Shown here in pieces: positions 1 to 64,000 of a DNA stretch of 64,000 nucleotides. Source of the DNA: Luteimonas sp. FCS-9 (lineage in GTDB: Bacteria > Pseudomonadota > Gammaproteobacteria > Xanthomonadales > Xanthomonadaceae); the NCBI RefSeq assembly GCF_001014645.1, contig NZ_LASZ01000006.1, positions 124,001-188,000 of the forward strand, read 5' to 3'. A program made the position numbers and the translations under genes. A model generated the notes under the pieces. It worked only from the letters and a program-made list of their open reading frames with translations, searched no databases and was not told the origin of the DNA. How positions within the stretch are numbered: position 1 is the stretch's first letter; every line of letters begins with the position of its first letter.

Positions 1-540
1 GGCGACTGGGGTGGCAAGCCGCTCGAGGACCTGCAGAAGGGCTGGGCGGCCGCGCAGGACAAGTACGCTTTCCTCGACGGCGACCGCGCCTGCGCACTGG
101 GCGCCAGCTATGGCGGCTACATGATCAACTGGATCGCCGGCAACTGGTTCGAGCGCGGCGGGCGATCGCCGTGGAAGTGCCTGGTCAACCACGATGGCGT
201 GTTCGACACCCGCTCGATGGGCTACGTGACCGAGGAGCTGTGGTTCACCGAATGGGAGAACAAGGGCACGCCGTTCGACCAGCCGAAGAATTACGAGCGC
301 TTCAATCCGGTCAACCACGTCGCCAACTGGAAGGTGCCGATGCTGGTGGTACAGGGCGAGAAGGACTACCGCGTGCCGGTGGACCAGGGGCTGTCGACGT
401 TCACCGCGCTGCAGCGCAAGGGCATCGAGTCCAAGCTGCTGTACTTCCCCGACGAGAACCACTGGGTGCTCCAGCCGCACAACAGCGTGCTGTGGCACGA
501 CACCGTCAACGACTGGCTCAAGCAGCACATCGGCCAGTAG
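1..540 (+). CDS. S9 family (prolyl oligopeptidase-type) peptidase, C-terminal part
   Basis: This is the C-terminal 179 codons of a serine peptidase whose 5' part lies outside the window. The reading frame is open from base 1. The alpha/beta-hydrolase triad is visible: nucleophile Ser in GASYGGYM (codon 106-108), Asp in the VVQGEKDYRVP stretch (codon 364-366) and His in DENHWV (codon 460-462). This is the usual order and spacing of S9 prolyl oligopeptidase/dipeptidyl-peptidase catalytic domains, which cleave short peptides. Whether the full protein has a beta-propeller and a signal peptide cannot be seen. A 12-bp hairpin follows the stop codon. Confidence 0.9.
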   Translation, partial: GDWGGKPLEDLQKGWAAAQDKYAFLDGDRACALGASYGGYMINWIAGNWFERGGRSPWKCLVNHDGVFDTRSMGYVTEELWFTEWENKGTPFDQPKNYERFNPVNHVANWKVPMLVVQGEKDYRVPVDQGLSTFTALQRKGIESKLLYFPDENHWVLQPHNSVLWHDTVNDWLKQHIGQ

Positions 541-580
541 CGGCCGCTCGCCGCCGCATCCCCGCGAAGGCTCCCGCCCC

Positions 581-609
581 ATCGCGCCCGGCACGTCGCC
601 GGGCGCGAT
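581..609 (+). terminator. Hairpin after the S9 peptidase gene
   Basis: Perfect 12-bp inverted repeat (arms 581-592 and 598-609, 5-nt loop ACGTC) about 40 nt after the stop codon and before the next gene. There is no clear T-run, so it is a candidate terminator or a 3'-end-protecting hairpin. Confidence 0.5.
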
Positions 610-648
610 GCGCATCCCCCGATCCCGTTTACCCGAAGGGCCGACCGC

Positions 649-1908
649 ATGCCGATCGAAACCGCCGAACCCGCCACTGCGCTGATCACCAGCGACATCG
701 TCCTGTTCGGCCTGATCGCCGCGACGCTGGGCCTGATCTTCTGGCTGGCCAGCGGCCCGACGCCGTTCTGGAAGAAGTTCTTCACCTGGGTGCCGGCGCT
801 GCTGCTGTGCTACTTCGTGCCCGCGTTCTACAACACCGTCGGGTTGATCGACGGTGAGCACAACAGCCTCTACAACCCGATCGCCAGCCGCGTGCTGTTG
901 CCCGCGGCCCTGGTGCTGCTGACGCTGTCGATCGACCTCAAGGGCATCCTCAAGCTCGGGCCCAGGCTGCTGTTCGTGTTCGTCGCCGGCACCGTCGGTC
1001 TGGTGCTGGGCGCGATCGTCTCGTTCCAGGTCATGGAATGGGTGCACCCGCCGGCCGTCGCCGGCGACACCTGGAAGGGCATGGCGGCGCTGGCCGGCAG
1101 CTGGGTGGGCGGCGGCGCGAACATGGTCGCGATGCGCGAGGTCTACCAGGTCGATGCCACGCTGTTCGGCCAGTTCGCGGTGGTCGACGTCGCGATGGCC
1201 AGCGCCCTGATGGCGACGCTGCTGTTCCTGGCCAACCGCTCGGCGCAGATCGACGCGCGCTCGGGCGCCGACACGCGCGCGATCGACGAGATGAAGGCCA
1301 AGATGGCCGCGTTCGAGGCCGCCAACGCCCGCATCCCCACGCTCGCCGACCTGATGGTGCTTGTCGGCGTGGCGTTCGGCATCGTCGGCGCGGCGCATGC
1401 GATCGCCACGCCATTGGCGGCCTGGTTCGCCGCCAACGTCGAGAATGCCGCGCAGTACAGCCTCGACTCGGCCTTCGTGTGGGTGATCCTGATCGCCACG
1501 GCCGCGGGCCTGAGCCTGAGCTTCACGCGCGCGCGTAACCTGGAGAGCGCCGGCGCCTCGCGGCTGGGCACCGTGTTCCTGTACTTCCTGATCGCCTGCA
1601 TCGGCATGCAGATGGACTTCACCAAGCTGTTCGACCGGCTGGAGCTGATCGCGATCGGCGCGATCTGGATGGCGGTCCACGTGCTGGTGATCTGGGGCGC
1701 GGCGCGCCTGGTCAAGGCGCCGATGTTCTACATCGGCGTCGGCTCGATGGGCAACGTCGGCGCCGCCGCGTCGGCGCCGGTCATCGCGGCAGCCTTCCAT
1801 CCCACGCTCGCGCCGGTCGGCGTGCTGCTGGGCACCGTCGGCTACGCAACCGGCACGGTGATCGCCTATTTCGTCGGCCAGATCCTGCGGATGATGGCGG
1901 GGCAGTAG
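649..1908 (+). CDS. DUF819 family integral membrane protein
   Basis: A 419-residue protein made almost entirely of hydrophobic helices (about 10-12 predicted membrane segments), with one charged loop near residues 200-225. The pattern, including glycine-rich stretches such as AGSWVGGGANMVAMREVYQ and VGSMGNVGAAASAPVIAAA, is that of the DUF819/YjcL family. These proteins have an inverted-repeat transporter-like architecture and no established substrate. The start is preceded by GAAGGG at suitable spacing. It is probably transcribed alone, because a hairpin lies upstream and a REP block downstream. The family call is from recognition of the sequence pattern, and no substrate is proposed. Confidence 0.85.
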   Translation: MPIETAEPATALITSDIVLFGLIAATLGLIFWLASGPTPFWKKFFTWVPALLLCYFVPAFYNTVGLIDGEHNSLYNPIASRVLLPAALVLLTLSIDLKGILKLGPRLLFVFVAGTVGLVLGAIVSFQVMEWVHPPAVAGDTWKGMAALAGSWVGGGANMVAMREVYQVDATLFGQFAVVDVAMASALMATLLFLANRSAQIDARSGADTRAIDEMKAKMAAFEAANARIPTLADLMVLVGVAFGIVGAAHAIATPLAAWFAANVENAAQYSLDSAFVWVILIATAAGLSLSFTRARNLESAGASRLGTVFLYFLIACIGMQMDFTKLFDRLELIAIGAIWMAVHVLVIWGAARLVKAPMFYIGVGSMGNVGAAASAPVIAAAFHPTLAPVGVLLGTVGYATGTVIAYFVGQILRMMAGQ

Positions 1909-1953
1909 CCCGTCGAGGCGGGCGCGCGATCGGGGTGGTCTGCAGGCGCCCCA

Positions 1954-2141
1954 TCGCGCGCAAGCGCGCTCCTACGGGCCCGTTGCCGATATCGCAGCGC
2001 CCTCCCACGTAGGAGCGCGCTTGCGCGCGAACCGGGCCTTGCCGCGGAACCCGTCGCGCGCGAGCACGCTCCTACGGTTTTGCGGTGCTGCCCGTTGCCA
2101 ATATCGCAGCGCGACCCGTGTAGGCGCGCGCTTGCGCGCGA
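1954..2141. repeat. Cluster of four REP palindromes
   Basis: Four copies of a 22-nt REP (head GTAG, then GGAGCGCGC, a short loop, GCGCGCGA) lie at 1954-1975 (minus), 2009-2030 (plus), 2054-2075 (minus) and 2120-2141 (plus). They form two inverted pairs. A 20-nt sequence ending in ATATCGCAGCGC is also repeated, near 1980-2000 and 2092-2112. The stretch 1909-2266 between DUF819 and ybdD holds only these repeats and a terminator; no gene is seen. Confidence 0.9.
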
Positions 2142-2216
2142 ACTGGGCTTCGCCGTGAAATCCTCTCTCGCCAGTGCGCGCCACAGGAGACGGGCAGCGA
2201 CGGGGCGCACAGCAGA

Positions 2217-2244
2217 ACGGGCGGGACCGCGAGGTCCCGCCCGT
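2217..2244 (-). terminator. Terminator downstream of ybdD
   Basis: Perfect 12-bp stem (arms 2217-2228 and 2233-2244) with a GCGA or, read from the minus strand, TCGC tetraloop. It lies just beyond the stop of the cstA-ybdD transcription unit. The stem is very GC-rich but lacks an obvious T-tract. Confidence 0.6.
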
Positions 2245-2266
2245 CGTCGATGCATGCAACGGCCGA

Positions 2267-2506
2267 TCAGCAGCAGCGGAAGCCGCTGCGCCCGCCGAAG
2301 CGGGCCTCCTGGCGTTCGCGGAAGAACGTCTTGTAGTCCATCGGTTCGCGGTCGGGATGCTTTTCGAGTACGTGCCGGACGTAGTTGTCGTAGTCCGGCA
2401 CGCCGCAGCACAGCCGCGCGGTCTGCACGACCCGTCGCCACACGCGCTTGTGCGTGGCGAAGTAGTCGACCGGAACCAGCGCGCCGGCCATCAGCGCATC
2501 GCCCAA
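2267..2506 (-). CDS. ybdD: YbdD/YjiX family small protein (DUF466)
   Basis: A 79-residue protein with the family hallmarks GVPDYDNYVRH, HPDREPMDYKTFFRERQ and a C-terminal cysteine pair (GFRCC). YbdD/YjiX proteins are encoded beside CstA/BtsT carbon-starvation transporters and, in E. coli, are needed for full pyruvate uptake by the partner transporter. Here the start lies 13 nt after the cstA stop codon on the same strand, so the two are almost certainly co-transcribed and translationally linked. Length and sequence are typical. It is followed by a strong hairpin that should end the operon. Confidence 0.93.
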   Translation of the reverse strand: MGDALMAGALVPVDYFATHKRVWRRVVQTARLCCGVPDYDNYVRHVLEKHPDREPMDYKTFFRERQEARFGGRSGFRCC

Positions 2507-2519
2507 GTTGCGGCCCGCA

Positions 2520-4613
2520 TCACAGCCACGCCTTCTGCTGGTCGGGCGTGAGCTCGACGAACGGCGTCTCGCGCGCGGTCGGTGCCGCCTCGCGGCGCGC
2601 GCGCACGATCGCGCGGATCGCGAAGAACAGCGTGCTGAACACCACGAACAGGAACAGCGCCGTCAGGCCCGCGTTGACGTAGGCGTTGACGACGACCTGC
2701 TGCATCTGGCCGGCCGTCTTGGCTGCGCCCAGCAGCTCGCCGTTGGCCAGCGCCGCCTTGTAGTGGCTGGCCTGGGCGAGGAAGCCGACCGCCGGCTTGG
2801 GGTCGAACAGCTTGATCAGGCCGGCCGCGGTGGTGCAGATCAGCAGCCAGACGGTGGGCACGATCGTGACCCAGGCGTAGCGGTCCTTCTTCATCTTGAA
2901 CAGCACGACCGTGCACAGCAGCAGCGCGATGCCGGCGAGCATCTGGTTGGCGATGCCGAACAGCGGCCACAGCGTGTTGATGCCGCCCAGCGGATCGACC
3001 ACGCCCTGGTACAGGAAGTAGCCCCACAGGGCCACGCAGCCCGCGGTGCCGAGCGCGTTTGCCCCCCAGTTGTCGGTCTTGCGCAGCACCGGCACGAAGT
3101 TGCCCAGCAGGTCCTGCAGCATGAACCGCCCCGCCCGGGTGCCCGCGTCCACCGCGGTCAGGATGAACAACGCCTCGAACAGGATCGCGAAGTGGTACCA
3201 GAACGCCATCGCCGCCTCGCCGGTGAAGGGCAGGGCGTCGTGCAGGATCACCGCGATGCCCACCGCCAGCGTCGGCGCGCCGCCCGCGCGCGAGATGATC
3301 GTGTGCTCGCCGATCTGCTGGGCCTTGAGCTCCAGCGCCTCGGGCGTGATCACGAAGCCCATCTGGCTCACCGCCGCCGCCGCGCTCTGCACGTCGGTGC
3401 CGACGACCGCGGCCGGGCTGTTCATCGCGAAGTAGATGCCCGGATCGAGGATCGAGGCCGCGACCAGCGCCATGATCGCCACGAACGATTCCATCAGCAT
3501 GCCGCCGTAGCCGATGTAGCGGGCGTGCGTCTCGTTGGCGAGCAGCTTGGGCGTGGTGCCCGAGGAGATCAGCGCGTGGAAGCCCGACACCGCGCCGCAG
3601 GCGATCGTGATGAACAGGAACGGGAACAGGCCGCCCTTCCAGACCGGGCCGTCGCCGGTGGACGCGAACTCGGTCAGCGCCGGCATCTTCAGCGATGTGA
3701 CCTCGGGGCTGGCGATGACGATGCCGATCGCCAGCGCGACGATCACGCCGATCTTGAGGAACGTCGACAGGTAGTCGCGCGGCGCGAGCAGCAGCCACAC
3801 CGGCAGCGTCGCGGCGACGAAGCCGTAGCCGATCAGCATCCAGGTGATCTGGGTGCCGGTGAAGGTGAAGGCCGGGCCCCAGGTCGGGTGGGCGCCGACC
3901 TTGCCGCCCAGCCAGATCGCGCCCAGCAGCAGCACGATGCCGACCACCGAGATCTCGCCGATCCTGCCGGGGCGGATGTAGCGCATGTAGATGCCCATGA
4001 AGATCGCGATCGGCATCGTCGCGATCACCGTGAACATGCCCCACGGGCTTTCGGCCAGCGCCTTGACGACGATCATCGCCAGCACCGCCAGGATGATGAT
4101 CATGATCATGAAGGCGCCGAACAGCGCGATGGTGCCGGCGATCTGGCCCATCTCCTCGCGCACCAGGTCGCCGAGCGAGCGGCCGTTGCGTCGGCTGGAC
4201 ACGAACAGGACCATGAAGTCCTGCACCGCGCCGGCCAGTACCACGCCCACGATCAGCCACAGCATGCCGGGCAGGTAACCCATCTGCGCGGCCAGCACCG
4301 GGCCGACCAGCGGGCCGGCGCCGGCGATCGCGGCGAAGTGGTGGCCGAACAGCACGTGCTTGTTCGTCGGCACGTAGTCGAGGCCGTCGTTGTTGACGTG
4401 CGCTGGGGTCGCCCGCCGCACGTCGAGCCCCATGACGTTCTTGGCGATGTACAGGCTGTAGTAGCGGTAGGCGACCAAGTAGATCGACACCGCCGCGACG
4501 ACGATCCACAGCGCGCTGATCTGCTCGCCCTGGCGCAATGCGACGACGCCCATGCAGGCCGCGCCCAGCAGCGCGACAGCGCCCCAGACGACGTGGTTGA
4601 CGACACCCTTCAT
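2520..4613 (-). CDS. cstA: Carbon starvation protein A (CstA/BtsT peptide-pyruvate transporter)
   Basis: A 697-residue inner-membrane transporter close to the usual length of E. coli CstA (701). It begins with a membrane segment after a very short N-terminus and has about 16-18 hydrophobic helices. Typical family stretches are visible: GHHFAAIAGAGPLVGPVLAAQ near residue 90, FHALISSGTTPKLL, and the C-terminal LFGIANQMLAGIAL. CstA family members import pyruvate and peptides during carbon limitation. The gene is followed directly by its partner ybdD. Upstream (4614-4867) lies a divergent promoter region shared with the ExoD-like gene. In E. coli cstA is cAMP-CRP controlled; no convincing CRP site was identified here. 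Confidence 0.95.
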   Translation of the reverse strand: MKGVVNHVVWGAVALLGAACMGVVALRQGEQISALWIVVAAVSIYLVAYRYYSLYIAKNVMGLDVRRATPAHVNNDGLDYVPTNKHVLFGHHFAAIAGAGPLVGPVLAAQMGYLPGMLWLIVGVVLAGAVQDFMVLFVSSRRNGRSLGDLVREEMGQIAGTIALFGAFMIMIIILAVLAMIVVKALAESPWGMFTVIATMPIAIFMGIYMRYIRPGRIGEISVVGIVLLLGAIWLGGKVGAHPTWGPAFTFTGTQITWMLIGYGFVAATLPVWLLLAPRDYLSTFLKIGVIVALAIGIVIASPEVTSLKMPALTEFASTGDGPVWKGGLFPFLFITIACGAVSGFHALISSGTTPKLLANETHARYIGYGGMLMESFVAIMALVAASILDPGIYFAMNSPAAVVGTDVQSAAAAVSQMGFVITPEALELKAQQIGEHTIISRAGGAPTLAVGIAVILHDALPFTGEAAMAFWYHFAILFEALFILTAVDAGTRAGRFMLQDLLGNFVPVLRKTDNWGANALGTAGCVALWGYFLYQGVVDPLGGINTLWPLFGIANQMLAGIALLLCTVVLFKMKKDRYAWVTIVPTVWLLICTTAAGLIKLFDPKPAVGFLAQASHYKAALANGELLGAAKTAGQMQQVVVNAYVNAGLTALFLFVVFSTLFFAIRAIVRARREAAPTARETPFVELTPDQQKAWL

Positions 4614-4867
4614 AGCGATTCCCCGGGAAGACCGCGCACAGGGTCGCCTCGGCGGACGGCGCGGTCAATGCGCAGCAGCGCCGATCGGGGCGGGCGACCC
4701 TACGACTTTCGTATTAGGCCGCGCCGCCGACCGGGGTGAATGGCCGGGGCGACAACGCGGGCACCCTGCTAGGATGGCGCGCCTTCCGGTCCGGACCCCC
4801 GCCCAGTGACGACGATGCCGCCGCCCGCCCCGCGCCCGCCCGCAGGGCCCCGACCGGTCGCCACGCG

Positions 4868-5503
4868 ATGAATGCACAGATGGAGGCCTCGCTGCGCGAG
4901 CAGCTGCAGTCGCTGATCGCCGGCCTGCCCGACGGCGACGTCCAGGTCGGCCCGCTGGTCGACGAGCTCGGCGCGCAGGGCATGCTGCTGCTGGTGATCC
5001 TGCTGACGCTGGTGTTCCTGATCCCGGTCTCGATCCCCGGCGTGAGCACCGTGTTCGGCGCGGTGATCGTGCTGATCGGTGTGGCCCGGATGGCCGGACG
5101 CCCGCTGTGGCTGCCATCCGCGGTGCGCCGCCGCACGGTCCCGGCCGGCCGCATGCGTGGCGCGCTCGATGCCGGTCTCAGGTGGGTCCGCAGGCTCGAG
5201 CGCATCACCCGGCCCGGCCGCCTGGCCGGGCTGACCCACGGCCGCGGCATCGGTCTGTTCAACGACGCGGCGCTGATCCTGGGTGCGGTGCTGCTGATGG
5301 CGCCGTTCGGCTTCATCCCCTTCAGCAATACCGTGCCGGGCGTGGCGCTGATGTGCCTGGCGATCGGCCTGCTGCAGCGCGACGGCATGATGGTGCTGCT
5401 GGGCCACCTGGCCAACGTGCTGACGATCGTCTACTTCGCGATCCTGATCGGCGGCGGTGGGCTGGCGATCCGCGAGCTGTTCGCGCGGTTCTGGCCGGCG
5501 TAG
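4868..5503 (+). CDS. Exopolysaccharide synthesis protein ExoD family
   Basis: A 211-residue membrane protein of the ExoD type. A short cytoplasmic N-terminus is followed by hydrophobic segments around residues 40-75 and 130-205. Characteristic stretches are FLIPVSIPGVSTVFGAVIVL and, near the C-terminus, GFIPFSNTVPGVALMCLAIG with the LLQRDG motif. ExoD was named for a Rhizobium exopolysaccharide phenotype, and its molecular function is unclear. The ATG at 4868 is chosen over an upstream in-frame ATG (4736) because the added 44 residues are low-complexity and do not resemble the family. Confidence 0.85.
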   Translation: MNAQMEASLREQLQSLIAGLPDGDVQVGPLVDELGAQGMLLLVILLTLVFLIPVSIPGVSTVFGAVIVLIGVARMAGRPLWLPSAVRRRTVPAGRMRGALDAGLRWVRRLERITRPGRLAGLTHGRGIGLFNDAALILGAVLLMAPFGFIPFSNTVPGVALMCLAIGLLQRDGMMVLLGHLANVLTIVYFAILIGGGGLAIRELFARFWPA

Positions 5504-5517
5504 CCGCCCCCACCTCC

Positions 5518-5659
5518 GTAGGCGCGCGCGAAAACCTACCGTTCCCTGTAGGAGCGCGCTCGCGCGCGAAGGGCCCTTCGCGGCATCCCGGTCGCGCGCA
5601 AGCGCGCTCCTACGCGACGGGATTTCGCGGCAGTGCCCATCACGCGAACGCGCGCCTAC
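5518..5659. repeat. REP cluster between the exoD-like gene and corA
   Basis: Three REP-type elements: a degenerate single at 5518-5540, an inverted pair at 5548-5613 (GTAGGAGCGCGC head at each outer end), and a single minus-strand copy at 5640-5659. The GTAG head of the last copy contains the corA stop codon (TAG, 5658-5656 on the minus strand). Confidence 0.85.
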
Positions 5660-6669
5660 AGCCAGCCGGCCTTCTTGAACATCCGGTAGAGCAGCGCCAT
5701 GACGACCGCGATGCCGCCGATCAGCACCGGGTACGCGTAGCGCCCGTCGAGCTCGGGCATGTCGTGGAAGTTCATGCCGTACCAGCTGGTGATCAGCGTC
5801 GGCGCGGCGAGCAGCGCGGCCCAGGCGCCGAGTTTCTTGACGATCTCGCCCTGGGTCAGCGTCACCAGCGCCTGGTTGACCCCGAGCGCGGTGCCGAGCA
5901 TGTCGCGGATCGCGTCGACGGTCTCGTTGATGCGCGCCGAATGGTCGAGCACGTCGCGGATGTAGAGCTTCGTCTCGGCCGGCACCAGCGTCCCGGTGTT
6001 GCGCATCAGCTGCGAGAGCACGTCCTGCAGCGGCGTGACCGCGACCCGCATCCAGGTCAGTTCGCGCTTGAGCTCGTAGAGCCGGATCAGGATCCGGCGA
6101 TGGAACTGCGCGCTGACGATGTCGCGTTCGAGCGCATCGAGCGTGGTGCGGAAGTCGTCGACCACGGGCAGGTAGTTGTCGACGATCGCGTCGAGCACTG
6201 CGTACAGCGCCGCGGACGGTCCCATCGCCAACAGCGCGGGCTCGCGTTCCAGGCGCCGCCGCGCCGGCGCGTACGACAGCGACGCGCCGTGGCGCACGGT
6301 CACCAGGTAGCGCGGACCGAGGAACAGGTGGGTCTCGCCGTAGGCGATGCGCTCGTCGATCGCCTGCGCAGTGTTGGCGACGATGAACAGCGCGTCGCCG
6401 TAGGCCTCGATCTTCGGGCGCTGGTGCGCCTTGCCGGCGTCCTCGATCGCCAGGTCGTGCAGGTCGAACTCCGCCTGCAGGGTGGCCAGTACCGCCTGGT
6501 CGGGCTCGTACAGGCCGATCCAGGCGAAGCACGCCGGGTCCTCGGCGAGCGCCTCGCCGACGTCGGCGAGCGGGACGTCGCGCTTGCCCTGCGGCCCGTA
6601 GACCGCGCAGTTGACCACGCTCGGCGGATTGGACGGCGCGTCGCCGGGCGTCACGGGAGAGTCGCTCAT
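5656..6669 (-). CDS. corA: CorA family magnesium/cobalt transporter
   Basis: A 337-residue protein with the CorA layout: a cytoplasmic alpha/beta N-terminal domain, a long helix and two C-terminal membrane helices. The signature motif YGMNFHDMPEL (GMN) lies just after the first of these, and the C-terminus is positively charged (FKKAGWL). CorA is a homopentameric channel for Mg2+ and Co2+. The frame stays open upstream to 6762, but that extension is translated REP DNA. The ATG at 6669 (MSDSPV) is therefore the start. The stop codon TAG lies within the GTAG head of a REP element. Confidence 0.92.
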   Translation of the reverse strand: MSDSPVTPGDAPSNPPSVVNCAVYGPQGKRDVPLADVGEALAEDPACFAWIGLYEPDQAVLATLQAEFDLHDLAIEDAGKAHQRPKIEAYGDALFIVANTAQAIDERIAYGETHLFLGPRYLVTVRHGASLSYAPARRRLEREPALLAMGPSAALYAVLDAIVDNYLPVVDDFRTTLDALERDIVSAQFHRRILIRLYELKRELTWMRVAVTPLQDVLSQLMRNTGTLVPAETKLYIRDVLDHSARINETVDAIRDMLGTALGVNQALVTLTQGEIVKKLGAWAALLAAPTLITSWYGMNFHDMPELDGRYAYPVLIGGIAVVMALLYRMFKKAGWL

Positions 6670-6718
6670 CGGCGCATCGTCGGCGAAGTCCGGCGGCGCG
6701 ACAAGCACCGGCTTTTTC

Positions 6719-6783
6719 GTAGGAGCGCGCTCGCGCGCGAGGGCGTTTCCATGAAGGCCCATCGCGCGCGAGCGCGCTCCTAC
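6719..6783. repeat. REP inverted pair upstream of corA
   Basis: Two REPs in opposite orientation, with GTAGGAGCGCGC heads at 6719 and 6783, are separated by about 20 nt. They lie between the corA start and the 3' end of the GH97 gene and keep the corA frame open upstream. Confidence 0.9.
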
Positions 6784-6837
6784 GCGATCGCCCCGCGAGT
6801 GCCGTCAATCCGCGGCATGATCAATCCGCGATCGACG

Positions 6838-8877
6838 TCACTGCGCGACGAACCGCACCGCCTGCCCGCCGGCCGGTGCCAGGCGGACCGACAGCGTGTC
6901 GCCGGCACCGACCGCGCGCGACTCGATCACGATGTCGTGCGGGTCGTCGCGCCAGCCGGCGTTCGCGCCGTCGCGGTAGATCTGCGCGGTGTAGCGGCGG
7001 CCCGGCTCGAGGAAGTCCAGCGGCACCTCGACGGTGCGCGCGCTGTCGTCGGTGACCGCGCCCAGGTACCAGTCGTCGCCGCCGCGCGCGCGGCGCGCGA
7101 TCACCGCGTACTCGCCGACCTCGCCGGCCACCGCGCGGGTGTCCTCCCAGTCGACCGGCACGTCGCGGATGAACTGGAACGCCTCCGGACGCGCCTCGTA
7201 GTGCTCGAGCAAGTCGGCCGCCATCTGCAGCGGGCTGTAGATCACGACGTACAGCGCCAATTGCTTGGCCAGCGTGCTGGCCATCGGTTCGCCGGACTTG
7301 GTGTCCATGCCGAACACGCCGGGCGTGAAGTCCATCGGCCCGGCCAGCAGCCGCGTGTACACCAGCGTGGCCTCGTGCTCGGGCGGGTTGCCGGGATTGC
7401 CCCAGGCGTTGAACTCCATGCCGCGCGCGCCCTCGCGCGTGATCAGGTTCGGATACGTGCGGCGCAGCCCGGTGTCCTTGACCGGCTCGTGCGGGTTGAC
7501 CGCGATGCGGCGCCGGGCGGCCGCGTCGACGACGGTCTGGTGGTGGCGCACCATCGCCTGGCCTTCGTGCCAGGCGTAGCGCAGGCGGCCCTGCGCGTCG
7601 CGCACCTTGGCCTGGCCGGCATCGGCAACGTAGCCGGTCTTGACCGCGTGCACGCCCAGGCGCGCGTACAGGTCGAACGCGTCGTCGAGCTGCTGCTCGT
7701 AGTGCGCGGCGTTGCCCGAGGTCTCGTGGTGGCCGATCAGCATCACGCCCTTCTCGCGCGCGTAGCGCGTGACCTCGTCGAGATCGAAGTCGGGATAGGC
7801 ACGGGTGAAGCTGAAGTCCTCGCCGTTGCCGAACCACTCGCCGTCCCAGCCGAGGTTCCAGCCCTCGACCAGCACGCCCCCCAGGCCGTTGGCCGCGGCG
7901 AAGTCGATGTGGCGCTTGGCGTGCGCGGTGGTTGCGCCGTGCTTCGGGCCCGAGGCCCAGGTCTTGCGGTCGAGGTGCATCTCCCACCAGATGCCGACGT
8001 ACTTCATCGGCCGGATCCACGACACGTCGCCCAGCGCGTTGGGCGCGTTGAGGTTGAGGATCAGCCCCGACTCGACCAGGCCGCCGGCGCGCTCGGCGAT
8101 CTGGATCGTGCGCCACGGCGTGGCGAAGGGCGCGGCGACCTCGACCTTGGCCTCGCCGATGCCCGGCGTCAGCGCGGCCTTGAGCTTGCGGCCGTCGACG
8201 CGGGTCAGGTTCATGCCCGAGTAGTCGACCAGCGCCGCCTCGTGGATCGACAGGTGCAGGCCGTCGGCGGTGCGCAGCGTGATCGGGGTCTGCGCGTCGC
8301 CAACCTCTTCGATGGGCGTGCGGTGGTAGAGATATTCCTCGCGGTTCCATTCGAACGAGGGGATCCACCACGCGGTCGCCGCGTCGGCGACGACGAACTC
8401 GGTCAGCTCCTCGCTGATCGCCAGCCGGCGCAGGCCGGGCTGGTCGGGGAAGTCGTAGCGGAAGCCCACGCCGTCGTCGAACACGCGGAACACCACGTCG
8501 AAGCGACGCTTGGCGCCGCTGATCTCGGCGAGGGTGACGCGCAGTTCGTTGTGGTGGTCGCGCATGTGGCGGCGCTCGCCCCACGGCAGCTCCCAGGCCT
8601 CGTCGTGGCTGCGCGTGCGCTGGTCGACGATCGCGAGGTTGCGCTCGAACTTCGGCGCGTCGGCGAACAGCATGCCCAGGCGCGAGTCGGCGATGACCGG
8701 CCGGCCGGCGCGGCTGACGCGATAGCTCGCGCGGCCTTCGTTGTCGGTCGTGACCTCGACCGCGATCGTGGCGTCGGGCGAGGCGATGCGGGCGCTGGCG
8801 CGCGGTTCCGCGGCGGTTGCGGCGAGCGTGGCGAGCGGCAACAGCGCCGCCAGTAATCCGAGAAGACGGTTCGACAT
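6838..8877 (-). CDS. Glycoside hydrolase family 97 (SusB-like alpha-glucosidase/alpha-galactosidase)
   Basis: A 679-residue secreted enzyme. A signal peptide occupies residues 1-25 (LLGLLAALLPLATLAATAAA-like). It is followed by the GH97 N-terminal beta-sandwich (about 30-290), a TIM barrel (about 290-570) and a C-terminal beta-domain. GH97 landmarks are WWIPSFEWNREEYLYHRTP, KYVGIWWEMH, GVLVEGWNLGWDGEWFGNG, GHHETSGN and NPHEPVKDTG. The glutamates in HHET and HEP and in the ITREG stretch suggest the inverting SusB-type subgroup that releases glucose from alpha-glucans; this is inference from remembered family positions. The ATG at 8877 is used, and the signal peptide supports it. A palindrome shared with the maltodextrin locus lies about 80 nt upstream (8958-8969). 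Confidence 0.9.
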   Translation of the reverse strand: MSNRLLGLLAALLPLATLAATAAEPRASARIASPDATIAVEVTTDNEGRASYRVSRAGRPVIADSRLGMLFADAPKFERNLAIVDQRTRSHDEAWELPWGERRHMRDHHNELRVTLAEISGAKRRFDVVFRVFDDGVGFRYDFPDQPGLRRLAISEELTEFVVADAATAWWIPSFEWNREEYLYHRTPIEEVGDAQTPITLRTADGLHLSIHEAALVDYSGMNLTRVDGRKLKAALTPGIGEAKVEVAAPFATPWRTIQIAERAGGLVESGLILNLNAPNALGDVSWIRPMKYVGIWWEMHLDRKTWASGPKHGATTAHAKRHIDFAAANGLGGVLVEGWNLGWDGEWFGNGEDFSFTRAYPDFDLDEVTRYAREKGVMLIGHHETSGNAAHYEQQLDDAFDLYARLGVHAVKTGYVADAGQAKVRDAQGRLRYAWHEGQAMVRHHQTVVDAAARRRIAVNPHEPVKDTGLRRTYPNLITREGARGMEFNAWGNPGNPPEHEATLVYTRLLAGPMDFTPGVFGMDTKSGEPMASTLAKQLALYVVIYSPLQMAADLLEHYEARPEAFQFIRDVPVDWEDTRAVAGEVGEYAVIARRARGGDDWYLGAVTDDSARTVEVPLDFLEPGRRYTAQIYRDGANAGWRDDPHDIVIESRAVGAGDTLSVRLAPAGGQAVRFVAQ

Positions 8878-8957
8878 CGTGCGGCGCCCTCCCAGACGCG
8901 GTTCGTCGTGCGTGCGTGCGTCGGGATTCTTGCACGCCGGTTCCGCGACCTGCGGGC

Positions 8958-8969
8958 GCATACGTATGC
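8958..8969. promoter_or_regulatory. Candidate LacI-type operator upstream of the GH97 gene
   Basis: A perfect 12-bp palindrome GCATACGTATGC, followed by AG, about 80 nt upstream of the GH97 start. The 12-mer ATACGTATGCAG recurs in the divergent promoter region of the maltodextrin locus (54720-54731), which suggests a common regulator of alpha-glucan use. Confidence 0.55.
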
Positions 8970-9045
8970 AGCGGCGCAACGCCCCGCAGGCGCGCGCTCG
9001 TGCGAGAAGGCGCGCGGGCGCGTCCGATCGCGCGTCAGCGTGCGC

Positions 9046-10263
9046 CTACCGCGGGCGCCTGCTGCGGAACGCGAACCACAACGCCGCGTGCACCGGCAGC
9101 AGTAGCGACAGCCAGGCCGCGTTGCGCTGCGGCAGCACCGGCAGCCAGTGCAGGAACAGCGCGAGCACGCCGAGTGCGGCGATCGTCGTCAGCGCGATCG
9201 CGAACGTCCGCCCCGGCGCACGGCCGCGCGCGAGCCGCCAGCCGCCGGGCAGCAGCACCAGGCACAGCGGGTTGAACAGCAGCAGGTTGTGGTTGCGCCA
9301 GCCGAACACGTGCTCGGTGCCCAGCCACAGGAACAGCATCACGGCGCCGAGCAACGCGCACAGCGTCCAGAACCCGAGCGCGGTCGCGGCCAGCGTGCGC
9401 GGCGCGCGGCGGCCCAGCGCCAGCGCGGCGGCGCCCAGCGCGAGCCCGGCCAGCAGCCACGGCCACCACCGGCGCGCGCGTTCGGGCGGTTCGGCGGGCT
9501 GGCGGTGCGGCAATACCGCGACCTCCTCGGCGACCAGTGGCCGGCCGTCGGCGTGGCGGATGCCGCGCAGCGCCTCGGCCAGGCGCATCGGCACGAACAT
9601 GTCCTGCCACAGCGCGTTCGGGCGGTCGGCCGCCGGGCCCAGGCCGATGTCGAAGCCCAGCCACATCCACGTCGCCGGCGAGGCCAGCCGCACCGCATCG
9701 CCGCGGAAGGTGTTGCCGCGCGAGCGGCCCTGCAGTTGCTGGTGCAGCAGCCCGCCCAACGCGTCGTCGAGCGCGTCGCGCACGCGTGTCGAGCAGTTGT
9801 CGGTGAAGTAGTCGTAGCGGTAGTGCGCGTTCTCGGGGCGCGCGTTCCATGCCAGCGCCGTCGCCAGGTGCCGGGCCTGCGCCGGATCGAGGTCGAGCCA
9901 CTGGATCGACACGCCGCGCCCGACGTCGCGGTAGTAGGCCAGGTCGTCGGCCAGCGGCAGCGCGGCGAGCTGGTAGCGCATGTCGCCGCGCACGAAGCGG
10001 GCGACGAAGTCGGGTTCGGACGGGTCGAAGAAGCCGAAGTTGTAGGACATCGGCCCCGGCGCGGCGGGATCGTCGATCACGATCGCGTTGTGGCCGAAGC
10101 GCTCGAAGAACACCTCGCCCGGCTGCATCGTCGCCACGCCGACGCGCGGGGCATCGCCGGCGACCTGCGCCAGCGCCGGCCAGGCGAGCAGCGCCAGCAG
10201 CAGCGCGAACGCGCGGCGCCAGGCGCGCGAAGCGGTCGCGCGCGGCGCCTCAGTCCTGGGCAT
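9046..10263 (-). CDS. DUF4105 family membrane protein
   Basis: A 405-residue protein. A signal peptide or signal anchor (ALLLALLAWPALAQ) leads into a periplasmic DUF4105 domain (about 30-240). Recognisable features are GEVFFERFGHNAIVI, YNFGFFDP and the cysteine motif YDYFTDNCSTRVRDALD. Four to five membrane helices follow (about 255-405). The family is thought to be a papain-like periplasmic domain, but its substrate is unknown. The start (10263) overlaps the corC stop by 14 nt, so it is translated as part of the corC unit, a place where many gammaproteobacteria carry lnt. Its TAG stop falls in the head of a degenerate REP (9049 back to about 9020). Confidence 0.82.
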   Translation of the reverse strand: MPRTEAPRATASRAWRRAFALLLALLAWPALAQVAGDAPRVGVATMQPGEVFFERFGHNAIVIDDPAAPGPMSYNFGFFDPSEPDFVARFVRGDMRYQLAALPLADDLAYYRDVGRGVSIQWLDLDPAQARHLATALAWNARPENAHYRYDYFTDNCSTRVRDALDDALGGLLHQQLQGRSRGNTFRGDAVRLASPATWMWLGFDIGLGPAADRPNALWQDMFVPMRLAEALRGIRHADGRPLVAEEVAVLPHRQPAEPPERARRWWPWLLAGLALGAAALALGRRAPRTLAATALGFWTLCALLGAVMLFLWLGTEHVFGWRNHNLLLFNPLCLVLLPGGWRLARGRAPGRTFAIALTTIAALGVLALFLHWLPVLPQRNAAWLSLLLPVHAALWFAFRSRRPR

Positions 10264-11116
10264 GCACGCTGACGTGCAGCGCGTGCAGCCGGCGCGAGTC
10301 GGCATCGGTGACCCTGAACGCGAACCGGCCCAGCGCCAGTTCCTCGCCGACCTCGGGCAGGTGGCCGATCGCGCCGATGATGACGCCGCCGATGGTGTCG
10401 TACTCGTCGTCGTCGAAGTCGGCGCCGAAGCGCTCGTTGAAATCGGCGATCGGGGTCAGCGCGCTGACCGCGAACTGGCCGTCGGCCTGGGCGGCGATCA
10501 GTGCGTTCGGGTCCTCGGCGTCGTCGTGCTCGTCGTCGATCTCGCCGACGATCTCCTCGAGCACGTCCTCGATCGTCACCAGCCCGGCGACGCCGCCGTA
10601 CTCGTCGATGACGATCGCCATGTGGTTGCGCGAGAGCCGGAACTCGCGCAGCAGCACGTTGAGCTTCTTCGACTCGGGGATCAGCACCGCCGGGCGCAGC
10701 AGCTCGTGGATCGAGCCGGGGCCGTTGTCGGCCACGACGCCGCGCAGCAGGTCCTTGGCGAGCAGGATGCCGAGCACCTCGTCCTTGTCGTCGCCGTGCA
10801 CCGGGAAGCGCGAGTGGCCCGACTCGACGACCTGCTTCATCAGGTCCAGGAACTTGGCGTCGGCCGGCAGCGCGACCATCTGCGCGCGCGGCACCATGAC
10901 GTCGCCGACCGTCTTGCTGGAAATGCCCAGCGCGCCTTCGAACATCCGCAGCGTGTCGGCGTCGATCAGGCCATCGGCATGGGTGTCGCGCAGGAGCTCG
11001 ACGAGGTCCTCGCGGTTCGTGGGCTCGCCGGAGATCGCGGAACTGATCCGGTCCAGCCAGCTGCGTCGTTTCTCGTGGGGCTCGGAGGCGGTTTGACTAC
11101 TGTCGTCTTCTGACAT
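10250..11116 (-). CDS. corC: CorC/HlyC-type CBS-domain protein (Mg2+/Co2+ efflux accessory)
   Basis: A 288-residue soluble protein. A short charged N-terminus is followed by two CBS domains (about 70-200; VGDVMVPRAQMVALP begins the first, and IDEYGGVAGLVTIEDVLEEIVGEI closes the second) and a C-terminal CorC_HlyC transporter-associated domain (about 210-285). This is the usual CorC/YbeX length and order. It is linked to CorA-dependent Mg2+/Co2+ handling in enterobacteria and is typically encoded next to ybeY and phoH, as here. The ATG at 11116 (MSEDDSS) is chosen because the upstream extension is not protein-like. It is co-transcribed with the DUF4105 gene. Confidence 0.92.
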   Translation of the reverse strand: MSEDDSSQTASEPHEKRRSWLDRISSAISGEPTNREDLVELLRDTHADGLIDADTLRMFEGALGISSKTVGDVMVPRAQMVALPADAKFLDLMKQVVESGHSRFPVHGDDKDEVLGILLAKDLLRGVVADNGPGSIHELLRPAVLIPESKKLNVLLREFRLSRNHMAIVIDEYGGVAGLVTIEDVLEEIVGEIDDEHDDAEDPNALIAAQADGQFAVSALTPIADFNERFGADFDDDEYDTIGGVIIGAIGHLPEVGEELALGRFAFRVTDADSRRLHALHVSVHAQD

Positions 11117-11328
11117 CGCGTTGGCATGGGCGCCCCAGGGGGGAGGGGCGATGGTGGGGCGGTCGGGAAAGTCTAGCGCGTCCGCCGTCGCCGGTGTCCA
11201 GGCCGCCGTCACGGCCGAAAATCCCGGTGCCGGGCGCGGCGAAATCCGACGCCCGTCGCGCCGGTTTCCGATCGCGCCGGCGAGCGGCTGCGGCGATGCT
11301 GGCCGCTCGCCCATTCAGGAGCACCCAG

Positions 11329-11829
11329 ATGCCGATCGCCGTTCGCCCGTCCCGCCTGGCCCCGCTGCTGCTCGCCGCGATGCTCGCCCTGCCTGGGCCG
11401 TCCAGCGCCGACGACCGCCTCGACGGGCCCTACGTCGACGCCGCGACCTACGCCCGCGGCGACGACGCGCTGGTCGAGGCCTGGTACGCGATGACCTACC
11501 AGCTTCCCCGGCAGTTCGACCAGGTCTGCGGCGACACCTTCTGCGAGGGCGAGTACACCAACTACCAGCCGCTGCGCTTCCAGTGTTCGGTGCGCCGGGA
11601 CGACGGCCGGATCGGCATGTGCGTGTGGAGTTTCGCGGCCAGCGACGAATACCTGCTGCCGCGCTCGGGCCGGATCGTCGTGCAGCCGGAGGTCCGGCAT
11701 TGCCGCACGCCGCTCGCGCCCGGCGCGACGCTGCCGGCGATGCTCGACGCGGTGGCCGGCGGTGAGGCCCTCCACGCCGCGCTGCCGGGCGGGCACTCGA
11801 TCTTCGACGGGCTCGTCGACTGCCTCTGA
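11329..11829 (+). CDS. Hypothetical secreted cysteine-rich protein
   Basis: A 166-residue protein with a clear Sec signal peptide (hydrophobic core LAPLLLAAMLALPG, cleavage after SSA). The mature part has six cysteines (QVCGDTFCEG, FQCSVRR, GMCVWSF, RHCRTPL, VDCL), which suggests disulfides in the periplasm or outside the cell. An AGGAG ribosome site lies about 10 nt upstream of the ATG at 11329, which decides the start over an upstream in-frame ATG. I do not recognise a family. It sits alone on the plus strand between the divergent corC and the convergent ybeY, and interrupts a conserved neighbourhood. Confidence 0.75.
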   Translation: MPIAVRPSRLAPLLLAAMLALPGPSSADDRLDGPYVDAATYARGDDALVEAWYAMTYQLPRQFDQVCGDTFCEGEYTNYQPLRFQCSVRRDDGRIGMCVWSFAASDEYLLPRSGRIVVQPEVRHCRTPLAPGATLPAMLDAVAGGEALHAALPGGHSIFDGLVDCL

Positions 11830-11851
11830 GCGCCCACGCACGGGCGCAGGC

Positions 11852-12337
11852 TCAGCCGGGCAGGCGGTAGGGGTCGTCGATGCCGAGCGCGGCCAGCACC
11901 TCGCGCTCGAGCTGCTCCATCGCCTCGGCGTCCTTGTCGTCCTCGTGGTCCCAGCCCAGCAGGTGCAGCACGCCGTGCACGGTCAGGTGGGCGTAGTGGT
12001 CGTTGAGGCGCTTGTGCTGCTCGCCCGCTTCGCGCGCGACCACCGGCGCGCAGATCACCAGGTCGCCCAGCAGCGGCAGCCGCACGCCTTCGGGCAGGCC
12101 CTCGGGCAGCTCGGCCGGGAAGCTGAGCACGTTGGTCGCGTAGTCCTTGCTGCGGTAGTGGCGATTGAGCGCGCGCCCCTCGTCCTCGCCGACCAGGCGG
12201 ATCGCGAGGTCGGCCTCGCGGATCCGGCCGTCGAGCGCGGCGGCGGCCCAGCGCCGGAAGCTGGCCGCCGCGGGGATGCCCTTGCGCGGCAGCGCGTAGC
12301 CGACGGCGATGTCGAGTCGGGTGGGTCCCTGGGTCAT
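11852..12337 (-). CDS. ybeY: Endoribonuclease YbeY (16S rRNA maturation)
   Basis: A 161-residue protein with the metal-binding [12 protein letters not shown] motif (H-x3-H-x5-H), preceded by the conserved NVLSFPAE stretch ([15 protein letters not shown]) and LGDLVIC. YbeY is a single-strand-specific RNase needed for 16S rRNA 3' processing and ribosome quality control, with a zinc ion held by the three histidines. Length is typical. It is last in the minus-strand order phoH-hypothetical-ybeY; the usual direct phoH-ybeY contact is broken by one secreted hypothetical gene. Confidence 0.95.
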
Positions 12338-12380
12338 GGCAGGCCTCGTAAGGACGGGGAGGGCAGAGCTGGGCGGGGCC

Positions 12381-12938
12381 TCAGACGATCCATTCGACCA
12401 GCATCAGAAACGGGCGCTCGCCCTCGTGCAGCCGGTAGAGGGCGGCACCCATGGGGCCGCGCCCCGGTTCGGGGTTCGGGCGTGCGACCAGCATGTCATC
12501 CACCAGGCCGGGCTCGCCGGTCCTCGAGACCGCGGCAGTCCCGGCCTCGATCATCGCACCGATCACATACTGCGCGTCCTTGGACACGTCACGCAGCGCC
12601 GTGCGCCGGCAGCCGTGCAGGTCGCGCCCCTGCAGGCGGGGAGCGGCGAGCAGCGCGGCGGCACGGTCGCCGCGGATCAGCGCGAGGCGCTCGCGCTCGT
12701 CGCGCCACGGCCTCGACCCGGCACCGTCCTGCGCCAGGGGCGGGCGTGCCGCGACCGCGCGCCCGAGCGCGTCCATCGGCAGGCTCACCGTCACCGCGCC
12801 GGTCTCGATCGACAGGCAGGGCGCGGCGATCGCAGTCGCCGTCGCGACGCGCACCTGCGGGGGCGGCGACAGGGCCGCGCCGGCGGCCGTCGACAGCGCC
12901 AGGGTCGCGAGCAGGGCGGAAGCGCGCGCCGGTCGCAT
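12381..12938 (-). CDS. Hypothetical secreted protein between phoH and ybeY
   Basis: A 185-residue protein with an N-terminal signal peptide ([20 protein letters not shown]). The mature region has two cysteines (APCLSIE, HGCRR) and no motif I recognise. It starts only 3 nt after the phoH stop and ends 43 nt before ybeY, so it is most likely part of that operon. The composition resembles the neighbouring genes. Its presence between phoH and ybeY is unusual, because in most gammaproteobacteria these two genes are adjacent. The signal peptide and operon position support a real gene. Confidence 0.7.
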
Positions 12939-12941
12939 CGC

Positions 12942-13922
12942 TCAGGCCGGGCCGGTCGCCGTGTCGGACGCGTCGCGGCGCTCGTAGGCGCTGACGATGC
13001 GCGCGACCAGCGGATGGCGCACGACGTCGCGGGCCTCGAAGAACGTGAAGCTGACGCCGTCGACCTCGCGCAGCACGTCCAGCGCGTCGCGCAGGCCGGA
13101 CTTCACGTGCTTGGGCAGGTCGATCTGGGTCAGGTCGCCGGTGACCACCGCCGTCGAGCCGAAGCCCAGGCGGGTCAGGAACATCTTCATCTGCTCGATC
13201 GTCGTGTTCTGCGCCTCGTCGAGGATCACGAACGCGTCGTTGAGCGTGCGCCCGCGCATGTACGCCAGCGGCGCGATCTCGATGACGTTGCGCTCCAGCA
13301 GCTTGGCGACCTTCTCCACGCCGAGCATCTCGTAGAGCGCGTCGTAGAGCGGGCGCAGGTACGGATCGACCTTCTGGCTCAGGTCGCCGGGTAGAAAGCC
13401 CAGCTTCTCGCCGGCCTCGACCGCCGGGCGCACCAGCACCAGCCGCTGGATCTTCGATTCGTTGAGCGCCTCGACCGCCATCGCGACCGCGAGGAAGGTC
13501 TTGCCGGTGCCCGCCGGGCCGATGCCGAAATTGATGTCGTGGGTGGCGATGCGGTGCAGGTAGCGGACCTGGTTCGCGCCGCGTCCGCGGATCGTGCCGC
13601 GCTTGACCCGGACCGCCACCTCCTGCGGCACGACGTCGTCGTCGCCGGCGACGTTGGCCTCCGACAGCCGCATCGCGACCGCTTGGCTGTCGAGCGTCTC
13701 GGTCTCGGTCTCGGCGTAGAGCGCGCGCACAAACGCCTCGGCCCGCGCCACCGTGTCGCGGTCGCGGCCGGTGATGCGGAACACGTGCCCGCGGTTGGCG
13801 ATCTCCACGCCCAGCCGCAGCTCGATCTGGCGCAGGTGGCCGTCGAAGGGGCCGGCGAGGTTGGCGAGGCGCTCGGTGTCGTCCGGTTCGAGGACGAAGT
13901 CGGTCTGGGGGCTGGTCTGCAT
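12942..13922 (-). CDS. ybeZ: PhoH-like ATPase (YbeZ)
   Basis: A 326-residue cytoplasmic protein with an N-terminal KH-like region (about 20-110, LEPDDTERLANLAGPFDGHLRQIE) and a PhoH ATPase core. The core shows Walker A GPAGTGKT and Walker B-like FVILDEAQNTT, followed by TRLGFGSTAVVTGDLTQIDLP. PhoH/YbeZ proteins are NTPases that partner with YbeY in rRNA metabolism. The ATG at 13922 is used because the frame upstream (to 14009) runs into the operator region of the divergent tetR gene. Downstream come a secreted hypothetical gene and then ybeY. Confidence 0.92.
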   Translation of the reverse strand: MQTSPQTDFVLEPDDTERLANLAGPFDGHLRQIELRLGVEIANRGHVFRITGRDRDTVARAEAFVRALYAETETETLDSQAVAMRLSEANVAGDDDVVPQEVAVRVKRGTIRGRGANQVRYLHRIATHDINFGIGPAGTGKTFLAVAMAVEALNESKIQRLVLVRPAVEAGEKLGFLPGDLSQKVDPYLRPLYDALYEMLGVEKVAKLLERNVIEIAPLAYMRGRTLNDAFVILDEAQNTTIEQMKMFLTRLGFGSTAVVTGDLTQIDLPKHVKSGLRDALDVLREVDGVSFTFFEARDVVRHPLVARIVSAYERRDASDTATGPA

Positions 13923-13992
13923 AGGGCGCGCAGGGTAGCGCATCGCCATGCATCGCAGCGTCGCGGCGCGCCGGTTCAGCGCGCATTCGTCC

Positions 13993-14014
13993 ATTAATTG
14001 ATTGGTCAATTAAT
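13993..14014. promoter_or_regulatory. Candidate TetR operator
   Basis: A perfect inverted repeat with 9-bp arms (ATTAATTGA at 13993-14001, TCAATTAAT at 14006-14014) and a TTGG spacer. It is strikingly AT-rich in this genome and ends 9 nt before the tetR start. This is the usual site for autoregulation of a TetR-controlled efflux operon. It also covers the divergent ybeZ upstream region. Confidence 0.7.
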
Positions 14015-14023
14015 ATTTGCCGC

Positions 14024-14683
14024 ATGGCCAGATCCCGCACCCCCGACCCCGCCCGCACGCCCGGGCGCCCGCCCGCCGGCGATACCGACCGGCGCACGTC
14101 CGCACTCGACGCTGCGCTCGCGTGCTACGTGCGCCGCGGCATCGCGGCGACGTCGCTGCGCGACATCGCCACCGAGGCCGGGGTGACGCCGGCGCTGCTG
14201 CACTACTACTTCCGGGATGCCGCGGGCTTGCGCGACGCGGTGATCGCCGAGCGGCTGATGCCGGTGTTCGACGAGGTGCGCGACACGCTGCTGGGCATGG
14301 AGGACGCATCGCTGCGGACGGTGCTGGTCGCGTTCGTCGACCTGCTGTGCGCGCTGGTCGCGCGGCACCCGTGGATGCCGGCGCTGTGGATCCGCGAGGT
14401 GGTCAGCGAGGGTGGCGACCTGCGCGATCTGCTGGTCACCCGGCTGGCGCCGGAGATCAGCGCGTTCATGGCCGCGCGCTTCGCGCACGAGCAGCAGGCC
14501 GGTCGGCTCAATCCCGCGCTCGACCCGCGCCTGTTGCTGGTCTCGCTGGTCGGGCTGACGCTGTTTCCTGCCGCCGGCACCCCGATCTGGCGGCAGCTGT
14601 TCGCCAGCGACGAGCTGGGGATCGACGACATCCGCCTGCACGCGCTCGCCTTGCTCGATCGCGGCCTGGAGCTGCCTGCATGA
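14024..14683 (+). CDS. TetR/AcrR family transcriptional regulator
   Basis: A 219-residue regulator. An N-terminal helix-turn-helix (about residues 30-75) contains TSLRDIATEAGVTPALLHYY, the canonical TetR recognition region ending in YYF. It is followed by an all-helical ligand domain. It is first in a four-gene operon with a membrane-fusion lipoprotein and an ABC exporter (the stop overlaps the next ATG as ATGA). It therefore most likely represses this exporter and is released by the exporter's substrate. The palindrome at 13993-14014 is its probable operator. The substrate cannot be deduced from the sequence. Confidence 0.9.
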   Translation: MARSRTPDPARTPGRPPAGDTDRRTSALDAALACYVRRGIAATSLRDIATEAGVTPALLHYYFRDAAGLRDAVIAERLMPVFDEVRDTLLGMEDASLRTVLVAFVDLLCALVARHPWMPALWIREVVSEGGDLRDLLVTRLAPEISAFMAARFAHEQQAGRLNPALDPRLLLVSLVGLTLFPAAGTPIWRQLFASDELGIDDIRLHALALLDRGLELPA

Positions 14684-15627
14684 CCCGTCTCGTCCCGATG
14701 TCCCTTCTGGTGCTGGCCGCCGCCCTGGCCGCCGGCTGCAGCCGCGAACCGCCGCACGCACTGGGCACGCTGGAATACGACCGCATCACGCTGCCGGCGC
14801 CCGCCGCCGAGCGCATCGCCGAGATCGCGGTGCGCGAGGGCCAGCGCGTGGAGGCGGGCGAACGCATCCTGACCCTGGAGCGCACCCGTGGCGACGCGCA
14901 GCTCGCGGCCGCCGAGGCCGACGTCGCGCGCCAGCGCCAAGCGCTGGAGGAACTGCGCAACGGCGCGCGGCGCGAGGATATCGACCAGGCGCGCGCGAAC
15001 CTGGCGGCCGCGCAGGCGCAGGCCCGCGACGCGCGCGCCTACTACGACCGGCTCACGCCGCTCGGCGGCCGGCAGCTGGTCTCGGCCGCCGACGTCGACC
15101 GCGCCCGCGCGGCGGCCGGCAACGCCCAGGCGCAGGTCGCCGGCGCGCAGGCCGCGCTGGCCGAGCTGCGCAACGGCGCGCGCCCCGAGCAGATCGCGCA
15201 GGCGCAGGCCGCGCTGGAGGCCGCGCAGGCGCAGGCGCGCGCGCAGTCGGTCAGCACCGGGCGTCTGGACGTGGTGGCGCCGCGCGCGGCGCGAGTGGAC
15301 AGCCTGCCGTACCGGCTCGGCGACGAGGCGCCGGTCGGCGCGCCGCTGGCGGTGCTGCTGGTCGGCGCGCAGCCCTATGCGCGGGTCTACGTGCCCGAGC
15401 CGCTGCGGGCCGATGTCCGGGTCGGCGACCGCGCCACGGTGCGCGTCGGCGCCGAGGGCGAGCGCGTCTATGCCGGCCGCGTGCGCATGGTGCGCAGCGA
15501 GCCGACGTTCACGCCGTACTACGCGCTCAGCGGCAAGGACGCCGCGCGCCTGAGCTACCTGGCCGAGGTCGAGCTCGAGGACGCCGCCGACCTGCCGGCG
15601 GGCCTGCCGCTGCGGGTGGAGTTCTGA
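14680..15627 (+). CDS. HlyD/YbhG-type membrane fusion lipoprotein
   Basis: A 315-residue periplasmic adaptor. The N-terminal lipobox LAAGC (signal MTRLVPMSLLVLAAALAAGC) predicts lipid anchoring. It is followed by half a biotinyl-lipoyl domain, a long alanine/arginine/glutamate-rich coiled-coil hairpin (about 65-200) with the internal repeat EELRNGARREDI/AELRNGARPEQI, the second lipoyl half and a beta-barrel. This matches YbhG/YhiI adaptors of ABC exporters. It overlaps tetR by ATGA and lies 2 nt before the ATPase gene. No TolC-type outer-membrane gene is in the operon, so a TolC encoded elsewhere is presumably used. Confidence 0.88.
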   Translation: MTRLVPMSLLVLAAALAAGCSREPPHALGTLEYDRITLPAPAAERIAEIAVREGQRVEAGERILTLERTRGDAQLAAAEADVARQRQALEELRNGARREDIDQARANLAAAQAQARDARAYYDRLTPLGGRQLVSAADVDRARAAAGNAQAQVAGAQAALAELRNGARPEQIAQAQAALEAAQAQARAQSVSTGRLDVVAPRAARVDSLPYRLGDEAPVGAPLAVLLVGAQPYARVYVPEPLRADVRVGDRATVRVGAEGERVYAGRVRMVRSEPTFTPYYALSGKDAARLSYLAEVELEDAADLPAGLPLRVEF

Positions 15628-15629
15628 CG

Positions 15630-16610
15630 ATGGACGATCGACCTTCCGCGGGCGGCACGCCGCCGGTGCCGGCCGGCGACGCGGCGATCCGTGCGCGCGG
15701 GCTGGTCAAGCGCTTCGGCGGACTGGTCGCGGTCGACCACGTCGACCTGACCGTGCCGCGCGCCAGCGTCTACGGCTTCCTGGGGCCCAACGGCTCGGGC
15801 AAGTCGACCACGATCCGCATGCTCTGCGGCCTGCTGACGCCCAGCGACGGCGACATCGAGGTGCTGGGCCTGCGCATCCCCGACCAGGCCGATGCACTGC
15901 GCCTGCGCATCGGCTACATGACCCAGAAGTTCTCCTTGTTCGAGGACCTGACGGTGCGCGAGAACCTGGAATTCCTCGCGGCGGTCTACGGGCTGCCCCG
16001 CACGCAGGCGCGCGCCCGGGTCGACGAACTGGTCGAGCTCTACCATCTCGCCGACCGCCAGGGCCAGCTCGCCGGCACGATGAGCGGCGGCCAGAAGCAG
16101 CGCCTGGCATTGGCCGGCGCGGTGATCCACCGTCCCGAGCTGCTGTTCCTCGACGAGCCGACCAGCGCGGTCGATCCCGAGTCGCGGCGCGATTTCTGGG
16201 ACAAGCTCTTCGAACTGGCCGACAGCGGCACCACGCTGCTGGTCTCGACCCACTACATGGACGAGGCCGAGCGCTGCCACCGCATCGCGATCCTCGACCG
16301 CGGCGTGCTGGTCGCCGACGGCGCGCCGGGCGAGCTGGCCGCCGGGCTGTCGGGCCGCAGCGTCGAGGTGCGCGCCGCGCAGCCGCGGCGTGCGCAGCAG
16401 GTGCTCGCGCGCCTGCCCGACGTGCTCAGCGTCGCGCAGATCGGCAACAGCCTGCGCGTGCTCGCGCGGTCGGGCACGGGTGGCGACGGCGGACTGGCCG
16501 AGGCACTGCGCACGGCCGGACTCGAGGCCGAGGTCCGGCCGGCGGTCCCCAACCTCGAGGACGTGTTCGTTGCCGCGACCCGCCGCGACGATGCGGAGGA
16601 TGCCGCATGA
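15630..16610 (+). CDS. ABC exporter ATP-binding protein (YbhF/CcmA type)
   Basis: A 326-residue ATPase with Walker A GPNGSGKST, signature MSGGQKQRLALAGAV, Walker B LLFLDEPTSAVDP and the switch histidine in STHYMDEAERC. The C-terminal extension (about 230-326) is of the type found in ABC-2 exporter ATPases. It has a single ATPase domain, whereas E. coli YbhF is a tandem fusion, so it should work as a homodimer with the permease encoded next. The downstream permease start overlaps its stop by 4 nt. Confidence 0.92.
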   Translation: MDDRPSAGGTPPVPAGDAAIRARGLVKRFGGLVAVDHVDLTVPRASVYGFLGPNGSGKSTTIRMLCGLLTPSDGDIEVLGLRIPDQADALRLRIGYMTQKFSLFEDLTVRENLEFLAAVYGLPRTQARARVDELVELYHLADRQGQLAGTMSGGQKQRLALAGAVIHRPELLFLDEPTSAVDPESRRDFWDKLFELADSGTTLLVSTHYMDEAERCHRIAILDRGVLVADGAPGELAAGLSGRSVEVRAAQPRRAQQVLARLPDVLSVAQIGNSLRVLARSGTGGDGGLAEALRTAGLEAEVRPAVPNLEDVFVAATRRDDAEDAA

Positions 16611-17704
16611 ATCCCCTGCGCCGCCTGTGGGCCGTCGTCGTCAAGGAACTGCGGCAGATCCGCCGCGACCGCATCAGCCTGGTCATGATCGTGCTGATCC
16701 CGGTCGTCGACCTGCTGCTGTTCGGCTACGCGATCAACTACAACCCGCGCGGGCTCGACGCGGCGATCGCCGACCAGGCCGTCACCGCGACCTCGCGCGC
16801 GGCGGTCATGGACATCCAGGCGACCGGGGTCGTCGACACGGTCGCGGTCGTCGATAGCCCGCAGCAACTGGTCGAGATGCTGCGACGCGGCGAGATCAGT
16901 GTCGGGATCACGATCCCGCCGGATTTCGAGCGCCGCATCGTCGACGGTCGCCCGGCGATGCAGGTCATGGTCGATGGTACCGACACGGTGGTGCAGGCGG
17001 CCGCCAACCAGATCGCGCAGTTGCCGCTCGAAGGCCCCGACGGACGCCGCGCCGCGCGCGCGGCGCCGCAGATCGAGGTCGTGAGCTTCTACAACCCCGA
17101 GCGGCGTTCGGCGGTCAGCATCGTGCCCGGCCTGATCGGCATCATCCTCACGATGACGATGACCATGTTCACCGCGATGGCGATCGTGCGCGAGCGCGAG
17201 CGCGGCAACATGGAACTGCTGATCGCGACCCCGCTGGCGCGCGGCGAGCTGATGGTGGGCAAGGTGCTGCCGTACGCGGCGATCGGCCTGATCCAGACCA
17301 CGCTGATCCTGGTGCTGGGGTTCTGGTTCTTCGACGTGCCGCTGCGCGGCAGCCTGCTGGACGTCTACCTGGCCTCGCTGCTGCTGATCTTCGCCAACCT
17401 GGCGATGGGTCTGCTGATCTCCACGCACGCGCGCACCCAGTTCCAGGCGATCCAGGTCGCGATGCTGGTGTTCCTGCCGTCGATCCTGATCTCGGGCTTC
17501 ATGTTCCCGTTCGCCGGCATGCCGGACGTGGTGCAGTGGGGCGCCGAGGCGCTGCCGATGACCCAGTTCCTGCGCCTGGTGCGCGGGGTCATGCTGCGCG
17601 GCGCCAGCATCTGGGAGCTGTGGCCATCGATCCTGGCGCTGTGCGCGTTCACCGCGGTCACGATGGCGCTGGCGATCGCGCGGTTCCGCAAGCGGCTGGA
17701 CTGA
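16607..17704 (+). CDS. ABC-2 type exporter permease (YbhS/YhhJ-like)
   Basis: A 365-residue permease. One N-terminal membrane helix (about 25-45), a large periplasmic domain (about 50-170) and five C-terminal helices (about 180-360) give the ABC2_membrane_3 architecture. The stretch NMELLIATPLARGELMVGKVLPY after the second helix is typical of the family. It is last in the tetR-hlyD-ABC operon. E. coli ybhFSR has two permeases; only one is present here, so a homodimer is expected. A hairpin at 17724-17744 separates it from the convergent miaB. Confidence 0.9.
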   Translation: MNPLRRLWAVVVKELRQIRRDRISLVMIVLIPVVDLLLFGYAINYNPRGLDAAIADQAVTATSRAAVMDIQATGVVDTVAVVDSPQQLVEMLRRGEISVGITIPPDFERRIVDGRPAMQVMVDGTDTVVQAAANQIAQLPLEGPDGRRAARAAPQIEVVSFYNPERRSAVSIVPGLIGIILTMTMTMFTAMAIVRERERGNMELLIATPLARGELMVGKVLPYAAIGLIQTTLILVLGFWFFDVPLRGSLLDVYLASLLLIFANLAMGLLISTHARTQFQAIQVAMLVFLPSILISGFMFPFAGMPDVVQWGAEALPMTQFLRLVRGVMLRGASIWELWPSILALCAFTAVTMALAIARFRKRLD

Positions 17705-17723
17705 CGGCGCGCCGCACGGCGCG

Positions 17724-17744
17724 GCGGTCGCGTCACGCGACCGC
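17724..17744. terminator. Bidirectional hairpin between the ABC permease gene and miaB
   Basis: A 9-bp perfect stem (17724-17732 and 17736-17744) with a TCA loop in the 28-nt gap between two convergent genes. It overlaps the last codons of miaB. A T-tract is lacking. Confidence 0.45.
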
Positions 17745-19160
17745 GGCGTCCTCGTCCACGCGCACCCGGCCGCGCAGCGAGTTGCTGAGCGCGGCGGTGA
17801 TCTCGACGTCGACGAATTTCCCGATCAGCCGGGCCGGGGCGGGGAAGTTCACCGAGCGCATGTTCTCGGTCTTGCCGGTCAGTTCGTTGGGATCCTTGCG
17901 CGACGGTCCCTCGACCAGCACCCGCTGCACGCTGCCGACCATCCGCTGGGAGATCCCGGCCGCGTGCGCGTTGATGTGCGCCTGCAGCCGGCTGAGCCGG
18001 GCGTGCTTCTCGGCCTGGGTGACCGTGTCCTCGAGATCGGAGGCCGGGGTGCCGGGGCGGCGCGAGTAGATGAAGGAGAACGACTGGTCGAAGCCGACGT
18101 CCTCGATCAGCTTCATCGTCTTCTCGAAGTCGGCGTCGGTCTCGCCGGGGAAGCCGACGATGAAATCCGAGGAGATCGAGATGTTCGGCCGCACGGCGCG
18201 AAGTTTCCGGATCTTCTGCTTGAACTCCAGCGCGGTGTAGCCGCGCTTCATCGCCGAGAGGATGCGGTCGCTGCCGGCCTGCACCGGCAGGTGCAGGTAG
18301 TCGGCCAGTTGCGGGACGTCGCGGTAGGCCTCGATCAGCGAGTCGGAGAACTCCAGCGGATGCGAGGTCGTGAAGCGGATGCGCTCGATGCCGTCGATCT
18401 GCGCGATCGTGCGGATCAGCAGGCCGAGGTCGGCCACCTCGTCGCCGCCCATCGGCCCGCGGTAGGCATTGACGTTCTGGCCCAGCAGGTTGATCTCGCG
18501 CACGCCCTGGCCGGCCAGCCGCACGACCTCGACCAGCACGTCCTCGAACGGCCGGCTGACCTCCTCGCCGCGGGTGTAGGGCACCACGCAGAACGAGCAG
18601 TACTTCGAGCAGCCTTCCATGATCGACACGAATGCGCTCGGGCCCTCGGCGCGCGGCTCGGGCAGGCGGTCGAACTTCTCGATCTCCGGGAAGCTGATGT
18701 CCACCTGCGGCTGGCCGGTCGCGCGCTTGGCGCGGATCAGCTCGGGCAGGCGGTGCAGCGTCTGCGGGCCGAACACCAGGTCCACGTACGGCGCGCGCTT
18801 GACGATCGCCTCGCCCTCCTGGGACGCGACGCAGCCGCCCACGCCGATCAGCACCGGCTTGCCGCCCTGCTTGAGTGACTTCCAGCGTCCGAGCTGGCTG
18901 AACACCTTCTCCTGCGCCTTCTCGCGGATCGAGCAGGTGTTGACCAGCACGACGTCGGCCTCCTCGACGTCGTCGGTCAGCTCCAGGCCCTCCGCGGCGG
19001 CGAGCACGTCGGCCATCTTGGCCGAGTCGTACTCGTTCATCTGGCACCCGTGGGTCTGGATGTAGAGCTTGCCGCGCGCGGGCATGGGCGTGCCCTGAGC
19101 GGGCGGGACGGGAAGGTCGAGGACGGGCGCGGCGGGCGCCTGGGGAGCGGGCTGGGTCAT
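17733..19160 (-). CDS. miaB: tRNA-2-methylthio-N6-dimethylallyladenosine synthase MiaB
   Basis: A 475-residue radical-SAM methylthiotransferase that adds the 2-methylthio group to i6A37 of tRNAs. The N-terminal UPF0004 domain carries cluster cysteines ([28 protein letters not shown]). The radical-SAM core has CSKYCSFC (Cx3Cx2C) in [20 protein letters not shown]-terminal TRAM domain ends near residue 470. The N-terminus has a proline/alanine-rich extension of about 25 residues before GKLYIQTHG. In many relatives miaB lies directly upstream of phoH; here the TetR-ABC efflux cassette has come between them. Confidence 0.96.
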
Positions 19161-19273
19161 GGCGTTTCCGGGGCGACGGCGTTGAGTCCGGGCCGGATGG
19201 CTGGGCGGGGCGCAGAGTGTACCGGCCCGCGCCCTGCCGCTCGATCGCCCCGTTCACAATCAAGCACTTGGCA

Positions 19274-20224
19274 ATGGCTCCGGAAGACGCGACACTCCGC
19301 GGCGTGAAACGGGGATGGGGACTCATCGCGACGCTCGGTCTGCTGGCGGCCTGCCCGGTCTCCGGCAGCACGCTGTATCGCTGCGACAGCGGCGACGGCA
19401 TTCCCCAGTACGTCAGCAAGCGGGTCTCGGGCGCCAGCTGCCGTGCGGTCGCCAGTGCGCCGGCCGCGCCGCGCCGCGCCGCGACCCCGGCCAGGCCGAA
19501 GGGCGCGCCTGCCGCACCGGCGGGCATCGACCGCGGCGCGCCCGCCACGTTCATGGGCGGCGGCGCGGCGTCGTCCCCGGCGTCCGCATCGGCGCCGACA
19601 CCCGCCGCAACCGCGGCACCGGCCCGGAGCGGCGGGCAGCGGCGGCTGCAGCAGGGCCAGGTCTACTCCTACGTCCGCGACGGCGTGCGCCACTACAGCA
19701 GCACGCGACCGGCCGGCGGCGCGCAGGTCGCCTCGGTGCGCACGATCCGCTACAGCTTCTTCGAGACCTGCTACGCCTGCGGTGCGGCGCCCGGCGTCAA
19801 CTTCGGCACCGTGCGGCTCAACCGCGACGCCTACCGCGACGAGGTCGCCCGCGCGGCGCGCGAGTTCGGCGTCGATGAGGCGATCGTGCGCGCGATCATG
19901 CATGCCGAGTCGGCGTTCAACCCCAACGCGCTCTCGCGCGCCGGCGCGCAGGGGCTGATGCAGCTCATGCCGGCGACCGCGCGGCGCTTTGGCGTGGTCA
20001 ATGCCTTCGACCCGGAGCAGAACATCCGCGGCGGCGTCGAATACCTGGCCTGGCTGCTGCGGCGCTTCGACGGCGACCTGACCCTGGCTGCGGCCGGCTA
20101 CAACGCCGGCGAGGGCGCGGTGGACCGCCACAAGGGCGTGCCGCCCTACAGCGAGACCCAGCGCTACGTGCAGCGCGTGGGCACGCTCGCCGAGCGCTAC
20201 CGCGGGCAGGTCGCGAGCCGCTGA
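19274..20224 (+). CDS. Lytic transglycosylase, SLT domain, secreted
   Basis: A 316-residue protein. An N-terminal signal (VKRGWGLIATLGLLAACPVSGS) is followed by a DUF4124-like stretch (STLYRCDSGDGIPQYVS), an alanine/proline-rich low-complexity linker (about residues 55-115) and a C-terminal SLT domain (about 185-310). The catalytic glutamate lies in HAESAFNPNALS, with the family motifs GAQGLMQLMPATA and AAGYNAGEGAV. It cleaves the beta-1,4 glycosidic bond of peptidoglycan with 1,6-anhydro formation. The start is uncertain: an ATG at 19274, or a GTG at 19304 that puts the signal peptide at the exact N-terminus. Confidence 0.85.
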   Translation: MAPEDATLRGVKRGWGLIATLGLLAACPVSGSTLYRCDSGDGIPQYVSKRVSGASCRAVASAPAAPRRAATPARPKGAPAAPAGIDRGAPATFMGGGAASSPASASAPTPAATAAPARSGGQRRLQQGQVYSYVRDGVRHYSSTRPAGGAQVASVRTIRYSFFETCYACGAAPGVNFGTVRLNRDAYRDEVARAAREFGVDEAIVRAIMHAESAFNPNALSRAGAQGLMQLMPATARRFGVVNAFDPEQNIRGGVEYLAWLLRRFDGDLTLAAAGYNAGEGAVDRHKGVPPYSETQRYVQRVGTLAERYRGQVASR

Positions 20225-20256
20225 GCGCGCACGGCAGGTGCGACATTTCGACCCAA

Positions 20257-20286
20257 TTGTCGGTCGATTCAGGGTTCAGCTACACT
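20257..20286 (+). promoter_or_regulatory. Candidate sigma-70 promoter of petABC
   Basis: TTGTCG (20257-20262) and TACACT (20281-20286) are spaced by 18 bp, about 85 nt upstream of petA. The segment is less GC-rich than its surroundings. This is pattern-based only. Confidence 0.4.
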
Positions 20287-20371
20287 GCCACACATCGATG
20301 CGGCCGCCTGCGGAACGGGTGGGTCCGTGGCAGCCAGCGCACAGTAGCTACCGAAGTTTTGCGGAGTACCG

Positions 20372-21010
20372 ATGGTCGACGAAGCGGTGATCGGACCTGG
20401 CGGCGGGGATGAGCCAGTCAATGTGGGGCGGCGCCGGTTCCTGACCGCGAGCACCCTGGTCGTGGGCGCGGTGGGCGCGGGTGTCGCCGCCATTCCCTTC
20501 ATCAAGTCCTGGAATCCCAGTGCGCGGGCGCAGCTCGCCGGCGCGCCGGTGACCGTCGACATCAGCGCGCTGCAGGAGGGCCAGCGGCTGATCGCCGAGT
20601 GGCGCGGCCAGCCGATCTGGATCGTCAAGCGCTCCAAGGCGATCCTCGACGCGCTGCCCACGCTCGACGGCATGCTCAAGGATCCCGAGTCGGGCAACGT
20701 CGACCAGCAGCCGGACTACGTCCGCGAGGCGAACCCGGAACTGCGGTCGATCAAGCCCGACATCTCGGTGCTGGTCGGCCTGTGCACGCACCTGGGCTGC
20801 TCGCCGGAGATGGTCGCCGAGATCCGCCCGGCACCGTTCGACGCCGACTGGAAGGGCGGCTACTTCTGCCCCTGCCACAAGTCGAAGTTCGACATGGCCG
20901 GCCGCGTCTACGACGGCGTGCCCGCGCCGACGAACCTCCTGGTACCGCCGCACTACTACGCCGACGACAACACCCTCGTCATCGGCGTCGATCCGCAGGG
21001 AGCCGCGTGA
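20372..21010 (+). CDS. petA: Ubiquinol-cytochrome c reductase, Rieske iron-sulfur subunit
   Basis: A 212-residue subunit of the bc1 complex (complex III). The N-terminus carries a twin-arginine-type signal anchor (GRRRFLTASTLVVGAVGAG). The Rieske [2Fe-2S] site is complete, with CTHLGC and CPCHKSKFD providing two cysteines and two histidines, followed by GRVYDGVPAP. It transfers electrons from ubiquinol to cytochrome c1. It is first in the petABC operon, and its stop overlaps the petB start (ATGA). Confidence 0.97.
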   Translation: MVDEAVIGPGGGDEPVNVGRRRFLTASTLVVGAVGAGVAAIPFIKSWNPSARAQLAGAPVTVDISALQEGQRLIAEWRGQPIWIVKRSKAILDALPTLDGMLKDPESGNVDQQPDYVREANPELRSIKPDISVLVGLCTHLGCSPEMVAEIRPAPFDADWKGGYFCPCHKSKFDMAGRVYDGVPAPTNLLVPPHYYADDNTLVIGVDPQGAA

Positions 21011-22269
21011 TGGCCAACGTCCTCGTCCGCGGCGCCAACGGCGTCTTCAACTGGGTCAACGAGCGCGCACCGGCACTGATGCCGATGTACCGCAAGCACA
21101 TGACCGAGTACTACGCGCCGAAGAACTTCAACATCTGGTACATCTTCGGCGTGCTGTCGCTGGTCGTGCTGGTCAACCAGATCCTGACCGGCATCTTCCT
21201 GACGATGCACTACAAGCCGAGCGCGGCGGAAGCCTTCGCCTCGGTCGAATACATCATGCGCGACGTGGAGTGGGGCTGGCTGATCCGCTACATGCACAGC
21301 ACCGGCGCCTCGCTGTTCTTCATCGTCGTCTACATCCACATGTTCCGCGGGCTGATGTACGGCTCCTACCAGAAGCCGCGCGAACTGGTGTGGATCATGG
21401 GCATGCTGATCTACCTGGTGCTGATGGCCGAGGCGTTCCTGGGCTACGTGCTGCCGTGGGGCCAGATGTCGTTCTGGGGCGCGAAGGTGATCATCTCGCT
21501 GTTCGGCGCGATCCCGGTCATCGGCAACGGCCTGACCGAGTGGATCATGGGCGACTACCTGCCCAGCGACGCGACGCTCAACCGCTTCTTCGCGCTGCAC
21601 GTGATCGCGCTGCCGCTGGTGCTGCTGCTGCTCGTGGTGCTGCACCTGGGCGCGCTGCACGAGGTAGGGTCCAACAACCCCGACGGCGTGGAGATCAAGA
21701 AAGGGCCCAAGGGCAACCGCTGGTCGAAGTCCGCACCGGCCGACGGCATCCCGTTCCACCCGTACTACTCGGTCAAGGACGGCTTCTACGTCTGCTTCTT
21801 CCTGATCATCGCCGCGTTCATCATCTTCTTCGCCCCGGCGTTCGGCGGCTGGTTTCTCGAGCACGACAACTTCACCGCGGCCAACCACCTGGTCACGCCC
21901 GAGCACATCAAGCCGGTGTGGTACTACACGCCGTACTACGCGATGCTGCGGGTGGTGCCGCACAAGCTCAGCGGCGTGATCGTGATGTTCTCCGCGATCG
22001 CTGTGCTGTTCCTGATCCCGTGGCTGGACCGCTGCAAGGTCAAGTCGCACCGCTACCGCGGCCCGCTGACCAAGATCATGCTGCTGCTGCTGGCCGTGTG
22101 CTTCGTCTGGCTGGGCAAGATCGGCGCCGGCCCCGGCACCGACCCGGTCGAGACCATCATCGGCCGCGTGCTGACGTTCCTCTACTTCGCTTTCTTCATC
22201 ACGATGCCCCTGTGGACCAAGCTCGACAGGACCAAGGCCGTGCCCGATCGGGTGACGATGCATGACTAA
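21010..22269 (+). CDS. petB: Ubiquinol-cytochrome c reductase, cytochrome b subunit
   Basis: A 419-residue integral membrane subunit of complex III, a full-length cytochrome b with eight or nine helices. The visible haem-ligand region includes YMHSTGASLFFIVVYIHMFRG; LGYVLPWGQMSFWGAKVI and the Qo-site PVWYYTP stretch are also present. It binds the low- and high-potential haems b and carries the Qo and Qi quinone sites. The ATG overlaps the petA stop, and the petC start lies 8 nt inside its 3' end, so the three genes are tightly coupled. Confidence 0.97.
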   Translation: MANVLVRGANGVFNWVNERAPALMPMYRKHMTEYYAPKNFNIWYIFGVLSLVVLVNQILTGIFLTMHYKPSAAEAFASVEYIMRDVEWGWLIRYMHSTGASLFFIVVYIHMFRGLMYGSYQKPRELVWIMGMLIYLVLMAEAFLGYVLPWGQMSFWGAKVIISLFGAIPVIGNGLTEWIMGDYLPSDATLNRFFALHVIALPLVLLLLVVLHLGALHEVGSNNPDGVEIKKGPKGNRWSKSAPADGIPFHPYYSVKDGFYVCFFLIIAAFIIFFAPAFGGWFLEHDNFTAANHLVTPEHIKPVWYYTPYYAMLRVVPHKLSGVIVMFSAIAVLFLIPWLDRCKVKSHRYRGPLTKIMLLLLAVCFVWLGKIGAGPGTDPVETIIGRVLTFLYFAFFITMPLWTKLDRTKAVPDRVTMHD

Positions 22270-23005
22270 CCGACTCATTGCCCGCATCGCCGTCGCGGCG
22301 GCCGGCCTGCTGCTGTCGTTCGGCGCACTGGCCGCGGCCGGCGGACCGGTCGAGCATGCCGGCACCGATCTGGGCGACCGCGCCTCGCTGCAGCGCGGCG
22401 CGCAGGCCTACATGAACTACTGTGCGGGCTGCCACTCGCTCAAGTTCATGCGTTACTCGCGCATGGCGCAGGACCTGGGCCTGACCGAGGAGGAGGTGAT
22501 GAGCAACCTCAACCTCACCGGCGCGGCGTTCGGCGAGCACATCGTCTCGTCGATGCCCGCCGAGCACGCGGCCAAGTGGTTCGGCCAGACGCCGCCGGAC
22601 CTGAGCCTGATCGCCCGCGTGCGCGGCAGCGACTGGATCTTCACCTACCTCAAGTCGTTCTACCTCGACGAGACCCGCCCGCTGGGCTGGAACAACGCGC
22701 TGTTCCCCAACGCGTCGATGCCCAATCCGCTGTGGGAAATGCAGGGCCTGCAGCGCCCGGTCTACGCCGAGGCGGCCGAGGGCGCCGACCCGGTGGTCGA
22801 GCACCTGGAGATCGCGACCCCGGGCACCCAGGACGCGCAGCAGTTCGACCAGACGGTCCGCGACATCGCCGCGTTCCTGGAGTACGTCGGCGAGCCGGCG
22901 GCCCTCAAGCGCCAGCAGCTCGGCGTCTGGGTGCTGCTGTTCCTGGCCTTCCTGACGTTCATGGCCTGGCTGCTGAAGAAGGAATACTGGCGCGACGTCC
23001 ACTGA
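22262..23005 (+). CDS. petC: Cytochrome c1
   Basis: A 247-residue subunit of the bc1 complex. A cleavable signal peptide (RIAVAAAGLLLSFGALAAAG) leads into the haem-binding motif CAGCHSLKFMRYSRM (covalent haem c on CxxCH). A C-terminal membrane anchor (LGVWVLLFLAFLTFMAWLLKKEYW) holds the domain in the periplasm. It accepts electrons from the Rieske protein and passes them to soluble cytochrome c. It overlaps petB by 8 nt and is followed by a strong hairpin. Confidence 0.97.
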   Translation: MTNRLIARIAVAAAGLLLSFGALAAAGGPVEHAGTDLGDRASLQRGAQAYMNYCAGCHSLKFMRYSRMAQDLGLTEEEVMSNLNLTGAAFGEHIVSSMPAEHAAKWFGQTPPDLSLIARVRGSDWIFTYLKSFYLDETRPLGWNNALFPNASMPNPLWEMQGLQRPVYAEAAEGADPVVEHLEIATPGTQDAQQFDQTVRDIAAFLEYVGEPAALKRQQLGVWVLLFLAFLTFMAWLLKKEYWRDVH

Positions 23006-23012
23006 GCCCGTC

Positions 23013-23035
23013 GGGCCCGGCACGATGCCGGGCCC
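23013..23035 (+). terminator. Hairpin after petC
   Basis: A perfect 10-bp stem (arms 23013-23022 and 23026-23035) with a 3-nt CGA loop lies 8 nt after the petC stop. It is a likely terminator or processing hairpin separating petABC from sspA. The rest of the 180-nt gap shows no gene. Confidence 0.6.
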
Positions 23036-23184
23036 TGGCGGCAGGCGCCCGGTGCCATTGCCGGGCGGCTCAGGGAAATGCGAGACTCGGGCACCGCGAC
23101 AATCGTCTGCGAGGGGCAGGCGGCATCGCGAGGGTTGGCGGAGCCAGCCTTACGGACAGGCCGAAGCAGGCCGCGAGTGCATCC

Positions 23185-23805
23185 ATGCGAAACGTGCTGA
23201 CACTGTTTTCCTCGGTCGATGATGTGCTGTGCCATCGCGCACGGCTCGTGCTCGCGGCCAAGGGCGTCACCTACGACATGGTCGTGGTCGATCCGCGGAA
23301 CCCGTCCGAGGACCTGATCGACCTCAATCCCTACCACTCGGTGCCGACGCTGGTCGAGCGCGAGCTGGTGCTCTACGCGGCCAGCGTGGTCAGCGAGTAC
23401 CTCGACGAGCGCTATCCGCACCCGCCGCTGATGCCGGTCGATCCGCTGTCGCGCGCGCGGCTGCGGCTGGCGATGCTGCGCATCGAGCACGACTGGGTCC
23501 CGCAGGTGCAGGCGATCCAGCTGGGCAACAAGGCCCAGGCCGAGGCCGGCCGCAAGCGGCTCAAGGAGCTGCTGACCGCCTCGGTGCCGCTGTTCAAGGC
23601 CAGCAAGTTCTTCCTCAATCCGGAGATGAGCCTGGCCGACTGCGCGATGGCGCCGATCGTCTGGCGCCTGCAGGCGCTGGAGATCCCGCTGCCCAAGGAC
23701 GGCGTCAAGGCGATCGAGGACTACGGCAACCGCATCTTCCGCAGCCCCGGCTTCGTGCGCAGCCTGACCCCGCAGGAACGCGCGCTGCGCGCGCTGCCCG
23801 AGTGA
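23185..23805 (+). CDS. sspA: Stringent starvation protein A (GST-fold RNA polymerase-associated protein)
   Basis: A 206-residue protein with the glutathione S-transferase fold: a thioredoxin-like N-terminal part (NVLTLFSSVDDVLCHRARLVLAAKG, then NPYHSVPTLVERELVLYAASVVSEYLDERYPHP) and a helical C-terminal domain. SspA binds RNA polymerase and alters sigma-70 promoter use during starvation. The place directly after petABC and before sspB is the standard gammaproteobacterial arrangement. The ATG at 23185 (MRNVLTLF) matches the family N-terminus. Confidence 0.94.
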   Translation: MRNVLTLFSSVDDVLCHRARLVLAAKGVTYDMVVVDPRNPSEDLIDLNPYHSVPTLVERELVLYAASVVSEYLDERYPHPPLMPVDPLSRARLRLAMLRIEHDWVPQVQAIQLGNKAQAEAGRKRLKELLTASVPLFKASKFFLNPEMSLADCAMAPIVWRLQALEIPLPKDGVKAIEDYGNRIFRSPGFVRSLTPQERALRALPE

Positions 23806-23881
23806 GCGCCGCCCGGTGCTGGCGTCGTGCCGGCACCGCGTCGCCTGCCGCCTGCGGCCGCGAGCCGGTAGACTGTCGCGC

Positions 23882-24388
23882 ATGACGGACCAAGCGCCTG
23901 CGATGACCAGCCACCGCCCGTACCTGCTCCGCGCACTGTACGAGTGGATCGCCGACAACGGCATGACCCCCCACATCCTGGTCGACGCGCGCCGCCCCGG
24001 CGTGCGCGTGCCCGCGCATGCCGTGCAGGACGGCCGGGTCGTGCTCAACATCGCCGATCGCGCGGTCGCGCGGCTGGAGATGGACAACGACAGCGTGCGC
24101 TTCTCGGCGCGCTTCGGCGGCGTCAGCCAGTCGGTCGTTGTGCCGATCGCCGCGGTGCTGGCGGTCTACGCGCGCGAGACCGGGCAGGGCATGGCATTGC
24201 CGGAGGACATCGTCGCCTCGGGCGACGACGACGCCGCGCCGGCCGGGGAGACGCAGGCCCCCACGCCCGCGCGGCCGGCCTTCGAGTCGGTGGACGGTGG
24301 TGCGACCGACCGCGATGCCGACGCCGACGGCCCGCCGGACGACACCCCGCCCGAGCCGCGGCGCGGGCACCTGCGCGTGATCAAGTAG
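23882..24388 (+). CDS. sspB: ClpXP protease specificity-enhancing factor SspB
   Basis: A 168-residue adaptor that delivers ssrA-tagged proteins to ClpXP. The folded domain (about residues 8-115) has SHRPYLLRALYEWIADNGMTPHILVDA and the beta-strand VLNIADRAVARLEMDNDSVRFSARFGG. It is followed by a long acidic disordered tail (DDDAAPA, DRDADADGPPDD). The tail ends in the conserved basic ClpX-binding module RRGHLRVIK. This domain-linker-module layout is diagnostic. It lies 76 nt after sspA on the same strand. Confidence 0.94.
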   Translation: MTDQAPAMTSHRPYLLRALYEWIADNGMTPHILVDARRPGVRVPAHAVQDGRVVLNIADRAVARLEMDNDSVRFSARFGGVSQSVVVPIAAVLAVYARETGQGMALPEDIVASGDDDAAPAGETQAPTPARPAFESVDGGATDRDADADGPPDDTPPEPRRGHLRVIK

Positions 24389-24436
24389 CGCGCTTTCCGA
24401 CGTCGTCCGTCCGCGGCGGCGCCGGGCCTCGTCCGC

Positions 24437-24769
24437 TCAGGGCAGCGCTGCGACGTCGCGGCGCGTCGGCCCGCTGAACGCGACCAGTCGATCCCCGCGC
24501 AGCACCAGCTGGCCGACGTGGCGCGCGATGCCGTCCTCGGAGTACTCGAACCGGAAGCTGCGCTCCACGCGCAGGCGGCCGCTGTCGTCGCGGCGCAGGC
24601 GCATCGCGTAGGCGTGCACGCTCTGGTCGAGCCACTGCACGCCGGCGCGCTCGCAGGCCTCGCGGCCGAGTTGCCCGGCCCGTTCGGCGGCGGCTCGCGC
24701 CGCGCTCCACCACAGGAACACGGCGAACGCGGCCAGCATCGCGAAGATCATCGTCGGGAAATCGGGCAT
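24437..24769 (-). CDS. DUF3301 family membrane-anchored protein
   Basis: A 110-residue protein with one N-terminal membrane helix (MIFAMLAAFAVFLWW) and a small C-terminal domain containing ACERAGVQWLDQSVHAYAMRLRRDDSGRLRVERSFRFEYSEDG, the pattern of DUF3301 proteins. In gammaproteobacteria the family is usually encoded near nadC or purine/tRNA genes, and no molecular function is known. Here it follows nadC on the same strand, but a REP pair lies between them. It is convergent with sspB. Confidence 0.82.
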   Translation of the reverse strand: MPDFPTMIFAMLAAFAVFLWWSAARAAAERAGQLGREACERAGVQWLDQSVHAYAMRLRRDDSGRLRVERSFRFEYSEDGIARHVGQLVLRGDRLVAFSGPTRRDVAALP

Positions 24770-24816
24770 GCGCGCATCGTGGTGGCGCGGGACGTTCGAT
24801 ACAAGGGCGTCGGCCC

Positions 24817-24883
24817 GTAGGAGCGCGTTTGCGCGCGAAGACGCTTTGCGATCAAGCCCGATCGCGCGCGAGCGCGCTCCTAC
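24817..24883. repeat. REP inverted pair between nadC and the DUF3301 gene
   Basis: Two REPs face each other, with GTAGGAGCGCG heads at 24817 and 24883, and about 23 nt between them. They lie in the 128-nt gap between two co-oriented genes, where they could stabilise the upstream mRNA or reduce read-through. Confidence 0.88.
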
Positions 24884-24897
24884 ACGAAGCATGCCGA

Positions 24898-25782
24898 TCA
24901 GGCGGGAGGCGCGCCCAGCTTCAGCGACAGGTCGATCGCCTGCACGTGCTTGGTCAGCGCGCCGACGGACACGTAGTCCACGCCGTCGGCGGCAATCGCG
25001 CGCAGGCCGTCGAGATCGACGCTGCCCGAGACCTCGAGCGGAATGCGGCCGTCGAACGGCGCGGCCCGCGCGATGGCGACTGCCGCGCGCCGCATCTCGG
25101 CATCGAAGTCGTCGACCAGCACGCGCGTGCAGCCCGCGCTGAGCGCCTCGCGCAACTCGTCGAGCGTCTCCACCTCGACGACCAGCGGCAGGTCGGGCGC
25201 CAGAGCCCGGGCAGCCGCGATCGCGGCGGAGACGCCGCCCGCGGCGCGGACGTGGTTCTCCTTGAGCATCACCGTGTCGTAGAGGCCGATGCGGTGGTTG
25301 TGCCCGCCGCCCGCGCGCACCGCGTACTTCTGCGCCAGGCGAAGGCCCGGCAGCGTCTTGCGGGTGTCGAGCAAGCGCGTGCCGGTGCCCGCCAGTGCGG
25401 CGACGAAGCGCGCGGTGGCGGTCGCCGTCGCGCTCAGCGTCTGCATGAAATTCAGCGAGGTGCGCTCGGCGCCGACCAGCGCGCGGGTGCGACCGGCGAG
25501 CGTCGCGAGCACGGTGCCGGCGGCGACCCGGTCGCCCTCGGCGACGTGCCAGTCGATGCGCACGTCGGGGTCGAGTGCGCGATGGCAGGCGTCGAACCAG
25601 GGGCGCCCGCAGACCACCGCGTCCTGCTTGCACAGCAGCCTGGCGACCGCGTCCTGGTCGGGCAGCAGCGCGCCGGTGACGTCGCCGGTGCCGAGGTCCT
25701 CGGCCAGCGCCGCGGCGACGTTGGCGGCGACGGCGTCCGGATCGGGCGGTGCGAGCGGGCTGGCGGCTGCGGGATCGGTCAT
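24898..25782 (-). CDS. nadC: Nicotinate-nucleotide pyrophosphorylase (carboxylating), quinolinate phosphoribosyltransferase
   Basis: A 294-residue enzyme of de novo NAD synthesis that converts quinolinate and PRPP to nicotinate mononucleotide. Diagnostic stretches are the TRKTLPGLRLAQKYAVRAGGGHNHR segment (DTRKTLPGLR binds quinolinate/PRPP), MLKENHVRAAGG, VEVETLDEL and the C-terminal EVSGSVDLDGLRAIAADGVDYVSVGALTK. Length is typical. It lies downstream of the Trm112-like gene with a 108-nt gap containing a hairpin (25858-25885), and upstream of the DUF3301 gene. Confidence 0.96.
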   Translation of the reverse strand: MTDPAAASPLAPPDPDAVAANVAAALAEDLGTGDVTGALLPDQDAVARLLCKQDAVVCGRPWFDACHRALDPDVRIDWHVAEGDRVAAGTVLATLAGRTRALVGAERTSLNFMQTLSATATATARFVAALAGTGTRLLDTRKTLPGLRLAQKYAVRAGGGHNHRIGLYDTVMLKENHVRAAGGVSAAIAAARALAPDLPLVVEVETLDELREALSAGCTRVLVDDFDAEMRRAAVAIARAAPFDGRIPLEVSGSVDLDGLRAIAADGVDYVSVGALTKHVQAIDLSLKLGAPPA

Positions 25783-25857
25783 GGGCGTTGCCGGTCGTGG
25801 GGTGGGCGGTCCTGGCGCGGCGGTGTCGGCCGGCCTCGGCGTCCGGGGTTCGACGGT

Positions 25858-25885
25858 GCGCCCGGTGCATGCCTGTGCCGGGCGC
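25858..25885 (-). terminator. Hairpin between the Trm112-like gene and nadC
   Basis: 8-bp perfect arms (25858-25865 and 25878-25885) flank a 12-nt loop immediately after the stop of the Trm112-like gene. It may be a terminator or attenuator, with weak support. Confidence 0.3.
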
Positions 25886-25890
25886 GGCCC

Positions 25891-26160
25891 TCAGCTCTTC
25901 GGAAAGTCGGCGACCTGGGCGGTGGCGATGCCGTCCTCGACCAGCAGCACCGGGATGCCGTCGTCGACCCGGTAGACGCGCTTGCGGTCGTGGGTGATCA
26001 GCGCCTCGCGCAACGGCTCGGCCTGCGCCGCGCCGTCCTCGCGCTGCACCGCGCCGGCGGCGATCGCCGCGTTGAGCGCATCCAGGCCCGGGCGGTCGAG
26101 CAGCGACAGCGGCTGGCGGCTGGCGGGGCAGACGAGGATGTCGAGCAGCTTGCGGTCCAT
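25891..26160 (-). CDS. Trm112/UPF0434 family protein (YcaR-like)
   Basis: An 89-residue protein starting MDRKLLDILVCPASRQPL and ending YRVDDGIPVLLVEDGIA, the pattern of UPF0434/YcaR proteins with a Trm112 fold. Trm112 proteins act as small zinc-binding activators of methyltransferases in eukaryotes and archaea; the bacterial role is not established. Here the usual CPxC pair is reduced to a single cysteine (CPAS), so zinc binding may be lost or incomplete. It contains a longer alanine-rich middle (about residues 25-50) than YcaR. It is probably first in the unit leading to nadC. Confidence 0.85.
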   Translation of the reverse strand: MDRKLLDILVCPASRQPLSLLDRPGLDALNAAIAAGAVQREDGAAQAEPLREALITHDRKRVYRVDDGIPVLLVEDGIATAQVADFPKS

Positions 26161-26288
26161 GGGGCGGGTCCGGGGTGTTTCGGGAATCGCGGAAGCGTAT
26201 CACCTCGCGTCGCCGGCGCCGGGCGCGGCAGGGGCGTGCGCGGACGTAAAACACTCTAAAATGCCGGTTTGAGGCCGGAGCCCGCGCA

Positions 26289-26843
26289 ATGTCAGCCAAC
26301 GTCCAGAGCAACACGCCCGCCAGCGGCACGTCCGGCGGCAGGGCCGCGCCCGCCCGCCCGCCGCTCGTGGGCATCGTGATGGGCTCGCGTTCGGACTGGG
26401 AGACGATGCAGCACGCCGCGCAGAAGCTCGAGCAGCTCGGCGTCCCGCACGAGATCCGCGTGGTGTCCGCGCACCGCACGCCGGACGTGCTGTTCGACTA
26501 CGCCGCCTCGGCGCGCACGCGCGGCCTGCGCGCGATCATCGCCGGCGCCGGCGGCGCGGCGCATCTGCCGGGCATGCTCGCGTCCAAGACCGCGGTGCCG
26601 GTGCTCGGCGTGCCGGTGCAGTCCAGGGCGCTCAACGGACTCGATTCGCTGCTGTCGATCGTGCAGATGCCGGCCGGCGTGCCGGTCGCGACGTTCGCGA
26701 TCGGCAATGCCGGCGCGGCCAACGCCGCGCTGTTCGCCGCGGCGATGCTGGCCGCCGGCGACGAGGCGGTCGCCCGCGCGCTGGACGAGTTCCGCCAGCG
26801 CCAGACCGACGAAGTCGCCGCCAACGACGATCCGCGTCGATGA
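26289..26843 (+). CDS. purE: N5-carboxyaminoimidazole ribonucleotide mutase
   Basis: A 184-residue class I PurE of purine synthesis, converting N5-CAIR to CAIR. Motifs are [13 protein letters not shown] (substrate-binding loop), [26 protein letters not shown] and [22 protein letters not shown]. The N-terminus has about 25 extra residues before GIVMGS compared with E. coli. Its stop overlaps, as ATGA, with a 37-codon reading frame that leads to purK. The upstream stretch 26246-26266 is AT-richer and may hold the promoter. Confidence 0.95.
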
Positions 26844-26953
26844 GCGGCGAGCCGGTCGGCACCGACGGGCGCGCCTGCCCGGCGCCCGCGTCCCGTCCCG
26901 CTGTCGCGCGGGAACGCCGCCGCCGGGGCGTCCTGCCGCGGGGGCAGGCATGA
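26840..26953 (+). CDS. Possible 37-residue bridging peptide between purE and purK
   Basis: A 37-codon frame whose ATG overlaps the purE stop (ATGA at 26840-26843) and whose TGA overlaps the purK ATG (ATGA at 26950-26953). The peptide is arginine/alanine/proline-rich with no family resemblance. It could serve translational coupling through an otherwise 106-nt gap, or be a chance open frame in GC-rich DNA. The exact junctions at both ends are the only evidence. Confidence 0.25.
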
Positions 26954-28092
26954 GCACGGTCGGCATCCTGGGCGGCGGCCAGCTCGCACGTATGCTGGCG
27001 CTGGCCGGGCATCCGCTGGGGCTGCGCTTCGTCGTGCTCGACGGTGCGGCCGATGCCTGCGCGGGGCAGTGCGCGCCGCTGCTGGTGGGCGGCTACGACG
27101 ATCCCGCGGCGCTGGCCGAGCTGGCCGGCCGTGTCGACGTGGCGACGTTCGACTTCGAGAACGTGCCGGCCGACGGCGCGCGGCGACTCGCCGCGGACGT
27201 GCCGGTGTTCCCCAATCCCGACGCGCTGGCGCTGACCCAGGACCGGCTCGCCGAGAAGACGCTGTTCCGCGAGCTCGGCATCCCGGTGCCGGACTTCGCC
27301 GACATCGCCACGCGCGAGGCGCTCGACGCCGCGGTCGCGCGCCTGGGCATGCCCTGCATCCTCAAGACGCGGCGGCTCGGCTACGACGGCAAGGGCCAGT
27401 TCCGGATCCGCGAGGCGGCCGACGTCGACGCGGCCTGGGACGCGCTCGGTGCGCAGGCGCAGGCGACCGGGCTGATCCTCGAGGGCTTCGTCGCGTTCGA
27501 GCGCGAGCTCAGCGTGATCGCGGTGCGCGGGCGCGACGGCGCGTTTCGCACCTGGCCGCTGACCGAGAACCGCCACGTCGACGGCGTGCTGTCGACGAGC
27601 CTGGCGCCGGCCGACGCCGACGCGGCGACGGTGCGCACCGCGACCGCGCATGCCCGTGCGATTGCCGAACGCCTGGACTACGTCGGCGTGTTCGCGCTGG
27701 AGCTGTTCTGCCGCGGCGACGAGCTGCTCGCCAACGAACTCGCGCCGCGCGTGCACAACTCCGGCCACTGGACGATCGAGGGCGCGGAGACCTCGCAGTT
27801 CGAGAACCACCTGCGCGCGGTGCTCGGCCTGCCGCTGGGCGAGACCGCGCCGCGCGGCGTGTCGTGCATGCTCAACTGGCTCGGCGCGATGCCCGACGCC
27901 GCGGCCGCACTGGCGGTGCCCGGCGTGCACTGGCACGACTACGGCAAGCAGCCGCGCGACGGCCGCAAGGTCGGCCACGCGACGCTGCGCGCCGAAGACG
28001 CCGAGACGCTGGCGCAACGGCTCGAGGCCCTCGGGCACGCACTCGGCCGGCAGGCCCAGATCGCGCCGGTGGTCGCGCGGCTGGCCGGCTGA
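26950..28092 (+). CDS. purK: N5-carboxyaminoimidazole ribonucleotide synthase
   Basis: A 380-residue ATP-grasp enzyme that carboxylates AIR to N5-CAIR using ATP and bicarbonate, the step before PurE. The N-terminus VGILGGGQLARMLALAGHPLGLR is the typical PurK opening. ATP-grasp features include LKTRRLGYDGKGQFRI and the metal-binding ELFCRGDELLANELAPRVHNSGHWTIEG stretch, of which NELAPRVHNSGH is diagnostic. It forms an operon with purE. A short tandem repeat follows directly after the stop codon. Confidence 0.96.
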   Translation: MSTVGILGGGQLARMLALAGHPLGLRFVVLDGAADACAGQCAPLLVGGYDDPAALAELAGRVDVATFDFENVPADGARRLAADVPVFPNPDALALTQDRLAEKTLFRELGIPVPDFADIATREALDAAVARLGMPCILKTRRLGYDGKGQFRIREAADVDAAWDALGAQAQATGLILEGFVAFERELSVIAVRGRDGAFRTWPLTENRHVDGVLSTSLAPADADAATVRTATAHARAIAERLDYVGVFALELFCRGDELLANELAPRVHNSGHWTIEGAETSQFENHLRAVLGLPLGETAPRGVSCMLNWLGAMPDAAAALAVPGVHWHDYGKQPRDGRKVGHATLRAEDAETLAQRLEALGHALGRQAQIAPVVARLAG

Positions 28093-28110
28093 GCGATCGA
28101 CAGATCGACC

Positions 28111-28158
28111 GATTGAGCGATTGGGCGATTGGGCGATTGAGCGATTGAGCGATTGAGC
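28111..28158. repeat. 8-bp tandem repeat after purK
   Basis: Six adjacent copies of GATTGAGC (two of them GATTGGGC) are preceded by degenerate copies from about 28092 (GAGCGATCGACAGATCGACC). It is a microsatellite-like array directly downstream of purK, not part of any gene I can support. Confidence 0.9.
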
Positions 28159-28206
28159 GGCACCGCGGGCGTGCGATCTCCATCGCAGGCGCGCGCCTGC
28201 CCCTCC

Positions 28207-28702
28207 GTAGGAGCGCGCTCGCGCGCGAGAGGACGTCAAGGAAAGTCCCTCGCGCGCAAGCGCGCTCCTACGGTGATCGGACTGCATGTGCCGCCGCGCG
28301 GGGCGGTCGGTGGTCGGATGTTCCGCATGTGCCTCCGCGCGGGGCGGAAGTGGATGGCGGCCTGCGTAAGCATCTGGATCGCCAGTGCGCGTCCTGATCG
28401 CCGGTGCGCGCCCTCACCGTGGCGCGCTTGCGCGCCTGCTCCGTAGGAGCGCGCTTGCGCGCGAGAGGCCGTCAAGGAAAGTCCCTCGCGCGCAAGCGCG
28501 CTCCTACGGTGATCGGACCGCATGTGCCGTCGCGCGGGGCGGACGGTGGAGGGCGGTCTGCGTACGCATCTGGATCGCCGGCACGCGTCCTGATCGCCGA
28601 TGCGCCCCTCACCGTGGCGCGCTTGCGCGCAGGCTCCGCAGGAGCGCGCTCGCGCGCGAGAGGCCGTCAAGGGAAGTCCCTCGCGCGCGAGCGCGCTCCT
28701 AC
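28207..28702. repeat. Threefold array of REP pairs with a repeated spacer
   Basis: Three nearly identical inverted REP pairs lie at 28207-28271, 28443-28507 and 28638-28702. They share the loop sequence GTCAAGGAAAGTCC (GTCAAGGGAAGTCC in the third). The spacers 28272-28442 and 28508-28637 are themselves related (GGTGATCGGA, GCATGTGCC, GCGCGGGGCGG, CATCTGGATCGCC, CCTCACCGTGGCGCGC); the first contains an internal duplication. No gene is seen in 28093-28698. The last REP head supplies the stop codon of the next minus-strand gene. Confidence 0.88.
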
Positions 28703-29169
28703 GGATGGTCCTGCGGCGGCGGTGGAGCGGACGTCGCCCCAGGCGACCGGTCGACCAGGACCCGGAACGTGACCGCGACCAGCGCCCAGCACAGGCCGAA
28801 CGACAGCGGCACCACCGGCCGTTCGACGATGGTCTCGAACAGGTAGGCGATCGCGTAGCCCGGGCCGTAGCCGAGGAACCCGGCGACGTGGACGACCGCC
28901 CACAGCACGAGCGCCAGCGCGAACCACACGAGCGCGTACGTCGACGTCGCGACGCGCCTGCGCAGCAGTGCGTGCGCCGGCAGGCCGATCAGCACCATCG
29001 CGGCGTAGCCCAGCGCGAGCCCGATGACTGCGCCCATGGCCATGCGCTGGCCGCGGCCGAGTTGTCCGAGGATCGGGTCAGAGACCGGGAAGAACAGTCC
29101 GGCGTACACGGCCGCGAACGCGGCGGCCCACAGCGGTGCGATCGCGATCGCGACCAGGGTGCGTTTCAC
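28699..29169 (-). CDS. Hypothetical small membrane protein, GTG start
   Basis: A 156-residue protein with four predicted membrane helices (about residues 3-25, 42-65, 75-100 and 105-140) and a proline-rich C-terminal tail (SAPPPPQDHP). I do not recognise the family. A GTG start at 29169 is proposed because a GAGGA ribosome site lies 6-10 nt upstream on the minus strand and no ATG fits the hydrophobic N-terminus. It is downstream of hmuV on the same strand. The TAG stop (28701-28699) lies inside the GTAG head of a REP. Between it and hmuV (29170-29335) is a purine-rich low-complexity stretch with imperfect GACGGGATG-like repeats. Confidence 0.7.
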   Translation of the reverse strand: MKRTLVAIAIAPLWAAAFAAVYAGLFFPVSDPILGQLGRGQRMAMGAVIGLALGYAAMVLIGLPAHALLRRRVATSTYALVWFALALVLWAVVHVAGFLGYGPGYAIAYLFETIVERPVVPLSFGLCWALVAVTFRVLVDRSPGATSAPPPPQDHP

Positions 29170-29335
29170 GGGTGGTCCTCGTGGGCCATGGCGGGCGCGG
29201 CAGCCAAGGAAGGGGAGCCAAGCGAGGCCGGCGAGGGGAGCGAGGCGGACGAGAAGGACGGGATGGGCGAGACGGACGGGATGGATGCGATGGACATGAC
29301 CGCACGCGCCGCCGTCGCGTTCGCTGCGCGGCGGC

Positions 29336-30115
29336 TCATCGCGGATCGTCGCTGACGACCAGCGGCACGCCGCGTGTCGGATGCTCGAGCACCAGCACCG
29401 GCTGCCGGTACACACGCTCGATGGTCTCGCGGGTCAACACCTCGCGCGGGCTGCCGTCGGCGGCGACGCGGCCGTGCTGCAGCATGACGATGCGGTCGGC
29501 ATGCCCGGCGGCGAGGTTGAGGTCGTGCAGCACGACGATCACGCAGGCGCCCTCGTCGGCGAGCCGGCGCGCGGTGCGCAGCACGGCCTCCTGGTGCTGC
29601 AGGTCGAGCGCGGCGGTGGGCTCGTCGAGGAACACGACCGGCGTGGTCTGCGCGAGCACGCGCGCGAACGCGGTGCGCGAGGCCTCGCCGCCCGAGAGCG
29701 TCTGCACGTCGCGGCCGGCGAGGTGGACGATGTCGGCGGTCGCCATCGCCGCCTCGGCGATGCGCGCGTCCTGCGCCGGCGCCGGCGGGTGAGGCAGGCG
29801 GCCCATCGCGACGACCTCGCGCACGCTGAAGGCGAAGCGCACCGCGTGATCCTGCGGCAGCACGCTGCGCTCGCGTGCGAGCGCGCGCGCCTTCCATTCG
29901 CGCAGCGGCGCGCCCGCGAGCCGGACGTGGCCTGCGGCCGGGACGAGGTCGCCCGAGGCGACCGCGAGCAGCGTCGACTTTCCGGCGCCGTTGGGGCCGA
30001 CCAATGCGGTCAGCGTGCCGCGCGCGAAGCGCAGGTCGACGTCGTCGAGGATCGCGCGGCCGTCGATGCGCACGCTCGCGCGCTCGATCGCGAGCACCGC
30101 GCCGTGTCCGCTCAT
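29336..30115 (-). CDS. hmuV: Haem/siderophore ABC importer ATP-binding protein (HmuV type)
   Basis: A 259-residue ATPase of the FecCD-type importer class. It has Walker A GPNGAGKST, signature LSGGEASRTAFARVLAQ, Walker B VVFLDEPTAALDLQHQ and the H-loop VVLHDLNLAAGHADRI. HmuV-type proteins energise haem uptake across the inner membrane. It overlaps the permease gene by ATGA and is last of the hmuTUV operon. The haem assignment rests on similarity of the whole set to HmuTUV; given the surrounding siderophore genes, a ferric-catecholate substrate is the main alternative. Confidence 0.88.
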   Translation of the reverse strand: MSGHGAVLAIERASVRIDGRAILDDVDLRFARGTLTALVGPNGAGKSTLLAVASGDLVPAAGHVRLAGAPLREWKARALARERSVLPQDHAVRFAFSVREVVAMGRLPHPPAPAQDARIAEAAMATADIVHLAGRDVQTLSGGEASRTAFARVLAQTTPVVFLDEPTAALDLQHQEAVLRTARRLADEGACVIVVLHDLNLAAGHADRIVMLQHGRVAADGSPREVLTRETIERVYRQPVLVLEHPTRGVPLVVSDDPR

Positions 30116-31182
30116 GCGCCGCCCCGCTTGCGGCTGCGCAGCACCAGCCACAGGAAGAACGGCGCGCCGAGCGCGGCCGAGAACAGGCCCAGCGGGATCT
30201 CCGAGGGCGGGTCGAGGCTGCGCGCGGCGGTGTCGGCGACGACCACCAGCAGGCCGCCGGTCGCGCCCGACACCGGCAGCAGCCAGCGGTGACCGGGGCC
30301 GGCGAGCAGGCGCACGAAATGCGGCACCACCAGGCCGACGAAGCCGACGACGCCGGCGAACGCGACCGCCGAGCCGACCAGCAGCGCGCAGACCGCGACC
30401 AGCAGCGCGCGCGTGCGGCGCACGTCCAGGCCGATGTGCTGGGCCTGGCGCTCGCCCAGCGCGAGCATGTCCAGCGGCGTGGCCAGCGTCGCCAGCGCGA
30501 CCGCGCCGACCGCGAACGCCGGCACCGCGGCCAGCAGGTCGCCCCAGTCGGCCATCGCCAGCGAGCCCATCTGCCAGAACACCAGCGACTGCAGCTCGTC
30601 GGTGCGCGCGATGTAGGTGAAGAAGCCGATCGCCGCCGAGCAGCCCGCGGCGATCGCGATGCCCACCAGCAGCAGTGTCGCAGTGCCGCCGCCGCGGTCG
30701 GGGCGGGCGAGCAGGTAGATCAGCGTGGTCGTCGCCGCGCCGCCGGCGAACGCGGCGACCGGGATCGTCCAGGCGCCGAGCACCGTGGCGCCGAGCACGA
30801 TCGCCGCCACGGCGCCCAGCGCGGCGCCGTGGGTCACGCCGACGATGCCCGGATCGGCCAGCGGGTTGCCGAACAGGCCCTGCAGCCCGGCGCCGGCCAT
30901 CGCCAGCGACGCGCCGACGATGACCGCCAGCAGCGCGCGCGGCACGCGCAGGTTCCAGACCACCGAGATGTCGCGCTGGTTCAGCGTGCCGGCATCGGCC
31001 AGCCCCAGCTGGTGCGCGATCACGTGCACCACGTCGCCGGGCGGGATCCGCAGCGGGCCGACGCCGAACGACAGCACGATCACCACCGCCAGCAGCGCGA
31101 GCATGGCGAGCAGCAGCAGGCCGCCGGGCGGGCGCCTGACCTGTCCGGAGCGCCGCGGCGTCGCGCGGCCGTCCGCGCTCAT
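30112..31182 (-). CDS. hmuU: Haem/siderophore ABC importer permease (HmuU type, FecCD family)
   Basis: A 356-residue permease with about ten membrane helices. FecCD hallmarks are RVPRALLAVIVGASLAMAGAG, GLFGNPLADPGIVGVTHGAALG and the cytoplasmic coupling region GFVGLVVPHFVRLLAGPGHRWLLP. A single permease gene, rather than the fepD/fepG pair of E. coli, implies a homodimer as in HmuU and BtuC. Start and stop overlap the neighbouring genes by 4 nt on both sides, so the three-gene operon is tightly coupled. Confidence 0.92.
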   Translation of the reverse strand: MSADGRATPRRSGQVRRPPGGLLLLAMLALLAVVIVLSFGVGPLRIPPGDVVHVIAHQLGLADAGTLNQRDISVVWNLRVPRALLAVIVGASLAMAGAGLQGLFGNPLADPGIVGVTHGAALGAVAAIVLGATVLGAWTIPVAAFAGGAATTTLIYLLARPDRGGGTATLLLVGIAIAAGCSAAIGFFTYIARTDELQSLVFWQMGSLAMADWGDLLAAVPAFAVGAVALATLATPLDMLALGERQAQHIGLDVRRTRALLVAVCALLVGSAVAFAGVVGFVGLVVPHFVRLLAGPGHRWLLPVSGATGGLLVVVADTAARSLDPPSEIPLGLFSAALGAPFFLWLVLRSRKRGGA

Positions 31183-32240
31183 GCGCCGGGCTGGGCGTCG
31201 AGTTCGGCGGCCAGTTCGGCCAGCGCCGTCGCCAGCGCCAGCGCGCCGGCGCCGCTGGCGACGCTCGTGGCCTTGAGCTGCAGGTCGGGCATCACCCAGA
31301 CGCGGTTCGCGATGCCCGCCGGCGTCTGCCGCAGCGAGGGATAGGCCTTCCACAGGCCGTCGGGCCCGCCGAACACGCGCAGGTCGTCCTCGCTGACCAG
31401 GACCACGTCCGGATCGGCCGCGACGATGCCCTCGTTGCTCAGCTGCGAGTAGTTGGCCACGCGGGCCTCGTCGCCGACGTTGATGCCGCCGGCCAGACGG
31501 ATGACCTCGGCGGCCGCGGTGTCGGCGCCGCCGACCGTGGGCGCGCCGCCGCCGCCGGTGGCCGAGACGTGGATCACGCGCGGGCGGCGGGTATGCCGCG
31601 CGGCGATGCCGGCGGCCTCGTCGAGCTGTGCCTGCACGCGCGCGGCCAGCTGCTCGCCCTCGTCGACATGACCGAACGCGGCGGCGATCTTGCGCACCTT
31701 GTCCGGGGCGGGCTGCAGCTCGTCGACGATGAGCATCGCGTGGCCGGCGTCGCGCAGCGGCTGCGCGAGCTTGCCGTGCCGGCGCAGGCTGTTGCCGACG
31801 AACAGCGTGCCGTCGAGGCTCAGCACGCCCTCGACGCCGGTGGTGCGGTTGAACAGGAAATGATGCGGCGCCTTGCGTCCGGTCTCGGTGACGCTGTTGA
31901 CCGGCGCGGCGAAGACCTGGTCCGACAGGCCCAGCGCATCCATGACCATGACGATGTCGTCGTTGCCGACGATCGTGCGGCTGGTGTCGGCGATGGTGAC
32001 CTCGACGCCATCGTCGGAGCGGACGGTCGCCGGCAGGTCCTGCGGCGAACGCGGTACCCGCGGCACGTCGGTGCCGGCGACCTGGCGCCAGCCGTCGGGC
32101 AGCGCCGTGCCGGCGGTCGCGGCAGCGGCCTGCGGGGCGGCGGCGTTGCCGTCGTCGCCGTTGCGGGCGCAACCTGCGAGCGCGCAGGCCAGGCCGGCGG
32201 CGAGCAGGGCGGCATGGCGGATCGTGACGCGCTGGAACAT
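31179..32240 (-). CDS. hmuT: Haem/siderophore ABC importer substrate-binding lipoprotein (HmuT type)
   Basis: A 353-residue periplasmic binding protein. The lipobox LAGC at residues 21-24 (AAGLACALAGC) predicts a lipoprotein. It is followed by a short linker and a class III binding-protein fold (PF01497). Visible stretches are RTIVGNDDIVMVMDALGL, NRTTGVEGVLSLDGTLFVGN and GINVGDEARVANYSQLSNEGIVAADPDVVLV (its core SQLSNEGIVAADPDVVLV is typical of HmuT). The start at 32240 has GGTGACAGG upstream. It precedes hmuU with ATGA overlap. No convincing Fur box was seen directly upstream. Haem is the favoured ligand; a ferric siderophore is possible. Confidence 0.87.
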   Translation of the reverse strand: MFQRVTIRHAALLAAGLACALAGCARNGDDGNAAAPQAAAATAGTALPDGWRQVAGTDVPRVPRSPQDLPATVRSDDGVEVTIADTSRTIVGNDDIVMVMDALGLSDQVFAAPVNSVTETGRKAPHHFLFNRTTGVEGVLSLDGTLFVGNSLRRHGKLAQPLRDAGHAMLIVDELQPAPDKVRKIAAAFGHVDEGEQLAARVQAQLDEAAGIAARHTRRPRVIHVSATGGGGAPTVGGADTAAAEVIRLAGGINVGDEARVANYSQLSNEGIVAADPDVVLVSEDDLRVFGGPDGLWKAYPSLRQTPAGIANRVWVMPDLQLKATSVASGAGALALATALAELAAELDAQPGA

Positions 32241-32356
32241 CGGCCTGTCACCTTGTCGAAGCGGAAAAGACGCACCGGCGCGGAGGCGCTCCGGCCGGTG
32301 CGGGACGACGATTTTAGCCCGTATCCCCCGTCGGGAGATCGGGCGCCGCCCTCGGC

Positions 32357-32387
32357 CCCCGCGATGCCGGTCCGGCATGCCGCGGGG
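32357..32387 (-). terminator. Hairpin after the yncE-like gene
   Basis: A nested palindrome centred at 32371 (ATGCCGG/CCGGCAT at 32364-32378, flanked by CCCCGCG/CGCGGGG) lies about 30-50 nt downstream of the yncE-like stop on the minus strand and before hmuT. It is a candidate terminator. Confidence 0.4.
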
Positions 32388-32413
32388 GGCGGGGGGTCCC
32401 GCGTTGCGCGGGC

Positions 32414-33820
32414 TCAGCGCCCCTTGGGCGCGATCCGGCGGATATGGTCGCCCTTCGGGTCCTCGGCGCCGCGCGCCTTGTTGACCGCGTAGACGACGCC
32501 GTCGGCGCCCTTGCTGACGTGGTTGGGGAAGCTGCCGCCGTCGAAGTTGGCGACGACCTTGCCGCTGTCGTCGACGACGGCGATCGTGTCGGCGCCGCGG
32601 TTGACGACGTAGGCCAGGCGCCGGGTCGGCTCGTAGGAGACGTTCAGCGCGCCGGCACCGACGTAGACGTCGTGGTCGATCGTGCCGGTCTGCGGATCGA
32701 CGATCAGCAGGTTGTCGCTGCCCTGCGACACCACCAGCAGGCGCTTGCCGACCGGGTTCCAGGCGACGCCGATCGCGCTGCGCGCGTTGACCAGCGGGAT
32801 CACCTTCTCGACCGCGTTGCTCGCGGTGTCGATGACCGCGGCCTCGGGCGTGGACATGCTCGCGGTGTAGAGCTTGCCGGTCGCGGGGTCCAGGTCGAGG
32901 CTGGTCGGCGCGAACTTCTCGCCGCGCACGCCCGACTCGATCACGATGTTGTCCAGCTGGGCCAGGCGCTTGGCGTCGAACACCGAGATGAAGTTCTCCC
33001 CGGCGGCGGTCGCGTAGACGCGGCCGCGCTGCGCGTCGACGACGATGTCGCGCGAATGCGGCACCGCGCCGACCGGGAACTGCTTGACCAGCGACAGGTC
33101 GGACTGGCGGTAGACGGCCACGGTGTTCTGGCGGGTGTTGGTGACCCAGACGTTGCCGTTGGCGTCGTCGACGCCGACGCCGTAGACCGCGAACACGCCG
33201 CCCGGGCGGGCCGGCTGGCCGGGACGCGGCGCGGGGGCCGGCGCCTGACCGGGCGTGACGCTGGCCACGACCTGCAGCGACTGCGGGTCAACCTTCTGCA
33301 GCGCCGACACGGTGACCGGCGGGCGGCCGACCGCGCTGGTCACGAACAGCGCGTCGTTCTTCGCGCTGTAGGCGACCTGGTACAGGCCCTGCGCGAGCTT
33401 GGCGCTGCGCACGTCGAAGCGCTCCTGGCCCGAGACCGGCAGTTGCCGGGAGACCTTCAGCTCGAAGATCGAGGCCGCGTCCGGGCCGCTGGTGCGCACG
33501 ACCACCGGGTGCACGCCGACCGCGGCGTCGGCCGGGATCGCGACGCGCCCCTTGAAGCCGCCTTCGGCGTCGGCGACGAACGGCTGCGCGTTGAGCACGG
33601 TCTCGCCGCGCTGCAGGGTGATCCGCTGGCCGGGCTTGAAGCCGCTGCCGGCGAGCTCGACTTCGCTGCCGGGCAGCACGACCGGGCTGGCCGCGCGGAC
33701 GCTGCCCTTGAAATCGACGTCGGGCTGGCTGAACACCTGGGCGCCGGCGAGGCCGGTGGCCGCCGACAGGGCGAGGGCGAGGACGGCCAGCCGCAGGCGG
33801 CGGGAAGGCGAGGTTGTCAT
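32414..33820 (-). CDS. YncE-like periplasmic beta-propeller protein (YVTN family)
   Basis: A 468-residue secreted protein. A signal peptide (LRLAVLALALSAATGLAGAQ) leads into an N-terminal IPT/Ig-like region (about 30-125, PVVLPGSEVELAGSGFKPGQR) and a seven-bladed propeller (about 130-465). The blades repeat hydrophobic/aspartate motifs such as DIVVDAQRGRVYATAAG, SLDLDPATGKLYTASMS and IDTASNAVEKVIPLVN. It resembles E. coli YncE, a Fur-regulated periplasmic propeller encoded beside the TonB receptor YncD. Its location among TonB receptors fits a role in iron acquisition, but the exact function is unknown. GGAG lies 9 nt before the ATG. Confidence 0.8.
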   Translation of the reverse strand: MTTSPSRRLRLAVLALALSAATGLAGAQVFSQPDVDFKGSVRAASPVVLPGSEVELAGSGFKPGQRITLQRGETVLNAQPFVADAEGGFKGRVAIPADAAVGVHPVVVRTSGPDAASIFELKVSRQLPVSGQERFDVRSAKLAQGLYQVAYSAKNDALFVTSAVGRPPVTVSALQKVDPQSLQVVASVTPGQAPAPAPRPGQPARPGGVFAVYGVGVDDANGNVWVTNTRQNTVAVYRQSDLSLVKQFPVGAVPHSRDIVVDAQRGRVYATAAGENFISVFDAKRLAQLDNIVIESGVRGEKFAPTSLDLDPATGKLYTASMSTPEAAVIDTASNAVEKVIPLVNARSAIGVAWNPVGKRLLVVSQGSDNLLIVDPQTGTIDHDVYVGAGALNVSYEPTRRLAYVVNRGADTIAVVDDSGKVVANFDGGSFPNHVSKGADGVVYAVNKARGAEDPKGDHIRRIAPKGR

Positions 33821-33974
33821 GACGAACTCCTGGAGCACTGAAGGGACCGGCGAAAGCGAGGTGCCGGAGGGAGGGGAACACGCAGTGGCTGCGACGCCGG
33901 GCGTCGTGGCGATGGCGGACCCGGGCGGCGCCGGGGTCCGGGTCAGGCGGGGCGCGGCCGCGGCCGCGCCCGGA

Positions 33975-35024
33975 TCATCGGCCGGGATCCACGCCATCCG
34001 CGTGGCTCGGGGTGTCGCTGTGGTCGGCGATGCCGGCGACGGCATGCAGCGTCCACATCAGCGAGGCCCGGAACATCGGGCCGTGGGTCAGTCCGGGAAA
34101 CTCGCGGTAGGCGACCTGCAGGCCGTCGACGCCGGACAGGCGGTCGGCGAGCCTGTGCGCCGAGTCCGGCGGCGCGGCCTCGATGCGACGCAGGTGGACC
34201 TGCACGCGCGGATCCGACAGGTCGCGATGCGCGACCTGCCGCGTGCGCTCGCCTTCGCCCAGGCCGATCAGCACGCGCGCCGGCCGGCCGGCGTTGTTGG
34301 CCACGAACCGCCGCTCGGGTGCGCCGAGCATCGCGCCGTCGCCCCACCACAGCGACGGGCTGCCGGCGGCATAGGTGTCGAACGCACCCGTGCGCGTGTA
34401 CAGCGTATGCAGCGTGAACAACCCGGCCAGCGAATGGCCCCACAGCGTCTGTCGCGCCGGATCGATGGGCACGCGGCGCGCGACCTCGGGCCGGATCGCG
34501 CGCTCGATCGTCTCGAGCATCGCGTCCGCACCGCCGCCGCCGACGATCGTGGTGCCGTCGCGCACCGGCCGCTCGCCCTCGAACGGGGTGTAGTCGCGCG
34601 TGCGCGCTTCGGAATCGATGCGCAGGTCGTTGGGATAGCCCACGAACACCAGCGCGTGCGGCACCGGCTGCGCCGCCAGTTCGGCCAGCAGCGCGTCGTC
34701 GAACTCGACCAGCGCGGCGTTGCCGTCGAGCATCCACAGCGCCGGGTAGCCGGACGCCGGCGCCGGGGACTTCGGCACCGCGACGTGCACGCGCCAGCTG
34801 CGCAGGCCGTCGCGGCTGGTGACCTCGAAGCGCTCGAACGCGTAGTGCCGCGACGCATGGTCGGCGACGGTCTCGCCGATCGCGCGCGCCGGATTGCGCT
34901 GCTGCGCGGCTGCGGTCGTCGGCACGGCCTGCAGCGCGAGCAGCAGCCCGGTCGCGGCCGCCAGCGTCGCCAGGCGGATCGGGTGGTGGGACTTGGATCG
35001 GCGGGTGTGCATGCGGTCGCTCAT
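33975..35024 (-). CDS. Periplasmic ferric-siderophore esterase (PfeE/IroE/BesA-like alpha/beta-hydrolase)
   Basis: A 349-residue protein with a signal peptide (IRLATLAAATGLLLALQAVPTTAAAQ) and an esterase D-type alpha/beta-hydrolase domain. The nucleophile elbow is WGHSLAGLFTLH, and the catalytic histidine lies in FPGLTHGPMF. This is the pattern of IroE/BesA/PfeE enzymes that cut the trilactone of enterobactin-type siderophores to release iron. The gene starts 7 nt after the stop of the PfeA/FepA-like receptor, the same pairing as pfeA-pfeE of Pseudomonas. Export to the periplasm fits PfeE rather than cytoplasmic Fes. Start 35024; an in-frame ATG at 35012 is also possible. Confidence 0.83.
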   Translation of the reverse strand: MSDRMHTRRSKSHHPIRLATLAAATGLLLALQAVPTTAAAQQRNPARAIGETVADHASRHYAFERFEVTSRDGLRSWRVHVAVPKSPAPASGYPALWMLDGNAALVEFDDALLAELAAQPVPHALVFVGYPNDLRIDSEARTRDYTPFEGERPVRDGTTIVGGGGADAMLETIERAIRPEVARRVPIDPARQTLWGHSLAGLFTLHTLYTRTGAFDTYAAGSPSLWWGDGAMLGAPERRFVANNAGRPARVLIGLGEGERTRQVAHRDLSDPRVQVHLRRIEAAPPDSAHRLADRLSGVDGLQVAYREFPGLTHGPMFRASLMWTLHAVAGIADHSDTPSHADGVDPGR

Positions 35025-35031
35025 CGGGGGC

Positions 35032-37263
35032 TCAGAACCCGATGTTGGTGCTGACGAACCACGCGCGTCCAGGCCCGTTGTAGGTGTAGGCGCCGGCGCC
35101 CTGGATCTCGTTGGGCGTGCCGAGGTTGACGCCCGAAGCGTTGCCGCGGCGGAAGATGCGCTTGTCGAGCAGGTTGTCGACACCCAGCGTGACGCTGACC
35201 CGGTCGGTGATGCGGTAGCGCCCGCTCAGGCCCACGAGTGCGTACGGCGGCATGCGGTCGGCGGCGCTGCCGGTGACCGGCCGGCCCTGGTAGTCGAGGC
35301 GCTGCGGCTGCTGCTCGCCGTAGAACGTGGCCTTGGCCAGCAGCGACAGGCGCTCGCTGGCGCGCCAGTCGAACGCGGTGTTGACGGTGTACTCGGGAAT
35401 CGTCGACAGCGCGTCGCCGGTGGTGCGGTTCTTCGACTCGAGCATCCAGGTGACGTTGGTGTTCCAGCGCAGCGCATCGCTCAGCGGCAGCTCCACGCTG
35501 CCCTCCAGGCCCTCGATCACCGCCTTGGGGACGTTGTCCCAGCGAAAGACGTCGACGTTGCCCAGGCGATCGACGGCGACGCGGCCGGCCTCGACCTTGT
35601 CGCGGTAGTCGTTGTGGAACCAGGTCAGGCCGGCCTGCATGCGGCCGTCGGCGAACTGCACGCCCAGTTCCTTGTTGACGCTGGTCTCGGCGTCGAGCGC
35701 GTCGTTGCCGACCAAAAAGCACGGGCCGCCGCCGCCCCAGCAGCCGATGCCGGCGCTGTAGAGCGCGTAGCCGCCATTGCTCTGGTAGAGGTTGGGGGCC
35801 TTGTAGGCGCGGGCGATGCCGGCGCGCAGCGTCCAGGACGGCAGGAACTCGAACGCGGCGCTGAGCGCCGGACTGAAATTGCCGCCGTGGCGGTCGTGGT
35901 GGTCGTAGCGCAGCGTCGGGGTCACGGTCAGCGCATCGCCGATGTAGAGGTTGTCCTCGACGAACACCGAGGCGATGCGCGAATCGGCGCGGCCGTTCCA
36001 CGACGTCGGTGGCACCGGCACGTTCGGCTGCGGGTTGCGGTTCTTCAGGCCGGACGCGCCGTCCTCGAGCCGGCTGTCGACCCACTCGGCGCCGAACGTC
36101 AGCACGTGGTCGACGGTGTCGCCGGTCACGGTGTGGTTGACCTCGCCGTGCAGCGTGAGCGTGCGCAGGTCGATGTCGCCGAAGCCGCCGTCGACGATGA
36201 AGATGCCCTCGGTGCCGCCGGCCAGGCCTTCGAGCAGCCGCGTGTTGCGGGTCTTCTCGACCGCGGCGTAGGCCAGCGAGCGGGTGGCCTGGCCGTACTC
36301 GCCGCGGTGGCTGACGTCGAAGGTCCGGCGGTAGACGCGGTTGGTCTCGGCGCCGATCCACTTCAGCACTTCGGGGTTGCGGTTGGTGTTCTGGGTGTCG
36401 CCGGTGTAGAGGTTGCCCTGGCGGCTGAAGCCCGCGCCGAGATCGATGCGATGGCCGGGCAGTACGTCCCACAGCAGCTTGGCCGAGGCGTTGCGGTTGC
36501 GCACGCCCTCGCGCCCGGCCGGGAAGGTGCCGGCATTGCTGCCGCTGCGTGCCGAGGCATGCGCGCGGTTGATGTCGAAGTCGTCGGAGTCCGCCTTGCC
36601 GGCGTTGCCCGACAGGCGGAACGACAGCCGGTCCGACAGCGGTCCGCTCATCTGCAACCCGGCGCGCTGGCTGCCGCCGTCGACGCCGTGGGTCGGTACC
36701 AGGCCGTAGAGGTTCAGCGAGCCGCCGAAGCGATCGCCCGGCGCGCGGGTGACGATGTTGACCACGCCGCCGGCCGCGCCGTTGCCGTAGCGCGCCGCGG
36801 CCGGACCGCGCAGCACCTCGATGCGCTCGATCTGCTCGGGCGGGATCCAGCCGGTGTCGCCGCGCGAGTCGCGCTCGCCGCGCCAGCCGTAGCGCACCGA
36901 GTTGCGGCTCGACACCGGAATGCCGTCGACCAGGATCAGCGTGTTCTCCGGGCCCATGCCGCGGATGTCGATCTGGCGATTGTTGCCGCGCTGGCCGCTG
37001 GTCGAGTTGCCGGTCAGGTTGACGCCCGGCAGCGTGCGCAGGAACTCGGCGATGTCGTTGCGCGGCGGCTGGCGCTCGATGTCGTCGGCCAGCACCGTGG
37101 ATGCGCCCAGCGCCTGGCGTGCGATCTGCTCGGCGGTGACCCGGACGGTGTCGAGCGTCGCCGCGTCCTCGCGCGTCTGGGACAGGGCGTTCAGCGGCAG
37201 CAGCGCGGCGATGGCGCTGGCGAGCAGGGCGGGACGGAAGCGCGGGTGGGGGCGGACGGGCAT
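35032..37263 (-). CDS. pfeA: TonB-dependent ferric enterobactin-type receptor (PfeA/FepA family)
   Basis: A 743-residue outer-membrane receptor. A signal peptide (ALLASAIAALLPLNALSQ) precedes the TonB-box region (TLDTVRVTA), a plug domain (about 45-165) and a 22-strand barrel ending in the aromatic C-terminus STNIGF. The plug contains RGMGPENTLILVDGIPV, SSRNSVRYGWRGERDSRGDT and RGPAAARYGNGAAGGVVNIV, which are characteristic of FepA/PfeA receptors for catecholate siderophores. The esterase gene follows directly. A Fur-box-like palindrome lies about 62-76 nt upstream (37325-37339). It probably imports the siderophore made by the adjacent ent genes. Confidence 0.93.
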   Translation of the reverse strand: MPVRPHPRFRPALLASAIAALLPLNALSQTREDAATLDTVRVTAEQIARQALGASTVLADDIERQPPRNDIAEFLRTLPGVNLTGNSTSGQRGNNRQIDIRGMGPENTLILVDGIPVSSRNSVRYGWRGERDSRGDTGWIPPEQIERIEVLRGPAAARYGNGAAGGVVNIVTRAPGDRFGGSLNLYGLVPTHGVDGGSQRAGLQMSGPLSDRLSFRLSGNAGKADSDDFDINRAHASARSGSNAGTFPAGREGVRNRNASAKLLWDVLPGHRIDLGAGFSRQGNLYTGDTQNTNRNPEVLKWIGAETNRVYRRTFDVSHRGEYGQATRSLAYAAVEKTRNTRLLEGLAGGTEGIFIVDGGFGDIDLRTLTLHGEVNHTVTGDTVDHVLTFGAEWVDSRLEDGASGLKNRNPQPNVPVPPTSWNGRADSRIASVFVEDNLYIGDALTVTPTLRYDHHDRHGGNFSPALSAAFEFLPSWTLRAGIARAYKAPNLYQSNGGYALYSAGIGCWGGGGPCFLVGNDALDAETSVNKELGVQFADGRMQAGLTWFHNDYRDKVEAGRVAVDRLGNVDVFRWDNVPKAVIEGLEGSVELPLSDALRWNTNVTWMLESKNRTTGDALSTIPEYTVNTAFDWRASERLSLLAKATFYGEQQPQRLDYQGRPVTGSAADRMPPYALVGLSGRYRITDRVSVTLGVDNLLDKRIFRRGNASGVNLGTPNEIQGAGAYTYNGPGRAWFVSTNIGF

Positions 37264-37324
37264 CGGGAGATCCGGGAGACGGCGCGGGACGAAGCGCGTG
37301 AAGGCTTCGTTATCCTAGAGTTTA

Positions 37325-37339
37325 TGAGATTGATTCTCA
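37325..37339 (-). promoter_or_regulatory. fur box: Fur-box-like site upstream of pfeA
   Basis: TGAGATTGATTCTCA, a 7-1-7 inverted repeat with one mismatched pair that resembles the Fur half-site TGATAAT/TGAGAAT. It lies in an AT-rich patch (37300-37345) in a GC-rich region, about 62 nt upstream of the pfeA start. Confidence 0.6.
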
Positions 37340-37392
37340 ATCTTGCCGTGAGGGCCATGCGGGGCGGCACCGCGTCCCGCATGGCCGGCGGC

Positions 37393-39429
37393 TCAGAAGC
37401 GTGCCGTGGCGCCGACGAACCAGGTCCGCGCGCCGCCGTCGTAGTTGTTGCCCTCCTCGAGGGTCGAGGTATCGCCGAGGTTGCGGACGCCGGCGCGCAG
37501 GGTCAGGTGCCGGTTGACGTCGTAGCCGGTCGCCAGGTCCCAGGTGGTGTAGGCCTTGGCGAACGTGTTGCTCGACGCGGCGACCAGCTGCTCGCCGATG
37601 TGCTGGGCGCTCAGGCTCAGCGACCAGGCCTCGGTCAGGTCGAGGTCGAGCGAGGAGTTGGCGGTGAGCTTCGGCACGACCAGCAGGTTGGCGCCCGTGG
37701 TGCGGTTCTTCGATTCGAGCATGCGGGTGGCGTTGGTGGTCCAGGTCAGGCGCTCGTGCAGCGGCACGACGATGCTGGCCTCGACGCCGCGGGTGCGCGC
37801 TTCCTGGATGTTCTGCGCCACCGTCCACCAGTAGCCGTTGACGAAACTGGAGTCGAAGCCGGGCAGGTCGCGCAGCGGCACCTGCTCGATCTTGTCTTCG
37901 AAGTCGGTGTGGAAATAGGTCGCGGCGACCGACCAGCCGTTGCGGTCGAAGCCGGCACCGATCTCGTAGTTGGTGCTCGTCTCCGGCTCCAGGTTCGGAT
38001 TGCCGGCCATGTAGCAGCCCGTGGTGCCGTCCGCGTTGACCGCGCGGTTGCTCCAGCCCTCGACGACCAGGCTCGTGCAGCCGTTGCCGCGCGACTGGGT
38101 CGCCGCGCCCGCCGTGCCCTGCTTGAGGTTCGGTGCCCGGAAGCCCTCGGACACGCCGCCGCGGATCGTCCAGTCGCGCGACGGATGCCAGACCGCGTAG
38201 ATGCGCGGGCTCAGGTTGTCGTCGTAGTTGTCGGTGTTGTCCAGGCGCAGGCCGAGCGTCAGCGTCAGGTTCTCGCGCAGCGACAGATGGTCCTCGGCGA
38301 ACAGCGCCCAGGAATCGGCTTCGTTCTCGGGGCTGATCCGGCCACTGCCGGTCCAGGTCACCGGGACCGTGCCGATCGTCGCCTCGTTGCGCAGTTCCTC
38401 GCGCTTCCACTGCCCGCCGACGTTGAGCGCGTGCGGCACGCCCCAATCGAATCCGGTGTTGAACACCGCGTCGAACACCGTTTCCTTCGAGCGGGTCCCC
38501 ACGTCGCTGCCGGTGTCCTCGTACTCGTTCCGGACCACGGTGGCCTTGGACGTGCTGCTGTCGCCGTAGCGGCCGTCGTGGCTGACGACGTAGCCGGTGT
38601 GTTCGAGCTTCGACAGGCCCCACGCCGCGACCTCTCCATCGCCCATGTTGCGCTGCACGCCCCGCGAGGCCTCGATGCCGATGGTGTGGTCGTCGGTGAC
38701 GCGCCAGTTGAGCAGCGCGTTGGCGTTCTCCGCCTTGTTGCCGGGCGTCTGCCGGGGCCCGGTGTCGGATGCCCGGTCGGTCAGGTTGGCGCCCACGCGC
38801 AGTCCGAGCCGGTCGGTCAGCGGGCCGCTGAACTGGGCGCCGAGCTGGATCGTGTCGCCGCGGTCGGACGCATCGGGCCGGCTGTAGTTGTAGGTGACCG
38901 AGCCGCCCCATTCGGGCGCGATCTTGCGGGTGATGATGTTGATCACGCCGCCCATCGCGTCGGAGCCGTACAGCGACGACATCGGACCGCGGACGACCTC
39001 GATGCGCTCGATCATGTCCGGCGACAGCCAGTTCAGGTCCTGCGGGCCCAGGTCGTCGCGGTAGTTCACGCCGGCCGAATTGCCCTGGCGGCGTCCGTCG
39101 ATGAGGATCAGCGTGTACTGCTCGGGCAGGCCGCGCAACCGGATCTTGGACTGCGCGCCCGACAGCGCGTAGCCGCCGGTCACGCCGGGGACGGTGCTGA
39201 GCAACTGCCCGATGCTGCTGACCGGCTTGCGTTCGATCTCCTCGCGCGTGATCACGCTGATGCTCGCCGGCGCGTCGCGGATCCACTGCTGGACGCCGGT
39301 CGCGGTGACCACGACGGTGTCGAATTCGGTCGCCGACGACGCCGGCGCGGTGGACTGGGCGGCGGCGGGATGCGCCAGGACGAGCGCGACCACGGCCGCG
39401 AGGAGGGAGACGGCAGGAGAGCGGGACAT
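37393..39429 (-). CDS. TonB-dependent siderophore receptor (CirA-like)
   Basis: A 678-residue outer-membrane receptor. A signal peptide (VSLLAAVVALVLAHPAAAQ) is followed by a TonB-box region (FDTVVVTATGVQQ), a plug domain with SKIRLRGLPEQYTLILIDGRRQ and RGPMSSLYGSDAMGGVINIITRK (RGPMSSLYGSDAMGGVINII is typical of CirA-type receptors), and a barrel ending FVGATARF. CirA-type receptors take up monomeric or linear catecholates, which suits uptake of hydrolysed siderophore fragments. It starts near the bottom of the divergent Fur-controlled region shared with the biosynthetic operon. Confidence 0.9.
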   Translation of the reverse strand: MSRSPAVSLLAAVVALVLAHPAAAQSTAPASSATEFDTVVVTATGVQQWIRDAPASISVITREEIERKPVSSIGQLLSTVPGVTGGYALSGAQSKIRLRGLPEQYTLILIDGRRQGNSAGVNYRDDLGPQDLNWLSPDMIERIEVVRGPMSSLYGSDAMGGVINIITRKIAPEWGGSVTYNYSRPDASDRGDTIQLGAQFSGPLTDRLGLRVGANLTDRASDTGPRQTPGNKAENANALLNWRVTDDHTIGIEASRGVQRNMGDGEVAAWGLSKLEHTGYVVSHDGRYGDSSTSKATVVRNEYEDTGSDVGTRSKETVFDAVFNTGFDWGVPHALNVGGQWKREELRNEATIGTVPVTWTGSGRISPENEADSWALFAEDHLSLRENLTLTLGLRLDNTDNYDDNLSPRIYAVWHPSRDWTIRGGVSEGFRAPNLKQGTAGAATQSRGNGCTSLVVEGWSNRAVNADGTTGCYMAGNPNLEPETSTNYEIGAGFDRNGWSVAATYFHTDFEDKIEQVPLRDLPGFDSSFVNGYWWTVAQNIQEARTRGVEASIVVPLHERLTWTTNATRMLESKNRTTGANLLVVPKLTANSSLDLDLTEAWSLSLSAQHIGEQLVAASSNTFAKAYTTWDLATGYDVNRHLTLRAGVRNLGDTSTLEEGNNYDGGARTWFVGATARF

Positions 39430-39513
39430 CGTGGAAACTCCGGAAAGTCGTCGGACGAAGAGAGGGGAGGGACTCGACGCGACCGCGGGCACGCTCGCGA
39501 CGCGACTGCGACG

Positions 39514-39596
39514 TTAATGATACGTTTATTGCGAACGATTCTCAATCAATTCCAGATGTCTACAGGTCTCAAATGAGACTTGGTATCATTTAGGCC
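39514..39596. promoter_or_regulatory. fur box: Divergent Fur-regulated promoter region between the CirA-like receptor and the ent operon
   Basis: An AT-rich island in GC-rich surroundings. TGCGAACGATTCTCA (39530-39544) resembles a Fur box, with one good half-site (ATTCTCA). AATGATACGTTTATT lies just before it. A separate perfect 6-bp inverted repeat GTCTCAAATGAGAC lies at 39566-39579, followed by TATCATTTA. These sit about 100 nt from each divergent start, so iron repression of both directions is expected. Confidence 0.6.
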
Positions 39597-39694
39597 GTTG
39601 CGCTGGCCGGGCCCGTCCGGCTGGCGCGGGGCGGCATCGCCGCCCCTTCCCTGGCGCTGTCGCCGGTCCTGCCGGCGGATCGAGACCTTCCCGC

Positions 39695-40906
39695 ATGTCC
39701 GCTGTCCCCCTTGCGTCCCCCCGCGTGCCCGGCCTGTCGGCGCTGGTGTTCACCGCGCTCGCGGGGACCATGGCGATGATGGCGTTCGTCGCCGTCGTCG
39801 GTCCGGTGGTGCGCCTGCTGGGCCTGGCCGAGTGGCATGCGGGGCTGTCGGTGACGGCCGCCGGCGTGCTGTGGATGCTGTCGGCGCGCCGCTGGGGCGC
39901 GCTCAGCGACCGCATCGGGCGCCGTCGCGTGCTGCTCGCCGGCCTGGTCGGCTATGCGGTGGTCTACATCGCGATGGCGGCGTTCGTGGACCTGGCGTTG
40001 CGGCATCCGCCCGCGGTGCTGCTGTCGGTCGTCGTGCTGGTCGCCACCCGCGCGCTCGTCGGGCTGTTCTATGCGGCCGTGCCGCCGACCGCCGCGGCGC
40101 TGATCGCCGACGCGGTGCCGCCGGGCGGGCGCGGCGCGATGATGGCGCGGCTGGGCAGCGCCAACGCGATCGGCATGGTGCTGGGGCCGGCCGCGGCCGG
40201 CTGGATCGCTTACCGGAGCATCGCGCTGACGCTGTACCTGGCGGCGGCGCTGCCGCTGCTGTCGCTGGCGGTGCTGTGGTGGCGGCTGCCCGAGGCCCCG
40301 GCCGCGACGGCGCCGCGTCCGGGCCCGCGGCCGGCGATGGCGGTCTCCGACCGCCGGCTGCGCCTGCCGGTTTATGCGGTGTTCGCGGCGATGGTCTCGG
40401 TGACGATCGCCCAGGTCGTCGTCGGCTTCTTCGCGATCGACCGGCTCGGCCTGTCGCCGGCCGACGGCGCGCGCGCGGCCGGGATGTCGCTGACCGCGGT
40501 CGGGCTGGGCCTGGTCTGCGCCCAGGCGCTGGTGATGCGGCTGCGCACGGTGCCGCCGGCGCGCTGGATCGCGATCGGCGCGTTGGTCTCGGCCGCCGGC
40601 TTCGCGTCGTCGTCGCTGGTCGCCGTGCAATGGCAACTGCTGCTGGCCTACGGCGTCGCGGCGTTCGGCATGGGCTTCGTGTTCCCCTCGTTCCAGGCGC
40701 TGGCGGCCGATTCGGTCGAGGCGCACGAGCAGGGCGCGGCGGCCGGCACGGTCGCCTCGGTCCAGGGCATGGGCATGGTCGTGGGCCCGTTGCTGGGCAC
40801 GCTGCTCTACCGCTGGTCGCCCAGCGCGCCGTACCTGCTGGTCGGCGCGGTGCTGCTGGTGCTGGCGCTTGCCGCGGCGCTGCATCCGCGCGAGGCGGCG
40901 CGATGA
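39695..40906 (+). CDS. MFS transporter, probable siderophore exporter (EntS-like role)
   Basis: A 403-residue major facilitator with 12 predicted helices. The MFS loop 2-3 motif is seen as RRWGALSDRIGRRRVLL, and GMGFVFPSFQALAADSV lies in the second half. It is first in the catecholate biosynthesis operon, and its stop overlaps the entC start by ATGA. By position it is the likely exporter of the finished siderophore, as EntS is in E. coli. Sequence alone does not fix the substrate; a general drug-efflux MFS is the alternative. Confidence 0.78.
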   Translation: MSAVPLASPRVPGLSALVFTALAGTMAMMAFVAVVGPVVRLLGLAEWHAGLSVTAAGVLWMLSARRWGALSDRIGRRRVLLAGLVGYAVVYIAMAAFVDLALRHPPAVLLSVVVLVATRALVGLFYAAVPPTAAALIADAVPPGGRGAMMARLGSANAIGMVLGPAAAGWIAYRSIALTLYLAAALPLLSLAVLWWRLPEAPAATAPRPGPRPAMAVSDRRLRLPVYAVFAAMVSVTIAQVVVGFFAIDRLGLSPADGARAAGMSLTAVGLGLVCAQALVMRLRTVPPARWIAIGALVSAAGFASSSLVAVQWQLLLAYGVAAFGMGFVFPSFQALAADSVEAHEQGAAAGTVASVQGMGMVVGPLLGTLLYRWSPSAPYLLVGAVLLVLALAAALHPREAAR

Positions 40907-42087
40907 CCGAGTCGCCGCGCATGCCGATCCCGGAGGCCGGACCGCCGGAAGCCGACGGCGCGCCCGCGGCGACCTGGTTCGCGCTGCAGGGACCGGGCCG
41001 TCCGGTGTCCGCGGCGGGCCGGCTGGCCTCGCTGCCGCCCGGCCCGGCGGCCACGCTGGGCGCCCGGGTGGCGGCGTTCTTCGCAGCCGCGCGCGGCGGC
41101 CCGCCGTTGCTGGTGGGCGCGCTGCCGTTCGACCCGCACGCGGGCGACGCGCTGTACCAGCCCGCGCGCGTGGCGGCGACCGTCGACGCGGCGCCGATGT
41201 CGGTGTGGCCGCCGCCGCTGCGCGGCACCGCCGCCGAGCCGCCGGCCGAGGCGTATGCGGCCGCGGTCGCGCGCGGCGTTGCCCGGCTGCGCGATTCGGA
41301 CGATGCCGCGGCGCTGCGCAAGGTCGTGCTCGCGCGCAGCCTGCGGGTGGACGCCGATGCGCCGATCGATCCGCTGGCGCTGGCGCTGCGCCTGGGCACC
41401 GACGCCAGCGTGACCGCGTACGTCGCCCCGCTGCCGGTCGCGGCCGGCGAGGCGCCGGCGTGGCTGGTCGGCGCGACGCCGGAGCTGCTGGTGTCGCGGC
41501 GCGGCCTGGCGGTCGTCTCGCATCCGCTGGCCGGCTCGGCGCGGCGCGCGCGGGATCCGGACGAGGACGCACGTGCCGCGCAGGCATTGCTGGCCTCGGC
41601 CAAGGACCACGACGAGCACCGCCACGTCGTCGAGGCGATCGTCGACGCGCTCGCGCCGCTGTGCAGCCGGCTGCAGGCGCCGCCGAAGCCGGCGCTGCAC
41701 GCGACCGCGACGATGTGGCACCTGGGCACGCGGATCGAGGGCACGCTGAAGGATCCGTCGGTGTCCTCGGCCGCGCTCGCCGGCCTGCTGCATCCCACGC
41801 CCGCGGTCTGCGGCACGCCGCGCGAGGCCGCGCTGGCGGCGATCCGCGCGCTCGAGCCGGTGGACCGCGGCTTCTACGCCGGTGCCGTGGGCTGGACCGA
41901 CGCGCAGGGCGACGGCGACTGGTACGTGTCGATCCGCTGCGCGCGCGTGCAGGGCCGCACGATGCGCCTGTTCGCCGGTGCGGGTATCGTGGCCGGCTCG
42001 CAGCCGGCGCTCGAGGTCGACGAGACCGCCGCCAAGTTCCGCGCGCTGCTCGATGCGCTGGGCATCGACGACGTGCGCGCCGCCTGA
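40903..42087 (+). CDS. entC: Isochorismate synthase
   Basis: A 394-residue chorismate-utilising enzyme that turns chorismate into isochorismate, the first step to 2,3-dihydroxybenzoate. The conserved C-terminal chorismate-binding domain begins near residue 120 ([29 protein letters not shown]). It shows [40 protein letters not shown], the glutamates of [18 protein letters not shown] and [22 protein letters not shown]. It is translationally coupled to the exporter gene and lies 16 nt before entE. Length matches EntC/DhbC (about 390). Confidence 0.93.
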
Positions 42088-42103
42088 TTCGATCGAGGAT
42101 GCC

Positions 42104-43750
42104 ATGAGCGACACCCCCGCACCGCAGCGCCTGCCGCTGCGCCAGGTCTGGCCCGACGACCGGGTCGCGCACTACCGCGCGGCCGGCCACTGGCGCGGCG
42201 AGACCTTCCCGGGCTTCCTGCGCGATCGCGCGCAGCGCTTTTCCGGCGACCTTGCCGTGGTCGGCGGCGCAGTGCGCTGGACCTACGCGCAGCTGTGGGA
42301 CGAGGCCGAGCGCATCGCCGCCGGGCTGCTGGCGCAGGGCCTGGCGCCGGGCGACCGTGTGGTCGTGCAGCTGGGCAACATCCCGGAGTTCGTCGCGGTG
42401 GTCTGCGCGCTGTTCCGCGCGCAGTTGGTCCCGGTCTACGCGTTGCCGGCGCACCGGCTGACCGAGGTCGCGCATTTCGCGCGCAAGGCCGAGGCCGTCG
42501 CCTACGTCTGCGCGGAGAAGTACGAAGCCTTCGATTACCGCACGCTGGCGCGCGAGCTGCAGCGCGAGGTGCCGGCGGTGCGCCACGTGTTCGTGGTCGG
42601 CGACGGCGGGGAATTCGTACCGGTCGCCGGGCTCGACGGCGATCGCGCCGCGCTGCCGGGCGACCCCGACCCGCAGTCGGTCGCGTTCCTGCAGATCTCC
42701 GGCGGCAGCACCGGGCTGTCGAAGCTGATCCCGCGCACGCACGACGACTACATCTACAGCTTCCGCGCCAGCAACGATCTGTGCGGCATCGACCGCGACA
42801 GTGTGTACATGGTCGCGCTGCCGGCCGCGCACAATTTCCCGATGAGCTCGCCGGGGTTCTTCGGCGCGCTGTACGCCGGCGCGTGCGTGGTGCTGAGCCC
42901 GGGGCCGGGGCCGGACGTGGCGTTTCCGCTGATCGCGCGCGAGCGCGTGACCTGCGTCGGCCTGGTGCCGCCGCTGGCGCTGCTGTGGGCCGACGCCGCG
43001 GCGAAGACCGCGCACGACCTGTCGAGCCTGCGGGTGGTGCAGGTCGGCGGCGCGAAGCTGGTGCCCGAGGCCGCGCGCCGGGTCATCGCGGGGCTGGGCT
43101 GCACGCTGCAGCAGGTGTTCGGCATGGCCGAGGGGTTGGTCAACTACACCCGGCTCGGCGATCCGGAGGAGGTCGTGGTCCGGACGCAGGGGCGGCCGAT
43201 CAGTCCCGACGACGAGGTGCTGATCGTCGACGATCAGGGGGCGCCGGTGCCGGACGGCACCACGGGGCACCTGCTCGCGCGCGGGCCGTACACGATCCGC
43301 GCGTACCACAACGACCCGGCGGCGAATGCGCGGTCGTTCACCGACGACGGCTGGTACCGCACCGGCGACATGGTCCAGCGCACCGCGGACGGCAACCTGG
43401 TGGTGCAGGGGCGGGCGACCGACCACATCAACCGGGCGGGCGAGAAGATTTCGGCCGAGGAGATCGAGGACCATCTGCTCGCGCATCCGCAGGTGTTCGA
43501 TGCGGCGGTGGTGTCGATTCCAGACGATTTCCTCGGCGAGCGCAGCTGTGCGTTCGTGATCCCGGGCGAGGCGCGGCCGCGACCTGCCGAGTTGAAGGCC
43601 TGGGTGCGTGGGCGGGGGCTGGCGGCGTTCAAGGTGCCGGACCAGATCGTGTTCGTCGATGCGTTCGGCACGACGGCGGTGGGCAAGGTCAGCCGTCGTG
43701 AGCTGCGCGCGCAGTTACGCGCGCGGTTCCTGGCTGAGCAGGGTGCATGA
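42104..43750 (+). CDS. entE: 2,3-dihydroxybenzoate-AMP ligase
   Basis: A 548-residue stand-alone adenylation enzyme that activates 2,3-DHB as the adenylate and loads it onto an aryl carrier protein. Adenylation motifs are [18 protein letters not shown] (A3), the aromatic-acid pocket region [20 protein letters not shown] (A4, with the asparagine typical of DHB/salicylate enzymes), [12 protein letters not shown] (A5), DGWYRTGDM (A7) and the C-terminal lysine in [13 protein letters not shown] (A10). A GAGGA ribosome site precedes the ATG. A 451-nt stretch with repeats separates it from entB. Confidence 0.95.
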
Positions 43751-43811
43751 TGACGTGTGTGCGCGAGTTGAGCGCTATCTCCGTAAGTGAGGAGCCGTGC
43801 GCTTCTGCGTT

Positions 43812-43996
43812 GGTTGGGAACCGGCTTGCCGGCCCGCAGCCGCTTGTCTCTCGGTCAGGGCATCGTGTCCTGGCTCGGGAGCGCGCCATCGGTCACCTGT
43901 CCGTGCCTGCTGCTTTAGATGGGCAGCGGCCTGCTGGCCGGCAGCTGCTTGTCCCTCGGTCAGGGCATCCTGCCCTGACTCGGGCGCGCGCCATCC
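43812..43996. repeat. Imperfect direct repeat in the entE-entB gap
   Basis: Two copies of about 78 nt (43812-43890 and 43918-43996; period 106) share CTTGTC(T/C)CTCGGTCAGGGCATC and GCTCGGG/ACTCGGG plus GCGCGCCATC. The 43751-44201 stretch has no gene I can support; a 150-codon open frame covers it, but its peptide is repetitive and unlike the coding regions around it. The entB promoter may lie in the distal part (44060-44200), where GGATAATGG and TTGCGAATGAGG occur. Confidence 0.75.
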
Positions 43997-44201
43997 CTGG
44001 CGCGCTTGGCGCGGCCACCGGCCACCAGTCCGCTGCCGCGGACGTTTCGATGGTGCCTTCGGATAATGGTTGCATGTGCGCGGTCGGGAAGGTCGCTCTG
44101 GCCCCCTGCGAAGCCGTCTCCGAAACAGATCGTCCGGCGTTTGCGAATGAGGCGAGTGCCGGGCGTGTGGTCACGATTGCAAATGGATTGAGCGAGTAGA
44201 C

Positions 44202-44837
44202 ATGGGCCTTCCGACGATTCCTGCATACCCGTTGCCGACTGCGGCCGAACTGCCGGCCGCGCGTGGTCAGTGGGTGCCCGAGACCGGCCGCATCGCGCTG
44301 CTGGTGCACGACATGCAGCGTTATTTCCTGGCGGCCTACGAGGCGCAGGCCGCGCCGATCGCGCCGGCGATCGCCCACCTCGCGCGGCTGCTGGCGCATG
44401 CGCGCAGCCGGGGCATTCCGGTATTCTACACCGCGCAGCGCGGCAATCAGGATCGGCGCGATCGTGGGCTGCAGGCCGATCTGTGGGGACCGGGCATGCG
44501 TGCGACGCCCGAGCATGAGGCGATCGTCGATGCGCTGGCGCCGGTCGATGGCGATCACGTGCTGGTCAAGCACCGCTACAGCGCGTTCCAGCGCAGCAAT
44601 CTCGAGACGTTGATGCGGGCGCGCGGTCGCGACCAGCTGCTGATCACGGGCGTCTACGCGCACATCGGCGTGCTCTCGACGGCGACCGAGGCGTTCCAGC
44701 GCGACATCCAGACGTTCGTCGCCGCCGATGCCGTCGCCGACTTCACCCGCGCCGACCACGACATTGCGCTGCACTGGATCGCCCGCACCTGCGGCGTTCC
44801 GCTGACCACCGACCGGATCCTGGAGCTGTTGCGATGA
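44202..44837 (+). CDS. entB: Isochorismatase (2,3-dihydro-2,3-dihydroxybenzoate-forming), without carrier domain
   Basis: A 211-residue hydrolase that removes pyruvate from isochorismate. It matches the N-terminal isochorismatase domain of EntB: ALLVHDMQRYFL with the catalytic aspartate, VLVKHRYSAFQRSNLE with the catalytic lysine, and LLITGVYAHIGVLSTATEAFQRDI. E. coli EntB is about 285 residues because an aryl carrier domain is fused at its C-terminus. Here the protein ends after the hydrolase domain, and the carrier is a separate gene overlapping by ATGA. Confidence 0.94.
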   Translation: MGLPTIPAYPLPTAAELPAARGQWVPETGRIALLVHDMQRYFLAAYEAQAAPIAPAIAHLARLLAHARSRGIPVFYTAQRGNQDRRDRGLQADLWGPGMRATPEHEAIVDALAPVDGDHVLVKHRYSAFQRSNLETLMRARGRDQLLITGVYAHIGVLSTATEAFQRDIQTFVAADAVADFTRADHDIALHWIARTCGVPLTTDRILELLR

Positions 44838-45079
44838 GCGACCCCCTGACCCTGGCGCGCATGCGCGCCGACATCGCCCGGCAACTGGGCGAGGCACCCG
44901 AGGACATCGGCGACGACGACGACCTGATGGATCTGGGCCTTGACTCGATGCGCGTGCTCGGATTGGTGATGAAGTGGGGCGAGTCCGGCCTGCCGCTGGA
45001 GTTCTCGCACCTGGCCGAGCACACCACGCTGGCCGGCTGGTGGCGCGTGGTGCAGGACCTGCAGCAGAAGATCGCCTGA
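44834..45079 (+). CDS. Stand-alone aryl carrier protein
   Basis: An 81-residue phosphopantetheine carrier with the attachment motif DLMDLGLDSMRVLGL (serine of LGLDS). It carries the 2,3-DHB loaded by EntE to the condensation domain of EntF. It corresponds to the C-terminal ArCP domain of E. coli EntB but is separately encoded, sharing ATGA with entB and one base with entF (TGATG). The continuous coupling on both sides suggests a recent split or an ancestral unfused state. A phosphopantetheinyl transferase to activate it is not encoded in the window. Confidence 0.92.
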   Translation: MSDPLTLARMRADIARQLGEAPEDIGDDDDLMDLGLDSMRVLGLVMKWGESGLPLEFSHLAEHTTLAGWWRVVQDLQQKIA

Positions 45080-48000
45080 TGGCCGAGGCGGTGGGCGCAC
45101 CCGCGGACGCAGCGGCCGGCGACTGGCCGCTGACCCAGGCGCAGTCCGGCCTGTGGTACGCGCAGCGGCTGGCGCCGGACAACCCGGCGTTCAACACCGC
45201 ACATGCGCTGTGGATCGAAGGCGCGCTGGACGTGGATGCGTTCGTGCGCGCGGCCGGGCAGGCCGCGGCCGAGGCGCCGGCGCTGTCGCTGCGCATGCGC
45301 GATGCTGCCGATGGACCGCGGATGCGCGTCGATCCCGACCACCTGCCGCGGCTGGCGGTCGTCGACCTGTCGCAGGCGACCGAGCCCGAAGTCGCCGCGC
45401 GGGTGGCGATGGCGCGCGACCGCGACACGCCGGTCGATCCGGCACGCGACCGGCTCGCGCTGCAGCGGCTGTACGTGCTCGGCGGCGACCGCTTCGTCTG
45501 GTACCTGCGCGTGCACCACCTGGCCACCGACGGCTACGGCATGGCGCTGCTGACCGAGCGCGCACTGGCGCTGTACGGCGCTGCGCGCGGCGGGTCCGAC
45601 GCGGGCACGCCGTTCGCGCCGTTCGAGGGCGCGATCGCCGAGGACGCGGCCTACGCCGCGTCGGAGAAATGCAGCAAGGACGCGGCCTACTGGCGCGAGA
45701 CCCTGGCCGGCCTGCCGGCGGTGTCCGGCCTGGGCGCGGGGTTCGCGCCGGCCGCGCACGGTTGCCATCGCCTGCACATCGCGCTCGATGCGGCGCTGCG
45801 GGCCGACCTGCTCGCGCTGGCGCAGCGGCTCGAACAGCCCTGGCCGGACGTGCTGACCGCGCTGGCCGCCGAGTACTGTCGGCGCATGGCCGGGCAGGCC
45901 GAAGCGGTGGTCGGGGTGCCGTACATGGGCCGGCTGGGCAGCGCGACGGCGCGCGTGCCGGCGATGGTCATGAACGTGCTGCCGCTGCGCGTGCCGGCGA
46001 TGCCGGGCGCATCGCTGGCCGGGTTCGTGCAGGCGATCGCGCGCGCGCTGGTGCGCGGGCGGCGCCACGGTCGCTACCGCGGCGAGCAGCTGCGCCGCGA
46101 CCTCGGGCTGATCGGCGGCCAGCGCCGCCTGCACGGCCCGCTGGTCAACGTGCAGCCGTTCTACCGGCCGCCGCGGCTGCATGGCGCGCAGCTGCGGCTG
46201 GAGATCCTCGGCACCGGGCCGATCGACGACGTGACGATCGGCTTCCGCGGCGACGGCGCGACCGCGCTGGACCTGGAGTTCGAGGCCAATCCCGACCTGT
46301 ACACGACCGCCGACATCGCCGCGCATGCGCAGCGCCTGCAGGCGTTCCTCGTCGCGGCCTGTACGGCCGACGGCATCGACGACATCCCGCTCGCCACGCC
46401 GGACGAGGCGCGGCGCGCGCTGCTCGACTTCAACGCGACCGAACACCCGCTGCCCGACACCACGCTGGCCGCGCTGATCGAGGCGGCGATGGCGGCGACG
46501 CCGGACGCGCCGGCGCTGGCCTTCGGCGACACGACGTTGACCTACGCCCAGCTCGACCGCCGCACCCGCGCGCTGGCGCGTGCGCTGCAGGCGCGCGGGC
46601 TCGGACGCGACGGCGTCGTCGCGGTCGCGCTGCCGCGCTCGCTGGACCTGGTGATCGCGCTGGTCGCCGTGCTGCGCGCCGGCGGCGCCTACCTGCCGCT
46701 CGACCTCGCGCACCCGGACGAGCGGCTGGCCCGCATCCTGCGCTCGGCGCGGCCGCTCTGCGTGCTGGCCGCACGCGACACCGCGCACCGGTGGCCCGGT
46801 GACGTGCCGCTGTTCTCGCCGGACGACTGGCCTGCCGTCAGCGTGACCGAGACAGGAATCGAGCCCTTCCCCGCGAGCGGGCGAGGGTGGGGTGGGGGCG
46901 AGCACCGCGGCAAGCCCGGCCCCCACCCGTCGCCTTCGGCGCCGACCTCCCCCGCAAGCGGGGGAGGTGGGGTTTCCCGGATGCTGGCGACGAGCGTGGG
47001 AATCGAGCCCTCCCCCGCGCGCGGGGGAGGGTTGGGTGGGGGCGAACGCCGCGACGCGCCCGGCCCTCACCCTTCGCCTACGGCGCCGACCTCCCCCGCA
47101 GGTGGGGGAGGTGGGGTTTCCCGGCTGCTGGCGACGACCGCGGGAATCGAGCCCTCCCCCGCGAGCGGGGGAGGGCTGGGTGGGGGCGAACGCGCCGACG
47201 CGCCGTTCGCGTCGCCCGCGCGCCCCGGCGACGCGGCGTACGTGATCTACACCTCGGGCTCGACCGGCGAGCCGAAGGGCGTCGTCGTCGAGCATCGGGC
47301 GATCGTCAACCGCCTGGAATGGATGCGTACGCATTACGGCATCGATGCGTCCGACCGCATCCTGCAGAAGACCCCGGCGACATTCGACGTCTCGGTCTGG
47401 GAGTTCTTCCTGCCGCTGATCGCCGGCGCCGTGCTCGATGTCGCGCCGCCGGATGCGCATCGCGACCCGGTCGCGCTGGCGCGCATCATCCGCGCGCGCG
47501 GCATCACCACGCTGCATTTCGTGCCGTCGATGCTCGCGGCGTTCCTGGCCGCGCCCGACGCCGAAGGTCTGGCCGTGCGCCGGGTGTTCTGCAGCGGCGA
47601 GGCGCTCGACGCCGACCTGCGCGACCGCTTCCACCGCAGCGTGCGTGCCGAGCTGCACAATCTCTACGGGCCGACCGAGGCCGCGGTCGACGTGAGCTTC
47701 TGGCCTGCCTCGGCCGAAGACGCGTCGCGCCCGGTGCCGATCGGCTTCCCGGTCTGGAACACGCGGCTGTACGTGCTCGACGCGCGCATGCGGCCGTTGC
47801 CGCCGGGCGTGGTCGGCGACCTGTACCTGGGTGGCGTGCAGCTCGCGCGCGGCTATCTCGGCCGCGACGACCTGACCGCCGAGCGCTTCATCGACGACCC
47901 GCACCGGCCCGGCGAACGCCTCTACCGCACCGGCGACCTCGCGCGCTGGCGCGAGGACGGCGCGGTCGAGTTCCTCGGCCGCAGCGACCACCAGGTCAAG

Positions 48001-49353
48001 CTGCGCGGGCTGCGCATCGAACTGGGCGAGATCGAGGCGGCGATCGTCGCGAGCGGGCAGGCCGCGCAGGCGGCGGTGATCGTGCGCGAGGATCGCGCCG
48101 GCGACCGGCGCCTGGTCGGCTACCTGCAGCCGACCGATGCGGATGCGTTCGATGCCGAGGCGCTGCGCGCGGCCGTCGCCGCGCAGGTGCCCGACTACAT
48201 GGTCCCGGCCGCGTTCGTCGCGCTGGACGCCTGGCCGGTCACCGCGAACGGCAAGCTCGACCGCGACGCACTGCCGGCGCCCGCGTTCGACGCCGGTGTG
48301 TTCGTGGCGCCGCGCACGCCGACCGAGGCTGCGGTCGCCGCGCTGTTCGCGCAGGCGCTGGGGGTCGAGCGCGTCGGCGGCGACGGCGACTTCTTCGCGC
48401 TGGGCGGCGATTCGCTGTCCGCGGTGCACCTGCTGCTGGCGATCCAGCGCCGCTTCGGCCGCGATCCGGGCCTGGGCGCGCTGTTCGCCACCCCGACCGT
48501 GGCCGGCATCGCGGCCTTGCTGGATGCCGATGACGCCGCGCCCGACCACGGCCTCGGCCCGACGGTCGCGCTGGCGCGCGGCGACGCGGCACGCCAGCGC
48601 GCCCCCTTGTTCGTCGTGCATCCGGCCGGCGGCATCGCGTGGTGCTACCGGGATCTGGCGCGTGCGCTGCAGCCGCGGCGCGACGTGCATGGCCTGCAGT
48701 CGCCGGCACTGGACCTGGCGCAGCCGCTGCCCGGCAGCATCGACGCACTCGCCGACGACTACGCCCGCCGCGTGGCGGCGCTGCAGCCGGGCGGCCCGCT
48801 GCACCTGCTCGGCTGGTCGGTCGGCGGCATCCTCGCCCAGGCGATGGCGGTGCGGCTGCGCGCGCTCGGCCGCGAGGTCGGCGTCCTCGCGCTGCTCGAC
48901 GCCTATCCCAGCGAGTGCTGGCGCGCCGAGCCCGAACCCGATGCCGTCGATGCGCTGCGCGCGCTGCTGGCGATCGCCGGCTACGATCCGGACCGCTATC
49001 CCGACCTGCGCAGCCGCGAGGCGATCGTCGACTTCCTGCGTCGCGGCGACAGCGCGCTCGGCAACCTGCCCGGGCGTGTGCTCGACGGCGTCGTGCGCGC
49101 GGTCGTCGACACCAACCGCCTCGTGCGCCTGCACCACCACGCGCGCTACGACGGCACGCTGCTGCACGTGCGCGCCGGCCTCGACCACGTCGACCGGCCG
49201 CAGTTGCAGTCGGCGCTGTGGCAGGCGCACGCGGCGCGGGTCGAGGCGGTCGAGCTGCCGTTCCGGCACGGCGAACTGACCGGCCGCGACGCGACCGCGG
49301 CGATCGCGCCGCTGCTCGACGCGCGGCTGGCGGCGTTCGACCGGCCCCTGTAG
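45079..49353 (+). CDS. entF: Enterobactin-type nonribosomal peptide synthetase (C-A-T-TE), with internal repeat insertion
   Basis: A 1424-residue synthetase. The condensation domain (about 10-440) has HHLATDG at residues 146-152. The adenylation domain (about 455-1070) has A3 [11 protein letters not shown] from residue 724 and A4 FDVSVWEFF, with the first specificity aspartate at 770. The thiolation serine in LGGDSL is residue 1112. The thioesterase serine in GWSVGG is residue 1247. Reading the pocket positions by the usual alignment gives D-V-W-H-F-S-L-V-D-K, the serine code of EntF. This predicts joining of DHB to serine and trilactone release. Residues about 593-709 are translated palindromic repeats. 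The TAG stop lies in a REP head. Confidence 0.93.
46855..47204. repeat. 144-bp palindromic repeat, 2.4 tandem copies, inside the entF A domain
   Basis: Copies begin at 46855, 46999 and 47143 (the last ends near 47204). The period of 144 nt is exactly 48 codons, so the frame is kept. Each full unit has two hairpins: CCCTCCCCCG-type arms (46864-46887, 47008-47031, 47152-47175) and ACCTCCCCCGC-type arms (46945-46968, 47089-47112). They resemble intergenic palindromes (arms CTCCC(C/T)CGC) common in proteobacteria. The encoded unit starts GIEPSPA and ends GGGGVSR(M/L)LAT. Confidence 0.95.
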
Positions 49354-49420
49354 GCGCGCGCTTGCGCGCGATGCGTTTTTCGGCGCTGCACGCAAAGAAC
49401 ATCGCGCGCTCGCGCGCGGA
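49350..49420. repeat. REP elements between entF and entA
   Basis: A complete REP (GTAGGCGCGCGC head, 49350-49371) and a partial inverted mate (about 49403-49420, ATCGCGCGCTCGCGCGCG) fill most of the 93-nt gap. The entF stop codon TAG (49351-49353) is part of the first REP head. Confidence 0.85.
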
Positions 49421-49446
49421 CGAATCCACATCGCGGAGAGATCGAC

Positions 49447-50217
49447 ATGCAACTCACGGGTTTCGAAGGCAGGACCGCGCTGGTCACCGGCGCCGCCGGC
49501 GGCATCGGCGCGGCGGTCGTGCGACTGCTGCGCGCCAGCGGCGCGACGGTGGTCGCGACCGACCTGCAGGTGCCGAACATCGCCGATGCGTCCGGCGTCG
49601 CGCCGATGCATGCGTTCGCGCTCGACGTGACCGATGCGGCGGCGGTCGATGCGCTCGTCGCGCGCGTCGAGGCGGACCTCGGGCCGATCGACCTCGCCGC
49701 GCACGTCGCCGGCGTGCTGTCGACGACGCCGGTGCTCGAGACCAGCGACGCCGAGTGGCGGCGTACGTTCGCGGTCAACGCCGACGGCGTGTTCCATGTC
49801 GGCCGGGCGCTCGCCCGGGCCATGGCGCCGCGCCGGCGCGGTGCGCTGGTCGTCGTGGGTTCCAACGCCGCAGGCATCCCGCGGCATGCGATGTCGGCCT
49901 ACGCCGCGTCGAAGGCCGCGGCGACGATGTTCGTGCGCTGCCTGGGCCTCGAGCTTGCGCCGCTGGGCATCCGCTGCAACCTCGTCGCGCCGGGCTCCAC
50001 GCGCACGCCGATGCAGACCGGCATGTGGGCCGATGCCGACGGCGAGGCGAGGGTGATCGCCGGCAGCCTGGAGACGTTCAAGAGCGGGATCCCGCTCGGC
50101 AAGCTCGCCGAGCCGGTCGACGTGGCGCACGCCGCGATGTTCCTGCTGTCCGAGCAGGCCGGCCACGTCGCGATGCAGGACCTGTACGTCGACGGCGGGG
50201 CGACGCTGCGCGGCTGA
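49447..50217 (+). CDS. entA: 2,3-dihydro-2,3-dihydroxybenzoate dehydrogenase
   Basis: A 256-residue short-chain dehydrogenase that oxidises 2,3-dihydro-2,3-DHB to 2,3-dihydroxybenzoate with NAD+. The cofactor motif is [13 protein letters not shown], followed by HVAGV and the active-site YAASKAA with an upstream serine region (VVGSNAAG). The C-terminus [10 protein letters not shown] is typical. By context it is the EntA of the cluster and completes the DHB pathway with entC and entB. It is last on the plus strand and convergent with the pullulanase gene. A CCGCACGTGCGG palindrome lies in the 36-nt gap. Confidence 0.93.
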
Positions 50218-50253
50218 GCACTCGGGCAAAGCACCGCACGTGCGGCGCAGGCG

Positions 50254-53001
50254 TCACGGCTCCGTCGTGGGCGACTCCGCTGCGTCCCCGGCCACGACGA
50301 AGGCCATCGCCGTGCGCGGCGGCACGGTGAAGCGGCCACGTGCGGCATCGATCCGGGCCGCGTCGCGCGGGCGCGGGTCGGCGGCCTGCGGCGCGCGGTG
50401 CACCGGATGCAGCGTCCACGCGCGGCCGGCGAGCTCGGGCGCGTCGAGCGTGCGCGCCTCGTTGGCGACGTTGATCGCGTAGAGCACTTCCGAAAAGCCG
50501 GCATCGGCCAGTCCGCGGCCGTCCAGGTGCCCGGCGACGAGTTCGGGGTCGGCGTCGGCGCCGGGAAAGCGCAGGCGCGCCTGCACCTGCGCGGCGTCGG
50601 GCAGCCGGAACAGCGGCGTGCTGGCGCGGATGCGCAGCAGGTCCAGGCTCATGTCGCGCGTGCGCAGTACGTCGTCCCGGCCCGGGCGGATGCGCATCGC
50701 ATCGGCCAGCAGCGGGCGCATCAGCGGCCAGTTGGCGCCGTTGTCGGGCGCCGGCGGCAGGCCGGTGCCGAAGCCGTGGACCGTGCCGGTCCAGTCGATG
50801 CGGTTGAACCAGTCGCCCGAGTCGAAGCTGTTGCGGTCCAGGGATTTGGAGCGCAGCAGTTCGACGCCGGCGTGCAGGTAGGCGATGCCCTGGCTGAAGG
50901 CCGTGGTCGCGATCGCGAGCACCTGCGCACGCACGCGTGCGTCCACGTCGGCATCGGCCGGCAGGCGGAACGCGTTGATGTCGAACAGCGTCTGGTTGTC
51001 GTGGTTCTCGACGTAATTCACGACCTCGGTCGGCTGGGTCGCGAAGCCGGCCGGCTGGCCGGAATAATCGATCCGGGACAACGCGCGGCCGTCGGGCAGC
51101 CGGTAGTCGCGCAGCGTGCCGGCCAGGCCGACGCGCACCAGTTCGGCCTGGCGCTGCAGCAGTGCGGCGTCGGCATGGCCGTGGATCCAGCCGCGATTGG
51201 CATGCAAGGCGTCGCCGCTGTCCGACGGCCCGCCGCCACGGACGGCGTCGCGGGTGCGGTCGCTGAAGCTGCCGATCCCGGTGCCGCCCAGCGACAGCTG
51301 GGACGCCTGCACGAAGCGCGCGCCGTCGGCGACCTCGCCGAAGTTCCAGCCTTCGCCCAGCAGTTGCACCGGGCGTCCGGCCGCGGCGTCCACGCGCGCC
51401 TGCAGCGCGAGCATCGCCGCGCGCGGCTGGTGCCCCATCAGGTCGAAGCGGAACGAATCGATGCGGTAGTGGCGCACCCACAGTTCGGCCGAATCGATCA
51501 TCAGCCGGGCCATCATCGCGTGTTCGGTCGCGGTGTTGGCGCAGCAGGTCGAGTGCCCGACACGGCCGTCGGCGTCGTAGCGGTGGTAGTACCCGGGCAC
51601 GATGCGGTCGAGCACCGAGTGTGGATCCTGGCCCCAGGCGCTGGTGTGGTTGTAGACCACGTCCATGCCCACGCGCAGGCCCAGCGCGTGCAGCGCCTGC
51701 ACCATCCGCCGGAACTCGACGATGCGCGCGGCTGGGTCCGCTGCGTCGCTGGCGAAGCTACCTTCGGGCGCGTTGAAGTGCAGCGGGTCGTAGCCCCAGT
51801 TGAAGCAGTCGCGTGCGGCCACCGCCATGACCGCGGCCTGTTGCGCGTCGCTGTCGGGCGCGGCGTCGGGTATTCCGGGCGCGATGCAGCCGACCTCCGG
51901 CACCGTGGCCAGGTCGAACACTGGCAGCAGGTGCACGTCGGTGACGCCGGCCGCGCGCAGCCTGCGCAGGTGGCGCACGCCGTGCGAATCGGCCTGCGCG
52001 AACGCGGCGTAGCGGCCGCGCTGCGCCGCCGGCACGCTAGCGTCGTCGCGCGAGAAGTCGCGCACGTGCAGCTCGTAGACCACCTGGTCGGTCGCGGCGC
52101 GGATCGTGGGCGCGGCGTGCGCGTCCCAGCCGTCGGGCTTGAGCGCGGGCGCGTCGAGGTCGAACGCGACGCTGCGCCGCGAGTCGGCCGTCAGCGCAAC
52201 CGAATACGGATCGGTGACGCGGTTGCGGACGATGCCGGTGCCGGGCACGAAGACGTCGACCAGCCACAGGTAGGCGCGGCCCGACAGGTCGCCGGGGGCG
52301 ACCGTCGACCAGCTGCCGGTCGCGGCGTCGCGCGCGAGCGGGTGCACCGAGGCGGCCGGCGCGTCGGCGTCGTCGGCATTCTCGTAGAGGCACAGCGCGA
52401 CCGACTGCGCGGTCGGCGCCCACAGCCGGAACGCGGTGCCGCCGGGGCCGGGATGCGCACCGAAGTCCGGCAGCGCGGCCGCGTCGCGGTACCGGTCGTC
52501 GAGCGCGCCGGCGTGCTGCAGTCCGGTCGCATCGAGCACCTGGCCGCGCGCGTCCTCGTGCACCAGCAGCGACTGGCCGCGATGCAGCGCCGACAGCGTG
52601 GCGTCGTCGGTGGCGGTTTCCAGCGTGACGCCATCGCCAACGAAGCCGAAGCGCTCGGCCAGTGCCGCGGGCACGGGGGCCGTGCGCACGTCGAGATCGA
52701 GTGCGCCGTCGTGGCCCTGCACCGTCGCGCCTGGGCGTACGGCCAGCGTGGCGTCGGCCGCGTGATACAGGCGGAAGCGCGTGTCGGGCGCGGCGGCGGT
52801 GCCGGGCCAGCGCAGCAGGCGGCGGTCGAGCCAGTGGGCGCGTGCGTGCGCCGGCGTCGCGTCGGGCTGGACGGGGTGCAGCGTGCGGGCGAACCCGGGG
52901 GCGTCGCAGTCGGCCGCTCCGGCCGGGGCGGCGAGGGCGCCGCCGCAGGCCAGCAGGCCGACGGCGAGCGCCCCGCCCAGCACGGCGCGCAAGGGACGCA
53001 C
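50254..53001 (-). CDS. Pullulanase-type GH13 alpha-1,6-glucosidase (secreted)
   Basis: A 915-residue enzyme. A signal sequence with a possible lipobox (AVGLLACGG) precedes an N-terminal pullulanase/N2 region (about 30-175), a CBM48 domain (about 185-300, FRLWAPTAQSVALCLYE) and the GH13 barrel (about 320-800). Catalytic regions are VGMDVVYNHT, IDSFRFDLMGH (nucleophile Asp), LLGEGWNFG (acid Glu) and VNYVENHDNQTLFD. The YNWGYDP-type motif (FNWGYDPLHFNAPEGS) marks the pullulanase subgroup. It debranches alpha-1,6 links of pullulan and starch. A GTG start at 53001 is inferred because the signal peptide begins there, 4 nt after the stop of the upstream gene. Confidence 0.88.
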   Translation of the reverse strand: MRPLRAVLGGALAVGLLACGGALAAPAGAADCDAPGFARTLHPVQPDATPAHARAHWLDRRLLRWPGTAAAPDTRFRLYHAADATLAVRPGATVQGHDGALDLDVRTAPVPAALAERFGFVGDGVTLETATDDATLSALHRGQSLLVHEDARGQVLDATGLQHAGALDDRYRDAAALPDFGAHPGPGGTAFRLWAPTAQSVALCLYENADDADAPAASVHPLARDAATGSWSTVAPGDLSGRAYLWLVDVFVPGTGIVRNRVTDPYSVALTADSRRSVAFDLDAPALKPDGWDAHAAPTIRAATDQVVYELHVRDFSRDDASVPAAQRGRYAAFAQADSHGVRHLRRLRAAGVTDVHLLPVFDLATVPEVGCIAPGIPDAAPDSDAQQAAVMAVAARDCFNWGYDPLHFNAPEGSFASDAADPAARIVEFRRMVQALHALGLRVGMDVVYNHTSAWGQDPHSVLDRIVPGYYHRYDADGRVGHSTCCANTATEHAMMARLMIDSAELWVRHYRIDSFRFDLMGHQPRAAMLALQARVDAAAGRPVQLLGEGWNFGEVADGARFVQASQLSLGGTGIGSFSDRTRDAVRGGGPSDSGDALHANRGWIHGHADAALLQRQAELVRVGLAGTLRDYRLPDGRALSRIDYSGQPAGFATQPTEVVNYVENHDNQTLFDINAFRLPADADVDARVRAQVLAIATTAFSQGIAYLHAGVELLRSKSLDRNSFDSGDWFNRIDWTGTVHGFGTGLPPAPDNGANWPLMRPLLADAMRIRPGRDDVLRTRDMSLDLLRIRASTPLFRLPDAAQVQARLRFPGADADPELVAGHLDGRGLADAGFSEVLYAINVANEARTLDAPELAGRAWTLHPVHRAPQAADPRPRDAARIDAARGRFTVPPRTAMAFVVAGDAAESPTTEP

Positions 53002-53005
53002 CGGC

Positions 53006-54625
<1,620 letters not shown>

Positions 54626-54716
54626 CGCTCTCTGCCATCCGACGCCTTCTGCGGCGCCGTGGGACGGTAGACGATGCCGCGCCGGATGCGAAAGCGCACG
54701 TTCCTGGACCACGCCA

Positions 54717-54731
54717 TGAATACGTATGCAG
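54717..54731. promoter_or_regulatory. Candidate LacI-type operator in the maltodextrin divergent promoter
   Basis: TGAATACGTATGCA is a 14-bp palindrome with one mismatched pair, lying nearly midway (about 91-95 nt from each) between the divergent starts at 54625 and 54821. The 12-mer ATACGTATGCAG (54720-54731) is identical to that upstream of the GH97 gene at 8960-8971. Confidence 0.6.
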
Positions 54732-54820
54732 ATCGCCGCCGCCACGGCGGCGGTCGCTACCATGGCCTCGCCCGCGCAGCCTGCGTCGGTGCAGCGGACC
54801 TTGGGAGGGGCCTCGCAGCG

Positions 54821-56299
54821 ATGCGCAACAGCAAACCGCCACTGTCGTTCTGGCAGATCTGGAACATGTGCTTCGGCTTCCTGGGCATCCAGTTCGGATT
54901 CGCCCTGCAGAACGCCAACGTCAGCCGCATCTTCCAGACGCTGGGCGCGGACATGGAGCAGGTCCCCGGCCTGTGGATCGCCGCCCCACTGACCGGCCTG
55001 CTGGTGCAGCCGGTGATCGGCTACTTCTCCGACCGCACCTGGACGCGCCTGGGCCGCCGGCGCCCGTACGTCCTGTGGGGCGCGCTGTTCTCGACCGCCG
55101 CGCTGGTGGTGATGCCGACCTCGCCCGAGCTGTGGATCGCGGCCGGCACGCTGTGGGTGCTCGACGCATCGCTGAACGTGTCGATGGAGCCGTTCCGCGC
55201 GTTCGTCGGCGACCAGCTGGCGCCGCGGCAACGCCCGACCGGCTACGCGATGCAGAGCTTCTTCATCGGCGTCGGCTCGGTGGTCGCCAGTGCGCTGCCG
55301 TTCGTGCTGGCCAAGGCCGGCGTCGCCAACACCGCCGCGCCCGGCGAGGTGCCCGACACGGTGCGCTACGCGTTCTGGTTCGGCGGCGCGGTGCTGCTGC
55401 TGGCCGTGCTGTGGACGGTGGTGCGCACGCGCGAGTACCCGCCCGAGGTGCTGCGCACGTTCGACGACGCGCAGCCCGAGGGCGCGCTGCCGGCGTCCGG
55501 CGCGCCGGCGCCGCCGGCCGGCGGCGGGCTCGCCTGGCTGCTGGTCGGCGTGGCCGGTCTCGTCGCGGTGGCCGCGCTCGGTCTGGATCGCATGCTCTAC
55601 GTGCTGGCGGGTCTGCCGCTGGGCTACGGTCTGCTGCGGCTGGTCGCCGCGCGCCTCGCCCCGCAGCGGATGCTGGCCACGATCGCCGCGGACCTGCATG
55701 CGATGCCCACGACGATGCGCCAGTTGGCGGTCGTGCAGTTCTTCTCGTGGTTCGGCCTGTTCGCGATGTGGATCTACACCACCGCGGCCGTCGCGCAGAC
55801 CCACTACGGCAGCAGCGATCCGCAGTCGGCCGCCTACAACGACGGCGCCAACTGGGTCGGCGTGCTGTTCGCCGCCTACAACGGTTTCGCCGCGCTGGCC
55901 GCGATCGTGATCCCGTGGCTGGCGCGCCGCCTGGGCCTGCGCGGCGCGCACCTGGTCAACCTGGTGCTCGGCGCGCTGGGCCTGGTGTCGATCGCGTTCG
56001 TCGACGACCCGCGCTGGCTGCTCGCCTCGATGGTCGGCGTCGGCTTCGCCTGGGCCTCGATCCTGTCGCTGCCCTACGCGCTGCTGTCCGACAGCCTGCC
56101 GGCCGAGAAGATGGGCGTGTACATGGGCATCTTCAATTTCTTCATCGTGATCCCGCAGCTGGTCGCGGTCAGCACGCTGGGCTTCCTGCTCGGCCGTGTG
56201 TTCGACGGCGAGCCGATGCGCGTGCTGATGCTCGGCGGCGCCAGCCTGGCGGTCGCGGGTCTGTGCGTGCTGCGGGTCTCGCGCCCGCGCGGCGCATGA
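54821..56299 (+). CDS. MFS sugar transporter, probable maltose/maltodextrin importer
   Basis: A 492-residue transporter with 12 predicted helices. The sequence FGFLGIQFGFALQNANVSRIFQTLGA and the loop SDRTWTRLGRRRPYVLWGA are those of the SLC45/glycoside-cation symporter-like MFS group found in maltose loci of Xanthomonas and Caulobacter. A central cytoplasmic loop (about residues 205-240) is proline/alanine-rich. GGGAGGGG lies upstream of the ATG at 54821. It sits between a cytoplasmic alpha-glucosidase and an exported amylase, so import of maltose or short maltodextrins is the likely role; sucrose is a less likely alternative. Confidence 0.87.
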   Translation: MRNSKPPLSFWQIWNMCFGFLGIQFGFALQNANVSRIFQTLGADMEQVPGLWIAAPLTGLLVQPVIGYFSDRTWTRLGRRRPYVLWGALFSTAALVVMPTSPELWIAAGTLWVLDASLNVSMEPFRAFVGDQLAPRQRPTGYAMQSFFIGVGSVVASALPFVLAKAGVANTAAPGEVPDTVRYAFWFGGAVLLLAVLWTVVRTREYPPEVLRTFDDAQPEGALPASGAPAPPAGGGLAWLLVGVAGLVAVAALGLDRMLYVLAGLPLGYGLLRLVAARLAPQRMLATIAADLHAMPTTMRQLAVVQFFSWFGLFAMWIYTTAAVAQTHYGSSDPQSAAYNDGANWVGVLFAAYNGFAALAAIVIPWLARRLGLRGAHLVNLVLGALGLVSIAFVDDPRWLLASMVGVGFAWASILSLPYALLSDSLPAEKMGVYMGIFNFFIVIPQLVAVSTLGFLLGRVFDGEPMRVLMLGGASLAVAGLCVLRVSRPRGA

Positions 56300-56355
56300 G
56301 GCGCGCGGCCGCACCGACCGATCTTCCGTCCCGTTCCAACGCCAGGAGTTCCGCG

Positions 56356-58080
56356 ATGCCGCGAACGACCCCCGTCCTGCTGGCCGCGCTGCTGTGCGCG
56401 GGCTGCAGCCACGTCGCGACCCGCGACCAGTCCGGCGTGCCCGACGCCGCCGGCCTCTACGGCACGCTCGAGCCGTTCGCCGAACACGCGGTGTACTTCG
56501 TCGTCACCGACCGGTTCGTCAACGGCGACCCGGCCAACGACCACCGCGACCAGGGTGGGGCGCACCGCACGTTCGACATTCCGGTCCGCTGCCCGGACGG
56601 CATCGACGGCAACATCGGCTACCTGGGCGGCGACTTCCGCGGCGTGCTCGACAACGCCGGCTACATCCGCGACATGGGCTTCGGCGCGGTGTGGATCACG
56701 CCGATCGTCGACAACCCGGACGAGGCATTCACCGGCGGCAATCCGATCTCGTGCAACAGCACGCTCAGCGACCGTGGCAAGACGGGCTACCACGGCTACT
56801 GGGGCACGAACTTCTACAGGCTCGACGAACACCTGCCCAGCGCCGGACTCGACTTCCGCGGCTTCACCGACGGCATGCGCGCCGCGGGTCTGAAGACCGT
56901 GCTCGACATCGTCGGCAACCACGGCGCACCGTCATGGACGATGCCCGAGGCGCAGCCCGGCTTCGGCCAGATCTTCGACGCGCAGGGCACGCTGGTCGCC
57001 GACCATCAGAACCTGCCGCCGCAGCGGCTCGACCCGAAGGGCAATCCGCTGCACGCGTTCTACAGCAATGTGGGCCCCGTCGATGCCGACACCGGCTCGA
57101 TCTTCGACGGCAACCTGGCCCAGCTCAGCGACTTCGACGCCGCGAACCCGGCGGTGATGGACTATCTGGCCGGTGCCTACCTGCAGTGGATCGACCAGGG
57201 CGCCGACGCGTTCCGGGTCGACACCATCGCCTGGATGCCGCACGCATTCTGGCGCGGCTTCGCCGAGCGCATCCGCGCCCGGCATCCGGGCTTCTTCATG
57301 TTCGGCGAGGCGTTCGAGTTCGACGCCGGCCGGATCGCCGAGCACACCTGGGCCCGGAACGGCGGCATCAGCGTGCTCGATTTCCCGATGAAGCAGGCGA
57401 TGGACGAGGTCTTCGCCAAGGGCGCGGGCTTCGAGCGTCTGGCGCCGTCGCTGCACCTGGAAGGCGGGCCGTACGCGAACCCCTACGAGCTCACGACGTT
57501 CTACGACAACCACGACATGCCGCGCATGGACGCCAGCGATGCGGGCTTCATCGACGCGCACAACTGGCTGTTCACCGCACGCGGGATCCCGGTGATCTAC
57601 TACGGCTCGGAGACCGGCTTCATGCGCGGCCGCGCCGAGCACGCCGGCAACCGCGCCTATTTCGGCCAGGCCCGCGTCGATGCCGCGTCCGCGCATCCGA
57701 TCCACGCCGCGCTGACCCGGGTGGCGAACCTGCGCCGCACGACGCCGGCGCTGCAGCGCGGGCTGCAGCTCGAGCTCGGGCTCGACGGCGACCACGCCGC
57801 GTTCTACCGCGTGCTCGACGTCGAGGGCACGGCGCAGATCGCGCTGGTGCTGCTCAACAAGGGCGACGCGCCGTGGCAGGCCGAAGTGGACCGCTGGCTG
57901 GAGCCCGGCACCTGGCGCGACGCGCTCGACGGCGGCGAGATCGCCGTGACCGACCGGCTGCGGGCCTCGGTGCCGGCGCACGGGCTGCGGGTGTTCGTGC
58001 TCGACGCGCCGCCGCGCCGCGCCGACCTGCGCGCGCGCCTGCGCCAGGCGATGGACGGCCGGCTCGGCGGACCGCGCTGA
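56356..58080 (+). CDS. GH13 alpha-amylase/cyclomaltodextrinase-like lipoprotein
   Basis: A 574-residue enzyme. The lipobox LCAGC at residues 13-17 predicts a lipoprotein. The GH13 barrel contains VYFVVTDRFVNGDPANDH, GYHGYWGTNFYRLDEHLP, LKTVLDIVGNHG, GADAFRVDTIAWM (nucleophile Asp), FFMFGEAFE (acid Glu) and LTTFYDNHDMPRM. A C-terminal beta-domain follows. It should cut extracellular or periplasmic starch or cyclodextrins into oligosaccharides that the adjacent transporter imports. AGGAG precedes the ATG at 56356. It is 56 nt after the transporter gene and followed by a 13-bp hairpin. Confidence 0.9.
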   Translation: MPRTTPVLLAALLCAGCSHVATRDQSGVPDAAGLYGTLEPFAEHAVYFVVTDRFVNGDPANDHRDQGGAHRTFDIPVRCPDGIDGNIGYLGGDFRGVLDNAGYIRDMGFGAVWITPIVDNPDEAFTGGNPISCNSTLSDRGKTGYHGYWGTNFYRLDEHLPSAGLDFRGFTDGMRAAGLKTVLDIVGNHGAPSWTMPEAQPGFGQIFDAQGTLVADHQNLPPQRLDPKGNPLHAFYSNVGPVDADTGSIFDGNLAQLSDFDAANPAVMDYLAGAYLQWIDQGADAFRVDTIAWMPHAFWRGFAERIRARHPGFFMFGEAFEFDAGRIAEHTWARNGGISVLDFPMKQAMDEVFAKGAGFERLAPSLHLEGGPYANPYELTTFYDNHDMPRMDASDAGFIDAHNWLFTARGIPVIYYGSETGFMRGRAEHAGNRAYFGQARVDAASAHPIHAALTRVANLRRTTPALQRGLQLELGLDGDHAAFYRVLDVEGTAQIALVLLNKGDAPWQAEVDRWLEPGTWRDALDGGEIAVTDRLRASVPAHGLRVFVLDAPPRRADLRARLRQAMDGRLGGPR

Positions 58081-58085
58081 GTCGC

Positions 58086-58116
58086 GCGCGGGACGCACGT
58101 GGTGTGCGTCCCGCGC
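58086..58116 (+). terminator. Strong hairpin after the amylase gene
   Basis: A perfect 13-bp stem (58086-58098 and 58104-58116) with a GTGGT loop lies 5 nt after the stop codon. It should end the transporter-amylase operon. Confidence 0.65.
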
Positions 58117-58204
58117 CGACCACGGCGCCGCGGCCGCCACGCGGGCGCGGCCCTGCGGACAGCGACGTCCGTTCAGACTGAATGGGCGTATCCGGTTGAT
58201 CGGA

Positions 58205-58218
58205 TTGACTTCAGTCAA
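58205..58218 (+). promoter_or_regulatory. FNR/Anr-type box upstream of hemN
   Basis: TTGACTTCAGTCAA, a perfect 5-4-5 inverted repeat of the FNR/DNR/FixK type, centred at 58211.5. A GATACT -10-like hexamer lies at 58242-58247. A class II arrangement (centre at -41.5) would start transcription at about 58253, at the hemN ATG. Confidence 0.75.
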
Positions 58219-58253
58219 GGCGGGAGCGACACACTGTCGCGGATACTGGCCGC

Positions 58254-59666
58254 ATGAACACCATCGCTTCCGCCCTTCCGCAGGACTGGCCCTTCGATCC
58301 GGACCTGCTGCGTCGCTACGACCGGCCCGGACCCCGCTACACCTCGTACCCGACCGCGCCGCAGTTCCTGCCCGGCTTCGGCGAGGTCGATTTCCAGGAG
58401 CTCGCGCGCCGCGGCAACGACGACCCGATCCCGCGCCAGCTGTCGCTGTACGTGCACGTGCCGTACTGCCGCAGTCCCTGCTTCTACTGCGGCTGCAACC
58501 GCATCATCACCCGCGACGAGGCGCGCGGGCAGGTCTATCTGGACCGCCTGCACCGCGAGATCGCGATGGTCGCGCCGCTGTTCGACGCCGACCGCGAGGT
58601 CGTGCAGCTGCATCTGGGCGGCGGCACGCCGAACTTCCTCAGGCCCGAGCAGATCGCCGAGCTGGTCGAAAGCCTCGGCAGGCACTTCCGCTTCAGCCAG
58701 GACGCGGCGCGCGATTTCTCGATCGAGCTCGACCCGCGCTTCGTCACGCCCGACGACATCGGGCGCCTGGCCGAGATCGGCTTCAACCGTGCCAGCCTCG
58801 GCGTGCAGGACTTCGACCCGGTCGTGCAGGCCGCGGTCAACCGCATCCAGAGCGTCGAGCAGACGCTGGAGATCATCGAGGCGAGCCGCCGCTACGGCAT
58901 GCGCTCGCTCAACGTCGATTTGATCTACGGCCTGCCCAAGCAGACGCTCGAAGGCTTCGGCCGGACGCTCGACACCGTGGTGCAGGCGCGTCCCGACCGG
59001 CTGGCGATCTACGGCTACGCGCATCTGCCCGACGTGTTCCGCCCGCAGCGCCAGATCAACTCGGCCGAGCTGCCGGCGCCCGAGGAAAAACTCGCGCTGC
59101 TCGGCCTGGCGGTCGAGAAGCTCGCCGCCGCCGGCTACCGCTACATCGGCATGGATCATTTCGCGCTGCCCGACGACGAGCTGGCGCGCGCCCAGCGCGA
59201 GGGCGGGCTGCACCGCAACTTCATGGGCTACACGACGCACGCGCAGACGGACCTGGTCGGGCTTGGCGTGAGCGCGATCAGCCACGTCGGCGACAGCTTC
59301 TCGCAGAACCACCGTGGCCTGACCGAGTGGGAGGCCGCGATCGACGCCGGCACGCTGCCGATCTGGCGCGGGCTGGTGCTCGGCCACGACGACGTGCTGC
59401 GCGCCGACCTGATCCAGCGGCTGATGTGCCAGGGCGAGATCGACATCACCGCGATCGAGCGCGCCTACGAGCTGGACTTCCCGGCCTACTTCGCCGGCGA
59501 GCTGGCGGCGCTGGCGCCGCTGCAGGCCGACGCGCTGGTCGAGTGCACGCCCACGCGCATCCGCGCCACGTCGCGTGGACGCCCGTTGCTGCGTATCATC
59601 GCCATGTGTTTCGACCGGTATCTGCAGAAGCCGAGTGAGCAGCCCCGCTTTTCCCGCACGATCTGA
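58254..59666 (+). CDS. hemN: Oxygen-independent coproporphyrinogen III oxidase
   Basis: A 470-residue radical-SAM enzyme that converts coproporphyrinogen III to protoporphyrinogen IX without oxygen. The N-terminal RYDRPGPRYTSYPTAPQF and the cluster motif CRSPCFYCGC (cysteines 72, 76, 79 and 81) are the HemN signature, along with HLGGGTPNFL and SLGVQDFDPVVQ. The length is close to E. coli HemN (457) and distinguishes it from shorter HemW proteins. The regulator gene follows 23 nt downstream. No Shine-Dalgarno sequence is seen, and the promoter geometry suggests a leaderless mRNA. Confidence 0.96.
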   Translation: MNTIASALPQDWPFDPDLLRRYDRPGPRYTSYPTAPQFLPGFGEVDFQELARRGNDDPIPRQLSLYVHVPYCRSPCFYCGCNRIITRDEARGQVYLDRLHREIAMVAPLFDADREVVQLHLGGGTPNFLRPEQIAELVESLGRHFRFSQDAARDFSIELDPRFVTPDDIGRLAEIGFNRASLGVQDFDPVVQAAVNRIQSVEQTLEIIEASRRYGMRSLNVDLIYGLPKQTLEGFGRTLDTVVQARPDRLAIYGYAHLPDVFRPQRQINSAELPAPEEKLALLGLAVEKLAAAGYRYIGMDHFALPDDELARAQREGGLHRNFMGYTTHAQTDLVGLGVSAISHVGDSFSQNHRGLTEWEAAIDAGTLPIWRGLVLGHDDVLRADLIQRLMCQGEIDITAIERAYELDFPAYFAGELAALAPLQADALVECTPTRIRATSRGRPLLRIIAMCFDRYLQKPSEQPRFSRTI

Positions 59667-59689
59667 CGCCTCGCGTCCGGAGTCCGTCC

Positions 59690-60433
59690 ATGGTCGGCCT
59701 TGAGCCGCGGCCCGGCCCGATCGCCGACGACGGCGACGAGGTCCGCTTCTGCAGCACCTGCGCATTCTCGTCGGCGTGCCTGGCCGAGGGCTACGACAAG
59801 ACCGACCTGCGCGACCTGCACGTGCTGGTCGAGCACGTCGGTCCGTTCCGCGAGGGCGACTACGTGTTCCGCGAGGGCGCGCCGTTCAACGCGATCGCCG
59901 CGGTGCGCGCCGGCACCATCAAGACCTACGTCATCGACGGCAACGGCCGCGAGCAGGTGCTGGGCTTCTTCCTGCCGGGCGAGGTGATCGGCCTCAACGC
60001 GATCCACAGCGCCCGCTACCCCTGCAACGCGGTCGCGCTGGACACGGTGATGCTGTGCCGGTTCTCGTTCCCGATGATGGCCACGCTCGCCGGGCGCATG
60101 CCGGGGCTGCAGAAACACCTCTTCAGCCTGCTGAGCCAGGACATCGGCAAGGCCTCGCTGCTGACCGGCAACTTCAGCGCCGAGGAGCGGCTGGCTGCGT
60201 TCCTGGTCACGCTCTCGCGCCGATTCGCCGCGCGCGGCTTCTCGGCCACGCGGCTGCGGCTGATGATGCCGCGCACCGACATCGCCAACTACCTGCGCCT
60301 GGCACCGGAGACGGTCAGCCGCGTGCTGCGGCGGATGCAGGACGACGGCGTGCTGCGCGTGGATCGCCGCGACCTGGAGATCCTGCAGCCGGTGGAGCTG
60401 GAGACGCTGGCTCACCACGTGCTGCGCGACTGA
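59690..60433 (+). CDS. anr: Crp/Fnr family oxygen-sensing regulator (Anr/FNR type)
   Basis: A 247-residue regulator. The N-terminal cysteines C21-x2-C24-x5-C30, together with C112 (YPCNAV), match the [4Fe-4S] ligands of E. coli FNR, so direct oxygen sensing is likely. A cyclic-nucleotide-binding-type domain (about 35-150), a dimerisation helix and a winged HTH follow. The recognition helix APETVSRVLRRMQ has the E-x2-S-R residues that read TTGA half-sites, fitting the two TTGAC-N4-GTCAA boxes nearby. It lies just after hemN and probably belongs to the same transcript. Confidence 0.93.
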   Translation: MVGLEPRPGPIADDGDEVRFCSTCAFSSACLAEGYDKTDLRDLHVLVEHVGPFREGDYVFREGAPFNAIAAVRAGTIKTYVIDGNGREQVLGFFLPGEVIGLNAIHSARYPCNAVALDTVMLCRFSFPMMATLAGRMPGLQKHLFSLLSQDIGKASLLTGNFSAEERLAAFLVTLSRRFAARGFSATRLRLMMPRTDIANYLRLAPETVSRVLRRMQDDGVLRVDRRDLEILQPVELETLAHHVLRD

Positions 60434-60529
60434 CCGCTGGTCGCACAGGCGCGCTGCCGGGCGCCCGTCGAGGAGTGCCCGCCGCTTCGTCGATGCGCAG
60501 CGGCAGGCCGCGCGGGCGGAAGGACGGGA

Positions 60530-60973
60530 TCATGCGCGCTCTCCGGGATCGGACGGGGCGGGGGTGGGCCGGTCGCGGCCTTCGATGCGGTACTGCTGCC
60601 AGAAACGTTCGGCGATCGCCGCCGCGCGCAGGTCGGCCTCGGCCTGCAGCGCGGGATTGCCGAGCGCGGCGGTGGTCTGCCGGAACAGCGTCAGCCAGCG
60701 TTCGAACAGCGCCGGCCGCAGGCCGGGCAGCGCCATGTGCCGCGGCATCGGTGCGCCGCTGAAGCGGCGCGTGCCACGCAGCACCGCCGACCAGAAGTCG
60801 ACCAGCCGCGCCAGGTGCGCGTCCCAGTCGTGGACGTGGCGCGCGAACACCGGCCCGAGCAGCGGGTCCTTGCGGACGCGCGCGTAGAAGCGGTGCACGA
60901 GCGCGATCACCTCGTCCTCGCTGCAGCACGCCGTGGCGGTGGCCGGTGATGCGGATGCTGGAGAGCGGCTCAC
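60530..60973 (-). CDS. Group III truncated haemoglobin
   Basis: A 147-residue globin. The visible core is EDEVIALVHRFYARVRKDPLLGPVF, then HVHDWDAHLARLVDFWSAVLRGTRRFSG and GLRPALFERWLTLFRQTTAALG. These are the group III truncated haemoglobin patterns, where phenylalanine, tyrosine (B10) and tryptophan positions bind oxygen or NO near the haem. The N-terminus is alanine/serine-rich with a CC pair. A GTG start at 60973 is inferred because it overlaps the upstream stop as GTGA and no ATG is available. The context with NO reductase and FNR suggests NO or peroxynitrite detoxification. Confidence 0.85.
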   Translation of the reverse strand: MSRSPASASPATATACCSEDEVIALVHRFYARVRKDPLLGPVFARHVHDWDAHLARLVDFWSAVLRGTRRFSGAPMPRHMALPGLRPALFERWLTLFRQTTAALGNPALQAEADLRAAAIAERFWQQYRIEGRDRPTPAPSDPGERA

Positions 60974-61413
60974 CAGCCCAGGTGGAACATCAGCTTGGCG
61001 AGCAGGACGATGCCGACCATGTGCGCGAACACGCTCAGGTGCAGGCGCTTGGAGGTCGACGACACCAGGCGGCCGCGGCTGCGCAGGCGCATCGCGAACA
61101 GGAAGTGCGCGAACACGCTCAGTGCGAGCACGATTTTGATCGTCAGCAGCGTGCCGAAGCTGCTCGCCAGCGGATGGGCGAGCAGTGCGCGATAGCGCCA
61201 GGCCATGCCCAGCCCACTGCCGTAGAGCGCCAGCAGCACCCACGGCATCAGCCGTCGCGCGCGCGCGCCGATCGCGACCTCGATCTGGTGCATGGCGTTG
61301 CGCGGCACGTGGCGACGCACGCCCTCGAGGATCAACACCTCGAAGAACACGGTGCCGACGAAGACGATCGCGGCGAACAGGTGCAGGACGTGGAGCAGGG
61401 CGTAGTGGCTCAT
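60970..61413 (-). CDS. Small histidine-rich membrane protein (CopD-like)
   Basis: A 147-residue protein with four predicted helices (about 3-28, 52-72, 84-108 and 122-145). Histidines occur within or at the ends of the helices (LLHVLHLF, VFAHFLFAM, LHLSVFAHMV, MFHLGW), as in CopD-like and b-type haem membrane proteins. A haem- or metal-binding role is inferred, not shown. The stop overlaps the start of the truncated haemoglobin (GTGA), so the two are made together. It is divergent from norZ across a region with an FNR-type box. Confidence 0.72.
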   Translation of the reverse strand: MSHYALLHVLHLFAAIVFVGTVFFEVLILEGVRRHVPRNAMHQIEVAIGARARRLMPWVLLALYGSGLGMAWRYRALLAHPLASSFGTLLTIKIVLALSVFAHFLFAMRLRSRGRLVSSTSKRLHLSVFAHMVGIVLLAKLMFHLGW

Positions 61414-61639
61414 GGCGGACTCGCATGCGCGCAGGGCGCGGCTGGCCGATCGGTCTTCGATGCGGACGTGGATGGATGGACGCAGCACGCGAGGCGGCGC
61501 CTTCCCGCTGGCGCGATGATCGGCCCGATGGCACGTGCCGCCAATGACCTGGGTCAACCGGTCAGGCATCGGGAAATGGCGTCGATGTGTCGCGCTTCCC
61601 TCGGGCGCAGGCGACGCGTCGGAGGCAATTCATACCGGC

Positions 61640-61653
61640 TTGACGCAGGTCAA
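61640..61653 (+). promoter_or_regulatory. FNR/Anr-type box upstream of norZ
   Basis: TTGACGCAGGTCAA, a perfect 5-4-5 inverted repeat centred at 61646.5. Class II geometry predicts transcription start near 61688, 22 nt before the norZ ATG at 61710, and a weak -10 (GACGAT) at 61676-61681. It could also act on the divergent membrane-globin operon. Confidence 0.75.
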
Positions 61654-61709
61654 GGTTGCACGGACGGGGGTGGACGACGATGCCGCGGAACCCGAAAGAG
61701 ACCCGTGCT

Positions 61710-63995
61710 ATGAGTTCGACACGCAAGTTATGGCTGGGGCTGACCGCCCTGTTGCTCGCATCCTTCGCGGTATTGCTGTGGGTGGGCAGCGAGGTCCACC
61801 GGCAGGCCCCGCCCATGCCGGAGAAGGTCGTCACCGTCGATGGCGAGGTGCTGTTCACCCGTGCCGACATCGAGACCGGCCGGCAGGTCTGGCAGTCGAT
61901 CGGCGGCCAGCAACTCGGCTCGATCTGGGGCCACGGCGCCTACGTCGCGCCCGACTGGGGCGCCGACTGGCTGCATCGCGAGGCCGAGGCGGTCCTGGAT
62001 CTGTGGGCGCGCCGCGAGCACGGCGTCGACAGCTACAAGCAGCTCGACGAGCCCACGCAGGCGGCCTACGCCAAGCGCGTGCAGCAGTTGCTGCGCCGTA
62101 ACACCTGGGACGCGGCCAGCGGCACCATCACGATCGAGCGCGACCGCGCCGAGGCGATGGCGCTGGTCGGCGCGCACTACGCCGACCTGTTCGGCAACGA
62201 TCCGGCCACCGCCGAACTGCGCGAAGCCTATGCGATGCGCAACGACACGGTGCCCGACGCCGCGCATCGCCAGGCGATGACGGGCTTCTTCTGGTGGGCC
62301 GCCTGGTCCTCGGTGACCGAGCGTCCGGGCGAGGCGATCAGCTACACCGCCAACTGGCCGGCCGACGAGTTGGTGGGCAACACGCCGCCGCCCAGCGCCT
62401 TCATGTGGACGGTCTTCAGCGTGCTGTTCCTGATCGCGGGCGTCGCGCTGCTGGGCTGGCACTACGCGGTCAACCACGGTGACGAGATGGTGCCCGAGCT
62501 GCCGCGGACCGATCCGCTGGCCTCGATCCGCATCACGCCGTCGATGCGCGCGAGCGCCAAGTACTTCTGGGTGGTGATCGCGCTGTTCCTGGTGCAGATC
62601 CTGCTGGGCGCGACGACCGCGCACTACCAGGTCGAGGGCCAGGAGGCCTACGGTTTCGCGCTGGCGGACATCCTGCCCTACGCGCTGACGCGCACGTGGC
62701 ACACGCAACTCGCGGTGCTGTGGATCGCGACCGCGTGGCTCGGCATGGGCCTGTACATCGCACCGGCGATCTCCGGCCACGAACCGAAGTTCCAGCGCCT
62801 GGGCGTCAACGTGCTGTGGGTCTGCCTGATCGCGATCGTGGTCGGTTCGTTCACCGGGCAGTGGTTTGCGGTGATGCAGAAGATGGGCCTGGCGCACAAC
62901 TTCTGGTTCGGCCACCAGGGCTGGGAATACGTCGATCTCGGCCGTTTCTGGCAGTGGTTCCTGTTCATCGGCCTGATCCTGTGGCTGACGCTGGTCGGGC
63001 GCGCGCTGTGGCCGGCGATCCGCCACGGCGGCGAATCGCGCTCGATCGTGAGCCTGCTGTTCCTGTCGGTCGTGGCGATCGGCATCTTCTACGCCGCGGG
63101 CCTGATGTGGGGCGAGCACACGCACCTGTCGATGGTCGAGTACTGGCGCTGGTGGGTCGTGCACCTGTGGGTGGAAGGCTTCTTCGAGGTGTTCGCGGTG
63201 GCGGTGATCGCCTTCCTGTTCACGCGCCTGGGCTTGCTGCAGGTACGCACGGCGACGATCGCGGTGCTGTTCGCGACGGTCGTGTTCATGGCCGGCGGCG
63301 TGCTGGGCACGCTGCACCACCTGTACTTCACGGGCACGCCCACGTCGGTGATCGCGCTGGGTGCGAGCTTCTCGGCGCTGGAAGTGGTGCCGCTGGCCTA
63401 CGTCGGCTTCGAGGCCTACCAGAGCTACCGGCTGGGCAGGTCGACGCCGTGGATGCAGCGCTACAAGTGGCCGATCATGTTCTTCATCGCGGTCGCGTTC
63501 TGGAACCTGGTCGGTGCGGGTCTGTTCGGTTTCCTGATCAATCCGCCGCTGCCGCTGTACTACATGCAGGGCCTGAACCTGACGGCCAACCACGGCCACA
63601 CGGCGTTGTTCGGCGTCTACGGCATGCTGGGCATCGGGCTGATGCTGTTCTGCCTGCGCGGGCTGAAGCCTGGCGTGGAATGGAACGAGCGGGCGCTGAA
63701 GGTGTCCTTCTGGTCGCTCAACATCGGGCTGGCGGGCATGTCGGCGTTCACGCTGCTGCCGCTGGGTATCCTGCAGCTCAACGCGGTGCTCGACCACGGC
63801 TACTGGTACGCGCGTTCGGCGGAGTTCATGCAGCAGCCGCTGATCGAGATGCTGGTGTGGATGCGCGTTCCGGCCGACACGCTCTTCAGCGTGGGTGCGG
63901 TGGCGCTGGCCTGGTTCGTCCTGCGCCTGTGGATCGCGCCCAAGCAGGCGTCGCTGCCGGTGGATGCGGTCGGCATCTCGGCCGCCAAGCGCTGA
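61710..63995 (+). CDS. norZ: Quinol-dependent nitric oxide reductase (qNor)
   Basis: A 761-residue single-subunit NO reductase that reduces NO to N2O with electrons from quinol. An N-terminal anchor (LWLGLTALLLASFAVLLWVG) and a periplasmic domain replacing NorC (about 30-215, containing SIGGQQLGSIWGHGAYVAPDWGADW) precede a NorB-like core with about 12 helices. Haem and FeB ligand histidines are visible in RTWHTQLAVLW, VVHLWVEGFFEVFAV, GTLHHLYFTG and TANHGHTALFG. The ATG at 61710 is preferred over upstream in-frame ATGs (61656, 61680) because those lie before the predicted transcription start. Confidence 0.95.
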   Translation: MSSTRKLWLGLTALLLASFAVLLWVGSEVHRQAPPMPEKVVTVDGEVLFTRADIETGRQVWQSIGGQQLGSIWGHGAYVAPDWGADWLHREAEAVLDLWARREHGVDSYKQLDEPTQAAYAKRVQQLLRRNTWDAASGTITIERDRAEAMALVGAHYADLFGNDPATAELREAYAMRNDTVPDAAHRQAMTGFFWWAAWSSVTERPGEAISYTANWPADELVGNTPPPSAFMWTVFSVLFLIAGVALLGWHYAVNHGDEMVPELPRTDPLASIRITPSMRASAKYFWVVIALFLVQILLGATTAHYQVEGQEAYGFALADILPYALTRTWHTQLAVLWIATAWLGMGLYIAPAISGHEPKFQRLGVNVLWVCLIAIVVGSFTGQWFAVMQKMGLAHNFWFGHQGWEYVDLGRFWQWFLFIGLILWLTLVGRALWPAIRHGGESRSIVSLLFLSVVAIGIFYAAGLMWGEHTHLSMVEYWRWWVVHLWVEGFFEVFAVAVIAFLFTRLGLLQVRTATIAVLFATVVFMAGGVLGTLHHLYFTGTPTSVIALGASFSALEVVPLAYVGFEAYQSYRLGRSTPWMQRYKWPIMFFIAVAFWNLVGAGLFGFLINPPLPLYYMQGLNLTANHGHTALFGVYGMLGIGLMLFCLRGLKPGVEWNERALKVSFWSLNIGLAGMSAFTLLPLGILQLNAVLDHGYWYARSAEFMQQPLIEMLVWMRVPADTLFSVGAVALAWFVLRLWIAPKQASLPVDAVGISAAKR

Positions 63996-64000
63996 TCCAG

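Follow-up and report, generated by a model that had tools for sequence, protein, structure and literature searches.

How does a tandem array of palindromes, drawn from a mostly non-coding repeat family, come to lie in frame within the adenylation (A) domain of a siderophore synthetase, and has the enzyme survived it? The question is raised by a gene in the window, the 64,000-nucleotide stretch of Luteimonas sp. FCS-9 analyzed here (contig NZ_LASZ01000006.1, positions 124,001 to 188,000). The window genome (3.95 Mb in 55 contigs) is designated G000, and other G numbers denote the genomes of relatives compared. The explanation developed below, which is very probably correct as a whole, is that a REP/BIME-like palindrome entered the loop between motifs A2 and A3 in a single ancestral event, later grew and shrank, and was tolerated.

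The host gene (45079..49353, + strand) encodes an EntF-like nonribosomal peptide synthetase (NRPS) of 1424 residues with C-A-T-TE organization, as assigned with Pfam and NCBIfam. Its Pfam families are Condensation, AMP-binding (in two stretches), AMP-binding_C, PP-binding and Thioesterase. The first-pass annotation had called the gene entF. This holds in that EntF is the best NCBIfam model; the match, at 884 bits, is under the equivalog cut-off of 2400. The gene also has the setting that defines EntF, a C-A-T-TE module within a DHB (catecholate) siderophore cluster. Other members of this cluster, all on the + strand, are a chorismate-binding, isochorismate-synthase-like enzyme (40903..42087, Pfam PF00425), a 2,3-dihydroxybenzoate-AMP ligase-like protein (42104..43750, NCBIfam TIGR02275, 676 bits against a cut-off of 723.55), an isochorismatase-like protein (44202..44837, Pfam PF00857), a stand-alone carrier protein (44834..45079, Pfam PF00550) and an EntA-like 2,3-dihydro-2,3-dihydroxybenzoate dehydrogenase (49447..50217, NCBIfam TIGR04316, above cut-off). 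The isochorismatase and carrier protein (44202-45079) are encoded by separate, overlapping genes; E. coli EntB is a fusion of the two. Another tandem repeat (105 bp x 1.9), one that also includes palindromic stretches, is found at 43795-43995, between the DHB-ligase-like and isochorismatase-like genes. Elsewhere in the window there is a 195-bp x 2.0 tandem repeat at 28323-28704, with an 8-bp x 8.8 array nearby at 28090-28159. An Rfam scan of 44000-50000 detected no family at E<=1.

Within the A domain, AGGAYLPLD (46678..46704, + strand) and YTSGSTGEP (47248..47274, + strand), located by sequence and codon frame, are taken to be the A2 and A3 motifs. Between them lies the in-frame palindromic array (46855..47204, + strand), for which Tandem Repeats Finder gives a period of 144, 2.4 copies, 89% matches, 0% indels and a score of 560. 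This agrees with the 2.4 copies of a 144-bp unit, starting at 46855, 46999 and 47143, that had been observed by inspection. The coding frame had also been said to resume into A3, and YTSGSTGEP is indeed read in frame after the array. An insertion of 117 residues had been proposed; as a net gain between A2 and A3 it amounts to 118 residues against array-free G014 (190 versus 72) and 113 against array-free G015 (190 versus 77).

Unit 1 (46855..46998, + strand) has hairpins at 46864-46887 and 46946-46967, unit 2 (46999..47142, + strand) at 47008-47031 and 47090-47111, and the partial unit 3 (47143..47204, + strand) at 47152-47175. Each full 144-bp unit thus contains a pair of short CTCCCCCGC-type hairpins, 20-24 nt in length and 81 nt apart, much as the first-pass annotation described; the description is amended in that hairpin 1 of unit 1 is the degenerate form CCCTTCCCCGCGAGCGGGCGAGGG, and that a third, longer stem, GGGTGGGGGC...GCCCCCACCC or close to that, lies between the two. 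The earlier statement that no frame contains a stop is correct for the three + frames and one - frame, and incorrect for the other two - frames, which contain one stop each. Openness of the array in all three + frames is by itself not very improbable, occurring in 220 of 20,000 base shuffles. At the 3' end of the array, GACGCGCC (47197..47204, + strand) occurs both inside the repeat and in the adjoining host sequence. It is present in array-free G015 as well, and is possibly a microhomology junction. A terminator or promoter role for the array was considered and rejected when simple consensus scans of 46700-47400 gave no sites.

A search of the genome for the 144-bp unit, suggested earlier as a check, identified a dispersed palindromic family, mostly in non-coding DNA. 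The unit has 62 matches in its own genome at E<=0.001, of which three are the array itself and some are one palindromic spot counted again on the opposite strand. There are 79 occurrences of the exact hairpin pattern (three in the array) and none of a reversed control pattern. With these numbers, the array is not a matter of chance. In the 13 Luteimonas genomes examined, hairpin counts were 121 in G025, 79 in G000, 61 each in G011 and G009, 17 each in G020 and G029, 14 in G008, 4 in G024, 1 in G015, and 0 in G014, G031, G017 and G023. Few of the copies are in a coding frame. By codon score, 3 of 70 hairpins outside entF in the window genome are in an in-frame coding context; the 70 come from a relaxed pattern applied to retrieved loci and cover part of the hairpins of the genome, 50 of the 79 exact-pattern places being among the matches listed. 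Comparable counts are 0 of 45 in retrieved G011 loci (among the matches listed, entF and E2 loci left out) and 0 of 14 in G008. The codon model used is small, having been trained on six window stretches, and can miss cases; one run flagged one of the two copies in the E2 gene discussed below, and a later run both.

A half-element, CCCTCCCCCGC-n-GCGGGGGAGGG-YYGGG(G)TGGGGGC with the base preceding CTCCCCC variable, fits 14 of 16 oriented copies, these 16 having been filtered from the 70 by requiring G-runs downstream. No constant GTAG/CGTC end tag is visible by eye in the same 16 filter-chosen copies; CGTC occurs elsewhere in the unit. The family shares with REP/BIME elements paired imperfect palindromes within 20-40 bp, and many dispersed copies with few in coding frames. 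A RAYT or transposase link was also considered and rejected; the draft genome has a single Y1_Tnp match, and no such hairpin occurs in its 3.2-kb locus. Dispersed copies (n=48, median 66 nt) are open in all three + frames in 47 cases, and on average 5.94 of their 6 frames are open, versus 4.92 in base shuffles. The element would therefore be pre-adapted to in-frame insertion.

How widely the array is shared was examined in 52 Luteimonas genomes, one per species (that of the window and 36 + 15 relatives). A close entF orthologue is found in 22 of these, and in four of the 22 (G000, G008, G011 and G025) the array occupies the same A2-A3 site. The A2-A3 distance, measured in 19 of the 22, is 213-231 nt in the 16 array-free genes, 351 nt in G008, 570 nt in G000 and 689 nt in G011. 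Alignment with related entF genes, another suggestion of the first-pass annotation, thus bears out a single site in four related species. The motif pattern failed on one motif each in G062 and G063, whose open frames, of 1404 and 1403 codons, correspond to the array-free length. Among 80 named EntF loci, the 67 that were readable have A2-A3 spacings of 69-99 aa; the 13 unreadable ones include two halves of Luteimonas sp. RC10. A record titled Bacillus subtilis (L074, JAHREJ010000010.1) encodes an EntF with 70% identity, over the best segment, to that of the window; it is possibly from a mislabelled or contaminated assembly.

The array forms a length series of about one unit (about 45 residues) in G008, 2.4 units in G000 and about 473 extra nt in G011. 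Unit spacings are 144,144 in G000, 63,144,144,63 in G011 and 144 in G025. The spacing keeps the frame in the window, in G008 and in the readable parts of G025. The array ends after hairpin 2 in G008 and within hairpin 1 in the other three. It had been suggested that copy number could vary between strains in steps of 48 residues. Length does differ between species, and the steps also include the 63-nt (21-codon) half-units of G011 and, in G008, one unit of about 45 residues. Could the array have been collapsed or invented by assembly at the repeat? Short-read assemblies break at repeats. Contigs C1 and C5 of the window genome both start inside the repeat, and in G025, where units lie on either side of a contig break, both contigs end in the array, in low-complexity junk sequence. 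Against this, the same site is occupied in four separate assemblies, of which G008 and G011 are single-contig, and the flanks run on at both array ends. With 17 differences over 144 positions, units 1 and 2 of the window can be told apart, which also argues against an artefact. Such an origin, named earlier as a possible refutation, is weakened by these observations and is extremely improbable.

The same element occurs in other genes. In the window genome, pyruvate dehydrogenase E2 (L165, G000:C17:62451-67503) has in-frame hairpin elements in both inter-lipoyl linkers, at about 2501-2560 and 2902-2970 of the locus. E2 was found in 49 of the 52 genomes and aligned for 24. By eye, the linker 1 element is present in all four entF carriers, and that of linker 2 in G000, G025 and G011 and absent from G008; no linker element was seen in the remaining 20 of the 24 aligned. 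A penicillin-amidase-family gene (L266, G000:C9:1-3674) has a palindrome-coded peptide in frame at about 1654-1674, directly before GSNNF, in a stretch that is presumably a spacer removed on maturation. VPLSP..R.RG repeat-like peptides occur at this site in G000, G025, G011, G035 and G024, among 10 genomes, and in G024 (L285) the peptide is present twice in tandem.

In a tree built from the region downstream of A3, the four carriers fall into one clade with support of 100/98, adjoined by array-free G014 and G015. Of its 23 rows, two are from Stenotrophomonas and 21 are Luteimonas orthologues, all of the 22 but G001, which was left out because its frame changes. In that genome (L025/L182) the match to entF, array-free, is split over two open frames, with the change near query residues 412-424 and no hairpin array there. 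From the clade, and from an identical site, orientation and starting frame, we infer a single entry in the common ancestor; the E2 linker 1 element common to all four species points the same way. Separate insertions at a hot spot, species by species, would better account for the different array edges and for synonymous distances, dS being 0.26 between G000 and array-free G014/G015 and 0.34-0.37 between G000 and the other carriers (0.20-0.37 among carriers overall). The amidase-family gene, in which peptides resembling the repeat recur at a single position across more distant species, also indicates that such hot spots may exist. On balance this alternative is unlikely. Beyond the array site, EntF of G014 and G015 (L174, L175) has 92-93% identity to that of the window, against 75% for E2 and 68-69% for the amidase. 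Since they are close in entF dS and far more distant than the carriers in the two other genes, siderophore genes have possibly been exchanged.

Given a single ancestral entry, the next question is whether the enzyme has survived. Among carriers, dN/dS is 0.033-0.098 in the 350 codons of the A domain that follow the array (0.155 for G014-G015, the array-free pair), 0.061-0.104 in the whole part downstream (0.161 for G014-G015) and 0.121-0.184 upstream (0.306 for G014-G015). The pairs compared share branches and hence are not independent. Judged by these ratios, the A domain beyond the array is under purifying selection among carriers. Each of the four carriers has all six A/T motifs that were checked, and the sequence record suggests that the enzyme survived the insertion, its activity presumably retained.

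The exception to an intact reading frame is G011. Here the frame differs on either side of the array (689 nt is not a multiple of three), so that entF (L172) is not one open frame; the change sits inside the last hairpin of the array. The E2 gene of the same genome (L214) has a second frame change, in the linker-2 hairpin. Both fall in hairpin C/G runs of a single-contig assembly, where sequencing error and real instability look alike; either the hairpins break frames or the G011 assembly errs at C/G runs. The G011 change is what would be expected of a pseudogene in progress, inactivated by the insertion. The dN/dS of 0.03-0.10 after the array, with G011 included and below that of G014-G015, and the complete set of motifs in four carriers make this very improbable. 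The combination proposed earlier as a refutation, relatives all lacking the repeat and an inactive entF, is not what is seen; there are four carriers under purifying selection, the G011 frame change notwithstanding. The first-pass proposal of a palindromic element in the A2-A3 loop, amplified in frame with selection on the enzyme not abolished, is supported by the family matches, the tree and dN/dS.

The insert itself evolves quite differently from its flanks. Array units have a pN/pS of 0.93 in the coding frame, and of 0.95 and 0.84 in the other two, and variable columns number 10, 13 and 11 at codon positions 1, 2 and 3. The sample is small (five full units from three species and 34 variable columns, with units of one array pooled with those of other species). 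Within it, similar variation at the three codon positions and a pN/pS of 0.93 indicate that the array peptide is not visibly constrained save for its open frame, which appears to be all that is selected. In an AlphaFold2 model from 47 aligned sequences, pLDDT falls below 50 in segments of at least three residues only at model residues 143-254 (46849..47184, + strand). The A domain is otherwise confident, with 383 of 620 residues at pLDDT >= 90, and the insert alone is predicted to be disordered. No additional Pfam family is detected in the protein, and with pLDDT < 50 the insert has no folded auxiliary domain in the model. The top Foldseek matches are EntF crystal structures (TMq 0.63, rmsd 14.3 across two subdomains), and the insert falls between EntF residues 574 and 593 of 5ja1. 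The mean share of the top residue is 0.21 just before the insert, 0.26 at its end and 1.0 at A3; by this measure, the A2-A3 loop is poorly conserved at the array site.

The array might instead be an exapted functional linker, with copy number under selection; its length would tune the A domain (in its dynamics, or in the docking of MbtH or the carrier), or its hairpins in the mRNA would pace translation. It has been kept in four species across dS 0.20-0.37, its length differs between species, and its predicted RNA folds are very stable (-91.1 kcal/mol for unit 2, z -3.3, beating 200 of 200 shuffles, and -255 kcal/mol over 380 nt, z -4.9). The lack of codon-level constraint in the array counts against a sequence-specific role; moreover, G008 retains only about one unit and the other measured orthologues have no array. 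The occurrence of similar insertions in unrelated linkers argues for tolerance. A linker function is accordingly improbable.

The preferred account, then, is one of tolerated entry and growth. Its source would be a composite, REP/BIME-like palindrome of a family dispersed in the Luteimonas lineage. This would have entered the variable A2-A3 loop of the synthetase in the common ancestor of the four species, and growth and shrinkage would have followed by recombination or slippage between near-identical hairpins. The insert would be tolerated because it is almost stop-free in every frame, comes in lengths divisible by three, and sits in a variable loop that accepts disorder. The unit (144), inter-hairpin distance (81) and half-unit (63) are all divisible by three, so that recombination between hairpins could alter length with the frame kept. 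The entF spacings are of common ancestry, which makes these multiples-of-three statistics weak; they reduce to two ancestral lengths, and luck alone would give this about 1 time in 9. In dispersed clusters of the window genome, 2 of 14 integer distances between neighboring hairpins are multiples of three; the full set of 20 distances includes six half-integers, as loop lengths differ, and neighbors are not all homologous intervals. A bolder reading makes the element a linker module that is frame-proof and amplifies itself, giving quantized length steps in several unrelated genes (entF, E2 in both lipoyl linkers, the penicillin-amidase-family gene) and reversible off-switching via occasional C/G-run changes such as those in two G011 genes. 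With steps of 48, 21 and 27 codons and nearly all frames open, protein length could be adjusted by hairpin-to-hairpin recombination. This reading has a low probability; if true, the repeat family would generate phase variation and different linker lengths throughout the genome.

Palindromes within genes are a known class, since Rickettsia RPE and intragenic REPs, encoding up to 82 aa, precede the present case as far as the available text of the source goes (PMC3733652). Rickettsia RPE and intragenic GTAG/CGTC REPs are described in such text as dispersed palindromes lying in frame within functional genes, some of them solvent-exposed (PMC3733652, PMC3767692), and in-gene palindrome clusters encoding 43-82 aa are described in Thauera and R. 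conorii (PMC3733652). By description, the Luteimonas palindromes are similar in being dispersed and in frame in a gene under selection (with the G011 exception). They differ from what these texts describe in being arranged in tandem, as 2.4 units that make up about 117 residues of an NRPS A domain, in having a unit number that varies between related species, and in that codon neutrality has been measured beside a constrained flank. BIME-2/REP clusters, in the available part of the report, are regular tandem arrays of a two-hairpin module, vary in length by genome, and are extragenic and linked to RAYT transposases (PMC2817692). The entF array resembles these as a tandem two-hairpin module differing in length between genomes; unlike them it is in frame within a gene, and the only Y1_Tnp locus is without the hairpin. 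The A domains of TioN and MarQ are interrupted by methyltransferase domains at a2-a3, a natural insertion site according to the accessible text (PMC11355689, PMC8949500). The entF insert also lies between a2 and a3; in contrast to those interruptions it is repeat-derived, has no Pfam domain and is predicted to be disordered. Enterobacterial RU elements are small repeats with open frames inside genes (PMC2759123). They belong to other hosts, and their abstract mentions no tandem amplification series of the kind found in the Luteimonas array (PMC2759123). In open-access titles and abstracts, with subscription papers mostly missing, no description was found of a copy-number series in an A domain with a neutral insert and a constrained host, and searches of such titles and abstracts for Luteimonas palindromes, or for NRPS A domains together with palindromes or tandem repeats, gave nothing on the entF array. 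In-frame palindromes and A2-A3 interruptions are known, then, and the copy-number series inside an A domain looks new.

What this locus provides is a natural series in which one palindrome is present in 0, about 1, 2.4 or more units, in a crystallographically well-known domain, with array-free relatives as controls. Such a series allows tests of the way in which intergenic palindromes invade coding sequence and expand there, and of the amount of disorder tolerated at A2-A3. The amount of disorder accepted at this site would also be useful to know for NRPS domain-insertion engineering.
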